Below, in pieces: positions 1 through 64,000 of a stretch of 64,000 nucleotides of DNA. Every line of letters starts with the position of its first letter. The stretch's first letter is position 1. The stretch covers positions 3,851,001 through 3,915,000 of the forward strand of contig NC_134682.1 of assembly GCF_024713945.1 (NCBI RefSeq). The letters are read 5' to 3'. Position numbers and translations under genes: made by a program. Source of the stretch: Dermatophagoides farinae (taxonomy: Eukaryota > Arthropoda > Arachnida > Sarcoptiformes > Pyroglyphidae). Under the pieces are notes generated by a model. That model saw only the letters and a list, made by a program, of their open reading frames with translations. It ran no database searches and was not told where the DNA came from.

Positions 1-156
1 TAAATTCTCTACAAGCAGATTAATCAATTATTAATCAGTGTTTCAGAATTTTTTAAAATTGTTCATATAATTCATCATCACCAACAACAACATTATATAT
101 CAGCACACAAATTCATTCAGAATCATCAGCAGAAGAAAAAAAAATAATCATAGAAA

Positions 157-522
157 ATGGCCGAAAGTCGTTTTGGTATCTTATATGTGATTACACGTAT
201 CTTATTGGTCGTATTGATCGTTATTATGATTGTATTGAATATTATTGCCATTATCAATGCAAAAGGTGAAGTTAAAGATGTTGTTTGGGTTGTATTCTCA
301 TTCATTTCATTATTAATCGGTTTATTGGGCGTTTGGAAGGAACATTTTCTATTTTCATGTTTATTCACCGTCATTACCATTGTATTGGTCTGTATTAGTG
401 GTGCATTCGGTTTTTGGATATCGACAGCCGGTGCCGTTGTTATTATTATAGCAGCAATCATCTATACATTTATGCTATGGGATATGGGTCATCGTGAAAT
501 GAATGTACCGGATATGTGTTGA
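157..522 (+). CDS. small four-helix membrane protein, unrecognised
   Basis: A single-exon frame of 121 residues. The start codon sits in a good context (AAAATGG) just after an A-rich leader. About four hydrophobic segments (residues 8-33, 41-60, 65-86 and 88-108) alternate with very short loops. There is no cleavable signal peptide, and the tail is short and polar (GHREMNVPDMC). A polyadenylation signal (AATAAA, 699-704) lies about 180 nt past the stop, which supports a real transcript end. The protein is probably integral to a membrane of the secretory route, but I recognise no family and assign no function. It could be the last exon of a longer gene that begins left of the window; the clean leader argues against this but does not exclude it. 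Confidence 0.6.
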   Translation: MAESRFGILYVITRILLVVLIVIMIVLNIIAIINAKGEVKDVVWVVFSFISLLIGLLGVWKEHFLFSCLFTVITIVLVCISGAFGFWISTAGAVVIIIAAIIYTFMLWDMGHREMNVPDMC

Positions 523-1620
523 ATACTAGAAAAAAAAATTAGAGAATCGAAAAACATTTTTTTTGTGAAGAAGAAGACAACGATGGATGGATTTGGGTGT
601 TGTGAAAATTAATGTGTTTTTTTTCCTGGCCTTGTATTTTTTTTTGTCCTTTTTTAATCATTGATGATTTTTGATTTTCATTTATAATTCAATTAAATAA
701 TAAAAAAAAGTGACAAAAAAAAATTTGTGTAAATTATCCGCTTTTTGCATTTTTTTTTTTTTTTTTTTTTTGAAACTATAGAACAATATAGTAAAACTCC
801 TTTTTTTGCTGTATATAGAAAATAGGAGGATTTGATCGATAAAAATCCAAATCAAATAATTGAATCCAATCAATCAATCAATCAAACAAATGATGATGAT
901 GATGGCAAACATATAAGAACCAATATATTGATTCAACAAGTTGATAGAAATCCATTCTTGAAAAAAAAATCAAAATCAAAATCAAAAATGGTTATGATTA
1001 TAAACCACATGATGATGATGATGAATAGGCGTTGTCATCATTACCATCACCATATATTATTGATTTTTTAATGATAATATCATGTTATCTTATCAGCTCT
1101 ACACCAACACCACCACCACCATCACCATAAACGATAGCAGCAACGAAAACAACAACAATGATTTTATCAATATTATTTACCATTTTATTATTACCGATCA
1201 TCATCATCATCATCGAGTCTCACACACACAAACAAACAAACAAACAAATTATAATTGACTCAAATTTGATTGATATGTATAGCACACACACACACACATA
1301 GTTAGATATTTGACAATAAGTATGATTATGGTACACTCATAGACACAGAAGACAGCTAATCATCGATATTGTGATAGCCATTATCATCATCATCATCATC
1401 ATTGAATTGATGAAATCTGGTGTGTGCTATATGTGTGTGTGTATTATGTGTATCATCAAAGTTGTATATATGCAAGTAAAAAAAAAAAAAAATCTAGTGT
1501 GTTTGTGTGTAGAGCTCAAATACAAAAAAAAACGTTCGATTTTTGTTTGTCTGTGTGTGTGTATGTCGACCTAGAATTTTTTTTTTACAAATTTCAAAAT
1601 TAAAAATTTACTCACTGAAT
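523..1620. other. intergenic: 3' UTR then CELF upstream region
   Basis: This stretch holds the 3' end of the first gene (polyadenylation signal at 699-704), a long T run near 750-771, ATC/GAT and CA/GT repeats, and presumably the promoter and 5' UTR of the CELF gene. The frames here are low-complexity and no gene is supported. Confidence 0.5.
699..704 (+). terminator. polyadenylation signal of the first gene
   Basis: A canonical AATAAA followed by A-rich and T-rich sequence, about 180 nt after the stop codon at 522. It is called on position and motif only. Confidence 0.45.
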
Positions 1621-4600
1621 ATGGAATCATTGATTGAATTGAACCATACAAATCATAGTGATAATGGCGATGATGATAATAATGAAAAAATGGTGAATAA
1701 TGATCAAAATGAATTATCGATCATCCAATCAACAACAAATAACAATGATGATTTCAAATTAATCGATAATCAAAATCATGATGATTCCAACCGGTAAGCA
1801 TTTCAATGAATTTCAATTTTCATCATCATTTGCATAATTATATATATCAACAGTAATTTCGTTGACAATAATAATAATAATCATGAATATCAAATCAATT
1901 CAAATAACGATGATATTGTTGATGATGCCGACCCTGATGATGATGACGATGATGATGATGATGATGAGAATGGTGGATCTGAAACAACCAATAATATTAG
2001 AAAACCGGATAATGATTCAATGAAAATGTTTGTTGGACAAATACCACGTGATTGGTATGAAGATGATTGTCGCCAATTATTGGAACCATATGGTGAAATC
2101 TATGCTATCAATATACTCAAAGATAAAGAAACAAAAAAAAGTAAAGGTATGTCAGTGCAGGTGTCAGGTTTATTTTGTTTTTGTCATTTATAAATAATGG
2201 ATAAAATTCCAGAAAAAAAATGTAAAAAATTTTCATTCATTCAAAAAATTAAATGTTGATTATTTATCAAAAAAAATAGGATGCTGTTTCGTTACGTACT
2301 ATACGAGAAAAGCGGCTCTTGATGTAATGTCCTTTTTGAATGTCTTTCTCTCTCTCACTCACTAAAAATTTGTTCGAATTTTTTTTTTGTTCCTGTCATC
2401 CCCCTTTCACCATCATGTGTGTGTGTGTTCACATAATGATCGTATTTTTTTTCGTTTTATTATCTTTCTTTATTTAATTATTTACATATTTTTGTGTCAT
2501 CATGTTCTATGTACGTCGAATTGTATGTGCATTTTTCTTTTAAATTTTGTTTTGTTTTTGTTTTTTTCGATTGCCGAAAAAAAAAACAAAACAAAATGCA
2601 GGCACAGAATGCATTGCACAATCTTCGAAAACTTCCATCGGTGAGTTGTCTTGTTTGTTTTTTATATATTATATTTTATTTATATACATTTTTTTCTGTT
2701 TTTTCGAATGCATGCATGCATGCTTGTATGCATCCGAGAAAAAAAACCCCATAAACACGCCTATAAAAGCCATCTATCCTCCCATCCACCTACACACATA
2801 CACACACACACACAGATATTAATTATCCATGTCATCATCATCATCGTCGTCGTCGTCATTTAAATATGTCATATTCGTCGTCATCTTGTTTATTCTTCTA
2901 TTTGTATCTATGTCATTCTTGTCCGTCACAATCGTCAACGATCCGAAACAGAATTTCATTTCATATTTTTTTTTCTCTTTATGTAGAATTTATAATTTTC
3001 ATTTTTTTTTTATATATTCCATGTGATATGTTCCATGTTGTTAGTGTGTGTGTGTGTCTGTGTGCATCAACATCATGACATTGTCATCATCATCTGACAA
3101 CATTATCGTATAGTCAATTTTATTATTATTTGCATCTAATTTAAGTTTTTCTCTACAATTTTTTTTATTGTTCTTTATCATCATCATTGCTAAAAAAAAA
3201 TAAGTTTGCGTGTGTGTGTGTGTGCGTACTAAATTCCATGTTCCAAGTAATATTAAATACCAGAGGGAAAAACATTCCATTTTTTTTGCTTACACACACA
3301 CCCACACACCCAGAAACAAAAAAAAATTGACCATTCAAGCTTGTTTTTTTTAAAAATTCAAAACAATATTGAGTTGGCGCCAATTTTTTTTTTGTTTAAA
3401 TTCAATGAAATGAACCCATTGTTGATTGGTCTTTTCAGATATTGAATCCAATGCATCTATAACAGAGAGAATTTTGAGAATCAAAACGAAAAAAAAAATT
3501 TTTCAGTAATTGTCAATGATTGGTAACAACAACAACAACAACAACAGCAGCAGCAGCAGCAATAGCAACTATTTTGGATCCATTGTCGAAATTTTTTTTT
3601 CTATGGAACAATTTTTTTTTGTTTTTCCAACAAAAAAAACTTTTCTGCTCTGTTTATTTTTCAATGTTTTCCATTGTCATCATCATCGGATTTTGTTGTT
3701 GTTTTGTTTTGTTTTTTTTTTTGTTGAAAAAAACCTACGACAACAGCAACAACAAACAATTCTTCCGCGTTTGTCGATGATGATAAATCCATGGCAAAGA
3801 AAAACGAATTCCATTGAAAAAATCAAAACACAAACAATGCCCAAAATGCTCATCGAGATGATGATGATGATGAAACTCGAAACATTTTTTTTCTCTCTCT
3901 GTACTCCCCTGTCAATAGTTTTTTTTTTTGGTTTTGGTTTTTTTTTTGGAACCATTCCACTGAGGTTGTTCTGTGTTGTTATGTGAATTTTTTGTTGTTG
4001 TTGTTGTTGTTGAAAGCAATCAATTTTTTTTCCTCCAATGTTTAGTCAGCGCCCCTTTTTTTGATCCTATCGTTTCCGTTTTTCATTTCTTTCGTTTTCA
4101 TTCATTCATATCGAAATCATTTATTCACAGGAAAACTATTTCCATCGATAATGATGATGATGAAAATTTTATGAAATCGATGAATGGTAGAAAAAAAAAC
4201 AGAACAACAAAAAAAATGAAATGTGGTACAATTATGACAGTGAAGATCATCACTTTACCTTTAATTGTGTTTTTGAGTAAGTGAATAAGTGAATGAATGA
4301 ATGAATGACAGAGTGGTGAAAATTTAAAAAATTTTCAAAAAAAAATCAGTTGTTTATGGTAACCGGAACCATAACCATAACAACAACAACAAGAGAATCT
4401 ACCCATTTTTTAATGTTCGATTTTTTTTTCTTTGCACATAGATGACGTATGTCAGACAAAAAAAAACTTTCTTTTTCCAAAAATAATTTTGATCTTTTTT
4501 TTTGAAAATGATCATAACTGGATTTTTTTTTTTGCTTTTCACTACTACCATAATCGATTGTTTCATGCATATATTTTGTTTAATGGGAAAATTTTACTTT

Positions 4601-7600
4601 GTTTGTATGTCGATCATGATGATGATGATGACCATTTTAAAAGCATCGATATTTTGAATGAAAAAAAAAAAAACAAACGACGACCATAATGATAATGATG
4701 ATGATGATGATGATTATGACTAAAAAAAAAATTACTTACATGTTCGGTATATATATATATGATAATTCCATAATTCATTTCCTATTTGTCATTTTTTCTC
4801 ATTCATTCAATTTAATAATGTCGTCGATTGATGATAATGATGATCAGTGAAAGTCTGTTTGTGTGTGTGTGTATGCATCACAAATTTGCCTTGTATATAA
4901 AGCCCAAAAACTTTGCATTTTTTTTGTCCAGAATGGGAATTTTTTTTTTTTTGAGCACCGTGTAAAATTTTGTTGTCAAACTTGTTCGAAAGTTAGAAAC
5001 AAAAAAAAAGAAGAAGAAATTATTGAAAACGAAACGTATTTACTTTCAAACGATCGATAAAAACGACACTAAAAGTACTCGAAAAATAGAGATAGAAAGA
5101 AAAAGTGCATATTGAATGAGTGAGAGAGATGGGGAAGAGAAAAGTTCCTATGACAAGATCAACTGATGATGAACCAAAATGTTAAAATATACGACTGTGG
5201 TGGTGGTGGTGGTGAATGCAAGAAAAAAAAAGAAAATTTGAAATTTATTCCAATTGGAACAGTTGTATCGGTGGTTGTTGTTGTTGTTGTTTTCCACTTT
5301 TTTCCACCATCTTTTTTTTGGTCCCCATTTTTTTTGCTCTTTACTTAAATGTATAGTGATGGCTTAAAGTCATTTGACTTGTATTTGTGTGTGTTTGATG
5401 AACAAAATGAAAAAAAGAAATTGATCATTTTTTTTCTCTTGTCTCTCTCTCTGTGTGTGTGTGTGTGTGTGTATATGTATATTACCCATATCTTTATTTG
5501 AAATTTGATAAAAAAAAATTTTTTTTTGTTTTCTTTTTTTTCCCGTTATTTTGACTTTGTCCCCATTTTGGATTTTCTTCCATTTTCAATAAACGACAAC
5601 AACGTACAATAATAATAATAATAATAATCAGTGCCGAAATCCGATTCAAATGAAACCGGCAGATAACGAAAATAAAAATGGTATGTTTTTACTTACACAC
5701 ACAAGACATGACGATCAATATCGTCTGTTTGTTTTTTATATGATGTAAAAACAACAAATGAAATAATTTTAATCAAAAATTTTTTTTAGATCGTAAACTT
5801 TTCATTGGAAAATTGCCGAAATTCATTACAGAAACAGAAATATTGAAAACATTTGAACAATTTGGACTTATTGAAGAATGTATTATATTACGTGATAATC
5901 AAGGACAAAGCAGAGGTATGTTGATGAGATATAGTGAATTGAACAAAGAAAAAATTTTTTTTTTTGATTCAAATTAATCATTTTGATAAAATTGAAACAA
6001 AATTACAATTTTGTTTTATCTTTTTTTTTGTTTTGTTTTCATCCATCATTCAAGGATGTGCATTTGTTACATTTTCCACACGTTCAAATGCAACACAAGC
6101 GATGCGTGAATTAAATCAGACAAAAATATTTGATGGATGTATGGTTCCTATTGTTGTTAAATTTGCTGAATCAAATCCCGATCATCAACATCAACGACGA
6201 CAACAACAGCAACAACAACAATCAAATTCTCATAGTGATCTTCGATCACCAATCACAATAATGAATAGTCTTTTTAATACGGCAACAACGCCTATGGCTG
6301 CTATAAATCTATCAGCGCAGCCATTAGTTTCCTATCCAAGGGTCCATGCTCAATCACCAAATTCATCAATTACATCAACCGGGACGAATGCATTGTCGGC
6401 AATAGATCAGACAAATTCTGTTTATCTTAATAATTTGATCAAGTTTCAACAACAACAATCTCAACAGCAACAATTGTTAAATATGTCCACATTAAGCCAT
6501 CCTACTGCAAATCCATATGCAACAGCAGCAGCTTTACCAACTGATTTGACCTATCCAAATCTGGTTCTGGGAACCAAATCGACAGCTACAGCGGCCGCAT
6601 TAATAGCTTCAGGCCAAATTTCTGCAGCAGCTTATCCGACTACGGCGACTTTAACGAATACCAGTCCTACTCATCATTTTCCATTGGTAGCAATGGCAGC
6701 GAATGCAAAATTGGCCGATTCATTAACGATGGCTGCTATGACTGCTACATCACCATATCATCATGCCTATCATCATCATCATCACCATCCTGCTGTTTAT
6801 CATGCCAAACACCATTATGGTCTTACTACAACAACAACAACAGCGGCAATGAATAATGGGAAACAAATCGAAGGCCCAGATGGATCAAATCTATTCATTT
6901 ATCATCTTCCAGGTTAGTTAAAAAAAAGAATCAGACAAAATAAACAAAAAAAAAATTTAAAAGATTATAGTCAAAGAAAAGTTGAAAAAAAATAATGAGC
7001 TATTCCTTTTTAAATGAAGTTTTAATCAAGCGATTTTTATCTAAATTGTTTTTTCATGAATTTCTTTTTTTTCACACTTTATTTTGATTGGATGGAATAT
7101 TTCATTGTATCAGCCGAATACTCTGATTATGATCTGATCACATTATTCGCTCCATTCGGTAATGTTATTTCAGCCAAAGTTTTTATCGATAAAAATTCAA
7201 ATCTAAGTAAATGTTTTGGTAAGTTATTATTATTGTTTGATTTTTTTTTCTTGGAAATTGTTTGCAAAATGAATGAATCCAAAGAATGAAATGAAGTATG
7301 TGCACATACTATGATGAACATTGAGGAAGTTTTTCATTTTATGTGTGTATGTATTCTGTTCGCTTCAATGACAATGATTCAAAACGCCATGCATGTTTAT
7401 ACTTTGATTTTTTTTTCTCTCTCCAAATTTACATATTGTATTCATTTCATTCATTTATTCATTCATTCGTCTATGTCTCCCATCATTCATTTATTTCAAT
7501 TCAATTGAATTCAATGAATATGATGGTGTTTTGACGGACCAATGAACCAAACATTTCCGTTTTTTTTCCCCATAAATTCTCATTTTTATGTTCTTTATTC

Positions 7601-7803
7601 TCATTTTTTTTTCTTTCTTACATCACCATGTTGTATTAATGACGATGACTACATGACGATTGATGATGACGAATAATAAAGGTTTTGTATCATACGACAA
7701 TCCAGAATCGGCACAAAATGCCATCAGATCAATGAATGGTTTTCAAGTGATGAATAAACGTTTAAAAGTACAACTTAAAAAAGTTCGTGAAAAACCGTAC
7801 TGA
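1621..7803 (+). CDS. CELF (bru homologue): CELF/Bruno-type RNA-binding protein (three RRMs)
   Basis: Nine coding exons, all GT-AG and in phase: 1621-1793, 1854-2146, 2280-2323, 2602-2640, 5632-5680, 5790-5915, 6055-6912, 7114-7218 and 7682-7803, giving 602 residues. An acidic N-terminus with a ten-Asp run precedes RRM1 (about 115-190, [12 protein letters not shown] then [20 protein letters not shown]). RRM2 follows directly (about 200-280, [29 protein letters not shown]). A long linker (281-517) is rich in Gln, Ala, Thr and His. RRM3 closes the protein (about 519-602, [32 protein letters not shown]) and ends KPY, as CELF proteins do. The family binds GU-rich RNA and controls splicing, translation and decay in nucleus and cytoplasm. 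The 3 kb fifth-exon intron (2641-5631) is filled with repeats. The start at 1621 is the only ATG that keeps exon 1 in frame after the upstream repeats, so the 5' end is the least certain part. Confidence 0.93.
2641..5631 (+). other. long repeat-filled intron of the CELF gene
   Basis: The largest intron of the gene, flanked by GTGAGT at 2641 and an ATCAG acceptor at 5631. It contains CA/GT, ATC/GAT, CAA/TTG and homopolymer tracts. The frames in it encode only low-complexity peptides. I see no conserved cassette exon, although a short one could be hidden in it. Confidence 0.7.
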
Positions 7804-8495
7804 ATCATCGTCATCATCGTTTTTTTTTTGGCCAAACAACTTTGCAGTGAGAAAAAAAACAACAAAAAAAATCCAATGAATAGAAGATAGAAGAACCCTT
7901 TTATATCTTTTTGTTATCATCATCATCATCATCATCAACTAGTCAAGGCAATAAATTTCCAAAGATCCAGAAAATTTTTTCCAACGAATTTCATTTCTTT
8001 CTTGATTCTTCCTTGCAGCCATTTTTATATTTGGTGGTTAAGAAGAAGCAGAAAAAAAATTCTTTTTCTTAGGAAAACTCACACGGAAATTCATTGGCCT
8101 ACAACGAAATTCTTGCCATATTATGATTGTTCTATTTATAAACACAACCACACAAAGTGAACTTGTCGCTTCGATACTAATGACTTATGAAACATTTATT
8201 TTTTTTTCTTTCCAACAAATATATAGAGAGAAAAAAATATGTCACTAAAATCATATTACTGGTTGTTGGCTGCTTGGTTTAGCCTTGGAATGATCTTATG
8301 TTTTTTTTTTGTGTGTGTGTGTATATGAATGAAATGAAACAATCTTTATAATCATTCACAGAAGCTCAGAATTTCTCATCATTCGACATGTCCATCCCTT
8401 TCTTTTGATTATACCAATCAGTAAGCCTTTTTTTATACAAAAAAAAATTGATTTATCAAAATTAATTTTGTTACTATATACACACAATGTAACAA

Positions 8496-8528
<33 letters not shown>

Positions 8529-8715
8529 AGCATTTCATATTTAATAAAAATCATTTATCTTAAAAATGAATAAATGAATGAATTTGATGTGTTTCTTAGT
8601 GTTGGGGATTCCTATAGCCAATGCCCACCCGTGGTTTTTTGGGTTTCCAATAATTTTTTTTTCTTCATATCAAAATCTATTTTGAATCTAAAAATTTTTT
8701 AATGGTTAAAATAAT
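7804..8715. other. convergent 3' region of CELF and WDR19
   Basis: The two genes end tail to tail here. On the plus strand, AATAAA occurs at 7950-7955 and again at 8543-8548, so CELF may use alternative 3' ends. A CA repeat lies at 8500-8528. No coding frame is supported. Confidence 0.5.
8500..8528. repeat. CA dinucleotide microsatellite
   Basis: About 14 uninterrupted AC units in the convergent 3' region between CELF and WDR19. Confidence 0.9.
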
Positions 8716-8720
8716 TTATT
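8715..8720 (-). terminator. polyadenylation signal overlapping the WDR19 stop codon
   Basis: On the minus strand the sequence reads CAATAAATT, so the TAA stop (8718-8716) lies inside an AATAAA hexamer. If it is used, the 3' UTR is only a few tens of bases long. Confidence 0.35.
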
Positions 8721-11700
8721 GTTTCAAATCATCATCATCATTATTGTCGTTGTTGTTGTTGTTGTTGTTGTTTCTGTTGCCTAAATCATTTAGATTGAAA
8801 ATCTTATCCATTGTTATTCGTTCCAATTGATTGTTATTAATTTTATGCTCACACATTGGACAAAAACGATTGCCACCACCATCATCGTCATCATCATCGT
8901 CTTCATTTTTACCATTTTTTATCATTGATGATTGTAACAATTCCAATAGATATGATTTTATGGCCGGAAAATGACAATAAGAACATTTAGTTAGATCCGA
9001 TAAACGGATATGCATTCCACTTGCAATACAAAACGGTATAGCTGTACGACATCCGTTACAGACAAATTCATCATCGGCCACTGGTTCACTACAATATGGA
9101 CATGGATTTGAATTGATGCATAATTCTTGTCGTAGTTCTTCATGGCTAGACAATCGTTTTTCGGAAGAAGCCGATTTACGTACAAGATTTTCAATTTTTT
9201 TCTTCAATTTTGTATCAATTCTATCAAGATCATCTTGTTTCATTAATGTATAAGCATATTTAAGTGCATTACGAACATAACCAGCTCTAATACATTCAAT
9301 AACGACAAATGTTAAAATCTGTACAGAATCTGTTATAATAATGATGATGATGATGATGATGAAAAATGGTATTATATATCAAGGCTAAAAATATGTTCAT
9401 TTCACTTACGTGAAGGAAATTGATTTATATTATCATAGACTCGTATCAATAATTTTGCGCTTATCTGATGGCCACCGATCCGTATCCACAACTATAGTTG
9501 TTGTTTCATGCAAAACAAAAGTTAGTTAAAGAGGAACAAACAAAAAAAAACATTTCGAAATCATCATCATCATTATTAACTTACTTTGGCCAACATATAA
9601 CTATGTATCAACATTAGATTGAATGCCATTTCCGATGGTATAGCTATATGATTTGCATGTAATTCAACACACATACTATACAATAGTTGATGTGCATTAC
9701 GATAATTACCGGACAACTGTTCTTCATGAGAAATTATTGTGGCCGTTTTAGCCGCTTCAACATAATATTTCATTTTCATATATAAACGAAATAAGAATTT
9801 AAAATCTTTTGGTATACCATCGGTTTCACCCATTAAATAATCAAGTATCAATCTTGTTACTTGTTCATCATGTGCATGTGTAGCTGCATCGATTGCCAAT
9901 TCAATTGCATTATTATTATTATTATTGTTATTCATCATTTGATGGTCATTATTTATTGAATTTCGTTGACCTGATGCTGTTGATGATTGCAACAATAATT
10001 TAACGCCTTTTTGCCACATTCTTGCCAGACAATAAAATTTACCAGCTTTGAATAGATTATTCTCTTGTTCATAATAGATGGCAATCGTACGAAAATGTTG
10101 AAGATTGGCCATTGCCATTCTATTTTCATTTTTATTCGAAACTTTTTGATCATTTCCATTCAACAATGATGGGTCTTTGGTGTCAACATTTTCACCACCA
10201 CCATCATCATCATCATGTTGATCATGAATATCAACATCAGTAGCATGATATTGCATTATATCAGCATAAATGTCGATTTGTTTTGTTGTCAATGCCAGAT
10301 TATATGCATCATCATAACATTTGGACATTATTAAAAATTCAATAGCCGCTGTCATATCATTGAGACGTTGAAAAAATCTGGCAACCAATTTTGCACCAGC
10401 AACCGATTGATGTTCACGAACAATTTTTACAGCTTCACCTGGATTATTCAAATGATCAAGATTAATACGAACCACATCTTCCCATCGTTTAGCTTTCGAA
10501 TAGATTTCGGCAGCATGACGAAATTGTTTTTCCATTTCTTTAATTCGACCATATTGACCAAGAATTTCATGATCCGTTATCATCGATATAAGATTGGATA
10601 ATTTGGCTGAATTTTTTACCTTTAGATATAATATAGCTGCTTGATCATAATGTTTACATTGTTCATACAGAGCGGCAGCTTCTTGAATATGATTTAAATT
10701 TTCCAAAATTGATGCACATTCCTGTATCAATTTTGCTTCATCCAAACGATGGGCAATGATTAAAGCTTTTTTGAGATTACCACATCGAATTGAATTTCTT
10801 GCGATACCGGCCAAACAAAGCTGTACATGTTCACTATTATGATCGAGCTCTTTGGGTTCTTTTTTCGTTTCTTCACCATCAACATCACCAGATGATTGGC
10901 TGTTCAAAGCATTCTCGAAATTTTTCAATGCTTTTGAATATTCTTGTCGTAATTCTTGATTGAATGCAAGTTCACGAGAAATGGCCGGTATATCATCGGG
11001 TGATAAATGTCGTGCTAAAGCCAATGCTTCATTCCAATGTTGAAGATTTTTACGCATTTCAAGTGCTCGTATTGGTTGCGATGAATTCAGAAAATGTTTC
11101 TGTGCTAGATCATAATCGGCCAACATTTCAGCCAATAGGCCACATAATAGACAATATTCTGATTGATTACGATAATTTTCTAGACAATAAACGATAGTAA
11201 ATTTTTGTAATTTTTGATACACACATATTGCTACATTTAAATCTAAATCCTGAATTGCAGCACGACCAACAGCGATCCAAAGATCTTCGGATTCATCTGG
11301 TCCAAGAAAATTACAGATTTTTATTGCATCTTGATAACGGCGAAGTTTGAGGATATTACGAAAAACATCACGTTTAAATGTTGATGGTATAGTTGTTGTA
11401 TTGGAATTATTTTTGATAGCATAATCATGAGTGGATAGTACAAAATTCGATGTTTTACCACTTTTCGTTTGACAAACAACAACACCATTATATAATAAAA
11501 GTGGATATTGTCCACTTGGAATTTTCATACGGCCAACAAAATCAACAATAGATCCATTTATAGTAGTTAATGGTGATGAATAAACATGAATGAATTTGTG
11601 ATCACAAATAGTAAACACACAATGATCATGTATCCAACTTTCCCATAGGATTTTTACCGGTTTCGATGGTACATGATCAGTAGGTATTGATATTAATGTT

Positions 11701-13455
11701 TCACCATAAACATTATAAACATAAGCATCATTTCTTGAATCAATCAACACTAATCTGGTACCATTCTGATTACATTCAATCATTTGTATTGATTCCCGGT
11801 GACGATATACAACAGTGGTGTTCCAATCTTCAATAATAAAATAAATAATTGTACCATTATCGGTTGAAAATATAAGAAATTCATTGGTCAAACATAATGA
11901 TGTAACGGAAATTTTTTTATTATTCACACCAATAGATTCTTGTTTTTGGCCATCTGGATATGTAAAATATTGTGGCCGATTATCATCATTGTTATTATTA
12001 TTCGATTGATGGCGTTGTTGTTCAATAGGATGAAATTGTAATGAACCATTTGTGAACAATATTGCCATATAGAATTGATTTAATTTAAATTCTTTAATAA
12101 TGCCCATATATTCACATTCTGTGGGTGGCATTTCAATTTCTGTGAGAACATAAAGCCAAATTTTATTATTCATTGCTATGGCTAAATGAAATGGACCAAT
12201 AGCTAAACGTGATGGTTCAATTTCAATACGTACAATCATCACTGAATCTTGTATCTCTTCATGTACATTGAATATGGTTACTTCTAATAATGATGATAAA
12301 AATGCTAAACTAGTACCACAATTGTCGCCAATAATTTTCAATTGTGATAAATAAACATGAATATTACCAGAACTGGAACATAATGCCAATAATTGTCCAT
12401 CGGCTGTCCAATCAATTTGTACAATTGATGGTTCATCATCCACAGTGAATACATTTTCAATATCATTATGTTCATAAAGATTAAATATTTTTATACTAAA
12501 AAAAAAATATAAAAAAAAAATCGCTCATTAATAATATTCACATGATGATGATGATGATGATATGATATGCACTTACTTATTCTCATCACAAGTTGCAATC
12601 CGATTAATATTCAAACAAACACTGAATGTTGTCATTGATTCTCTATGTGCTTTGATCTGTAATAATTCTACGCCAAAATTTTTCATACCCGTTGATACGG
12701 TTATAATTAAACCGGATGTGAATGCAATGAAAATATTTCCACTTGGATAACAATAATAATCGATAATATTTTCATACCAATCCTTAAAATTTAATATAAA
12801 TGAATTTTCACTATCCTGTATATTCATCATGAATAACATTCGTTTATTCAATACAAGACAAACACTATTATCGATTTTATTAACAGATGATGCCGATATT
12901 GCAGCTGTTGTTGTTGTTGTTGTTGTTGTCGATGTTGATGATGATGATGATGATGAATTTTTGTTATTATAATTCGTAATCATATCTTGATATGAATGAA
13001 AAAATTTTACATTCGATCCATCACCTTTCAATTGATTATGACTCAATGTATCACCATCTTCATTGTTTACAGTTAAAACACGATCTTCACCAATAACGGC
13101 AATCATATTGCTAGTACCAATTGAATTCCAACAGCAGCCAATTATACGTTTTGTATGTTTACCATAAATTGGATTCTTACGAGCTGTTTGATTATTATAG
13201 ATGAGTATATTGCCTTTTGCTGTACCAACAAATAAACTTGAATGATTCAATTTTGACCATGAAATTGTTGTCAATATTTCTTTCATTCCAGTATCAATTT
13301 GTTCAAGTTTATGTGTAATTGAATTCCAAAGAAATATTAATGATGAACGATTTGTAATGATTGCAAGCCAATCACCATCTTCATCCCAACAAAGTGCTGT
13401 ACAATAACTATTTTCATAAAACAAAAAACAAAAACAAAACAATTCAAGTGATCAG

Positions 13456-13487
<32 letters not shown>

Positions 13488-13667
13488 CAATTCTTACCCA
13501 AACAGGTTGATCTGATCAATATGTTCACCATGTCTATTGTATATATTGACAATATTATCAGTAGAAATGGCTAAATATTTAGATTTTTTTGTCTGCCATT
13601 TAAATAAACATTGATCATTGATATTCGATGTCATCGATGTACATGGTATTGAATAGATTCTTTTCAT
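8716..13667 (-). CDS. WDR19: WD repeat protein 19 / IFT144, IFT-A subunit
   Basis: Five coding exons on the minus strand, all GT-AG and in phase: 13667-13498, 13407-12577, 12495-9585, 9491-9410 and 9329-8716, giving 1,535 residues (vertebrate WDR19 is about 1,340; the excess is mostly N-, S-, T- and D-rich inserts). It is a core subunit of intraflagellar transport complex A, which drives retrograde transport and delivers membrane proteins into the cilium. The N-terminal half holds WD40 propellers (MKRIYSIPCT start, YGKHTKRIIGCCWN, SLLEVTIFNVHEE, WTADGQLLALCSSSGNIHVY). The TPR solenoid runs from about residue 710 to 1300 (ALEMRKNLQHWNEALALARH, LDHLNNPGEAVKIVREHQS, GNYRNAHQLLYSMCVEL). The C-terminus keeps the family's cysteine cluster: C1408-x2-C1411, CNGC, CSYC and C1488-PM-C1491. 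The match to WDR19, and not to WDR35 or IFT122, is clear along the whole length. An AATAAA overlaps the stop codon. Confidence 0.95.
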
Positions 13668-16558
13668 GTTGTTTTATCTTTATTCAAATGACAATGGTAT
13701 TAACAAGATGATTTTAAAGGCCAGATTAGCAATAATAATCTTGAGAAGAAATTGATTCTTTTATTGATTTTTTTTTACCACCATCATTGAATATATTCAC
13801 AACATTCTGGTTTTTTTTGTTGATTTGTTTCTCTCTTTGTTTCTTTTTCTGGTCACCATGGTGATTGTGGTTTGGTGTTTTAGAATTTTTTTGTTTTCTC
13901 AGTATCCCCTTGCTCATTAATTTAGCCGGATTGGTGACGATCATCCACAATTTTTTTTAGTCAAAAAAAAATTTTTTTTTTCTCAGAAAATGTAGCCATC
14001 GGATGTGGAATGATTAACAAACAACAATGACGACGAAAAAAAAATGATAATTAATCACAACAACAGCGACACATATGTGACACATAGATTATAATCTAAA
14101 ATGAAATGAAAAAATTGGTGATTAAATTTCAAAGACAAAAGAAAAAAAAATTAAATTTTTCTAAATGACGTCCAAGAAAAAAAAATCAAGACATTTTTTT
14201 TTCACCATCTGCCATTGCATTCATTCATTCATTCATTCATTATCACAATTTCCCATAGAGAGTTGGCCGCTAAACACTACCATCAAATAAAACAAAACAA
14301 AAAAAACCATGGTTATCATCATCAACAGATATATAAATATTGTCATGATGATACATACCATTACAACCGAGAAAAAAAAATTCAACACAAAAAATCAAAA
14401 AAAAAAACGACGAATCCATTTAAATTAATTCAATTATGAACAGTGGAAAAAAAATCTGAAATGGAATCAAAAAAATTTTAAACAAAAATGAGAAACCGAC
14501 AATTGAATTTGAAAGAAGAAAAAAATCTTTTTCGGCTGTAAAATTCCGGAAAAAAAATGATGATGATGATGATGATTATCGGTCATGAAGAAGTTGAACA
14601 TTTTTCATTGAAAAACAAAATAAATTCTTTTCCATCATTGCAAATTGTTGTTTGCCAAAAACAATCACATTTTGAAATCGAAAAAATCTTTTCTTTTTGT
14701 TTTCATTTTCATCATTTTGCACTTGGAAAATTGTTTTTTTTCCTTTCTTTATTTCTTTCTTTCCTGCTCGTTCATTGTCCGTCAATGTTGTTGTTATTTT
14801 TTTTTTGTTTTATAAAAAACGAAATTTTCAAAACTGGATAAAGTGGTGAGATAAAAAAAAACAAAGAGAATAAAGAATAATGTTTCCATCATCTATCAAA
14901 TGAACATTATGTGATTGAGAATATGAGAATGACAACAACAACAACAGCTTGTGAACGTCTCATTTTTTTTTTGTTGATAGCAAATTTTTTTTCTCTCTCA
15001 TTCATTTCGAGAATCAAAACGTTTTGTTTTCGATATTCGAGAATATTTTCGTAAACCATCATCATGATAAATCCCGGATAATTTCATTTCAAATGAATAT
15101 TATCAGAATTCATTGTATCATTTCAATTGGTTCTCTGGTTATTTTTATTCATTTTGTCAAAATCATTACAGATTTCAATGGAATATAATTATAATCAAAA
15201 ATCCAAAACGAAGAAATTTTAATCTTCAGTCCGTTTTCATGAAATTGGTAATTAATGTTATGATGAAAAACAACAACAACAGCAACAAATTTGAACATTC
15301 GTGATTCGAGCAAACATGATTTTCTAAATCAATCGACATCAAATCATGCACGCACACACTTGCACACACACACATCATTTGATCAAAAAAAAATGGATTT
15401 CATCATCAGTCGATTAATTCTGAATTGTGAAAGTAAAAAAAAAACAACAACAAATAGAAATTTTCTGCACTAATATTCAATTGTGATTAATAACACTTGC
15501 ACATGATGAAAAATGTTTGTGATATGATGATGATGGAAATAATTGTTTTTTTTTCATTTTCATTTTTTTTTTGGCCATGAAAATCATGTGCTATTATATA
15601 TTTATCAATTAAGTTGAATGAAATGATTCACAACAAATTCGCGATTGTCGACAAAAATTATTTTTGCCAATTTTTTTTTTCGTTCCCCATATATTCGAAT
15701 GTTTGGACAAAACATCGAAATGGTTTTTTTTTTACCACTGGAATTCCAATTCTGTATAGTGAGTGTATATATATAGCCGAATAAAAAAACGAAAAAGAAT
15801 CATTAATAAATTGTTCTTTTTTTTTATTCTTTCATTTTTTTATTATTATTATTCATCCATTCCCATTTATGTTCATATATACAAGTAATAGCAGAATTTG
15901 GAATTTTTTTTTTTTGCTGTTTGAAAATCTATATCCATCCGAAAACAAACAAACAAACAAATGCAAGAATTTGTCCATTACATAATACACTGATGACAGC
16001 TGAATTGATTGTTTATCGATTATCATCATCATCATCATCATCATCAACGAATGATTCTGAATTTCAAGGTCCGATTTAATAGACGCCGAACAAAAAATCA
16101 CCACCACCACCACCAACACCAAAATTAATCTATTCTTTTATCAAATTCAAAAGAAAAATGTCTTAATGCATTTCTAGATGTTCATTGGTTTGGTTTTGAG
16201 TTCAACTTTCTAATACAAAAAGTATCATCATCATCATCATCATCATTCATTACACATTTGGACCAAACAAACAAACAAACATCATCATCATCATTAAAAT
16301 GAAAGATTCTATTCTTGGAATCAATTCCACAATAATCCATTACTGTGGAAATCAAATGGTTGATTGAACAACAATAACTAATAGTTCATTATCAGTACCT
16401 ATATTCTTTAGTATGTGAATGAGAGAAAAAAAATGAAAACTTTTCATCATTGAAAAGTTTTCACTCGATTCTTTTGTTGTTGTTGTTGTTGTTATTGACC
16501 AATTTGTGATTCATTAGAATTTCGTTTTTTGTTTGCTTGAAACCAAAATCGATATATT

Positions 16559-16626
16559 TTGCTTGTGATGGAATAAACAAAATGTACACAGTACCTTTAT
16601 CTTTTTTTTTATTCCATCACAAGCAA
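16559..16626. repeat. perfect 19-bp inverted repeat, 30-nt loop
   Basis: Left arm 16559-16577 (TTGCTTGTGATGGAATAAA) and right arm 16608-16626 are exact reverse complements. After one mismatch, four more A-T pairs extend the stem inward. The mixed-composition arms stand out from the surrounding simple repeats. It could fold as a small-RNA-type hairpin or be the remnant of an inverted insertion. It matches no family I recognise. Confidence 0.75.
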
Positions 16627-17636
16627 GAAAATCCCTTTATAACTCTCTCTCTCTATCTCTCAATCGGATTGTATATAATTTTTTTTTTATTATCATCAGT
16701 TTATGGTTTTTTTTTCTGTTGTTTATCGAAACAGTTTTTTTTATTATTATTATCATTATTATATGTTTTTTGATATTCCATTAATATTTCGATTCATTTG
16801 TTTCAATAACCAACAGACTATTTTCTTTTCTTTTGTTTTTGTTGTTGTTATTGTTGTTGTTGTTGTCCACACACAAACATAAACAATGGAAAATTCTTAC
16901 TAAACAGCAAATTTAACAAAATTAACGACTGATGATGGCATCATGCAAACAAAAAAAATTCTTTCAACAACCAGAGTGAACAACAACAACAACAAGAAAA
17001 AAAATGAATTCAATTAGATTAGAAGCAAGTAAGAAAATAAAAACAAAAAGTGAACGGGAAAACAAAATGATGATGATAATAAAAAATAATCCAGCAACAA
17101 CAAAAATGATTTTTTTTTTCTTCTTTTGATGACATTTTTTTTCTTCTGTTTTTCTGTTTCAATTTATTTTTATATTTTGTTGCTGCTTTTGCTGCAGGTT
17201 TTTGTTGTTGTTGTTGTTGTTGTTGTTTTTCACAGTTAATAATTGTCATCATGATCATCATCATCATTCCTTGTGATGACGAATATGATGATGAAGAGAT
17301 GCATGAACACGGGGAAAAAAAATTCTAACCACATAAACAAATGATGATAATAATTTTTAGTTTGAAATTCCGTTTTTATTCGTTGCCAATATGGCCAGAA
17401 TATAACCGAACCATTGAAAAAAAAATTTGACTATTTCGTTCTATTATAATCAAAAAAAAGGGTGTGTGTGTGTTGGTGGCTATGGGTGTGGCAGAGGGAT
17501 ATTGTTGATGCGAAAAAATTGATGTTTATGGTTACAAATTTTGATTCGAGTCGAAGCAAAAAATAAAAAACGAATAACGAAATTCCGGATTCGGGTTCTT
17601 CCATAATAATAATATAATAATGAAAAAAAGTGTCAG

Positions 17637-17637
<1 letters not shown>

Positions 17638-17671
<34 letters not shown>
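17638..17671. repeat. CA dinucleotide microsatellite
   Basis: Seventeen uninterrupted CA units in the gene-poor interval. Confidence 0.9.
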
Positions 17672-17675
<4 letters not shown>

Positions 17676-18022
17676 TTGAATGCAAAAAAAAATTATTCTG
17701 ACGATAGCGACAATTTTTTTTATTTCTTTTTCTTTTTCTCCTATTTTTTTCCATCTATCCATCCATCCATCCATCTAGATTCTTTCTATCATCATTCAGG
17801 ACCAGAGAATCATTTTAGGACCCTTTGTTATTGTTGTTGTTGTTGTTGTTGTTGTCGTTGATGATGATGTTTGTGGAACAAATATAAAAATATAAATGGC
17901 TATAACCAAAACGCCAAACGGCGACAACTATGACGACGATGAAAAACCAAATCCCTACACATAGATACAAGCTACTAGTTGTTGTTGCATCCAATCCATG
18001 TTGTAAAAATCATCTCTTTCTG

Positions 18023-18054
<32 letters not shown>

Positions 18055-18441
18055 TAGATAGAGACGGTGCCAGAATCATAAACCAAAAGAAGAAAAGAAA
18101 ATTCTCAAACAAACAGTTGGCTACAGTTTATTTTTCCATTTCATTTTCAGTTCCGTATTCAACTTGTTAATGTTTATTCGGTTGTTTGTTTGGTCTATCC
18201 ACACACCTTTCAATTATTCATTGAAATTATCAATTTGCAATTAGTGATGATGATTTGTTCGTTTGATGAATTTTTTTTGTTTTGTTTTTACAACAACGCA
18301 ACAAACACTATAAATTGAATGGTGATGATTGAAAAAAAAATTCCCTTTTTTTTGCTTTTACAGTGAAATTAATTTTCGACGGAAAATTTTTTTTTTTTTA
18401 AATTCAAAAAACCGTCACCATCTGCAATCCTTGTGTTTGAC

Positions 18442-18466
18442 GTGTGTGTGTGTGTGTGTGTGTGTG
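18442..18466. repeat. GT dinucleotide microsatellite
   Basis: About 12 uninterrupted GT units in the gene-poor interval. Confidence 0.9.
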
Positions 18467-19633
18467 AGAAAACTGCCATCAGTTGTCCAAAAAACAACTT
18501 GGCCATTGGAACAACAACAGCAACTGGTTTTTCTTTTTCATTTTATTTTTAAATGAAAATTTGTTTTGTTTAATTCTTTTTACGAAAAAAAAAAATTCAA
18601 TTTGCCCACCATGTCTTTACGTCGTGTTACGTGCCAACATTATCAGTATCGTTTTTTTTCTTTATTTTTTTAATCTTCAACATAATCCACGTCTTTTGAT
18701 TGTAATGCAAATTCTTACATAATACACACACACGCCCACACACACACCCTACGACCAGGTAGGTTTAATTATTAATTTCATTTTTTTTTCGTCTCTCATG
18801 GCTGCATATTTTGTTTCAAATTTTGAATGTAATGAATAAAATTCAATTTTCAATTTTTAATTTTTTTTTTTGCTCGTCTTGTCTTGAATTTTATGTACAC
18901 ATAACAACGACAGAATATTCTGTATATTTTATGGACCAAAAAAAAAAAAAATTCATTGAATGAAAATAATAATAAAAAAATTGAGAATATTCAGGAATGA
19001 ATATTCATTTTATATGTTTACTATTTGCTTTCTTGTTCATAATTCAATGTTTGTTTTTTTTTAAATTTCAAATTGAAAAATTAAATAAATGAAAAATAAG
19101 ATTCAAATCAAGCAAAACAAGCTTTGCAACCCTTTTTTTTGGGGGGGGTTGTATGTAGAAAAATTGCCAAAAAAAAAATAACAAAACGAAATCGGAATCG
19201 AAAAAAAATTCTATTAAGATTTAATCAAGATAATAGATTTTTATCTATGGAAAAAAATCGATCCAATGTATGGATATTCAACTTTGAATAATGGTTTTCG
19301 CTTTCTCTCTCCATCTTGCTCTCAAAAAAAAATCTTGAGTTTTTTTCCACCAACACAACAAACAAAATGAATGAATTTGATTTTGTATGTAACACCATAT
19401 ATATATACTGATGATGATTTGAAATTGGAACGACTTTTACAAGCAAGAATATTACTATAGAAAATGAAATGAGAAAAAAATTTCGATTAACCAAAAAAAA
19501 AGACCTTAAGATTTATATATACGAAAGTCGTGAATAAAATGGTGAATTTTCATGCAGATCATTTTGTTGAAAATGATGATGTATGAATGATGATGATGAT
19601 GATGATGGTGATGTTGAACAAAATAATGGAAAA

Positions 19634-19637
<4 letters not shown>

Positions 19638-19683
<46 letters not shown>
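19638..19683. repeat. GA dinucleotide microsatellite
   Basis: Twenty-three uninterrupted AG units, the longest pure dinucleotide tract seen in the window. Confidence 0.92.
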
Positions 19684-19684
<1 letters not shown>

Positions 19685-22600
19685 ATGATTATTTGTCGTA
19701 ACCAACAAAACCAAAAAAAAAAAAAAAAAATATTGAATCCGAAATGAAATGAATAGTAGTAGTAGTAGTTGGGAAAAAAACCAGAAATTTCCGGAAAATA
19801 AAATTTAACAATAATTTCAATTTCGATTCTTGTTGTCGATCTTTACCACATACACACACACTTATTTTTTTTTTATCTTCAGGGCCTGTGTGTGTGTGTA
19901 TGTCTGTTATCATCTTCAATGTTCAACCGACCGTATGATGATAATATCTTGTTTCATATTATATGTGGCAATTTATTTTTTTTTCATTTTGGATTTTTTT
20001 TTTACAAATGTTGAATCAAATGTCGAATCTTCATTTTGGTTGACATTTGTCGGTTGTTTCTCACTCTCGGTCTCTCTGATTTCATTCCATTTTTATTTTT
20101 GGAATTTTTCTTCTTCTTCTTGGCATTTGGAAAACTTCTCATGGATTCCAGCGATTGAAACTTTTTTTTTTGTTGCAGTGTTGATTTTCTCGTCAAAGGT
20201 TGGAGTGAAAAGTTTTTTTTTGGTAGCGAAAAAAAATGTCCAAGAAGATGACAATGATATTTATGGAATTAAAATACTAAAAATAAAGGCAATGAAGAAA
20301 AAAAAATTCTCGACATTCTCTGGAAATCATTCGAATTTTTTTTGTTGTTGTTGTTGTTGTTGTCGTTGATCATAATCATAACGTTATCTGTGAACAATAA
20401 GATGTTTGTCTTTCCATCTATATGACAGAATCGAATATACTGCCAAAAATATGAGATGCATTATCATCGATAAATGATCATGATGATAACCAGAATTCTT
20501 TGGAATTTTCAAATGACAAAAAAAAATGAAATTTCTTTTGTCCATCACATCCTATCATCATCATCATCATCATCGTTATAATTGTGGCCAACATCATCAA
20601 TCGATGTGTATTTTCTAAACAATGAATGAAAGAGAAAAAACAAAAAACAAAAAACGATTCGATAAATGATCGATCAAAGTTTTGGTTTCGATCATTTTTT
20701 TCTTTTCATTTCTTGTTCATTCAATGTGCAATTTGAATTTGACAAAAAAAAAATTTTCTTTTTCTGTTTTTCCCCTTCGAAAAAAAAAATTTTCGAATTC
20801 ATTAACTTTAACTTGATTGACAACAACAACAACAACTATAGTTACAACGTATGACCAATTTTTTTTTGGCCGTCATCACACATAAGTCATATCGAACACT
20901 CATCATCGTCATCATGAATATCGTAAACAAAACAAAAAAATGAAAAAGAAACAAATCTTTTCACCAAATTGAATGAATGAAAAAATTTGTCTACCATATG
21001 TATATTTGTCTGTGTGTGTGTAGTTGATTGAAATGTGACAAAACAACAACAACAACAACAACAACAACGAGAAAAAAGGAAAAAAAATATTTTCGAATGC
21101 ATCACCATCTCTCTTTGTTTGTGTGTTAACCAGAAAAAAAAAAAGAAATGAAATGAAATGAATTAATGAATGAAAAAGATTCTCATTCACTATACAAAGC
21201 ATCGGAAAATTTTTCTACTTTCTGTCATTTGTTTTTGTATTTTTCTTTCTCGCCATTTTCACATTTATCAACAAAGAAGAAGAAGAAGAAGAAAAAGAAT
21301 TGAATGAATAAACGAACGGCCGGAACCAAACCATTGATGATGGCATACAGAATAGCATACGATAGCATTGAACGTTGAACATTTTTTTTTTTGTTCAGGG
21401 TAAAAATAATTTTTTCCCTTCATAGAAAATCTTTTCATTCATTTCATTTCTTTATTTATTATTTTTTTTTTTTGAAAGTTAACAGAAAAAATTTACCTTT
21501 GTCAAGGTCAAAGTCAAAGAAAAAAAAAATTTTTTACAATAAAAAAAACAACACTAAACGATCATCATCATCATCATCATCCATTGCCATTTGGTTTGTC
21601 TTTCTTGTATACAAATAAAAGAAACCTCGAAAACCTAAAAAATTTTCTTTTTCCATCATGGTGAATTATTATTATCGTTATTTTGTTGTTGTTGTTGTTG
21701 TTTGTTTGTTTTTTCTTTCATCTAAATGAAATGACGGTATTCACGTCATTCGATCCTCATAAACTTTTTAATTGATAATATTTTTTTTTCTCTCTTTCAA
21801 ACAGATAGACATATCACACACACACACACCCGCCGTGAAAGAGACGAGAATCATAATTATGAAGAAAAAAAAACCAGGCAATAATGAACAACTACTAAAT
21901 CAACCACCAAAATGAGCTGTTATTTTTTGCTATTGCAATAATCATTCCCGAATTATCATTGGATACATAGAAGACCACATCCACATTTGTGTGAAAAAAG
22001 GAAAGAAAAAAAAACACATTTTTTCTTGTTTGATTGTTACATTCATCACACACGGAGAGAGCGAAAAATGAACATTCGTGTGTCTAATTTTTTTTTTGCC
22101 ATCATCATTATCATCACACAACTAACTAAAGATTCTTGACTTTGATTCAAAAAGCGGCTGTTTTTTTTTGTTGCTCTCTTAGAAAACGAAACAAAAAGAT
22201 TCGGATAATTTTCACTTTGAAATTATTGCTGGATATGATCCAAGAATTGTATCAAATATTATTATCATCATCATCATCATCATCACCGTCAACAACGACA
22301 ACGACAACGACGACATTATCAAAATAGAGATATGTATGTATGGTGGTCTAAATGAAAATGAGAATACGTCATATAAAGAATGAAAAATTCTATCGATTCT
22401 TTTTGGTTTCTTTATTCTGTGTTTATGTGTGTGTATGTGAGTGCGTTTTTTTTTCTCGTCATAATGAAAATATTTTCACGAAAACTATAACCAACCAAAC
22501 GTTGAATACAACCTTAAGCAACGAACCGAATCTGAATTTGTTGTTTGTTTTTTTTGTTATTTACATTTTCTATATACACACATGAACATGAATTATTGTG

Positions 22601-23161
22601 AAAAAAGAAATCAGAAAAAAAAATTCAACAACAAGAATGATGAAAAGAATGGAAAAAAATTATTCATATTCAGGATTATAATCATCAACTTTTAACATAA
22701 TAATGATCATCATTATCATATCAAACAAAAATACGTTTCTCTGTGTTTGTGTGTGTGTGTATGTTTGGTTTGTTTGGTTTGTTTGAAATGAAAATCAGTG
22801 ATTCTTTTTCAATAATCAACCAACATATGTGATATATGACAACGATATATCAAGAATTCCGAAAAAAAAAATTTGGATCAGTGAGCAGCTCTCTCTCTCT
22901 CTATTTTGATTGGGAAAAAAAATAATTATCACAAATCATCATTATCAAATGACAATTTTTTTCGGAGATCAAAATTTATCACAACAAGAAAAAGGCGTAA
23001 ATTTTTTTTTCAATGAAAATGTTTATGATGATGATGATGACAAATAATGATAGGTCATCATCATTATCATTGATGATTGTTCAACAACAGTGTTTGTTTG
23101 TTTTGTAAATATTCTATCTATCTATTATATTATTATATGTACCAAATATATGTTTGTAATA

Positions 23162-26100
23162 ATGACGATTGTCATTTCGGACATTGTCAATCAAACATTA
23201 TTGTTGTCAATGTTCAACAACAACAACAACAACAACAACAATGACGACGACAACAGTAGTGGAAATGAAAATCTGTTCAAATCATCATCAACATCAGTGA
23301 TTTCATCAGCTAATCAACATATATTGACAAAGCCTTTATTTTATTTACTACAAACTAAACATGATGATGATTTATCTATTGTCGAAACAAAATATCAGAA
23401 TGTTAATTTATCATCATCAACAACGACGACGACGACAATCGATACGAATTCAATATATTTTGCCAATTCAAGTGATCTTGAATTAGCCATTGGTCCGGCA
23501 CGTGATTCAAGTTATATAGTCATTTTAATGACCATTGTCTATGTAGCCATATTAATTACCGGTGTATCTGGTAATCTAATCACATGTTTAGTAATTGCAC
23601 GTAAACGTTATTTACATACAGCAACCAATTATTATCTATTCAGTTTAGCTGTATCTGATCTATTATTATTGATACTTGGTCTACCTCATGATCTAGTATT
23701 ATTATGGCAAAAATATCCATATGTTTTTAGTGAATGGTTTTGCGTGATTCGTGGTCTATCATCAGAATTGTCAACAAATGCATCAATATTAACGATTATT
23801 GCATTTACAATTGAAAGATATATTGCCATTTGTCATCCATTACGTTCACATACGACCTTAAAATTGGCCCGTGTTGTTAAAACGATTATTATTATCTGGA
23901 TTATAAGTGCTCTCTGTGCATTACCTATTGCTTATGAATTTGGTATCGTACAAGTAAGTGAAATAAATTATTTCATCATGATTCTATTATCATTTTTCGT
24001 ATATTTGATTTTATCTGATGAATTTCATAGGAATACAATTAGGAAAAAAAAATTCAAGTAATCTTATCTCATATTATTATTATCAAGAATTTTATAAAAT
24101 CATTGGAAACGAGAAAAAAAAATTCTTGTTTCGATTATTACATTTATAGAATAATAATGATAATAATAATAACAAAAATCATCGATTCGAAGAAAATATA
24201 AATGATGTAATCGATCATTGAAATTTCTTTCCATTGTTTATGATTATTGTTGTTTATCGTTTTGTGTGTGTGTGTGTGTGTGTGTGTGCATTTTGCCGAG
24301 ATTTGCCAAACTCGAATAATAACAGAAACAAAAACAACATTTCAAAGTAGGAATCAATACAAAATAGATCCATCATTTCATATGTTTTTCATATTTAGTT
24401 TTTCTTTATGATGATTCTATCGACAACAACAATAACAAAACAGACTTGAAAAAAAATAGAAATCTTTGGCCCATGACGATGATGATGATGATTGTTATGG
24501 GGTTTCATTGAAATGAATGAAAATTTTTGATTTTTTTTATATTTAGAAAAAAACATTATAATAATAACACTTTAAGTGCCCAACATTTTGAGAATAGTGA
24601 AGTGAAAATAGTTTAGAATAACACTGGCACTTGGAGTGTTAATCACAAAAAAATTATTTTGAAATAAATCAACATTAGGAAAAGAATTTATTGATTTAAT
24701 TCCATATTCTATACATACGAGGGCAATCATTTGGTTGTTTGTTCATTTTTTGTTGTTGTTGTTGTTGCTTGAATCTACTGAATTTTTCTAATTGTCTTGT
24801 CTAGTTGTTGTTCTGTTCAATTAAACATTTGTTTTTTTTTATTCTCTAGGTTCTTGATGATGAAGGCCATCCATTTCCTGGTAGTGATCAATGTGCAGTC
24901 AAACATTTATTATATGAATATATATTTGAAATTGCAACGATGGTATTTTTTGTTATACCAATCTGTATAATAACCATATTGTATATATTGATTGGATTAA
25001 AATTACGAGCTTCATCTAAAAGTGTTCATCATACTGTTAATAATAATTATCAAAATCAAACAAAATCAAATAATGATCATAATAATGATGCTGATGATGA
25101 ATATAAAAATAGATTAAAAGATAATATAAATAATAAAAGTTTCATACATGGTCGATGGCGATCATCCGGTAAATGTAATAGTAATAGTAGTAGTGGTGGT
25201 GGCGGTGGCAGTGGCGGTGTAAATCGAATCAAATTTTCATTTCATACTCCTATTCATAATCATAATCATAATCATCATCATCAATCACAAAATACAAATA
25301 ATAAAATACTAACGATATCCGGTTCCGGTAATTTAAACCCTAGTTTGGGTGTTGTCACTAGCAGTGGTGGTGGTGGTGCATCATCAATATCATCAACACA
25401 ATCATCACCATTACATGCTACAAATGGAAATAATAGTAAAAATGACCATCAACAACAACAACAACATTCACCATTACCACCACCATCGCCATCATCACCA
25501 TCAACAACAACACATGCATTACAACATTCAATGTCAATGTCTGTTCGAAGACAGAATGCATCAAGACGAGCTGTCATTAAAATGCTTGGTAAGTGTTTGA
25601 TGTTTGTTTTTATTAATTTAAATGATTGATGGTGATTTAAATTCCATTCGGAATTGAAAATTCACATTTTTTTTTTTATTCATTATTCAAAAATAAAATC
25701 CACTAATCAGATGTAATTTTTTTTTCTTTTCATTTATTCTATTTCAACGTTTTTATGGATCGAATTCACATTGGACGATGATCATCATTATTTTATTCAT
25801 TTTTTAATGGTATATTTATAATCATTATTCTTGTTTGTGTGTATTGTATCGGAATTTTGGAATTAAATTTAATGATGATGATGATCAAACCAACACACAC
25901 ACACACACACCGAAAAAAATAACGATCATATGTGTATGTGTGTCTGTGTCCACAAATGATTCGTTTCTATATGCTGTTATTATATCCGAACGAAAAAAAA
26001 CGACAACAACAACAACAACAACAATTTTTCCGGTTAAATTATAATGGACAAAATCAACACTAACATAATGATCATGATATATTGGCGATACACACAAAAA

Positions 26101-26795
26101 AAAACAAACCACTAAAACCAATTTAATAATAATAATAATGCTGTGGTCATTTATATATTTAAAAAAAAATAGTGGCCGTTGTAATTGCATTCTTTTTTTG
26201 TTATTCACCATTTCATGCACAACGTGTAATGGCCATTGTGATGGCACGTAATAATGTTAAAGATGAATATTTTATTCAAATATTCACCCTATTAACACAT
26301 ATATCCGGTATAACATATTATCTATCATCAACAATTAATCCAATACTATATCAGATAATGTCAAAAAAATTCCAATTGGCATTAAGAGAAACATTACCAT
26401 GCTGTTTCTATATATTTTGTTTTTTTCGCCATCAACGTCATCATCATCATCATCAACAACAACAACAACAACAACGAAATACGACTGGACAATCAAGTAC
26501 AATGGCAAGTGGATTTCGTAGTTCAAAATATCATCATTCACAACAACATCAACAGCAGCAACAGCAAGACAAAGATCATCAACAACAATTTTATTCACGT
26601 TCAGAAACATTACAATCATTGGATGTTAATTTCAATGTAAATAAATCATTAAAATATCAAAAACAACAACAACAACAACAGCAGCAGCAGCTACAACAAA
26701 ATTCTGAACAACAATCATCAACAACAACATTCAATCCGGATGATATGGATTTATCAAACTATTGTAATTCATCATCAATAATTTCTAATCGTTAA
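23162..26795 (+). CDS. neuromedin-U-type neuropeptide GPCR (CAPA/pyrokinin-like), copy 1
   Basis: Three coding exons: 23162-23953, 24850-25588 and 26173-26795, GT-AG and in phase, giving 717 residues. It is a class A seven-helix receptor of the plasma membrane. TM1 to TM4 are in exon 1 (VSGNLITCLVIA, LFSLAVSDLLLLILGLP, the TM3 end ERYIAICHPL, and a WIISALCALP TM4). ECL2 carries its disulfide Cys in exon 2 (GSDQCAVKH), followed by TM5. TM6 and TM7 are in exon 3 (FFFCYSPFHAQR, GITYYLSSTINPILYQ, with a Cys-rich post-TM7 site). Together these match arthropod pyrokinin and CAPA receptors, relatives of vertebrate neuromedin-U receptors; I cannot decide between the two ligands. The N-terminus carries an Asn run. 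ICL3 (roughly residues 290-510) and the C-tail are greatly enlarged by Asn, His, Gly, Ser and Gln tracts. I chose the ATG at 23162; an in-frame frame extends 24 codons upstream but is hydrophobic and less likely to be translated. Confidence 0.88.
24263..24288. repeat. GT dinucleotide microsatellite
   Basis: About 13 uninterrupted TG units inside the first intron of the receptor gene. Confidence 0.9.
24565..24641. repeat. inverted repeat, 16-bp arms (14 of 16 match)
   Basis: Arms 24565-24580 (TAACACTTTAAGTGCC) and 24626-24641 (GGCACTTGGAGTGTTA) pair with two mismatches around a 45-nt centre. The arms end in AGTGTTA, a core also found in the inverted repeat at 61101-61194. Confidence 0.65.
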
Positions 26796-29700
26796 TTTAA
26801 AATGTTTGTGTTTTATCCAACATTGATTCATGAATAATTTCCACAATGGCAGCCATTTTATTCGCTGTTGTTGTTGTGGATTTTGGAATCCTATCGGAAT
26901 ATATCGTCAGTCATCGTCAATGAAGATCAATACTCTGATTCGTCAAGTCTTTTTGTCGTTATTGTTTGGCTGTTTGAAGTTGACAAATAATTCTGCTTGT
27001 TGGTCAAGTTTTTGCTACTTGTGATCCGTTTTTTTTTGTGTTGTCACCATTATTTTTCTTGTTATTGTTTGACTTCATTTTTTTTATTGTTGTTCATCAA
27101 TTTGAAAGCAAAATTCTGTTAAAAAAATCTGATCACGAATATAACAAAGACTACGGATAACCAAACAACAACAACAACAACCATTTTCAATAAAGCAACA
27201 ACAAACTAGAATTTAAGGTGACGAATAAAAAAAATATTGGAAAAATATCAGATTTCTTTCTTCGAGAATGACCAGCAAAACAAAAAAAAAAACAGTCAAA
27301 CAAACACCGAATATAGTGAAAATTCTGGAATCAAATTGCTGATACTTGATCATCATTATATTTAGATGCTTGTTTCATAAATACCGTATACGTGGAAAAA
27401 AACGGAAATGGAATCCTATACCGAAACGAAATAGCGAAAGAAAAATTCACAAATATCGTTCCATATATATATATTTATTATCGTTCAACATTTATTTTTC
27501 TATTATTATTTTCTGTTGTTGTTGTTGTTGTTGTTGTTGTTGTCACAATTTGATTTATAATAGCAACAAACCATCATTCATTCATTCAATTCCAATGTAA
27601 AAAAGACACTTGAATCATTTTTGTTGTTGTTGTTGCTACTGTTTTCATTGTCATATAAATGTTATTTTGAGAATTTTTTTTTCTGAAAATTGTAATCCGG
27701 AAAATAACAACAACAACAACAACAAATTCTTCCGGTTTTGTTTTCAGTGAACAAGAAAAAAAAATAAAAGATGAAAAATTTTTATTTATTACACAACAAT
27801 TTTTTTGTTGGCATGTGATGCTGATGATGATGATGATGAACTTGAAATTAAATCTTTTGAACGGAAAAAAAGAAAATTCTTTGTGAATCATTTTAAAATC
27901 GGTCATTATACAAGATTTGTTGATACCTCGTACCAATAATAAATAATCTCCAACCTCGCTCACCTCACCTCTTGTTTTCCGGAATAGTGATTGATTTTGT
28001 ATCGCTACACCGGAACACACTGCTGCTATAAGTTTCTGGATCATCGTTCACATTTTTTTTCTTTTGGCAATTGCATGTAATTTATGTGGAAAGCAAAATC
28101 TCTTTGACGGTTAGTCGGTAGTTCGGATGAACAAAAAATTAATTTAAACTCAACCCAACAGCATCATCATCATCATCATCATTGCATCGATGGACATTTC
28201 TTGTTTCATAGGTCATTTTTTTTTTGGTATTGATTGCTTTTTTTTCTAGTGAAAAAGTAAATAAATAAATCGACAACATTGAAAATAATTTTTCCCGGTA
28301 ATCCAACATATGACCTAAATTTTTTTTTCTATTTCTTTCTTTCTTGAATTTTGAAATATTGTGGATGGGGTCAAACAAAAAAAATCAAATTATTATCATT
28401 GTCGTTCATGTAAATGTTAATTACATTCTCATGCACTTCATCAAATGAATGTCAATTGATTTTCCATCCAGATTATAACAGAATATATATATCCAACGAC
28501 AACAAATCTTTCAACATTCTGATTGTAATATTTACAATGTCATTTATTCATTGAACGAATCATTTCCTTGTCGCTGTCGTTGTTGTTGTTTGTTTGATAT
28601 GTTTATCAGCCATACACACACACACAACACACATGGATGCACCAATAAAACCCGGAAGCATATAGAATATCACTGCTTGATATTTGATTAATTAATTTGA
28701 TTATGATGATGATGATGACAAATTTTTTTCTAAAAACATGACATCATCATCATTATCGTTATCTGAAATTTCTTGTTTTCGTATTTTTCTACATCCCTAT
28801 GGACCAATCTATTTTTTTCTGTTTCTTTTTGCAGTGTTTGTGTATTTGATTCAAAGTTTCAAAAAAATTTTTTCTTTTTTCTTTCTCACTTTCAACACGA
28901 AATATATTCGAAACAAAAAAGTTTCATCATGGCCAGTATAGATGGCGGCCATACATACAACACATATGACTATTTGTCAATTCTTTGGCCATTGCTGCGG
29001 CACAGAATCCATCCATCCATCCATCCATCCAGCATTTATTTATTTTTTCAATTTAATTCTGATGGCCATATTTTTTTTGTTGTTGTTGTTGTTGTCTGAT
29101 CATTCATTCGATTTTATTTGTGTCAAGTAAGTCATATTTTTTTTATGTTCTCATTCGATTGAATCATAATTCTGTTTCATTTCATTTCATTCCATTTTCT
29201 TTTCATTAATTTTTACATTCTTTCATTCATTGAATGTTGAGATTGATGTCCATGTCACACTCATTTTGTCCATTTCTTTTGTGTTTAGATGTGTAGTTAA
29301 TTTAAATTACAAACATACGCATGATGATGATGATGATGATGATAAAATATGGGCCCGGCAATGAATATAATGATTATTTTCATTGTTTTTTTTTCTTTGG
29401 TTCCAATATATGGAATTTGCGACGAATCATTTTGGATTCTATTTTTGGAATCACTTTTACTAATTTTGTCAATTTGTCTTTTGTTTTTGTTTTTTTTTTT
29501 GTTTTTTCCAATATGCTAAACGAATTTGTTTTGTTTTTTTTCTTGTTCCATTCTTAAAACGTTAAACATTTGTAGAATTTATGTTTTCATCGTTGGCTCT
29601 CATTGTATTCAATCACATCATCATCATCATCATCATCATCATCAGTCTTTTTAAGACAGAAAAAAAATCCGAAAGTCAAAGAAAAAATTTTTTCTTTTGT

Positions 29701-32700
29701 CAGTCCACAAATCCATTGAATTTTTTTTTCATTTTTTGTTTTCATGTGTTCACTCAATCCGTTATAAAAAAAAGAAAATGAAAATATTTGAAATTCGCTG
29801 CTACGATAAGATCGGTTGGGGATATTTCGATTTTGTTTTGTTTAAGCTTCTATAGATGAGGACAGAAAAAAAATCGAATCATTTTTTTTTTTTAGTTTGG
29901 CAATTTTTTCTTCGTCATTCTCATCTGATCTGGTGCAGTTGCTGCTGCTGCTGAGGCTGCTGCTTAAAAGGCCAAACGAATAAGAGAAAAAAAACCTTTT
30001 GGATTCATTAATAAGTCTTTGATTTTTTTTTTTTTTTTTTTGGTTGTTGAAAATCACTCTTTTTCATTTTCTAATTTTTTTTTTCTTTTTGTTCTAATCG
30101 ATCTTCAATACAACAACAACAACAACACAATAATGATCGTATATGGGCAATTTTTGACTTTAATTTTTTTTCACTTCTTTTTACGCCCAATTCACAAATA
30201 TAAATCTTTTTTTTCTCTCATCTTTCGCCGCCTGTATATCGACAGCAGCATCTGCACTGTACGCCAACCAAAACGATTCGTCTTGGATCGTGAATCATGA
30301 TCCATTGACTTCCAAGTGATGTTGATGATGGTGATGAACTGAACACACACACACACACACACACACGATTGAGTATCACGAGTTAAAGTTATTTCAATAC
30401 AGTATCAATATTATGGGCGTTTCGGTATTTGTTTGTTTTTCCTTTTGTTTTCCATACACACCATTATCATCTATCTGCCAAATTCTGAACCTTTTTTTTT
30501 ATTTTTGACGATTATTCATTATGATTTGTATTGTATCGACGTGTGTGTATGTGTATGTATGTGTGTGTGATGAAACCAAGATGTTTGAAATGGAGAAAAA
30601 AAATATTCTATAATCGAAATAGAAATAGAAATTGAATTAAATTCTATAGTCGGATGTAGTCAGTTTTATTTTTCTGGTCAAACGAAACAAAAGAAAAAAA
30701 AACAGAATTCACAGAATAACGTGAGAATCATATTAAATAATAATGATGATGATGATGATGACGTTGAAAGGTTTTTTTTTATAGCCATTGTATATAATGG
30801 TCGTTTCCGGTTGAAATAATATCCACCATTATTGTTTGTTGTTTGGTTATTATTTTACAATGAAAATGAATGGTATAAGGTGTTTATTTATTTATTTTTT
30901 TTTTTTGCATAAGATTTTCCATTTTCGATGATGAATTTTCAGTATTTATAATTCCTGAAATTTTCTTTAGTTTTTTTTTTTTTTGGTTCCGTTTCTGTTT
31001 GTTTTTTGTGTGGTTTTATTCGGTTTTTGCCATGTCGTGTGCGTGCGTTTGTGTTAAGATGATGATGATGAATTATCCATTGTGTGTGCAGTGGAATGTC
31101 AAGATTAAAATTTTTTTCTATTCGAATGTTTACAGAACAACAACGACGACGACGACAACAGATTTATATTCAAATATATATCAATCATATGGTAATAATT
31201 TTCTTTTTCTCGGTTCAATTGATTCTATTTATAAACATCTTGATGACAATTATTCTATTTTTTTAAATTGCCTTTTTTTTTTGCCATTCATCGACTTGGA
31301 AACACTGCTAGTTGCTAGCTAATTTTGTTCATTTTTTTTTTGAAATTAGCTCTCTACTATGTGTTTATTATTCTGTTCGGTTTGGTTTTTTCTCTTGAAT
31401 TTCTCATGCCTGAAGAAATTGTTCCAAATTTTGATGGTTCATATCTCGGTATCACGGTAGCTGGATTTCATTATTTCCATTCCAGTTAATTTTGAGTTTG
31501 TTTTTTTTGTTCATTCTCTCCCCCCCCATTGCAATAATAATAATGATGATGACTATGATGACAATATATAAATGTGAAAATAAAAATAAGGGTAGTAGCA
31601 ACTTGATACCAAAAAAAAAGAGAAAAAAGAAATATTCGTTTCAAATATAGGCCAATGACTTTGATTCTTGTTGTTGTTCTTGGTTGTTGTTGTTGTTGTT
31701 GTTGTTGTTGACAATGACTTTGAATTGAATGAATTAAATAGAAAGTTTACTTTAGATAAGGAATGGAAAAAAAAATTCCAAAATTTGAAGTTTTTCACTC
31801 ATTCACACACATACACAGAGAGAGTTTATATGTGAGTTGGCATGTGTATGATAGCCACCACCGTCATTTATCATTGGAATATATAAATTTTTCTTGTGTG
31901 TGTGTATGTAAGAAAAAAAAACAGTCAGTGGAAATTAAACAAAAAAAACAGCAACAACAACAACAACAAGAAAAATATTTATTCGGTTCTTGACTTTTGA
32001 CTTTATTTTTTATTTTATTTTTTTTTTTTTTTTTTTGTTAAAATATTCTTGTGTGTGTGTATGTGTTACGTATATATCGTTGTATAGTATGCAAAAATAT
32101 TTCATCTACAACTTAAATTCTGGCCAAACATGAAAGATCACGCGAATGAACACACACACCGGTGATGATATATCCCCACAGCAAAGACAAGCTTTTAGAT
32201 GCAATAACCACCAACCCACATCCTAACACCCCAAACACATACACACACACACACACACACACATTATGTCGAAAACTTTCCATGGCTAATTTTCTGGGAT
32301 TTATGGATTTTTTTTCTTTGCTTATTTACTTCTGGATTCTTTGATTTTATGGTAGATCATATTACACACTTGCACACACACAGACAGACAAATCATGAGT
32401 AAAATTTTCGATAATATTGAACCACCACCATCTGATTCTTTTGGATTCTTGTTTCAACTATCATTTTTATTTATATATATATATTTTTTTTACTGACCAT
32501 AACGTTTTATTTTCAGAGCATTTTATTTCATGTTTTGTTTTGCTTCAATCTCTATATTTTTTCCATATTTCACTAGATATCATTTTCACAATATAATACA
32601 AACCGAAAAATTGTTTCTACCGATATAAACGTATGAAACTTTGCAATAAACACATACATACATATATCTCTTATTTGTTTGCATTAATGTCCATTGGACT

Positions 32701-33322
32701 AATGGACCATTTCGTAATGTTTGTAGTTACCATTTTTGTTTTGTTTTTTTTCATTCTTGAAATTTTTTTTCTTTTTGTTTTTTTCGGCTTTTGGATATAT
32801 TCCCGTATTTATATATATGGTTATCATCAGTATATATCTATGGATGTTTTTTTTCTCTCATTTCATCCACGCTATTTTGACCATCATCATCATCATTATT
32901 ATTATCGTATGGTCATCATGATGATTTTGTACGATTCAACCACACACACAGACGCACTCATTTATGTCACACGTTTTCTCTCTCTCTCATTCTCTATTTG
33001 TATAGAATACCGGAATATGGAATTTCATTTTCTATTTGCTGTCATTGTTGTTGTTGTTGTTGTTGTTGTTGCTGATTCTTCTATTCATTCTTTCATTGGA
33101 TTTTTTTTTTTGTTTCCCTTGTTATTAATTTCTGGTTTTTTTTTCTCTCTTCAATATTCTTTCCATTTGTAGCCATCATCATCAATAGCATCATTGTTAT
33201 TGGTTTTTAACGCCTGGTGTGTGTGTGTGTGTGTGTATGGTACCAAAATCGATAATAAAAATAATATGAAAATGGATCTCGTGACTTTTCATATTTTTCT
33301 TTTCTTCATCTTATTGTATTTC

Positions 33323-33360
33323 ACTTTAGATATGGCTATCATAGTATCCATATCTAAAGT
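33323..33360. repeat. perfect 13-bp hairpin followed by a T run
   Basis: Arms 33323-33335 (ACTTTAGATATGG) and 33348-33360 (CCATATCTAAAGT) are exact complements around a 12-nt loop, with a T run immediately after. It lies in the spacer between the receptor genes. Confidence 0.7.
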
Positions 33361-33950
33361 TTTTTTTGCTTTGTTTTGTTTCTTTCTTCTGTTTTTGAGT
33401 TATTTCTGGATGGATGGATGGTTCATAAATAGAACAGGGCTCTTAAAATAACATTAACAGTCATTTTTTTTCCAGCTATAAATTCTGTTCCATTATTTGT
33501 TTGTCCGTGTGTGTGTTATTTGTTCCAAAAAAAAATATTTCACAATGCACACACACATTGAAATTGAATTGATTTTGAAGCGTTTTGGTACCACCATGGA
33601 ATATGATGTTGACTATGATGATGATGATGATGATGATGTGACAAATTTCCGCCATTTTCATATATATATCACTTTATCGTATTCCATTCCAATTGTGTGT
33701 GTGTTTTTTTCTCCATATATTTGTATATTGTCATCAACATTGAGAGTTTTTTCTTTATAATTGAAAACTTTAATCATCAATGATTGTCATCATCATCTTG
33801 CATTGTTTGAAATGGGTAGTAATTTTGTCGATGGGTGGTGCTTCGAAATGATTATCATCATGTTGATGATTTTGAAGTAAATAAATTGGAATGGAATTAA
33901 ATTTAGAAAATTAAAACTCAAAAAAAAAAATTAACTAACAACACAAAAAA

Positions 33951-34011
33951 GAGAATATTCATCTTTATTGATTTTTATTTTTTAATCAATTTTATTAGTA
34001 AGAATATTCTC
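33951..34011. repeat. nested inverted repeats
   Basis: Outer arms 33951-33960 (GAGAATATTC) and 34002-34011 are exact complements. Inside them, 33967-33973 (ATTGATT) pairs with 33984-33990. Together they could form a 61-nt hairpin, although the inner part is AT-rich. Confidence 0.5.
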
Positions 34012-34240
34012 TGTTTGTTTATTGTTCATTGTTTTCTATGGAAGAAAAAATCAAATTCGTATGAATCGATCGTTTGGAATAATAATGAGAATCTGAATCT
34101 TTTGAAACAACATCGGTAACAATCATGATGATGATGATGATGATGATGATAAAAAATAATGATTCCGAATGTTTGCAACAGAATAAATAATAAAAACATT
34201 AATAACTTTGTCAATAATCGGTATATAATCAGAATTGTAT

Positions 34241-34263
34241 TCTCTCTCTCTCTCTCTCTCTCT
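34241..34263. repeat. TC dinucleotide microsatellite
   Basis: About 11 TC units in the inter-receptor spacer, followed closely by a GT tract. Confidence 0.88.
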
Positions 34264-37200
34264 ATGTCCGTGTGTGTGTGTGTGTGTTGAGACAAGTTGT
34301 TTCCACGGAAAATGAAAATAAATCTATTCATAAACTGTCTATTGCTGGATAGATTTTTTTTTCCATTTATCTTGTCTGTTGCTGCTGCTGGTGGTGGTGG
34401 TGGTGGTGGTGGTGGTGATGGTGGTTTTTTTGTGCTATCCAATTCCAAACGTATTTTTTTCTCCACTATTTATTTATTTATTTATTTGCGGATAATGACT
34501 ACCAACAAGAATCGGAAAAATGAACAGCAAGGAAAAGGAATTTTTTCGTTCTGTTGGAATCAATTCCGATATTCAATTTCATTCTCATTCATTCATTCAT
34601 TCATTGAATTTTAGATCATAACGGTTATGTTATATCGGTTAACTGGCTAACTGGTTGGCTGTTTAGCATTTTATTTTATTTTTTTATGTTTGGCTGAAGA
34701 ATAAAAAAAAAAATGAAGAGAAACGAAAACCGATTCATCAATCGATTGATTCAATTCTTCAAAAGTAACAGAAGAACTAACACGAGTGTGCACAAAACGC
34801 ACACACACACACACATTGACGTCGATGACGACAAATAGAATATTCTTTGTTTTGTTCTTTGTGTGTGTGTGTGTGTTTTTTTTTCACCGATTTAAGTTAT
34901 GATCATTTTTTCTCGATATATTGCCTATCAATGGTGATATATTTACTAAATGCTTACTGAATATTATATACAGTAATATTATCTAGGCGTGTTTGTGTGT
35001 GTGTATTCTGGTATGTTTTACTATTCTTGATTCTTGCTACTTCTTGGTTCGATTTTTTTCATCTCTGGATTCCAACACACACACACACACACACATAGAT
35101 ATATTCTGCTATGCTACTCGCTGCAAATTTGGAAGCAAAAGAGAAAAAAAAATTCCCTCAAATTGCTACACATAGTCATGGGTGTTGAAAGAATCTGCGC
35201 TGAAAGAGTGAGAGAGAGAGAAAGAAAGAATTTCAAACCAATCATTCCACATTGGTTTGATAGTAGTAAATTATGGTTCGTAGCAAATTCGTCACATTTT
35301 TTTTTCTCTCTTTCTTGGTTTGTTTGTTTGTTTGTTTTCCCGCGTACACGAAAATTTTTTTTTCTCTCTTCGATTCAAAACCAATTTATTCGTTAATAAC
35401 TTGTATTTGTATGTACAAGACTGTGACAAAAATCAACGAATAAAAATTGATAATTTTTAGCCATTTAAATCAATGTGTTTGTGGTGTTCATTCATTTTTG
35501 AAAATTTATTTGAATTGAAATTTACTCACCATCATAATCGAAAAAAAAATCACATCAAATTCGTCAATCGGTTTGTAAGTGCAAAACCAAAACCACAAAT
35601 TTAAAAATTCAGTTCATACTGTTTTTTTCGATTATTTATTCATTTCGATTTCGATTGTGATCACAAACGATTTGTGGACAAAAAATTTGTAATTAATTTT
35701 AATTTAGTTTTTTTTTTCTTTCACCAAAATTGTTGATTTGTGTCTTTGTCTGAATGTTTGTTTGTATGTGGAGATTTTTGGGATTAATTTTCTCGTTAGT
35801 ATTGGCTATTTCGACACACACACACACAATGATTCATGATTCCAATTTGATAATAAGATTATTTATTTTTTTTTTTTTTGGAAAGAAATAAGAAGATTGC
35901 AAGAAAATGACAAAACTGAATGTGAAATTGAGTGCAAATTAAATCAAAAAAAAAAAAAAAAAATCAAACGACAAAATTTTGGTGAAAACAAAAAATAACA
36001 ACAAGATTTTCTATTCCACTCTGTTTCTCATCCAATTTTCTCGACCGGAAGAAAATGATGGTGGTTGGTCGATAAATTATTCAAAAAAAAAAAAATTTTT
36101 TTTTCGCCTCTGTTCGAATTTCGAAATCACGAATTTCCGTTTTTGTCACCATCACAATATTATTATTATTATCAGCATTGAATTATGTGTGGTTAAATTG
36201 AAATCAATTACTGTGTGTTTGTGTTGATTTTTTCATTATCATTTTGTCATTTGAATTTTTTTTTTGACATTTGGTTGATGTAGAGGTCATTTACATACAA
36301 TTAACGCGTCAATCAATCAATCAATAAAATATGAAAAAAAATGATTTTTTTTGCAGTTATTGAAAACTGTAAATTTTTATTGAATTTTGATTGTTGTTTA
36401 ACAATGATTGTTTGTTACCAGAATGATGCTGACAACAACCACACTATCAACATTATCATTTTTTCTTTATTGATAAATCGATCGATCTATCGATCTATCA
36501 ATGAACATCATCATGACCTTCAAACAAGATCCATCTGTGTCTTTGTGTGTAAATCATGATCCATAATGATCCATATAAATAAAACAAAACAGAAAAAAAT
36601 GAAATTTGAAAAATCCAAAAATATAAATTCAATTTTTCAATAGGAAATCTAATTTAATATTCCGGAAATAACCGAAAAATTGGATGTTTTTTTGGATTCT
36701 GTTTTTTTTCTTTCTGTAATACTATCCTGGAATTTTTCTTACCGTTTTTTTTGGCAAATAGAATTGCCATTTTTCAGTTTGTGTGTGTGTGTGTGCGCTG
36801 TTTCATTGGTAGCTGTAAAACTTTTAAATTAGATCTTGAAATAAATCATGTCATTCTTGATTTTTTTTTTTTTGGCCAAGTGTTTAATATTGCAGTACAG
36901 CCATAAATTCTGTGTCTCTGTGTGTGTGTGTGTCCAATTACATCACACTGGTTGCGCTGTTGCATCATATAAATTCTGTATAACTGAATTTAAAACTCGA
37001 AAGATAAAAGTTTCATTCATTTAGAGTGTGGTGAAAATAAAAAAAAACACGAATAATTTCCAGTACCGTAATTTGTTTTTTCTTATTTTTCTTTTCTTAG
37101 AATACTTTGTTTTTGTTTCTTGAATGGATTGATTCTTGTTGTTTTGATTTAACCTATCATCATTGTTAACGGTAACTGTATCCATCCGTTTTATCCGAAT

Positions 37201-37304
37201 TCTTTACAGGTTTGTCTATCCATAAATATGACATTTAGTTTTTCAATCTTGAATCTTGTTAATGTTTTTTTTTGTTTCCACACACACACACATACACAAA
37301 GAGC

Positions 37305-40300
37305 ATGAATCATACAAGTCATCACCATCATCATCATAATCATCAAACACATCATACACATCCGATATCAGCAACAACAACAACAACAACAACAACAATA
37401 ACAACGACAACAACATCATCATCATCATCGTCAGAGCTTCATATTACAAATAATAATGATTATTATGGCAATAATAATGATAATAATTATAAAATGAACG
37501 GAACTGATCATGAAATATTGGAATTATTATTGGGACCAGTTCGTGATCCATTGGGTACTGTATTACCAATGTCAATATTATATATTGTTCTATTAACCAC
37601 CGGTACCATTGGCAATGTTTGTACTTGTATTGTGATTGCACATAATCGTTATATGCATACGGCAACAAATTTTTATCTATTTTCATTGGCCATTTCCGAT
37701 CTATTATTATTGATACTTGGCCTGCCACAAGAGCTATTTTTATTATGGCAAAAATATCCATACATTTTTGGTGAATTTTTTTGTCTTGTACGTGGCCTAT
37801 CATCAGAAACATCGACAAATGCATCAATATTGACCATTACGGCATTCACTGTTGAACGTTATGTTGCCATTTGTCATCCATTAAAATCACATACAATGTC
37901 ACAATTACCACGAGCTATTAAAACAATATTAGTGATATGGGCTGTTAGCGCTATTTGTGCCTTGCCTGTAGCATGGCAATTTGGTATCATTTTCATGGTA
38001 AGTAATATATCGATATTTATAAATAAATGGAATGGTATATATTGATGACAGAAAAAAAAACTACAAATCCATATTATTAGAATTCACTGATGATGATGAT
38101 GATGATGAATTTTCTTTTTCTTTGATTCGTACTATTGATTTGATTTGTTCCGTTCCATGGTGGTCATCGCCAGGGAGCCAGGAAGTAACGACTGAAAAAA
38201 AAACAATTTTTTTCTGTTGTTCTTCCTTTCTAAAAATAAATAAATAAATAAAGTAGAAATAGAAATGAAAAACATTTCGTTTTCTTTACCAATCTATAAG
38301 ACATTTGGATTTATATATATTTTTTTTATTCTGGTTTTTTATTTTTTTTTTTTTTTTTTTTTTTTTGGTTTTCCTGTCTGTCTGTGTTGACATCACATTG
38401 GTGATGGTGAAAGAATATTCTATTGAATGTGTTTCATAGGAACATCTTCAATGATGATGATGTAATGACTTTTCTGGCAAATTTTTATTTTCTCTTTCGC
38501 TCATTCTAGTCCGATAATTAATTGTACCCATCATCATTTTATTATTATTGTTGTTATTATTCTTGATGTTTCTTTTTTTTCTCTCTCTCTATGGTTAGAG
38601 TTATATTTCCCAATTCAATTCAATTCATTTCATTCCATTCATTAGTGGTGGTGAAGAGACAACAACAACAACAACAACAAAAAAGATTCAGAATCCCATT
38701 GACCGGCTTTTTATTTTTTTCCCTCACTCATCTAATAGCCATCCAAATAAATAAAAAAAATGTCATTTTGTTGTTGCAATTATTGTCGTTGTCGTTTTTT
38801 TTGTTGCTCTCGATGTATTTCATGTCTTTGTTTATCGGTGACAACAAAACAAAAAAAAAACGGATCACCATAGGATTCGTTATATATATTTATGAACGTA
38901 TTTCAAGAGTGTGGAAGATGAGTTTTTTTGTTGTTGTTGTTGTTGTTCTCTTTAGATTGACAATCGTTATTGCTACATGGTTAAAAAAATGTGGAATTCA
39001 AAATGAAAAGAATGTAATAATAATAATGATGATGATGATATAAACTAGACATTCTTGCCCCCCCCCCCCGAACAAATAAAAATAAAAACAAGCCATTCAG
39101 TTATTCATTTCAATTTTTTTTTTAATAGAATGATTCGAGTTCAAGTTTTATATATGAAAAGATTTTCATCATCATCATCATGATCAACAGCAACATGTCA
39201 TGTCTTGTTTTCTATTTAGTTAATTCAATTATTATGATGACGTATTACACATATGAGATGATGATTTTGTTTCATTTTTGTTTCATTTTATTTCTCTTTT
39301 TTTTCTCCCAAATTTAATGATCCTGATATGAATACATCTACAATAATAATGTGTTGATAATCAATTTGTCCGTGTGTGTATGTGTTAATGTACATTTAAT
39401 CAAATCAAATTGAATCGATTAAAATACTACATTGATTTAGATCAATAAATCGAAAACATTACGAAACATATCTCGTCAATGTGGAATGAAAGTTGTTTAT
39501 ATTGAATATGGTTTCGAAACATCGGCAATCGTATTCTTTTTGGTACCAATTACATTGATTACCGTTTTATATGTATTGATTGGCATTAATCTACGTCGTA
39601 GTTCACAACAACATCAAAGTATCATATTGACAGCGACAACAACAAATCGTGATCATTATCAACAACAGAATAATCATCATCATTCGAATCATCATTATCT
39701 ATTCGCAAAAAGTACAAATGATCAACAGAATCAATTGTTACCAATGCATTCAACATCAATATTAAAATCATCATCATCGGCACGTGAATTATCGACAACG
39801 ACAACGACGACGACGGCGACTACTACAACAACAACAACAACAACAATGAATTATAATTTAAATCAAAAAGGTTTAAATAATAATTCGAATGTTAATCAAA
39901 ATTCGAATCAGAATTTACAAACAAATCATCAACCATTATCGACAAATCATCGTTCAAGTATTCTATATCAACGTAATAATTCCATTTCAAGCTCGTATCA
40001 GAAACAGATTGCCTCAAGAAGATCGGTCATACGAATGTTAGGTAAGTTTGAAATGAAATTGAATGGATTCAATGAAATGAAATAATTTTTGTTTTTTTTT
40101 CATTCATCCATATCATCATCCTCGTATCATCCATAATTATTGCAACATTTGTTTGTTTATGTTTGTGTGTGTGTGTTTATTATTTATTTATCATCAATGT
40201 CCACGAATATCAAGTGGCCGTTGTAATAGCCTTCTTTTTTTGTTATTCACCATTTCATGCTCAACGTGTTTTGGCTACATCAATGCATCGTTATAAAATT

Positions 40301-40993
40301 AATTCACCAACAATACATTATGTTTATGTATTATTAACACATATATCTGGTATTACCTATTATCTATCGGCAACAATAAATCCAATACTTTATCAACTAA
40401 TGTCAAGAAAATTTCGTATCGCATTCAAAGATACATTTGGTAATTGTTGTCCTTGTTGGCGGCGTTCAATGCCCGACATAACTTATATGAATATTGTTGG
40501 ACCAGCTAGCGGTGGTGTTGGTGGTTCATCATATCACCTGAATCGTATACCATCATTTCAGAATAATTATTCATTTCGTCGACCATCAAGTTTCACAAAT
40601 ATTGATCATCCATCACAACATTTACGTAATTATTCATCAATGAAATCTATACATTCATTTGATCCGGTTGTAATGTCATCAACAACAGGCACAGCCATTG
40701 TTGGTGAACCATCACCACCACGAACACCTTCTTCGGTGTTGACGTTTCGTTTGGATTGTCAAGAAAATGAATTAACAACTGATTCATTATCCACTTCAAC
40801 AACAACAATGAGAAAAAATTCCGATCAAACAACAATTGTGGTTAATAATGTGGATAATAGTAGTAATGTCAATGTTGCATTAACAATTCAAGATAATAAT
40901 AGTAGTGAACAATCAAAATCATCACAGAATTCCACAACAAGACCATTGGTTAAATTTAAACAATTTCTTGAAGTACCTTCAGTAAAATTCTAG
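37305..40993 (+). CDS. neuromedin-U-type neuropeptide GPCR (CAPA/pyrokinin-like), copy 2
   Basis: Three coding exons: 37305-37997, 39441-40041 and 40215-40993, giving 690 residues. It is a class A receptor, closely similar to the copy at 23162-26795 and split at the same two points: after the TM4 end (FGI...) and at the RMLG/VAVVIA junction before TM6. Visible landmarks are TTGTIGNVCTCIVIAHNRY (TM1), LFSLAISDLLLLILGLPQE (TM2), ERYVAICHPL (TM3 end), ECL2 Cys in RQCGMK, FFFCYSPFHAQR (TM6) and ISGITYYLSATINPILYQ (TM7). The N-terminus is a His- and Thr-rich tract with an N-glycosylation sequon (NGT). ICL3 is enlarged with Thr and Asn runs, though less than in copy 1, and the tail is long and Ser-rich. 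The start is the first in-frame ATG (37305). The ligand is inferred to be a CAPA- or pyrokinin-type peptide. Confidence 0.9.
37998..39440 (+). other. intron 1 of receptor copy 2
   Basis: It runs from a GTAAGT donor to a GATTTAG acceptor. It contains homopolymers, including a run of twelve C (39058-39069), which is rare in this AT-rich DNA. No coding sequence is seen. Confidence 0.7.
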
Positions 40994-43900
40994 ATCAAAC
41001 AACAACAACAACAACAACAAAAAAAAGATAACACAATCATTTCAATCTGACAACATGCATTCATCCATGCACAAAACATTGAACAATAAATGAAACGCTT
41101 CACTGATTCTCGTGGATATGTATAAGCGACAATTTTGGAATCATCTAAAATGAATCGGCCAAATTTTTAGCAAGAATCGACAAAAAAACAAGACCAATCC
41201 GATCCGAACGATCGACCAAAATTATTTTTCCTCGTGATTTATTCATCATTGATGGTCTAGGGTAATTTTCTTTTTTTTCCATTCAATTTGTTATTCCATG
41301 GAAAACTAAACAAATCTCTTGCTATTTGATTCTACGAAATTCTAGCCTCTGTGTCTGTGTGTGTGTGTATGTGTGTGAAAAATAGCACGAAGAAATAGAT
41401 TTTCTTTGGTGAAAAAAAAATACAAAGAAAGAACGATTTTCGATTCATTTGCTTTTTCCAATGATTTTAAGGTGTTTTTCTGTGTTGCCTTCGGTATGTG
41501 TGGCTAATTCTTGGAATTTTCAAACAGGCATTATATCGGGAAAGAAAAAAGCCGGATTATTTTTTAACATGACAATTTTAGTTAATTTCTCGTTCACTAT
41601 AGAGAACAAAAAAAAAAACAATGATAATCGAATCACAATCGTTGGAGCAATACGAGTTTGGAATTTGAAATTTTGTTTTTTTTCTCTTCTTCACTCTGTT
41701 TCTCATCATTATTTGATTTTCATTTACTATCATCACATATGTATTCTGTGCATTCATTTTTCTCGCTTTCTCTCTCATACACACACACACACATACACAT
41801 TCAATCATCATTTTAAATGAAATAAAATGATGATAATCGAAAACAAACCGAAGTTGTTACAAACACCCACACACACACACACACATTCAAAAACGTCGAT
41901 ACATAACAATGTTTCAAAAAATTCAATGAAATTTTATCATCATTCTGGAACTTTTTTATATATTCCGGAAAACTTTTTTTTTGTTGTATCATCATCATCA
42001 TCATCATCATTATGATCAAAACGAATTGAATGATTCGTGAAGAATGAAAATTTGTTTCTACACAAATACAAGACGACAACGTCGACACTTTTCATATTTT
42101 CATATTTTATTTTCATTCGTTTGATTCTTCATCGTTATTGTTTTGTCGTTTTTTTTTTTTTGGTTGTCACATCAACAACAACAAAGTTATTTTTTTTGTC
42201 ATATTTCTTTTCATTGAAAAAAATTTGTTTTTCGTTCCTGTTCATTGCCACAAAACAACACACACACACACACACACACACACACTATATACACATTATG
42301 GTAAATGATGACGATGATGATGATTGTACACTGTTCAAATTACCATTAACTTTTTCATTCATTCTCTCACTCTCTGTGTGTTTTTCTTTTTTTTTCATTT
42401 GAAAAAAAATATTCATAACATTCAATAATAACACTTATGTAACCAACAACAACAACGAACCTTTTTCATTTTTTTTTTATTTCTCAACATATATAACATT
42501 AAAAAAATGCAAAATATTATGGAAATAAAAATCAAATTTGTAACACATTTTTTTTTCTTCTGTTCATTTGAAATTTGTTTTTGGTGTAATGAATTCACTA
42601 TGATGATGATGATCAGAATGGTGGGTATTTTGAAGAGAAAAAATTTTTTTTTTTTGGTGTTTTGAAATAAGGTTTTTTTATTTCATTCATTCATTATCGA
42701 TGGTATCGCTTATCATATATTCGCATCGATTGTTTTTATTTTTTACGCCTGATTCCAAAAAAAAAAAGAAAAAATTCCTAATGAAGAGATTGTTTTTTTC
42801 TCGTACTTTCTTATTTCCTTTTCATATATTCAATCAAATCAAAGAATGGAATATACATGGCAACCGTAACTTGTGTTTTTTTTTTGTTTGTGTGTGTGTG
42901 TGCATATGCATGTGTTTCAGGATTTTTCTATTCATTTGTTTGTTTTTGTCTAAAACAACAACAACAAAAAAAAATTCATTGAATGAATTAAACAGTGCAC
43001 ATAAAACAAGAGATGTGTACAATGATGATGGAAGAATGAGAAAAAAAAATTAATTACAAATTACAAAGCCGGTATATATGAACAACAGCAACGAAAAAAA
43101 TATTCTCCAGAAAAAAAGCAAAACAAAAATACAAATCACAATGGAAACTGGGGGGGGGGGAGAAAAAAAAAACAGAAAAGAATCGCTCGATTCATTGTGT
43201 ACCAACAATAAATGTTGACAAATTCAAATTCATTTTTTTTTCTCTTTAATTCATTCTTTTGTTTGTTTTTTTTTGTGTGTTCTGTTTGCATCATCATAAT
43301 TTTTTTTTGTGTCATGACAAACAAGTCTCATGGATTTTTTTTTTAAGTCTTTTGTTTTCCACTTTATCATCATCATCTATGTTCCATAGACTAAGGATTA
43401 GATTTTTTTTCTGCTCTTTTTTTTTACTGGAGATAATAAATCAAGAATAACAAAGAATTTATAGGAAAATTGTTTAGCAAGATTAAATGAAAAATATATA
43501 AAAGATTTCTATAGTTCTATAGTTATCGTTTATTCTGTTCACTTTCATAATTATCATTATTATGATTTTCAAATGGAACAATTCATATATAGTGGAAACG
43601 ATAAATAATTGGTAGGGCAAAAAAAAAATAGCGGATGGTTACCGGCACCCTATGATGCCACACACAAACATACACACACACACACACACACAGCGGATTC
43701 TTTCAGCGGGTTTTCATTTTTATTCTCTGCATTGTTTCATTTCCATTTGCATTTATTTTTTTATTTTTTTTTGTTTTTTGTTGTTGTTGTTGTTGTAAAT
43801 TCTTGTTGATAATTATCATCATTCATCCACCATAAGCCAATGGGGTTGATTCCATTTTCCAAACAGATAGCAAAAAAAAAAATATGGCCAATAAAGAAAA

Positions 43901-44369
43901 AGATCAAGATATGTGGAAATAATAATTAATAATAACCATAATATGACAATTTTCAAATGTATTTATGACAAAAACGAACCAAAATATATATGTAATTTAA
44001 TTCAATTATATAATGACAAAATGATGAAATTATCAGCAATCATAACAATAATAATAATAAATGATTTGAATGAAAAAGAAATGTTTTCGTTGCAATTTTT
44101 GTTTTTGTTACTAAAATTCCTAACAAAACGAGAAAAAACAATTGATGAATTCTTGGAAAATTTTCTTTTCCCCATTTGATTCTTGAAGTTCGTGATGGTG
44201 ATAATATTGGTGTTTTTTTCTTGCAGGTGAATTATAAGAGGGAAAATGTTATCATTATTTCAAAATTGGATTATTTTGTTTATTATGTTTTTGTCATCAT
44301 AATCGTTATATATTGTGACATTTTGTCTTTTCATCTATGTTTGATGTTTGATATTTGTTTTGATGATTG
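40994..44369. other. 3.4 kb convergent, repeat-rich interval
   Basis: This lies between the 3' end of receptor copy 2 (+) and the 3' end of the giant secreted-protein gene (-). It contains a CA microsatellite (42259-42285), a run of ten or more G near 43151 and many simple repeats. A minus-strand AATAAA at 44279-44284 could end the giant gene. No coding frame is supported. Confidence 0.55.
42259..42285. repeat. CA dinucleotide microsatellite
   Basis: About 13 uninterrupted CA units. Confidence 0.9.
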
Positions 44370-47300
44370 TTATTCAAGTCCACAGCATTTGTTCCATAAT
44401 GCTTTCGGATATTGATTATCTTCATAGTTTAGTCCTTGATAATTGGCTGGTGTATTTTATTTATTTTTTATTTTTTTTTTGGCAATGATGAGTTTGTAGA
44501 GAAAAAAAAAGTTTTTCCATAGAAAAATCAAGAATAAAAAAACGGAATAAATTCATAGGAAAAAATGAACGAAAAATAATAATAATTACCTCGCCAATTA
44601 CCGATGCGAACATTCATTTTGTTCAAATCATCCAAAGAAAAACGTGGGATAATCATTTTTCGTTGAAATTTTGGATGTTCCACTGTTTCATTGAATCGTT
44701 GATAATCGATTGGCGTCCATATTATACCATCGGGTGAATAAAAATATGCAGGACGATCATAATCGATGGCGAAAAATTTTCCCGTTGCCAATTCGAATCC
44801 TTCAAATGAATCAATCGATCTACCAACAATATGCCATGCATTTCCACCAGAATCCGAATAATAACACAAATAATGGCTATGAATGGTTTCAAAAAATAAA
44901 ATGTCAAAAATGATCACCAAAAAAATTAATGAAAATTATCATAATTTATAATAACTACTATTACTACTACTACATCTTCATCTTTACTCATCAGCTGACA
45001 CTTTTAATCAGCTGGTGAGTAAAGAGAACTAAGAAAAAAAAAAGAATAAAAAACCTTCACTTACTTGATATTTGAAGTAGCATCACAAAAGTAAATAATA
45101 TTCGTATATGGATCAATGGATATATGGCGATTCTTTATTGTAGTATCATCCGTATAATGAGTTTGAAATTCGAGTGCTGCCAAAAGAAAATGGAAAAAAA
45201 GAGAGATAATAGAAAATTATATGACAAAAGTTTTTCTTATTTTTTTTTCTCTCCAAATCATCATTCTCTTCATCATAATCATTATATGATTCCGAAGAAA
45301 ATCGAAACACAAAAGTATTAATAGAATCATCAAAAGCAATGAGAGAGAGAGAGAGAGAGAGAGAGAAAAAAAAAAACAAATTAACTTACATTCAGTCGAT
45401 GCTGGCCTAGTGGATGATTCCAATTCTTTTAGATAACAGCCATATAGTTCAAATTTGACAGCTAGATATTGATTATGAATATTGCCTTTGGAATTGGAAT
45501 CGATTTTCTGTTTCTTCGTCATTATTGTCGTCGTTGTTTTTGTTGTTTTTGAACTTGAAACACTATCTATTATTATTCGAATTAAACGAGCTTCAATTGG
45601 CCACTGTAACCTTGATTCACCAATCGCTTTGATATTTTGATCATCAACATTATTGTAGAGGATTTTTGTTGTATTCGTTCCTTGATACCAAACTTTGCCA
45701 TCAAAACTATAATCCAAATGATATGTATGTATACTACGTTGATTTTTGATTGATTTGAATTCTATTGATACTAGACGTGTTTTTTGTCGAAAATCTATCT
45801 GAATATAATTTTGTCCATTATTCAATGCTTGATTTGGATGGCCATGACGCCAATTACGCCATGCTGGTGACCACCATGATGATGATGATGATGAATTTGG
45901 CCGTGCAAATTTTGGAGCAAAACGTTGAGCAATGGCCGATGATGCTGTTATCTGATCATCATGTATATGGCCATCTAACATTCCCAATGGATTATTGCAT
46001 TCTAAATGATGACAACAAACAAACAAATGAATCGGAAATAATGTCAATATAAATGTGACATGATAATAATAATAATAATAATGATAAAAATAAAATTATT
46101 GACAACATTAATTCAGAAAAAGATTACATTGTGTATATGTGTGTGAGTATTTTTTTTTTTTTTTTTGGTTTACTTGTTTGTTTGCTTGTGAATAATAATA
46201 ATTTTCAAAGTTTTCACGATTTTTCTATATATGTTTACTTTTTGGACAAATTTTTTGTTTTGAAAACAAACAACTTACCAGTACTATGTGTTCGATAATT
46301 CATATGTTTCATTTGGCTACAGGGAAATTTTGTATCACTAGATACACGAAAATGTTGACACATCATACGAAATGGTGTTATAATTGACAGCTCTTTATGA
46401 CCATAACCACGTATATTACGTGGATCAATTTGTATGGTAAAATTGACAATAAATTGTTCATTAAATAAAATCCATGGAAACTAATAGAACAAGAATTGAA
46501 AAAAAATGAAAAAACAAAAATTATTAGTCTTGTTTTTGTCAAATTAAAGATAATCCAATTATTTTACCAAAATATCCGTAGATCCATCGGCTAATCGCTT
46601 CAATTTTGGCAATTGTCTTGTATTGGCCCAATTAATTCCGCTTATTTCAACAAAATCCGGTGTAAACAAACGCAATACTGGATTAGATGGTTCGGCATTT
46701 GAATCCGGTAAATGTCGAATGGTCGCCATCACTGTAAATGTTTCATTTCGATCCAAAACAGGCATTCGTTTTTTATAACGAATGTTGACATCTAATTTTG
46801 GATTGGGTCCTTCACCTTCGGACAATCGAATTTTTGCCTCCGTACGAGTGGTAATCGTATTGGTTAAATTGCCATAATGGGCTTCAAATTCCAATCGATA
46901 GACATCATTTTCGGTCAATGAAGGATGATCGGTTAGTTCGGCCAATACTTCGATTGTTAAAACATCGGCATCATCATCATTATCATTGAGTGCACTGTTT
47001 GTCATGTTACCGATGTCATTATTATTATCACTGTCAAGATTTTGATCTTTTTCACTATTATTATTATTATTGTCATTGTTATTGTTGATGTCAATATAAT
47101 AAGTGTAACCAAAATTGGCAAACCAGCCAAGCTCCGCATTGATCAGATTTGTTTGATTAATATTAACGGTTGAATTCAACCGAATTTGTGGTTCATTATC
47201 CAATGGACAGGGAATATTAGCTCCACCATGAACTAATCGTAGATCATAAAGTACAATATAAGCACGATTCTCATCTGTTTGACCACGAATAGTGACTGAT

Positions 47301-50300
47301 AGTTTTCCAGTAGAATATACAGGAATTCGAATTCTAAAAGGGATCCATTTTCGTTGTCGAATTTTGAAACCAATACCTTCACGACGATCATTCCATTTGG
47401 CTAGTATAACCCGTGCACCTTCGGTAATGGGAAAATGGTCCGATATTTGTTGCTGGTGAGCAACGGAATTATTTCCTGCTTCATTAGGGACTACTGTAAG
47501 AGCTAATTCATTTTTCGTTTCCAATGGCCGTTGATAATGACCAATCAGTACAGTTCCAGAGACAATAAATGGTAATGAATCGGAAAACGATTCTGTCGGA
47601 CGAATTGCAAATGCCAACCTCAGCAAATTGTCATTATTATTTCCATTTTCAACAGAATCATTATGGTTTTGTTGTTGTTGATTATTCAAATCAGTGTGGC
47701 AAATCATTCCCAATTCAAATTGATTAGGTTGAACATTCAATGACAATGGTGAATAGCATGGATAATTTCGGCCCACTTTAATGAATGCAGCATTACACAT
47801 TTTGTATGAATTCGATCGATCCATAGCAATCGTCAATTGAGTCTGGTGATTTTTTTCAAGTTCAATATCAAAATAGAAAAGCTTTGGTCGTGTATGATGA
47901 ATCAATTTATTGTTACCATGAGGTCTGAGTATCACTTTACGAGGTTCGGACAATTTTCGCCGGCTAATTTCCATTGATATATCATCATTCGCATTTGGTT
48001 TCGATCCCACCGGTATTATTATTTGTTTTGTAACGGTAATGTCTTTGTGGCCATAAATGACTTTGATACTTATGGTTTGATTACTATTCTCAGCCTGGTC
48101 TAACATTCTAATCATGGCCATAAATTCTATACTATTATCATTACGTTCATCGCGTTCAGATTTTCTCCTATGATTACCAAAATTAGTTATCATATCCAAT
48201 TGTAGTACGGCTCGTTTGTTAATGCCAAATGTTTCAAATGCATATTCAGCTTTTTGATTTGCTTCAACACAGGGTAGATTATATCCAATTCTATGAATCC
48301 ATAGGCCACATACTGAAATGGCAGAATTTGGATCATCATCATCACCACCAATTTCAATACGTAATGGTCCAATTGTATTCGGTCGAGTCAATGTACGAAT
48401 GAGAATGTTTGTTGAAAAACCAGGCAGGATAAATGTATCAGTTTCGTTGAATAATTCAGCATCTAAATCGATTGACATATCGGCAGCAATCGTTTCGGGT
48501 AATAATTCTGAAATGTTTAAATTTATTTGCTCCGATTTGATGATGTTATCTTGGATGTTTGAGGCTGAATTTGAAATTATGTCAACTCGAATTGGATATT
48601 GCTTTAGTGACTGTTGTTGTTGTTCATTATTTGCTCCAGAATCAGCAATCATGATGGCAAAATTTGTCAAAATTTTCTGTCTTACATTCGAACCGTTTAC
48701 GACTGAAATTGATCCAAAATCGATTCTTGCTCGATCATATGGCCGAGTATTTATTTCGTTTTCTTCTTTTGACATTTTTCTATTATTATAGCCATAAACA
48801 ATTTGCTTTTCATTGATGGTTTCTCGTTCCACACAAGTGCATGGCATCGTTTCAGCCACTCGTATGACAGAAAATCGACAGATTTTCAAATCAGGTAAAC
48901 TATCTGCAGCTGTTGCCATATCGGAACTGATTGTTATAAGAAAATCTTCAAAAGCAGCATTCGGTTCGAATTCTAATTCTACATCAACTGCTGCGCCTCC
49001 TAAAACAATCAAATCTGACCATTTTACTGAACTATTTGTCGACAATTCGATATTCGATGATGATGATGAAGTTTCATTATTGCCATTTTCATTAGACAAG
49101 ATGTTTAGTTGATTATTCATGATCATCAATGGTTTTGTTTCGTATCCGCTAGTCACTTGAATATGTTCTGGTTTTATTGAATATTCTATTTCAAAGGTTG
49201 AATGAATTAGTTTGAAGTCTATATAAAGATTTTAAAGTCTAGAAAAATGAATACTTACCACCAGGTTTGACATGACTATCAAACGGTAATCGGAATGTAA
49301 TCTCGGCAACTAAATCATTATCATCCAATAAAAATGGATTCACTAGACGGATAAAATTTATTCGTCCAAAACGAAAAAGAAATTTATTTTTTTCTAAACG
49401 TTGTGGCTTCAAACTTATTGGATTAGTATACGGTATGTTGATACCATTTTCTTGATACAATATTCTAGCTGAACAAGGTATGAATGGAAGTTGTGGTGTT
49501 CCCATTCCATCAATGGTGATAGCATAATCGGTAAAGACATTTTCATCTTTGAAATCACGGAATTTAGATAGAATTTTCAACTGTGTCAAACCGCCTTTGG
49601 TCAAATCGTGCTGTGTGAAATTGGCAGCAGATCCAATCATAAATGATTGCAAACGTTCGTTATTATTTCGACCGACAATAGTTATGTTGAATACTCGGGT
49701 AAAATAGCTACGTTTAGTGATAAAAATATCCAATTGAAACGAAATATTTCTGCCAATATTTTCCTCAAAATTCATTGCATAAACTGGAAAACTAAAACTG
49801 ATAACATTATCCGGATTTTTCATAAATAACCGAGATTTTTCTCCATTGTTGGTGACTGTATTCATATTTAGTGTACTAAATGTATATGATTGCATTGTTG
49901 CACTTAAATTTCGATAACCAATATAATGATGTGGTGAACTAGGCATTGTTACATAATTCGATCCAAACTTGGTAACACTTATCAATCCTAACGATAACCT
50001 GTTATCCGGTTCATATTCATAAGATGTTTTATTCAATTCAATGCGGACCGGATCAGAACGAAACTGAAAATTGGCATCGAATCGAAAAATCGCTGCACTA
50101 TCCAAAGCAATCTTTGTTGGTTCTTCAACAATGTCTACTTCACAGAAAACCTGATCATCTTTCTGTTGACAAACAACAGAAAATAGGCAACAAAAAAAAA
50201 CAAAATAAAAATATATTTCATACATGTTTGTGGCTATACTTACATTCAAAACTGAAACAGTTGTGATTTCCGATTCAGCTACATATGTAAAACTTCCTTT

Positions 50301-51696
50301 CGTATGTTCCATACCAACAATAAGTGAATGTTTTTTCTTAGCTCTTCGTGGTTTACGAAATAATATGACCGAAAAACAAATGGACAATTCATTTCGATCT
50401 TGACCATTGTTTTTAATAGTACCAAAATCCAATGTCAACCGATTATACTATACAATTCGTTCGTACAAATGGTAATTGATTTTGAAAATTTTTAAAATAA
50501 AAAAAATTTCAACAATACTTACGACATTGGCGGTTTTATTTGATAGGAGAAATTTTGGTTCTGGTATGTTAAATTGCATGTCATTAGTTTCATATGGCAT
50601 TGAAAAATTATATAATGATAATGATGAACGCTTAACACTCAACGGGGAATCTAATGTCTGTATATCCAATACAAGATCACTTGAACCTTTTGGGAATCCA
50701 ATATCTAACTTGTAATGTATTGAACTTCCAACTTGTAAGGAACTTGTTTCACCAGCCACTGTACGTAGACGAAAATTTATACCATTCAATTCTAGTCCAT
50801 CATCATTTGAACTCAACGCAGACAATGATGATGGTGATGATGAATCATCCGATTCAGCTGATGATGCAGATTGTCGTTTGATACGGTCCAATTGATTTTG
50901 AATATTAACAAATATTGTCAACGTTCGAGATGAATTTTTATTTCGATAATAATAATCCCCAATGGTTTTCAATTCATTCCAATTTGGATTCATTGCTATG
51001 ATCATCAATTTGTAATGTTGTTGTTGTTGATAATAATGATCCAATAGTTTATTGTCAATTAATTTTGGTTTATTGATGAAAATTTCACCAGTTGTTGAAT
51101 TGATTCGAAATATTTCTTGTTCATCCTGTTCAATGATTTCATATTGAATCTGTGCACAAGTACAATTTTCAATATTTAAACCAACACAATCATCATTATG
51201 AATATCATCATCATATGCATGAGCCTTAAATATTGGTCTATGATGATGGATCGTTTCTTTTTTCAAATAAAGATTGATTATTTTTTCCGAAAAATATGGC
51301 TCATGTAAATCATCTGTGTGAAAATCAAAAGAAAAAAAAATGATAAAAAATTTTCATCATATCAAGTGATTATTTCATTCATTCATATTCTATTCATTCG
51401 AAAAAATGTATAGAAATAAGACTGAAAAAAAACCTGGAGAAAAAAAATTGTCATCTCAAATTTTATTGCTTACCAAATTGATCACAATGTGATCCATGCC
51501 AACATGGCATACATTTACAATAACTGTCATCATTCTTTATTCCATTATCATTATCGATACAATCACCATGGATGCAAATATTACCATTCTTACATGATGA
51601 TGATGACTTTGCATGAACAAAATGACAATGAAAAATTGTCAACAATATTAAAATAAAAAAAATGACTAAAGTAGCAAAATAATTTCTTGATAACAT
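44370..51696 (-). CDS. giant secreted EGF/cadherin-like/repeat-array/discoidin protein
   Basis: Ten coding exons, GT-AG and in phase: 51696-51474, 51313-50523, 50447-50244, 50162-49259, 49218-46568, 46480-46279, 46001-45390, 45176-45065, 44876-44590 and 44434-44370, giving about 2,016 residues. A signal peptide (1-29, LVIFFILILLTIFHCHFVHA) is followed by an EGF-like module (about 34-72). A cadherin-like domain follows (about 80-215, FRINSTTGEIFIN). RIKR-Q at about 218-221 looks like a furin site. The main body (about 407-1658) is an array of roughly 180-residue units marked by C-x12-C ending in PC (for example CGLWIHRIGYNLPC). The discoidin/F5-8 C domain is at about 1660-1800 (CNNPLGMLDG, WSPAWRNW, VKFELYGC). 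The tail (1863-2016) contains YFYSPDGIIW, which resembles an Asp-box. No transmembrane helix is visible, so it is probably an extracellular matrix or sheath protein. The last exon is the least certain. I recognise no named orthologue. Confidence 0.8.
45341..45366. repeat. GA dinucleotide microsatellite in an intron
   Basis: Thirteen GA units just inside the intron after the discoidin exon (donor at 45389) of the giant secreted-protein gene. Confidence 0.88.
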
Positions 51697-52363
51697 GATG
51701 ATTATTGGTTGAAATCAAAAACCTAAATGAATGAAACAAAAAATAACAACAATGACAATATATGATTTTGTGATCAACCAACCATTATCATCATTGAATT
51801 TAATAAATTCATATTGACGTAATTAATCGCGTTGCTTAGATGCATGTTCCATTGTGGAATATTGTGGTTGGTTTTCTTTTTTTTTCCTAAATAATTCAAA
51901 GAAATGCAATCACAATTATGAAAACTGTTTCATGTTTTTTGTTTTCAAATAGTTAGCTGTCCAATTTGGACCATTTTGGATTTATTAGGATAAATTATTT
52001 AGAATTAAAAGAAAAATCTCTGGTTCGTGTGTGTGTGTGTGTATGGGTGTGTTTTGGTGTGTTGGTATTTGGAAATTGTCCAGTGTAAAAAAATGTCATA
52101 CATTGATTTTATCGTTTTTTTTTTGTTTTTTTATGTTTATATATGGGTTATATATGTTTATGTTTGGTTTACATTCATAATTCATTCATTATAATCTTTT
52201 TTTTCTCTGTTTGTAGATATTATTTTTTTTGTATGGACAGTTAATAAATGGCTAAAAAGATAATTACCAAAATTGATTCGAAATAAATATATATATGAAT
52301 GAATCTCATGAAAATGGATGAAGTAAAATCTTTTGGAGATAAAATAATAATGAAAAAAAAATT
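51697..52363. other. spacer between Tectonic 3' end and giant-protein start
   Basis: On the minus strand this is downstream of Tectonic and upstream of the giant gene. It must hold the Tectonic 3' UTR and the promoter and 5' UTR of the giant gene. A GT tract lies near 52028-52041. No coding frame is supported. Confidence 0.5.
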
Positions 52364-54718
52364 TCAATAAAAATAGATAATTGTTATAGTGATCATGACC
52401 ATGAATACATGAATGATGGATGATGAATAATGGTTAAATTGAAATCCAATTGATGATGATTTCGATGAAACTGACGGTGTAAATGGATAGAAAAAATCAG
52501 CCGGTAATTCAACACGAAATGAAGGTGCCGGTGCATATTTCGGCACAAATGGTTCGCTTATGTCTATAAAGTTTACGTATGTTCGTAAATCGATCGTTAA
52601 ATTACAATCATCATTATCATTATTATCCACATTATTATTCGATGATGTACATTTGTAATTTAAAATGGATTTCTTTCGTACAATTTCCACGCCAATCATT
52701 CGATAATGGATTTGATCGATACGATTAATGAAAAAATTGTACATTAATTCGGTAATTATTTCTTCTGTACATTGTAAATGATTTTTATAATGATTAGTCT
52801 GACTATTTTTATTATTTTTATTATTATTCATTGATAAAATAGTGGAATTTATTTCTCGTATTAATGGCCGAATCCAAACTATAGAAGTATCATTTTGGAT
52901 TAAATCCAATCTAGTCGGTGGATATGATCCGATAAATAAATAGCTTGAATTTTTTGTTCGATTATCATCATCATCATTATAATAGTCGAAAAAATCCAAA
53001 TATTTACCAACACTAGATTTGATGACCGTGCATGACATTGATTTTGTTGTTTGTTGTCGTTGTTGTTGTTGTTGTTGTTGATCAGCCGTTGTATTATCGG
53101 TTTTATTCACAGTCATCGTTTTTATAATTTTATTCAATGATAAACGACATATTTCATAACGATTCCAGCCAAATTTGAAAATTGAATCGGCAATTTTTTC
53201 ATCATGATCACATAAACCTTTTGCATAGGTACCAAGAAGAAAATTTCTTTTTTCAATTCGATGAAAAGTATGGTTTTGATCGATTCGTATGAATTTGATT
53301 TCCTGACCATATTTATAACCTTTAGTTGTGGGCCGATTCTGTAACCAATTTTCATCATTATCATCGGTTAATGATGTTTTTGTTATTGTTGTTGGTAATT
53401 TCCTTCCAAACCAACGGAATGTTACATTGAATTTTTGTTGAATAAATTTTCTAGATTGCAAATAAATGGCCGAAAAATTGCTTATTGAAGGCAAATCGAT
53501 TTGGCCTATCCATATTTGTATTCGTCTTATGCCCTGTATACCTTCATGCCATACTAAATAATCAACTTTTTCAACAACATTATGGCAAATTTTTGTCTCA
53601 AAATCGTAATATGGTTGTTCATAATGTTTTCCATCCGTTTCTATTCGAACAAATTTATAGCTACTATTATTTGAACTGGTGTTGAATTTCTCAGAATTAA
53701 TAAATGTTTGATATATAAAAACATTTGGCTGTAGATAGGTTCGATAATCAAAAAATTGATTGCCGGTACAATCTTCGGCTAAATTCGTTGGAACAATACG
53801 AAGACAAATCGATTGATAATCTTTTAAATATTTCACTATTTCAAGACGGCCACTACAAACATCCATTCGATTATTGATGTTGTTAAGGCTATTGATTGAA
53901 ATTGGTAATTTCCAATGGTAATATTCTAGTATGGTATGATTTTTTTGTTGCTTCTGTTTTTGTTGTTGATTACTTAATGTCCGAAAACGGAAACGAATTA
54001 TCGGAGAACCGGATTTATATTGAACCAATGATTGGATTTTAGTTATATTTTGTATTATTCGTTGTTCATAATCATCATTAACATCATCATCATCATCATC
54101 ATCATTGAAAATGGATTTCATTGGAACCACAATTTGACCAAATCGAAATTTATGTTTTGATTCTATTCGATCTAATTGATTTCTTTCAATAATAATCGGT
54201 TGATGGACATATGATTGCCGTCGGAAAGTATTTTCTTTGGCCAAACATAATAATGGTGATGATTGATAGAATAATTGCTTTTGATTACCGTTATTATTAT
54301 TAGTAGAGTCTAGACACATTGATAATGATGGAATCTCGGATATGTCCGATATGAATTTGGATTGTTCAAATTTCAAACATTGTCCAAATGAATAGCGATC
54401 AATTTCTGTACAATTTAGATCACAACAGCAATCTATGTCACAATAGTCCAGAATAGAATCGCATTCACAACCTTTTGAATTGTTGGACCATTTAGCAAGA
54501 ATTTTTTCAAATTCTTCACGATATCGTATAAATTGTTTATCATTTTTGTTTAATTTTGCTTGATCATCTGTAATATTATTCAAATTCGTAGAGGTAGTAG
54601 CAATGTTTGATGGCTCCAAGGCAAATAACAGCGGTATATGACCATCGATCAAAATTAAATAAATTGTGATGAATGAAATTGAAAATTTCGAAATTGCTTC
54701 GATGGACAGTTTTTTCAT
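52364..54718 (-). CDS. TCTN: Tectonic family protein (ciliary transition zone)
   Basis: One uninterrupted frame of 784 residues from the ATG at 54718. I prefer this start because it opens directly on a signal sequence (MKKLSIEAISKFSISF...PLLFALE). An ATG at 54775 adds 19 residues, overlaps the end of B9D2 and would bury the signal. A Cys-rich motif at about 84-114 (CECDSILDYCDIDCCCDLNC) is the family hallmark. The conserved tectonic domain follows (VCSGRLEIVKYLKDYQSICL, EDCTGNQFFDYRTYL, GYKYGQEI near residue 460). A C-terminal hydrophobic helix (SSIIHVFMVMITITIIYFY) suggests membrane attachment, as in TCTN2 and TCTN3. Tectonics act with MKS and B9 proteins at the ciliary transition zone, gating membrane traffic. 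The C-terminal third is interrupted by Asn, Gln and Asp tracts. Which of the three vertebrate paralogues it matches best cannot be settled by eye. The gene is intronless and only 28 bp from B9D2. Confidence 0.88.
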   Translation of the reverse strand: MKKLSIEAISKFSISFITIYLILIDGHIPLLFALEPSNIATTSTNLNNITDDQAKLNKNDKQFIRYREEFEKILAKWSNNSKGCECDSILDYCDIDCCCDLNCTEIDRYSFGQCLKFEQSKFISDISEIPSLSMCLDSTNNNNGNQKQLFYQSSPLLCLAKENTFRRQSYVHQPIIIERNQLDRIESKHKFRFGQIVVPMKSIFNDDDDDDDVNDDYEQRIIQNITKIQSLVQYKSGSPIIRFRFRTLSNQQQKQKQQKNHTILEYYHWKLPISINSLNNINNRMDVCSGRLEIVKYLKDYQSICLRIVPTNLAEDCTGNQFFDYRTYLQPNVFIYQTFINSEKFNTSSNNSSYKFVRIETDGKHYEQPYYDFETKICHNVVEKVDYLVWHEGIQGIRRIQIWIGQIDLPSISNFSAIYLQSRKFIQQKFNVTFRWFGRKLPTTITKTSLTDDNDENWLQNRPTTKGYKYGQEIKFIRIDQNHTFHRIEKRNFLLGTYAKGLCDHDEKIADSIFKFGWNRYEICRLSLNKIIKTMTVNKTDNTTADQQQQQQQRQQTTKSMSCTVIKSSVGKYLDFFDYYNDDDDNRTKNSSYLFIGSYPPTRLDLIQNDTSIVWIRPLIREINSTILSMNNNKNNKNSQTNHYKNHLQCTEEIITELMYNFFINRIDQIHYRMIGVEIVRKKSILNYKCTSSNNNVDNNDNDDCNLTIDLRTYVNFIDISEPFVPKYAPAPSFRVELPADFFYPFTPSVSSKSSSIGFQFNHYSSSIIHVFMVMITITIIYFY

Positions 54719-54746
54719 ATTGTCAAATTTGCTATTTAGATGATGA
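54719..54746 (-). promoter_or_regulatory. 28-bp spacer between B9D2 stop and Tectonic start
   Basis: Read on the minus strand: TAA, then a short AT-rich stretch containing CTAAATAG, then CAAATTTGACAAT before the ATG. It is far too short for an ordinary promoter plus polyadenylation site. AAATAG could serve as a splice acceptor. This implies a shared transcript, an alternative splice product, or a Tectonic promoter lying inside B9D2. Confidence 0.45.
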
Positions 54747-55443
54747 TTAATGAGTTTCAACACCGAATTTCTCAAAATCTTTCAGTACAATATTTAGATC
54801 AAGACAAACGATGCCCATCGTTTCTGTATGCAATTTAAAACGTTGTTCATGTGAATATATTAACCATTCTTCGGTCAAATGCAACGATTCACCATTGAAT
54901 ATATTGGCCAATCGATCGATAATGGAACCGATTGGACGCCAAGTATGACAACGAATTTGTTTAGAACCCGGTTGTGATGGAATGTTTACCACACCGTAAC
55001 TGATTAACGATGTCTGTTCGAAAGAATTTCGATGCCAAACTTCAATCAATAATTTTGGCCAACCTGAATTAGAATTGAAACAATGATTGATCGATATAAT
55101 AATGTGAATATTCAATGAATGCAACTATTTTTAATGAATTTACCTTGAATTCCTTTGGTTACTAGATGTAAATCGATTGGATGTGACCAGCAGATGAAAT
55201 TATTCGACGATGATGATGATGATGAAGAGCCGTCAACTTGTGTTTGTCCTTCAGCTATACCTTCGAGAATTTTCCAACCAGATCCTAACCAACGTATAAT
55301 GGATATGAATCATTATATTATACACAATTCAATTCATCCATTGACTAATGCTTACCGATAATCAATTTCCATTTACAAAACAATGAATTTTCATTGAAAT
55401 TTTTACCACCGGTAATTTGTCCAATCATAAACACTTCAGCCAT
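54747..55443 (-). CDS. B9D2: B9 domain-containing protein 2 (ciliary transition zone)
   Basis: Three exons: 55443-55356, 55284-55144 and 55063-54747, GT-AG and in phase, giving 181 residues against about 175 in vertebrates. It starts MAEVFMIGQITGG, as B9D2 does. The B9 (C2-like) domain fills the protein: [72 protein letters not shown]. The end KDFEKFGVETH parallels the family's FDRYGVE ending, which separates it from B9D1 and MKS1. A poly-Ser insert is coded by the GATGATGATGATGA tract near 55210. B9D2 forms the B9 complex with B9D1 and MKS1 at the transition zone, where Tectonics also act; the next gene downstream on the same strand is Tectonic. Both splice donors and acceptors are clear, so the model is well supported. 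Confidence 0.92.
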
Positions 55444-56425
55444 TCGGCCATTGATATTTTTTCAATTCAAATAGTTACTCAATTCACAATTTCAAGATAA
55501 AGATGTTTAGAAAATTTATTTCTAAAATCTATATATATTTGTATTATTCCAATGAATGTTTGAAATGGAAATCAAATACAAAACATAACGGATGGTTACC
55601 ATGTCAACCTGAATTTGTATTTCCAACCATAATGGTAATAATAATCATATCGACCAAACCTTTTTGTGTTTGTGTGTGTGTGTGTCTGTGACATAACCTT
55701 CAGCTGTTAACAACAACTATTAATGCTGATTATATGCATTTATGTTCCACCATAATCATCAAAAATGTTTTGTTTTAATAATTATAATTATAATCATCAT
55801 AATCATCATCATCATCAGCATCATAACCATCAATATTTATTATTGAATTTTCAAAGAAAAAAAAATCGACAACACAATTTTATTGATTAAAATAATATTA
55901 CATGAATATAAAAAAAAACTTGTATGTATATCACAGAACTGAATGCAATTTAATTCAATGGCATTAATTTTGAGTATATATAATAGATATAGATGTGTGT
56001 TTTTGTTTGTGTTTGATTATACAATAATTGGAATATGAGCATCAATTCATTGATAATAAAAAAACAAAAACAAAAAAAAAGAAACGAACCCAGATTTTTC
56101 GTTTCTTTCGTTTTCATCAAAATAAATGAGTAAGATATATTTTTTGAATGAAACAAATATGATGATGATGATGATGAAATAAAACGATTCTCAAGAGTAA
56201 TAAATATTATAATAATTCATCATCAATTTCATTTTCAATCATCGAATATAATAATAATATTGATGATCGATACAGAGTATTGTGACTAGAAGAAATGTAA
56301 TTGAAAATACGATATATTGACATTTCGAATCTTTCCAAATCTTTTGATTGAATTGAAAAGTATTCCATAAAGAAATATTTTTTTTTTTTATTACAAATGT
56401 TGACACCATTTGTATTGATTTCAAT
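55444..56425. other. DAGL 3' UTR and B9D2 upstream region
   Basis: On the minus strand this is downstream of DAGL and upstream of B9D2. A minus-strand AATAAA at 56387-56392, about 35 nt after the DAGL stop, is a likely polyadenylation signal. The rest is AT-rich with GT and ATC repeats and presumably includes the promoter of the B9D2-Tectonic pair. Confidence 0.5.
56387..56392 (-). terminator. polyadenylation signal of DAGL
   Basis: AATAAA on the minus strand, about 35 nt after the DAGL stop codon at 56426. Confidence 0.45.
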
Positions 56426-59400
56426 TTAAATCACTTCAGGCAATGATGTTTTTCTATCATTGATTTGTTCATATTGATTTGATGATGATGATGATGATGG
56501 TGTTTGAATTTGTGTATCAAATTGATTATTTGATATGGTCGAAACGATTACTACCGGTTTTTGTTGTCGTTGTCGTTGTTGTTGTTGTTGTTGTTGTTCA
56601 CAAACATCATCCGTTAGGCTAACTGTTTCAGGTGTTGCTAACGGTGCTTTTCGTTTTGCAATAAAACTTCGTAATCTACGTAAACGTTCTTCATTATAAA
56701 CTTCATCATTATTATTATGATTATCAAATTTTTTACGTCGATTTTTTCTTATAGCAGCAAGTTGTTCACTAGCAGTAGTTGTCATTGATGTTGCTGGTAT
56801 AGCCGATGCAAAACTTGTTTCCAACATTATTCTTTTGGAATGATGATGATGATGATGATGGTGAGACTGTTGATAGATATGATCATTTGTATCCTGTATC
56901 GATGAATAATATTTTGAATCATTATCGATACTATCATCAATACTATTATTATGATTATTATTATTATTGTCATCATTATCAACACCATCATCATCATAGG
57001 AATCTTCAGTTTTACGTTTAGGTTTTGGTGGACCCGTATTAATCAATAAACTTTCTAATGCTTCAAGTATTCTATCGGGCATATGATCACGAATCATGCT
57101 TGGTGAGATTAATATTTCATCAAAATCTTCATATCCAGCCCACAGTGCTTGTATGATGAATTGTTTTTGACCAATTATACGCCTTTTTGACATGATACAT
57201 ATCACATTATCATATATCATTATCAGTATATTTTATTTTTTGTTCACGTCATTGTAACCATGATCCAAAGGCGGCAAAGCAAAAAAAAACAAAGAAAAAA
57301 AATGATAAATATTAGATTGAGATAACAATTTTGGGAAACAACAACAACAAAAATTTTGAATTCAATCAAGCACACATAAAAAGCAAATATTCATTATTTA
57401 CCTCCATTTTGGTTCATATAGAAAGCTATATGCAAGTGTATGGGGAATTTTTTTTTTGGTTTGGAAAGTGTAAATTTGATTTGCATGAAGCAACGTACAC
57501 CATGATTTGCGTGGCCATAATCATTTGTGAAAAATTAAGTTTAATCAATATTAATTGATAATTTTTGTCAAAAAAAAGACTTACTCGGATTTATTTGGAT
57601 GAGCTTTGACTAGATGAATGATACTTCCAGGTGGATATAATGGTGTATGTACAGTGAGCTGAATGTTTTCATCATTTGGGTGTGTCGAAATATTTTCGAT
57701 TGGTTCCTTTGAAGAAAGATGATGATGATGATGTTGATGTTGTTGATGATGATGATGAGTTTGACTACTTGATGGACTAATATTTTGAGAATTACCATTA
57801 TTATTATGTTTACATTCGACAAAAGATTCTGTTACAGTCTGTGATATAATAATGTTGTCCGATTTGATTTTGAATTTTTTCACATATTCATCATGATTTA
57901 TATCACTGCTACCGATACGAAAACTTTTAAAAATAATTGGCCATTTACTCATATCACAATGTTTGATTGCTTTGATTAGATCAAAACGTAATTTTTCCAT
58001 CTGATGAAGACCAAGTCTTGGTATGATATCTTTGCCCAATACAATTGATATGACAAAATCTTTGGAATATTCTGCTAGATCTTGTGAAAGAAGACCGCCA
58101 GGTGGAGCAAATGCAAAACAGATAACATTCGTATAGATTTCTCGTAAAAGAACGGCCAAAATAGCAGCAGTACCGGCGCCTAATGAATGTCCAACAATTA
58201 TGATTGGATATTGATGATGACTATTGGTAGCTAGATTTCGTATTTTCAATTCTTCATTAGCTATTTCGATTATATGTTTTTCAATTAATCGTGATCGAAT
58301 ATAGGCAGCGGCTGCTACCATTCCTTTATGACCGTACCAATTTTCGCGTGGCGGTGTCAAAGGTAGAAGATCATATTCAGCATTCAAATCGGTAAGGACC
58401 TACAGCAACAAAAAAACAAATTGTCATAATTGCAAAATTAATTGATTGATTGAAAGACTTACATCATACAATGATAATGTTCCACGAATACTAATCACAA
58501 TGGACATTTTATCATAATCGACGGCAACAAAAAATGGTGGCTTTTCAATGGCAACATAATAGGTTATGTAGATAATTTTATAATCATGGTCAATACAAGT
58601 TTGTCGAATGGCAGCACGATTACAAAGGCAACAATTGTCCCCCAAAATATTATCACTTTCACGATAAATATTGACAAATTGTTGATCATCACTATCGATT
58701 ATTGTATCGGTATCGATATGACCACCACTACAGCATCTGGAACATTTAGCCCAACGAGAACTTTGATTTCCACAACATTTTATATGTTTCAATAAGTGGA
58801 ACCATTGTGATGGTTGATTGGCCACCATATACATTGGCCATCCATAAATGGCTAATGAATAATGAAGATAATGAATTAAATTATACACTTCTCGTATGAC
58901 CAGAACATGTGTTAGATCAAGAAATTTTGTTTCGGCAGTGATGGCAGCTCCAGAAAGAAATTGAAAAATTTTTGGCTCTTCATTATCGTTCATCATTCGT
59001 TCTTTTCGTTGTGATTTTTGCTGTACACGCATCAATGACAGTCCGGCTACAACATCCGATGGTACAACATCAAGATCACGAAAAAATTCTGATAATAATT
59101 TGGCTATTTCTGTAAATGAATTATCTCGACGATCTTTGACACAACAAAACCAACGACAACGATTTAGCCATGATTGTTGATATTTTCTTAACGCTTCACG
59201 ATGACGCCAATTACGATGAAAACTATTTGAACGTCGATATTTATATTTGGAATTTGGATTATTAAGACTTTCTTGAAAACGTTTCATTTTCACCCAGCTT
59301 TTGCCCGCATAATCAAATGCACACCATACAAATAGAATGAATGATGTCCAAATTAATAATAGAAAGATTTTCAATCCAATTACGATCCCTTTGGTCGAGG

Positions 59401-59962
59401 CACATTGGTCATTATAGCTATCGAATTTATTATGCATCATGATGAGCAATCCATATATTTCCCATAGAATTTCAATTATAAACAATACTATCAAATGTAG
59501 AAAAAAAATTAGTTGATCAATTTTTTCCATAAATGAATGAATGATGATCATCACTACTTACCAAACCAAATATAGATCAATATGTTCAATGATGAACGTG
59601 TTTTCGTATTCAGGATTGAACCACGTAAACTTACTTTAATCATAAAGATTTCAAGTATTACAAATCCAAACAATGATATAAATTGTCCAAAAACGGGTAA
59701 TGTAATTATCAATGGACAATTATCATCAAGAAATAGTGTACCATTTTTGACACATATGAAAAGATAGATGAGTATCCTTTTTGATTGATAGAAATGATAA
59801 TAATTGAATAAAAACATTCATTTATATTAATTAATAATTTTATAACAAATGAAAAATTCTTACTCACCATAAAAGATGTGTAATTAGATATATTGAAGCT
59901 GGAACAATTATATCATCGGAACCAATGTTCCAACGACGTGATACTATAACCAAACCTGGCAT
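56426..59962 (-). CDS. DAGLA (inaE homologue): sn1-specific diacylglycerol lipase, DAGL-alpha/inaE type
   Basis: Five coding exons: 59962-59868, 59776-59562, 59487-58463, 58399-57585 and 57182-56426, GT-AG and in phase, giving 968 residues. It starts MPGLVIVSRRWNIGSDD, almost as in animal DAGL-alpha. Four transmembrane helices lie within the first 170 residues. A cytosolic linker (LSEFFRDLDVVPSDVVAGL) follows, and a Cys-rich insert precedes the lipase core. The alpha/beta-hydrolase nucleophile is Ser517 in GHSLGAG. Asp569 (LGKDIIPRLG) and His707 (PPGSIIHLV) complete the expected triad. The lid region and APPGGLLSQD are conserved. The enzyme releases 2-arachidonoylglycerol-type monoacylglycerols from diacylglycerol at the plasma membrane; in flies inaE acts in phototransduction. 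The tail is shorter than in vertebrates, has Asp, Asn, His and Gln runs, but keeps FDEILISPSM and KAPLATPETVSLTD. The last acceptor (after AAAAAG at 57183) is weak but the frame and homology support it. Confidence 0.93.
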
Positions 59963-61485
59963 TGTGGTTTTTTGTTTTTTTTTTTTTTTTTGGTTACACA
60001 AAATGATCAAATGGAATCGATATTTTTGTTCTAGCTACAATAATTCTGTTACTGATAATGATGATGATCACCATCATTTTCATCATCATCATCATTGACA
60101 TTCGTTGTTTGTCGTTCGAATTGTTGTTGTTGTTGTTGTTGTTATCACTATCGATTCTATCGAATTCTATTCTTATTTTATCAGCAGCACATTTAATAGT
60201 GATGATGATGAATAACAACAACAACATTATCATCATAATCATAAACATTCGTTTTTATTTATTATCATTTTATTCCAATACATTTTTAATTTCCAATTTA
60301 GAATCAAATCAAATATTGACAAATTGACGTATTTGCCCACAGACACACACACAAACATTTCAAAAATCAACAATAACCAGAAAAAAAACCACAATAATAA
60401 TACAAGGTTTTTATTTCGAACACAATGTTTGGATTCGATATCAAAACGAACAAATGAACGAAAAAGCAATAAACATGGTTATATGTTTTTTTTTCTTCAT
60501 TTATAATATAATGTTTACGGTTGAATGAAATGAAACAACCACACACATATACACAATCATCAATTCGAATAAGAAAACTTTGGAAATAAAAAAAAAACAG
60601 AGAGAATCAGTTTGTATTGTGCATATGTGTGTGTGTATATGAACGATGATGTTAATGGATGTCAGCATGTTGTATGTTTTTGAATGGGCGAATTCTTTGA
60701 ATTGAATTGAAAATGTGAAAAAAAGGAAGAAAAAATACAGAACAGAATACAGAATGAAAGGAATTTTTTTTATTCGTCGTCGTTGTTGTTGTTGTTGTTG
60801 TTGTTGCCTTTCCATGTTCAATTATCATGACGCAGACTCATATTATTTTGATATTATAAAAAAAACCCGAACAAGAATCAAGTTCAAAATGATCCATCGA
60901 GCGATGTATATGTTGTATGTGTCTGTGAATGGTGAATGATATAAAAATAGAGTCCGTATGCCCCATTATTATATTATAACGGGATACCCGACTTTGTGTG
61001 TGTGTGTGTGTGATAGAAACCAAAGTATACAGTTGACTTTTCTCGCAACAACATCCTACACTGCTGCACATCATATTCAATGTTCGGGTCCAATTAACTA
61101 CAAGAGTGTTAACTTTTTCATATACAAAAATTATGTTTGTTAGAGATAAACTATAAATTTTCAAGTTTGAAGGGAAAAAACATTAACACTCTTGCTGTTA
61201 ATTCATGGATAAAGTTCACATGATCACAATGTTCGCGGGTATAGAGGGATGAATGAAAAGTGGTTTTGGTGCCGCCCCTCATCAATTATAGCCAAATCGA
61301 ATTTGGATCAGTCCAGTATTGAATTTATTAATTTTTTCCGCTTCGTCTTCTTCTATCGGTTATTTGAGAACAAATTATCGTGGGCATATCTTTTCCATTT
61401 TTTCTTCATTTTTTTTAATGTTAATAGTTGAAATTGATGGTATTTTTTATTGTTGTTGTTGATCCGAATAAATAATAATAATATT
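59963..61485. other. DAGL upstream region and PAGR1 3' region
   Basis: On the minus strand this is upstream of DAGL and downstream of PAGR1. A minus-strand AATAAA at 61446-61451 may end PAGR1. It contains repeats plus a more complex, GC-richer island (about 60955-61330) with a perfect 12-bp inverted repeat (61101-61194). That island could be DAGL promoter or 5' UTR. No coding frame is supported. Confidence 0.5.
61101..61194. repeat. perfect 12-bp inverted repeat
   Basis: Arms 61101-61112 (CAAGAGTGTTAA) and 61183-61194 (TTAACACTCTTG) are exact complements flanking 70 nt. The AGTGTTA core is shared with the inverted repeat at 24565-24641, in the opposite inside-outside orientation. Confidence 0.65.
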
Positions 61486-61980
61486 TCATATCGATGATTG
61501 ATCAGATGAATCATTGAGTTGATATTTTTTAATATTTTGCATTACTTTTGTCAGATTTGTTGTCGTTTTTGTTTTCGTAATCATTGGTTGAGATCGTGAA
61601 TGTTTTCCCAGTACACGGTTTGTTGATTTATTGGTTGGATCATCATCATCATCATCATCGAATGCATTATCAAAATCGAATTCCGTTTTTTCCACTTGTT
61701 CCTGGTCACCTGATTCTTTGTCATTATTTCGTTGTCCATCATTTGATTCGTCCATTTGTTGATTATCAGTTAATTGTGATGGTGATATCCTGCCTGGACA
61801 TTTCCATTCCAATTCAACATAACCGTTTGTTTTGATTTGTTCATATAATGTTACAATATCCATACCGGATGGTTCCCATAAACGTACATTTCGATGGATT
61901 GGATGTATTCGATAATGAACATTTGGTTCATAATATGTTTCTTCATCACTACAATCGGCCCATATATCGCTAGAATCCAT
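61486..61980 (-). CDS. PAGR1: PAXIP1-associated glutamate-rich protein 1 homologue
   Basis: A single-exon frame of 164 residues starting MDSSDIWADCSDEET. The order of conserved pieces matches the PAGR1 family. First comes an acidic start with CSDEE, then WEPSGMDIVTLYEQI followed by GYVELEWKCPGRISPSQ. An acidic EFDFDNAFDDDD tract comes next, and a basic C-terminal helix (NLTKVMQNIKKYQL) closes the protein. PAGR1 binds PAXIP1/PTIP and is a small subunit of the nuclear MLL3/MLL4 (Trr) histone H3K4 methyltransferase complex. The mite protein is shorter than the human one (about 250 residues), lacking the long N-terminal acidic region. It lies head to head with the selenoprotein T homologue, 350 bp away. 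A polyadenylation signal is probably at 61446-61451. No intron is needed. Confidence 0.85.
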   Translation of the reverse strand: MDSSDIWADCSDEETYYEPNVHYRIHPIHRNVRLWEPSGMDIVTLYEQIKTNGYVELEWKCPGRISPSQLTDNQQMDESNDGQRNNDKESGDQEQVEKTEFDFDNAFDDDDDDDPTNKSTNRVLGKHSRSQPMITKTKTTTNLTKVMQNIKKYQLNDSSDQSSI

Positions 61981-62330
61981 TATTATACAGATATATTAAA
62001 GTTTTCGATGTAAAAAAAAATGGTTGTAAATTCAAAATTCTGTACGCACAGATGAACACGAAAATTGAGTCAATTTTTTCAATGTATAAACTAGTCATTC
62101 CTGATTCATCCATAATATTTGAAACGTATAAACATCTGGGGATACTGTTGTTTGTTTTGATGTTGCGGTTTCTACAAATTCATTTTTTACACAATTATAA
62201 TACTCGCGTTCATCGTTCATTTATTTTTTTTTTTGCTTGTCATCATTGTCATCATCAAATTAATTATTATCATCAACATCATCATCATTGTATCATCAAT
62301 TGATTGATCCATCATTGGCATTTAATAATT
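61981..62330. promoter_or_regulatory. divergent promoter region of PAGR1 and SELENOT homologue
   Basis: The two start codons lie 350 bp apart on opposite strands with nothing coding between them. Both promoters and 5' UTRs must fit here, or a single bidirectional promoter serves both. I see no clear TATA box or named operator. Confidence 0.5.
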
Positions 62331-63087
62331 ATGGATAGAAATATTTGTTTCATATTATTTGCAATATTTGTTGCATATACTGCAAGAGATTTATTCTTTA
62401 AATCTTATCAGCCATCATCACAAGCGGATGCAATTGATTCTGTAAAAAAAGAAATTCCATCCATGTCATTCCGACAACAAAGGCCAACAATAAAAATTCT
62501 TTATTGTTATTCATGTGGTTACCAAAGAGCATTTGAAGAATATCGTAAAATGATTATGGATCAATTTCCTGATCTAACCGTAATTGGTTCGAATTATAAT
62601 CCAAGCTTTTTGAAAAGTAAACTTGCTCAGCTAATATCAATAACAAAAATGATTGCCATTGCTTTGTTGGTGGCAAATGTTAACCCTTTTGCTTATTTTG
62701 GTTTACAAACACCACATTTTTGGGAATGGATGCGTGAACATAAATTATATGCCTGTATGATGACATTTTTTCTTGCCAATACATTGGAAAGTCAATTAAT
62801 GTCTAGTGGTGCATTCGAAATATTCTACAATGGTAAATTTATTTCATTTTTTTTTTTATTATTAATATAAAAATAAATTCATTGAATTCAATTCTTTTTT
62901 TTCTTCCATTCAAACAGATGTTCCAATTTGGTCCAAAATAACCACTGGTCGCATTCCATCGGCAAATGAATTAATCGATATGATTGATAATCAACATAAA
63001 TTTTTTCAACCTGAAACATTTGGTACCGGTGGTAGTGGTGATCATTTAACATCACATACAATACATACTACAGGTCGTACATTATAA
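62331..63087 (+). CDS. SELENOT: selenoprotein T homologue, cysteine form
   Basis: Two coding exons, 62331-62832 and 62918-63087, giving 223 residues. An N-terminal hydrophobic segment (NICFILFAIFVAYTA) serves as signal or anchor. The thioredoxin-like redox motif is CYSCGYQRAFEEY, with Cys59 and Cys62. In vertebrates the second position is selenocysteine (CVSUGY); here it is a plain TGT Cys codon, so no SECIS element is needed. Further matches are NPFAYFGLQTPHFWEWMRE, KLYACMMTFFLANTLESQL, SGAFEI and DVPIWSKITTGRIPS. The family are ER membrane oxidoreductases linked to calcium and redox balance. The gene is divergent from PAGR1 and convergent with the partial gene at the right edge. The start at 62331 is the first ATG in this frame before the hydrophobic segment. 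The Gly- and Thr-rich C-terminal extension is not typical. Confidence 0.93.
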
Positions 63088-63657
63088 ATATGAAAATTGA
63101 CAACAACAACAACAAAAATCATAGAATAGAATCTATATATTATAAATATATATGCAATCATACAACGTTCTTCGGCATCAATTGAATTTCATTTTCCATT
63201 CATTCATAATGCCTGTACATGTCTTTCCAAAATTTCCGTAATTTTTTCTTCTTCTTTGTCTTCATTTTGTCCATTGGAATTTATACGAATTTGTAATAAT
63301 GATAATAATATGCAAAATTGTAACAGAAGCAACAACAACAACAACAACTGATTTTATTTGTAAAACCATAATGATTTCCGTTTCGCACACATTAAATTTA
63401 GAATCTTGATGATGATAATCATCATTCATTTACCATTCTTATTCAATGTGATTGTTTCTTTTTTAAAAAAAATAATTTCATTTTATAATTTGTTTTTTTT
63501 ATTTAAATTGATAATGATAATGATGATCATATAATGAAATAATAGTTGATTGATGATTACAAAGTTATATAGTTTATATGTGTGTCTAGAATTATTTTGT
63601 TTCATTATACATTGTATAGATCGATTTCGTCACAATATTCATTTTCATCGTAATCAA
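63088..63657. other. convergent 3' region
   Basis: This lies between the SELENOT homologue (+) and the partial gene at the right edge (-). It is AT-rich with CAA and ATC repeats and presumably consists of both 3' UTRs. No coding frame is supported. Confidence 0.5.
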
Positions 63658-64000
63658 TTAAAATGGATTCAGATAATCAATAAATCCAGATTGTGTCATT
63701 ATTTCGATAAATATTTCCTCAATTGAATAGAATGGTATCAATCGTGTTTCAATCATTTGTCGACCAAATCGATCGATTGTTTTTATTCTTGTCCATGTAT
63801 ATGAGCCAAATATGGAAGCAATCGATAATATTATTATCAATCGAAACTTTGTGATACGAAATTTTTGTTGTAGATTCAATAAAAATGTTGAATAGAATAA
63901 AAAGAAAAATGATATAAACAATTGTTTTCCTATGAAAATTCGCCTGTTTATCAGTGGTATTGATTTGATTTTCATAAAATTTCGACCCTTTTCCGGTTCC
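63658..64000 (-). CDS. partial membrane protein, cut by the window edge
   Basis: A minus-strand frame open from the right edge to a stop at 63658, with more than 110 residues visible. Two hydrophobic segments are clear (LFISFFFLFYSTFLL and FRLIIILSIASIFGSY), joined by a short basic loop. A non-repetitive, mixed-composition tail follows (TRIKTIDRFGRQMIE, PFYSIEEIFIEIM, GFIDYLNPF). Its balanced composition sets it apart from the repeat-derived frames elsewhere, so I think it is a real C-terminal exon. The frame stays open upstream of its first ATG (63975), so that ATG is probably internal. I do not recognise the family. Confidence 0.55.
   Translation of the reverse strand, partial: EPEKGRNFMKIKSIPLINRRIFIGKQLFISFFFLFYSTFLLNLQQKFRITKFRLIIILSIASIFGSYTWTRIKTIDRFGRQMIETRLIPFYSIEEIFIEIMTQSGFIDYLNPF

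Follow-up and report, generated by a model that had tools for sequence, protein, structure and literature searches.

B9D2 and a Tectonic-like gene of the mite Dermatophagoides farinae lie head to tail on the minus strand and are rather likely to be one RFX-driven transcription unit that gives a dicistronic mRNA. The dicistronic form of the unit is probable, and it was perhaps inherited from early arthropods. Both genes lie in the window, the whole stretch of 64,000 nucleotides that was analysed. We infer that the mRNA is continuous, that its second frame is translated and that the arrangement shares its ancestry with one in flies. The original prediction had proposed a shared transcript. It is now favoured by one X-box-like site before B9D2, a chance-level score before Tectonic and an RFX-dependent fly gene model, and the dicistronic mRNA is still a prediction. 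The features of the locus are as follows.

52364..54718, minus strand: Tectonic-like protein of 784 aa, single exon (open reading frame list and Pfam)
54549..54554, minus strand: ATTAAA, the first AATAAA/ATTAAA hexamer 3' of the B9D2 stop, about 165 bp inside the Tectonic ORF
54719..54746, minus strand: intercistronic stretch of 28 bp without ATG; AG at 54733-54732 is a possible acceptor
54747..55063, minus strand: B9D2 exon 3, TAA at 54749-54747 (gene model from sequence)
55144..55284, minus strand: B9D2 exon 2 (gene model from sequence)
55356..55443, minus strand: B9D2 exon 1, ATG at 55443 (gene model from sequence)
55532..55537, minus strand: TATATA, a possible core promoter, weak given the AT-rich genome
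55595..55608, minus strand: X-box-like RFX site GTTGACATGGTAAC, its first base 165 bp 5' of the B9D2 ATG

The B9D2 gene (55443-54747) consists of three exons separated by GT..AG introns of 71 and 80 bp, and its predicted position on the minus strand was borne out. The spliced product of 181 aa matches the Pfam B9-C2 domain PF07162 at 178.8 bits (cut-off 27), with an E-value of 1.2e-52. The match covers profile positions 1-166 of 166, so the B9 domain is complete. A second B9 gene is present on contig C1 of the same genome and is taken as B9D1. The label B9D2, as opposed to B9D1, is our assumption from the human sequence. Relatives of B9D2 were absent from genome_contigs and viral_contigs, as expected of prokaryote and virus collections, and the search of solved structures gave a single chance match (E 0.7). 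An out-of-frame ATG lies 8 bp 5' of the B9D2 ATG and begins an ORF of 8 codons in overlap with the B9D2 start (55425-55451, minus); this could damp B9D2 translation. Further upstream of B9D2, a Lipase_3 match of 46.3 bits is found at 57581-58321 on the minus strand, which may belong to a gene for a diacylglycerol lipase. Just 3' of Tectonic, the open frames at 46562-51696 (minus) have EGF-like and cadherin matches, both under the Pfam cut-offs.

The X-box-like site before B9D2 is new here, and RFX binding to it is predicted from its sequence. GTTGACATGGTAAC fits our own pattern at 13 of 14 positions and is the sole site at such a level in 264 kb. Spotted by eye as a palindrome and scored afterwards, it reaches 11.5 of a possible 12.5, a value equalled by 0.06% of 3,120 background stretches of 250 bp. 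It has no exact match to any of three consensus patterns (RYYNYYATRRNRAC, the fly restricted pattern and the strictest fly pattern), being one base off by eye. On the reverse strand, 274 bp from the B9D2 ATG, GCTGTTAACAACAAC matches the fly restricted pattern. The three patterns occur 12, 22 and 1 times, respectively, in 264 kb. Across the genome, the X-box pattern with at most one mismatch has 57 forward and 60 reverse matches. These 117 strand matches, with palindromes counted twice, compare with 209 for the reversed pattern, and X-box-like sites are thus not enriched genome-wide. By arithmetic from the genome-wide counts, the chance of a site with at most one mismatch in the 250 bp 5' of a given ATG is below 0.0005. 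The RFX DNA-binding domain has 7 matches in the genome, counted exon by exon. The sole exact match to GTYRCCATGGYAAC in the entire genome (G000) lies elsewhere, at C2:5885581-5885594 (locus L024).

All seven ciliary genes that had been located in this genome were scored over the 250 bp 5' of each gene. Start codons were set by eye, that of TMEM231 being the least sure. The score was self-devised, with a maximum of 12.5, and a strong site was one of 10.5 or more; the background comprised 3,120 half-overlapping 250-bp stretches, drawn from 20 loci with both strands included. The best scores were 11.5 for B9D2, 10.5 each for WDR19/IFT144, TMEM67 and CLUAP1, 10 for B9D1, 9.5 for IFT57, and 9 for TMEM231, which places the B9D2 promoter at the top. 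Strong sites occur in 4/7 ciliary promoters and in 2.7% of the background stretches (binomial P 1.6e-5). The score was picked after the B9D2 site had been seen, and the six other genes are therefore reported separately; their mean is 10.0 against a background of 8.69 (P 4e-5). In front of ORFs, strong sites have a background rate of 8.1% instead of 2.7%, with 5/62 control stretches 5' of ATG-ORFs of at least 120 aa reaching 10.5, and this counts against the unit. Compared with these 62 stretches, P is 2e-5 for all seven ciliary genes and 0.0012 for the six without B9D2. An X-box code seems to be in use in this genome, because the six other ciliary genes score above background. An earlier form of the test, with a background of stretches 500 bp long and a reach of at most 1 kb upstream, gave 11.5 for B9D2 (0/966 stretches), 10.5 for CLUAP1, 10 for B9D1, and 9 for both TMEM231 and IFT57. 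The IFT57 value rose from 9 to 9.5 once half-sites below 4/6 were no longer dropped.

A consensus scan of the same promoters, which left out TMEM67, found RYYNYYATRRNRAC before IFT144 and CLUAP1, about 200 bp 5' in each case. The fly restricted pattern was matched at 44 bp in TMEM231 and, on the other strand, at 274 bp in B9D2, and IFT57 and B9D1 had no match to any of the three patterns. WDR19/IFT144 itself lies in the window, from 13667 to about 8719 on the minus strand (PF15911, 248.6 bits). Its X-box ATCACCATGGTGAC at 13852-13865 (minus) fits RYYNYYATRRNRAC at 14/14 positions and lies 198 bp 5' of the ATG. In the window, which is partly annotated, the only two scores of at least 12/14 each stand before one of the two ciliary genes recognised there. 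An X-box of the loosest consensus in one species was not predictive in the fly study of Laurencon et al. 2007 (PMC2375033). The 250 bp upstream of Tectonic score 8.5, which is under the background mean and at chance level, and the best score between Tectonic and the B9D2 X-box is 10, within B9D2 exon 1. The missing strong site before Tectonic argues only weakly, because IFT57 (9.5), TMEM231 (9) and B9D1 (10) also do without one.

The fly gene CG9227 is named tectonic, with human NP_085055 and C. elegans Y38F2AL.2 as its counterparts, and is counted among the B9-domain genes (Laurencon et al. 2007, PMC2375033). NP_085055.2 is B9D2 (Barker et al. 2014, PMC4092220). Therefore, one fly gene model held both identities. 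CG9227 has a conserved X-box, located 119 bp 5' of the ATG in D. melanogaster; the distance is 146 bp in D. pseudoobscura. The CG9227 reporter is silent when dRfx is mutated (PMC2375033). These data suggest that in the fly, too, B9D2 and Tectonic are joined behind one RFX promoter. The adjacency in flies is drawn from published tables and not from fly sequence; CG9227 may represent a fused model, or the older annotation may contain a naming slip. We assume that Y38F2AL.2 is mksr-2, a link that was not found in the literature searched. FlyBase now presumably holds two consecutive genes split from CG9227, namely CG42730 (B9d2) and CG42731 (tctn), and neither number was found in the literature searched. 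The mite locus is like CG9227 in having Tectonic-like and B9D2 identities at one locus and an X-box or X-box-like site upstream at a similar distance, whereas the passages on the fly gene contain no mention of two cistrons. In flies, B9D2 and Tectonic are MKS-module proteins, and both disappear from the transition zone when MKS1 is missing (PMC5087661). The pair had been thought undescribed as a unit; the CG9227 model is a partial exception (PMC2375033), and no other description was found in the literature searched. Both in this mite and in flies, the two partners apparently share one locus behind a single RFX site, with comparable distances to the ATG. This favours an ancient common unit over chance, and a dicistronic mRNA is its simplest form.

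The two complete same-strand ORFs are 28 bp apart (54746-54719), as originally stated. The assembly has 62.4 Mb in 22 contigs, with a G+C content of 30% over 264 kb; this composition and the B9D2 intron lengths would suit a genome of the dust-mite type. Dermatophagoides pteronyssinus has a genome of 70.76 Mb, a median intron of 75 bp and a median CDS-to-CDS distance of 542 bp (PMC7738191, Table 1). With that median and exponential distances assumed, about 3.5% of gaps are expected to be 28 bp or shorter. For this reason the spacing by itself is unremarkable and ordinary in a compact genome. The notable features are the partnership of both products and the single X-box, rather than the spacing. 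A codon score for tight tandem pairs in 264 kb was too weak, giving -12.1 for B9D2 exon 3 and leaving the B9D2-Tectonic pair unlisted; its 12 candidate tight pairs were left unused.

In the dicistronic model, an RFX factor would bind the X-box at 55595-55608 and start a transcript that crosses B9D2, loses its two small introns by splicing and continues through the Tectonic ORF. The same set of ciliated (sensory) cells would thus produce two MKS-module subunits of the ciliary transition zone. Ribosomes that leak past B9D2, or reinitiate after it, would translate Tectonic, and either route is possible from the arrangement of start codons. A joint spliced message from the B9D2 ATG has eight ATGs ahead of that of Tectonic, which would hinder Tectonic translation and speak against the unit. 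Three of them are in the B9D2 frame. The other five open out-of-frame ORFs of 6 to 18 codons, none of which overlaps the Tectonic start, and overlap was also absent in all 2,000 synonymous shuffles. Out-of-frame ATGs in B9D2 are somewhat fewer than expected (5 vs 8.1, P 0.026), a marginal result that was set aside. Position -3 is A at the Tectonic ATG and C at the B9D2 ATG. The first ATG of the Tectonic frame is at 54718; a proposed alternative start at 54775, inside B9D2, does not exist, as the triplet there is TTG.

The main rival to the dicistronic mRNA is alternative splicing from a shared promoter, which is not very likely. Here the RFX-driven transcript would yield separate mRNAs, that of Tectonic skipping B9D2. 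In its detailed form, of similarly low likelihood, either an exon further upstream or exon 1 of B9D2 would be joined to the acceptor AAATAG, with an exon starting at 54731. An AG is indeed present at 54733-54732, 13 bases 5' of the Tectonic ATG, and the first WDR19 intron appears to end in AAAATAG, so that such an end may work as an acceptor here. This AG would also be the candidate trans-splice acceptor if the pair were an operon of the nematode type with SL trans-splicing. Splicing of this kind would also explain Tectonic translation without leaky scanning. However, the pyrimidine tract of the candidate acceptor is poorer by eye than those of both B9D2 acceptors.

It is rather improbable that the pair is simply two independent genes of a compact genome. 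Tectonic would have its own promoter inside B9D2, and B9D2 would be polyadenylated inside Tectonic or through a variant signal. At a median distance near 542 bp, a few percent of gaps are expected to be this tight. The original prediction saw no room for a promoter between the genes, which holds within the 28 bp; a promoter could still lie inside B9D2. From 55520 to 53134 the coding strand contains no AATAAA. It has ATTAAA at 55135, in intron 2 of B9D2, and at 54554, within Tectonic. Among the variant poly(A) hexamers sought, AATATA is present at 54905 and 54861, both in exon 3 of B9D2. A separate B9D2 end could arise at the ATTAAA within Tectonic or at a variant signal such as the AATATA at 54861. 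In contrast, the X-box score before Tectonic is at chance level, and the fly gene model suggests an old linkage.

The dicistronic reading also depends on the identity of the second gene. The 784-aa ORF is very probably Tectonic, in part because the fly locus has the same partner. "Tectonic-like" is the tested name and membership in Tectonic is probable, because the defining core domain PF07773 (TCTN_DUF1619) was not found. The N-terminal domain PF25752 (DUF1619_N) matches residues 81-123 at 22.1 bits (cut-off 22, E 2.2e-4). This match is just over the cut-off and agrees with the original naming, and without PF07773 the identity is weaker than had been stated. The Cys pattern in residues 81-123 is typical of Tectonic. 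PF07773 had no match in the protein at E 1, and its six-frame search of the genome at E 10 gave zero matches anywhere, this locus included. The six-frame search with PF25752 also gave zero matches, missing even the copy in the window, and both searches are uninformative on paralogues. No match to the protein was obtained in NCBIfam, nor among solved structures at E 1, and a single-sequence fold prediction (mean pLDDT 32.1) was discarded. It is very unlikely that the ORF encodes a different protein, secreted or membrane-bound, that has a comparable Cys-rich stretch. The PF25752 score only 0.1 bit above the cut-off, the absence of PF07773, the lack of a structure match and the unusable predicted fold would fit such a protein. 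It is opposed by the E-value of 2.2e-4 to an N-terminal domain linked with DUF1619 in Pfam, by the partner identical to that in the fly gene model, and by the termini, which by eye comprise a hydrophobic, signal-peptide-like N-terminus and a hydrophobic C-terminal membrane segment. An in-frame read-through fusion of B9D2 and Tectonic is ruled out by the TAA stop and the different frames.

The vertebrate genes TMEM138 and TMEM216 presumably have separate transcripts and were reportedly described as a ciliopathy pair by Lee et al. in 2012. Like B9D2 and Tectonic, they are two unrelated ciliary genes lying head to tail; they are jointly controlled by an RFX factor (RFX4), as is proposed for the mite pair, and differ in being other genes, with an interval of about 23 kb and an RFX-bound element between them (PMC12148096, PMC3631122). 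TMEM138-TMEM216 may be regarded as a parallel in kind. The dicistronic transcripts of Drosophila, for which PMC2276209 cites 31 gene models from Misra et al., likewise have two complete same-strand ORFs at a short distance. They are annotated transcripts, whereas B9D2-Tectonic is known here from genomic sequence alone. B9D2-Tectonic is absent among five renamed examples of the 31 models (PMC2276209).

It is a tentative suggestion that the unit is ancestral to arthropods, with one RFX promoter and one mRNA for two ciliary-gate subunits, and that it was kept since the mite-fly split because MKS-module assembly is sensitive to co-translation or to a fixed stoichiometry. To our knowledge, animals that lack trans-splicing seldom show functional partners whose linkage is conserved. 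If B9D2 and Tectonic are one unit in mites and flies, the pair would be a natural test of whether a membrane subunit of the MKS module, Tectonic, has to be synthesised in a coupled way with a soluble B9 subunit. It would also be a test of how a second cistron is translated after a long first one. In fly genetics, B9d2 and tctn alleles could each hit both genes.
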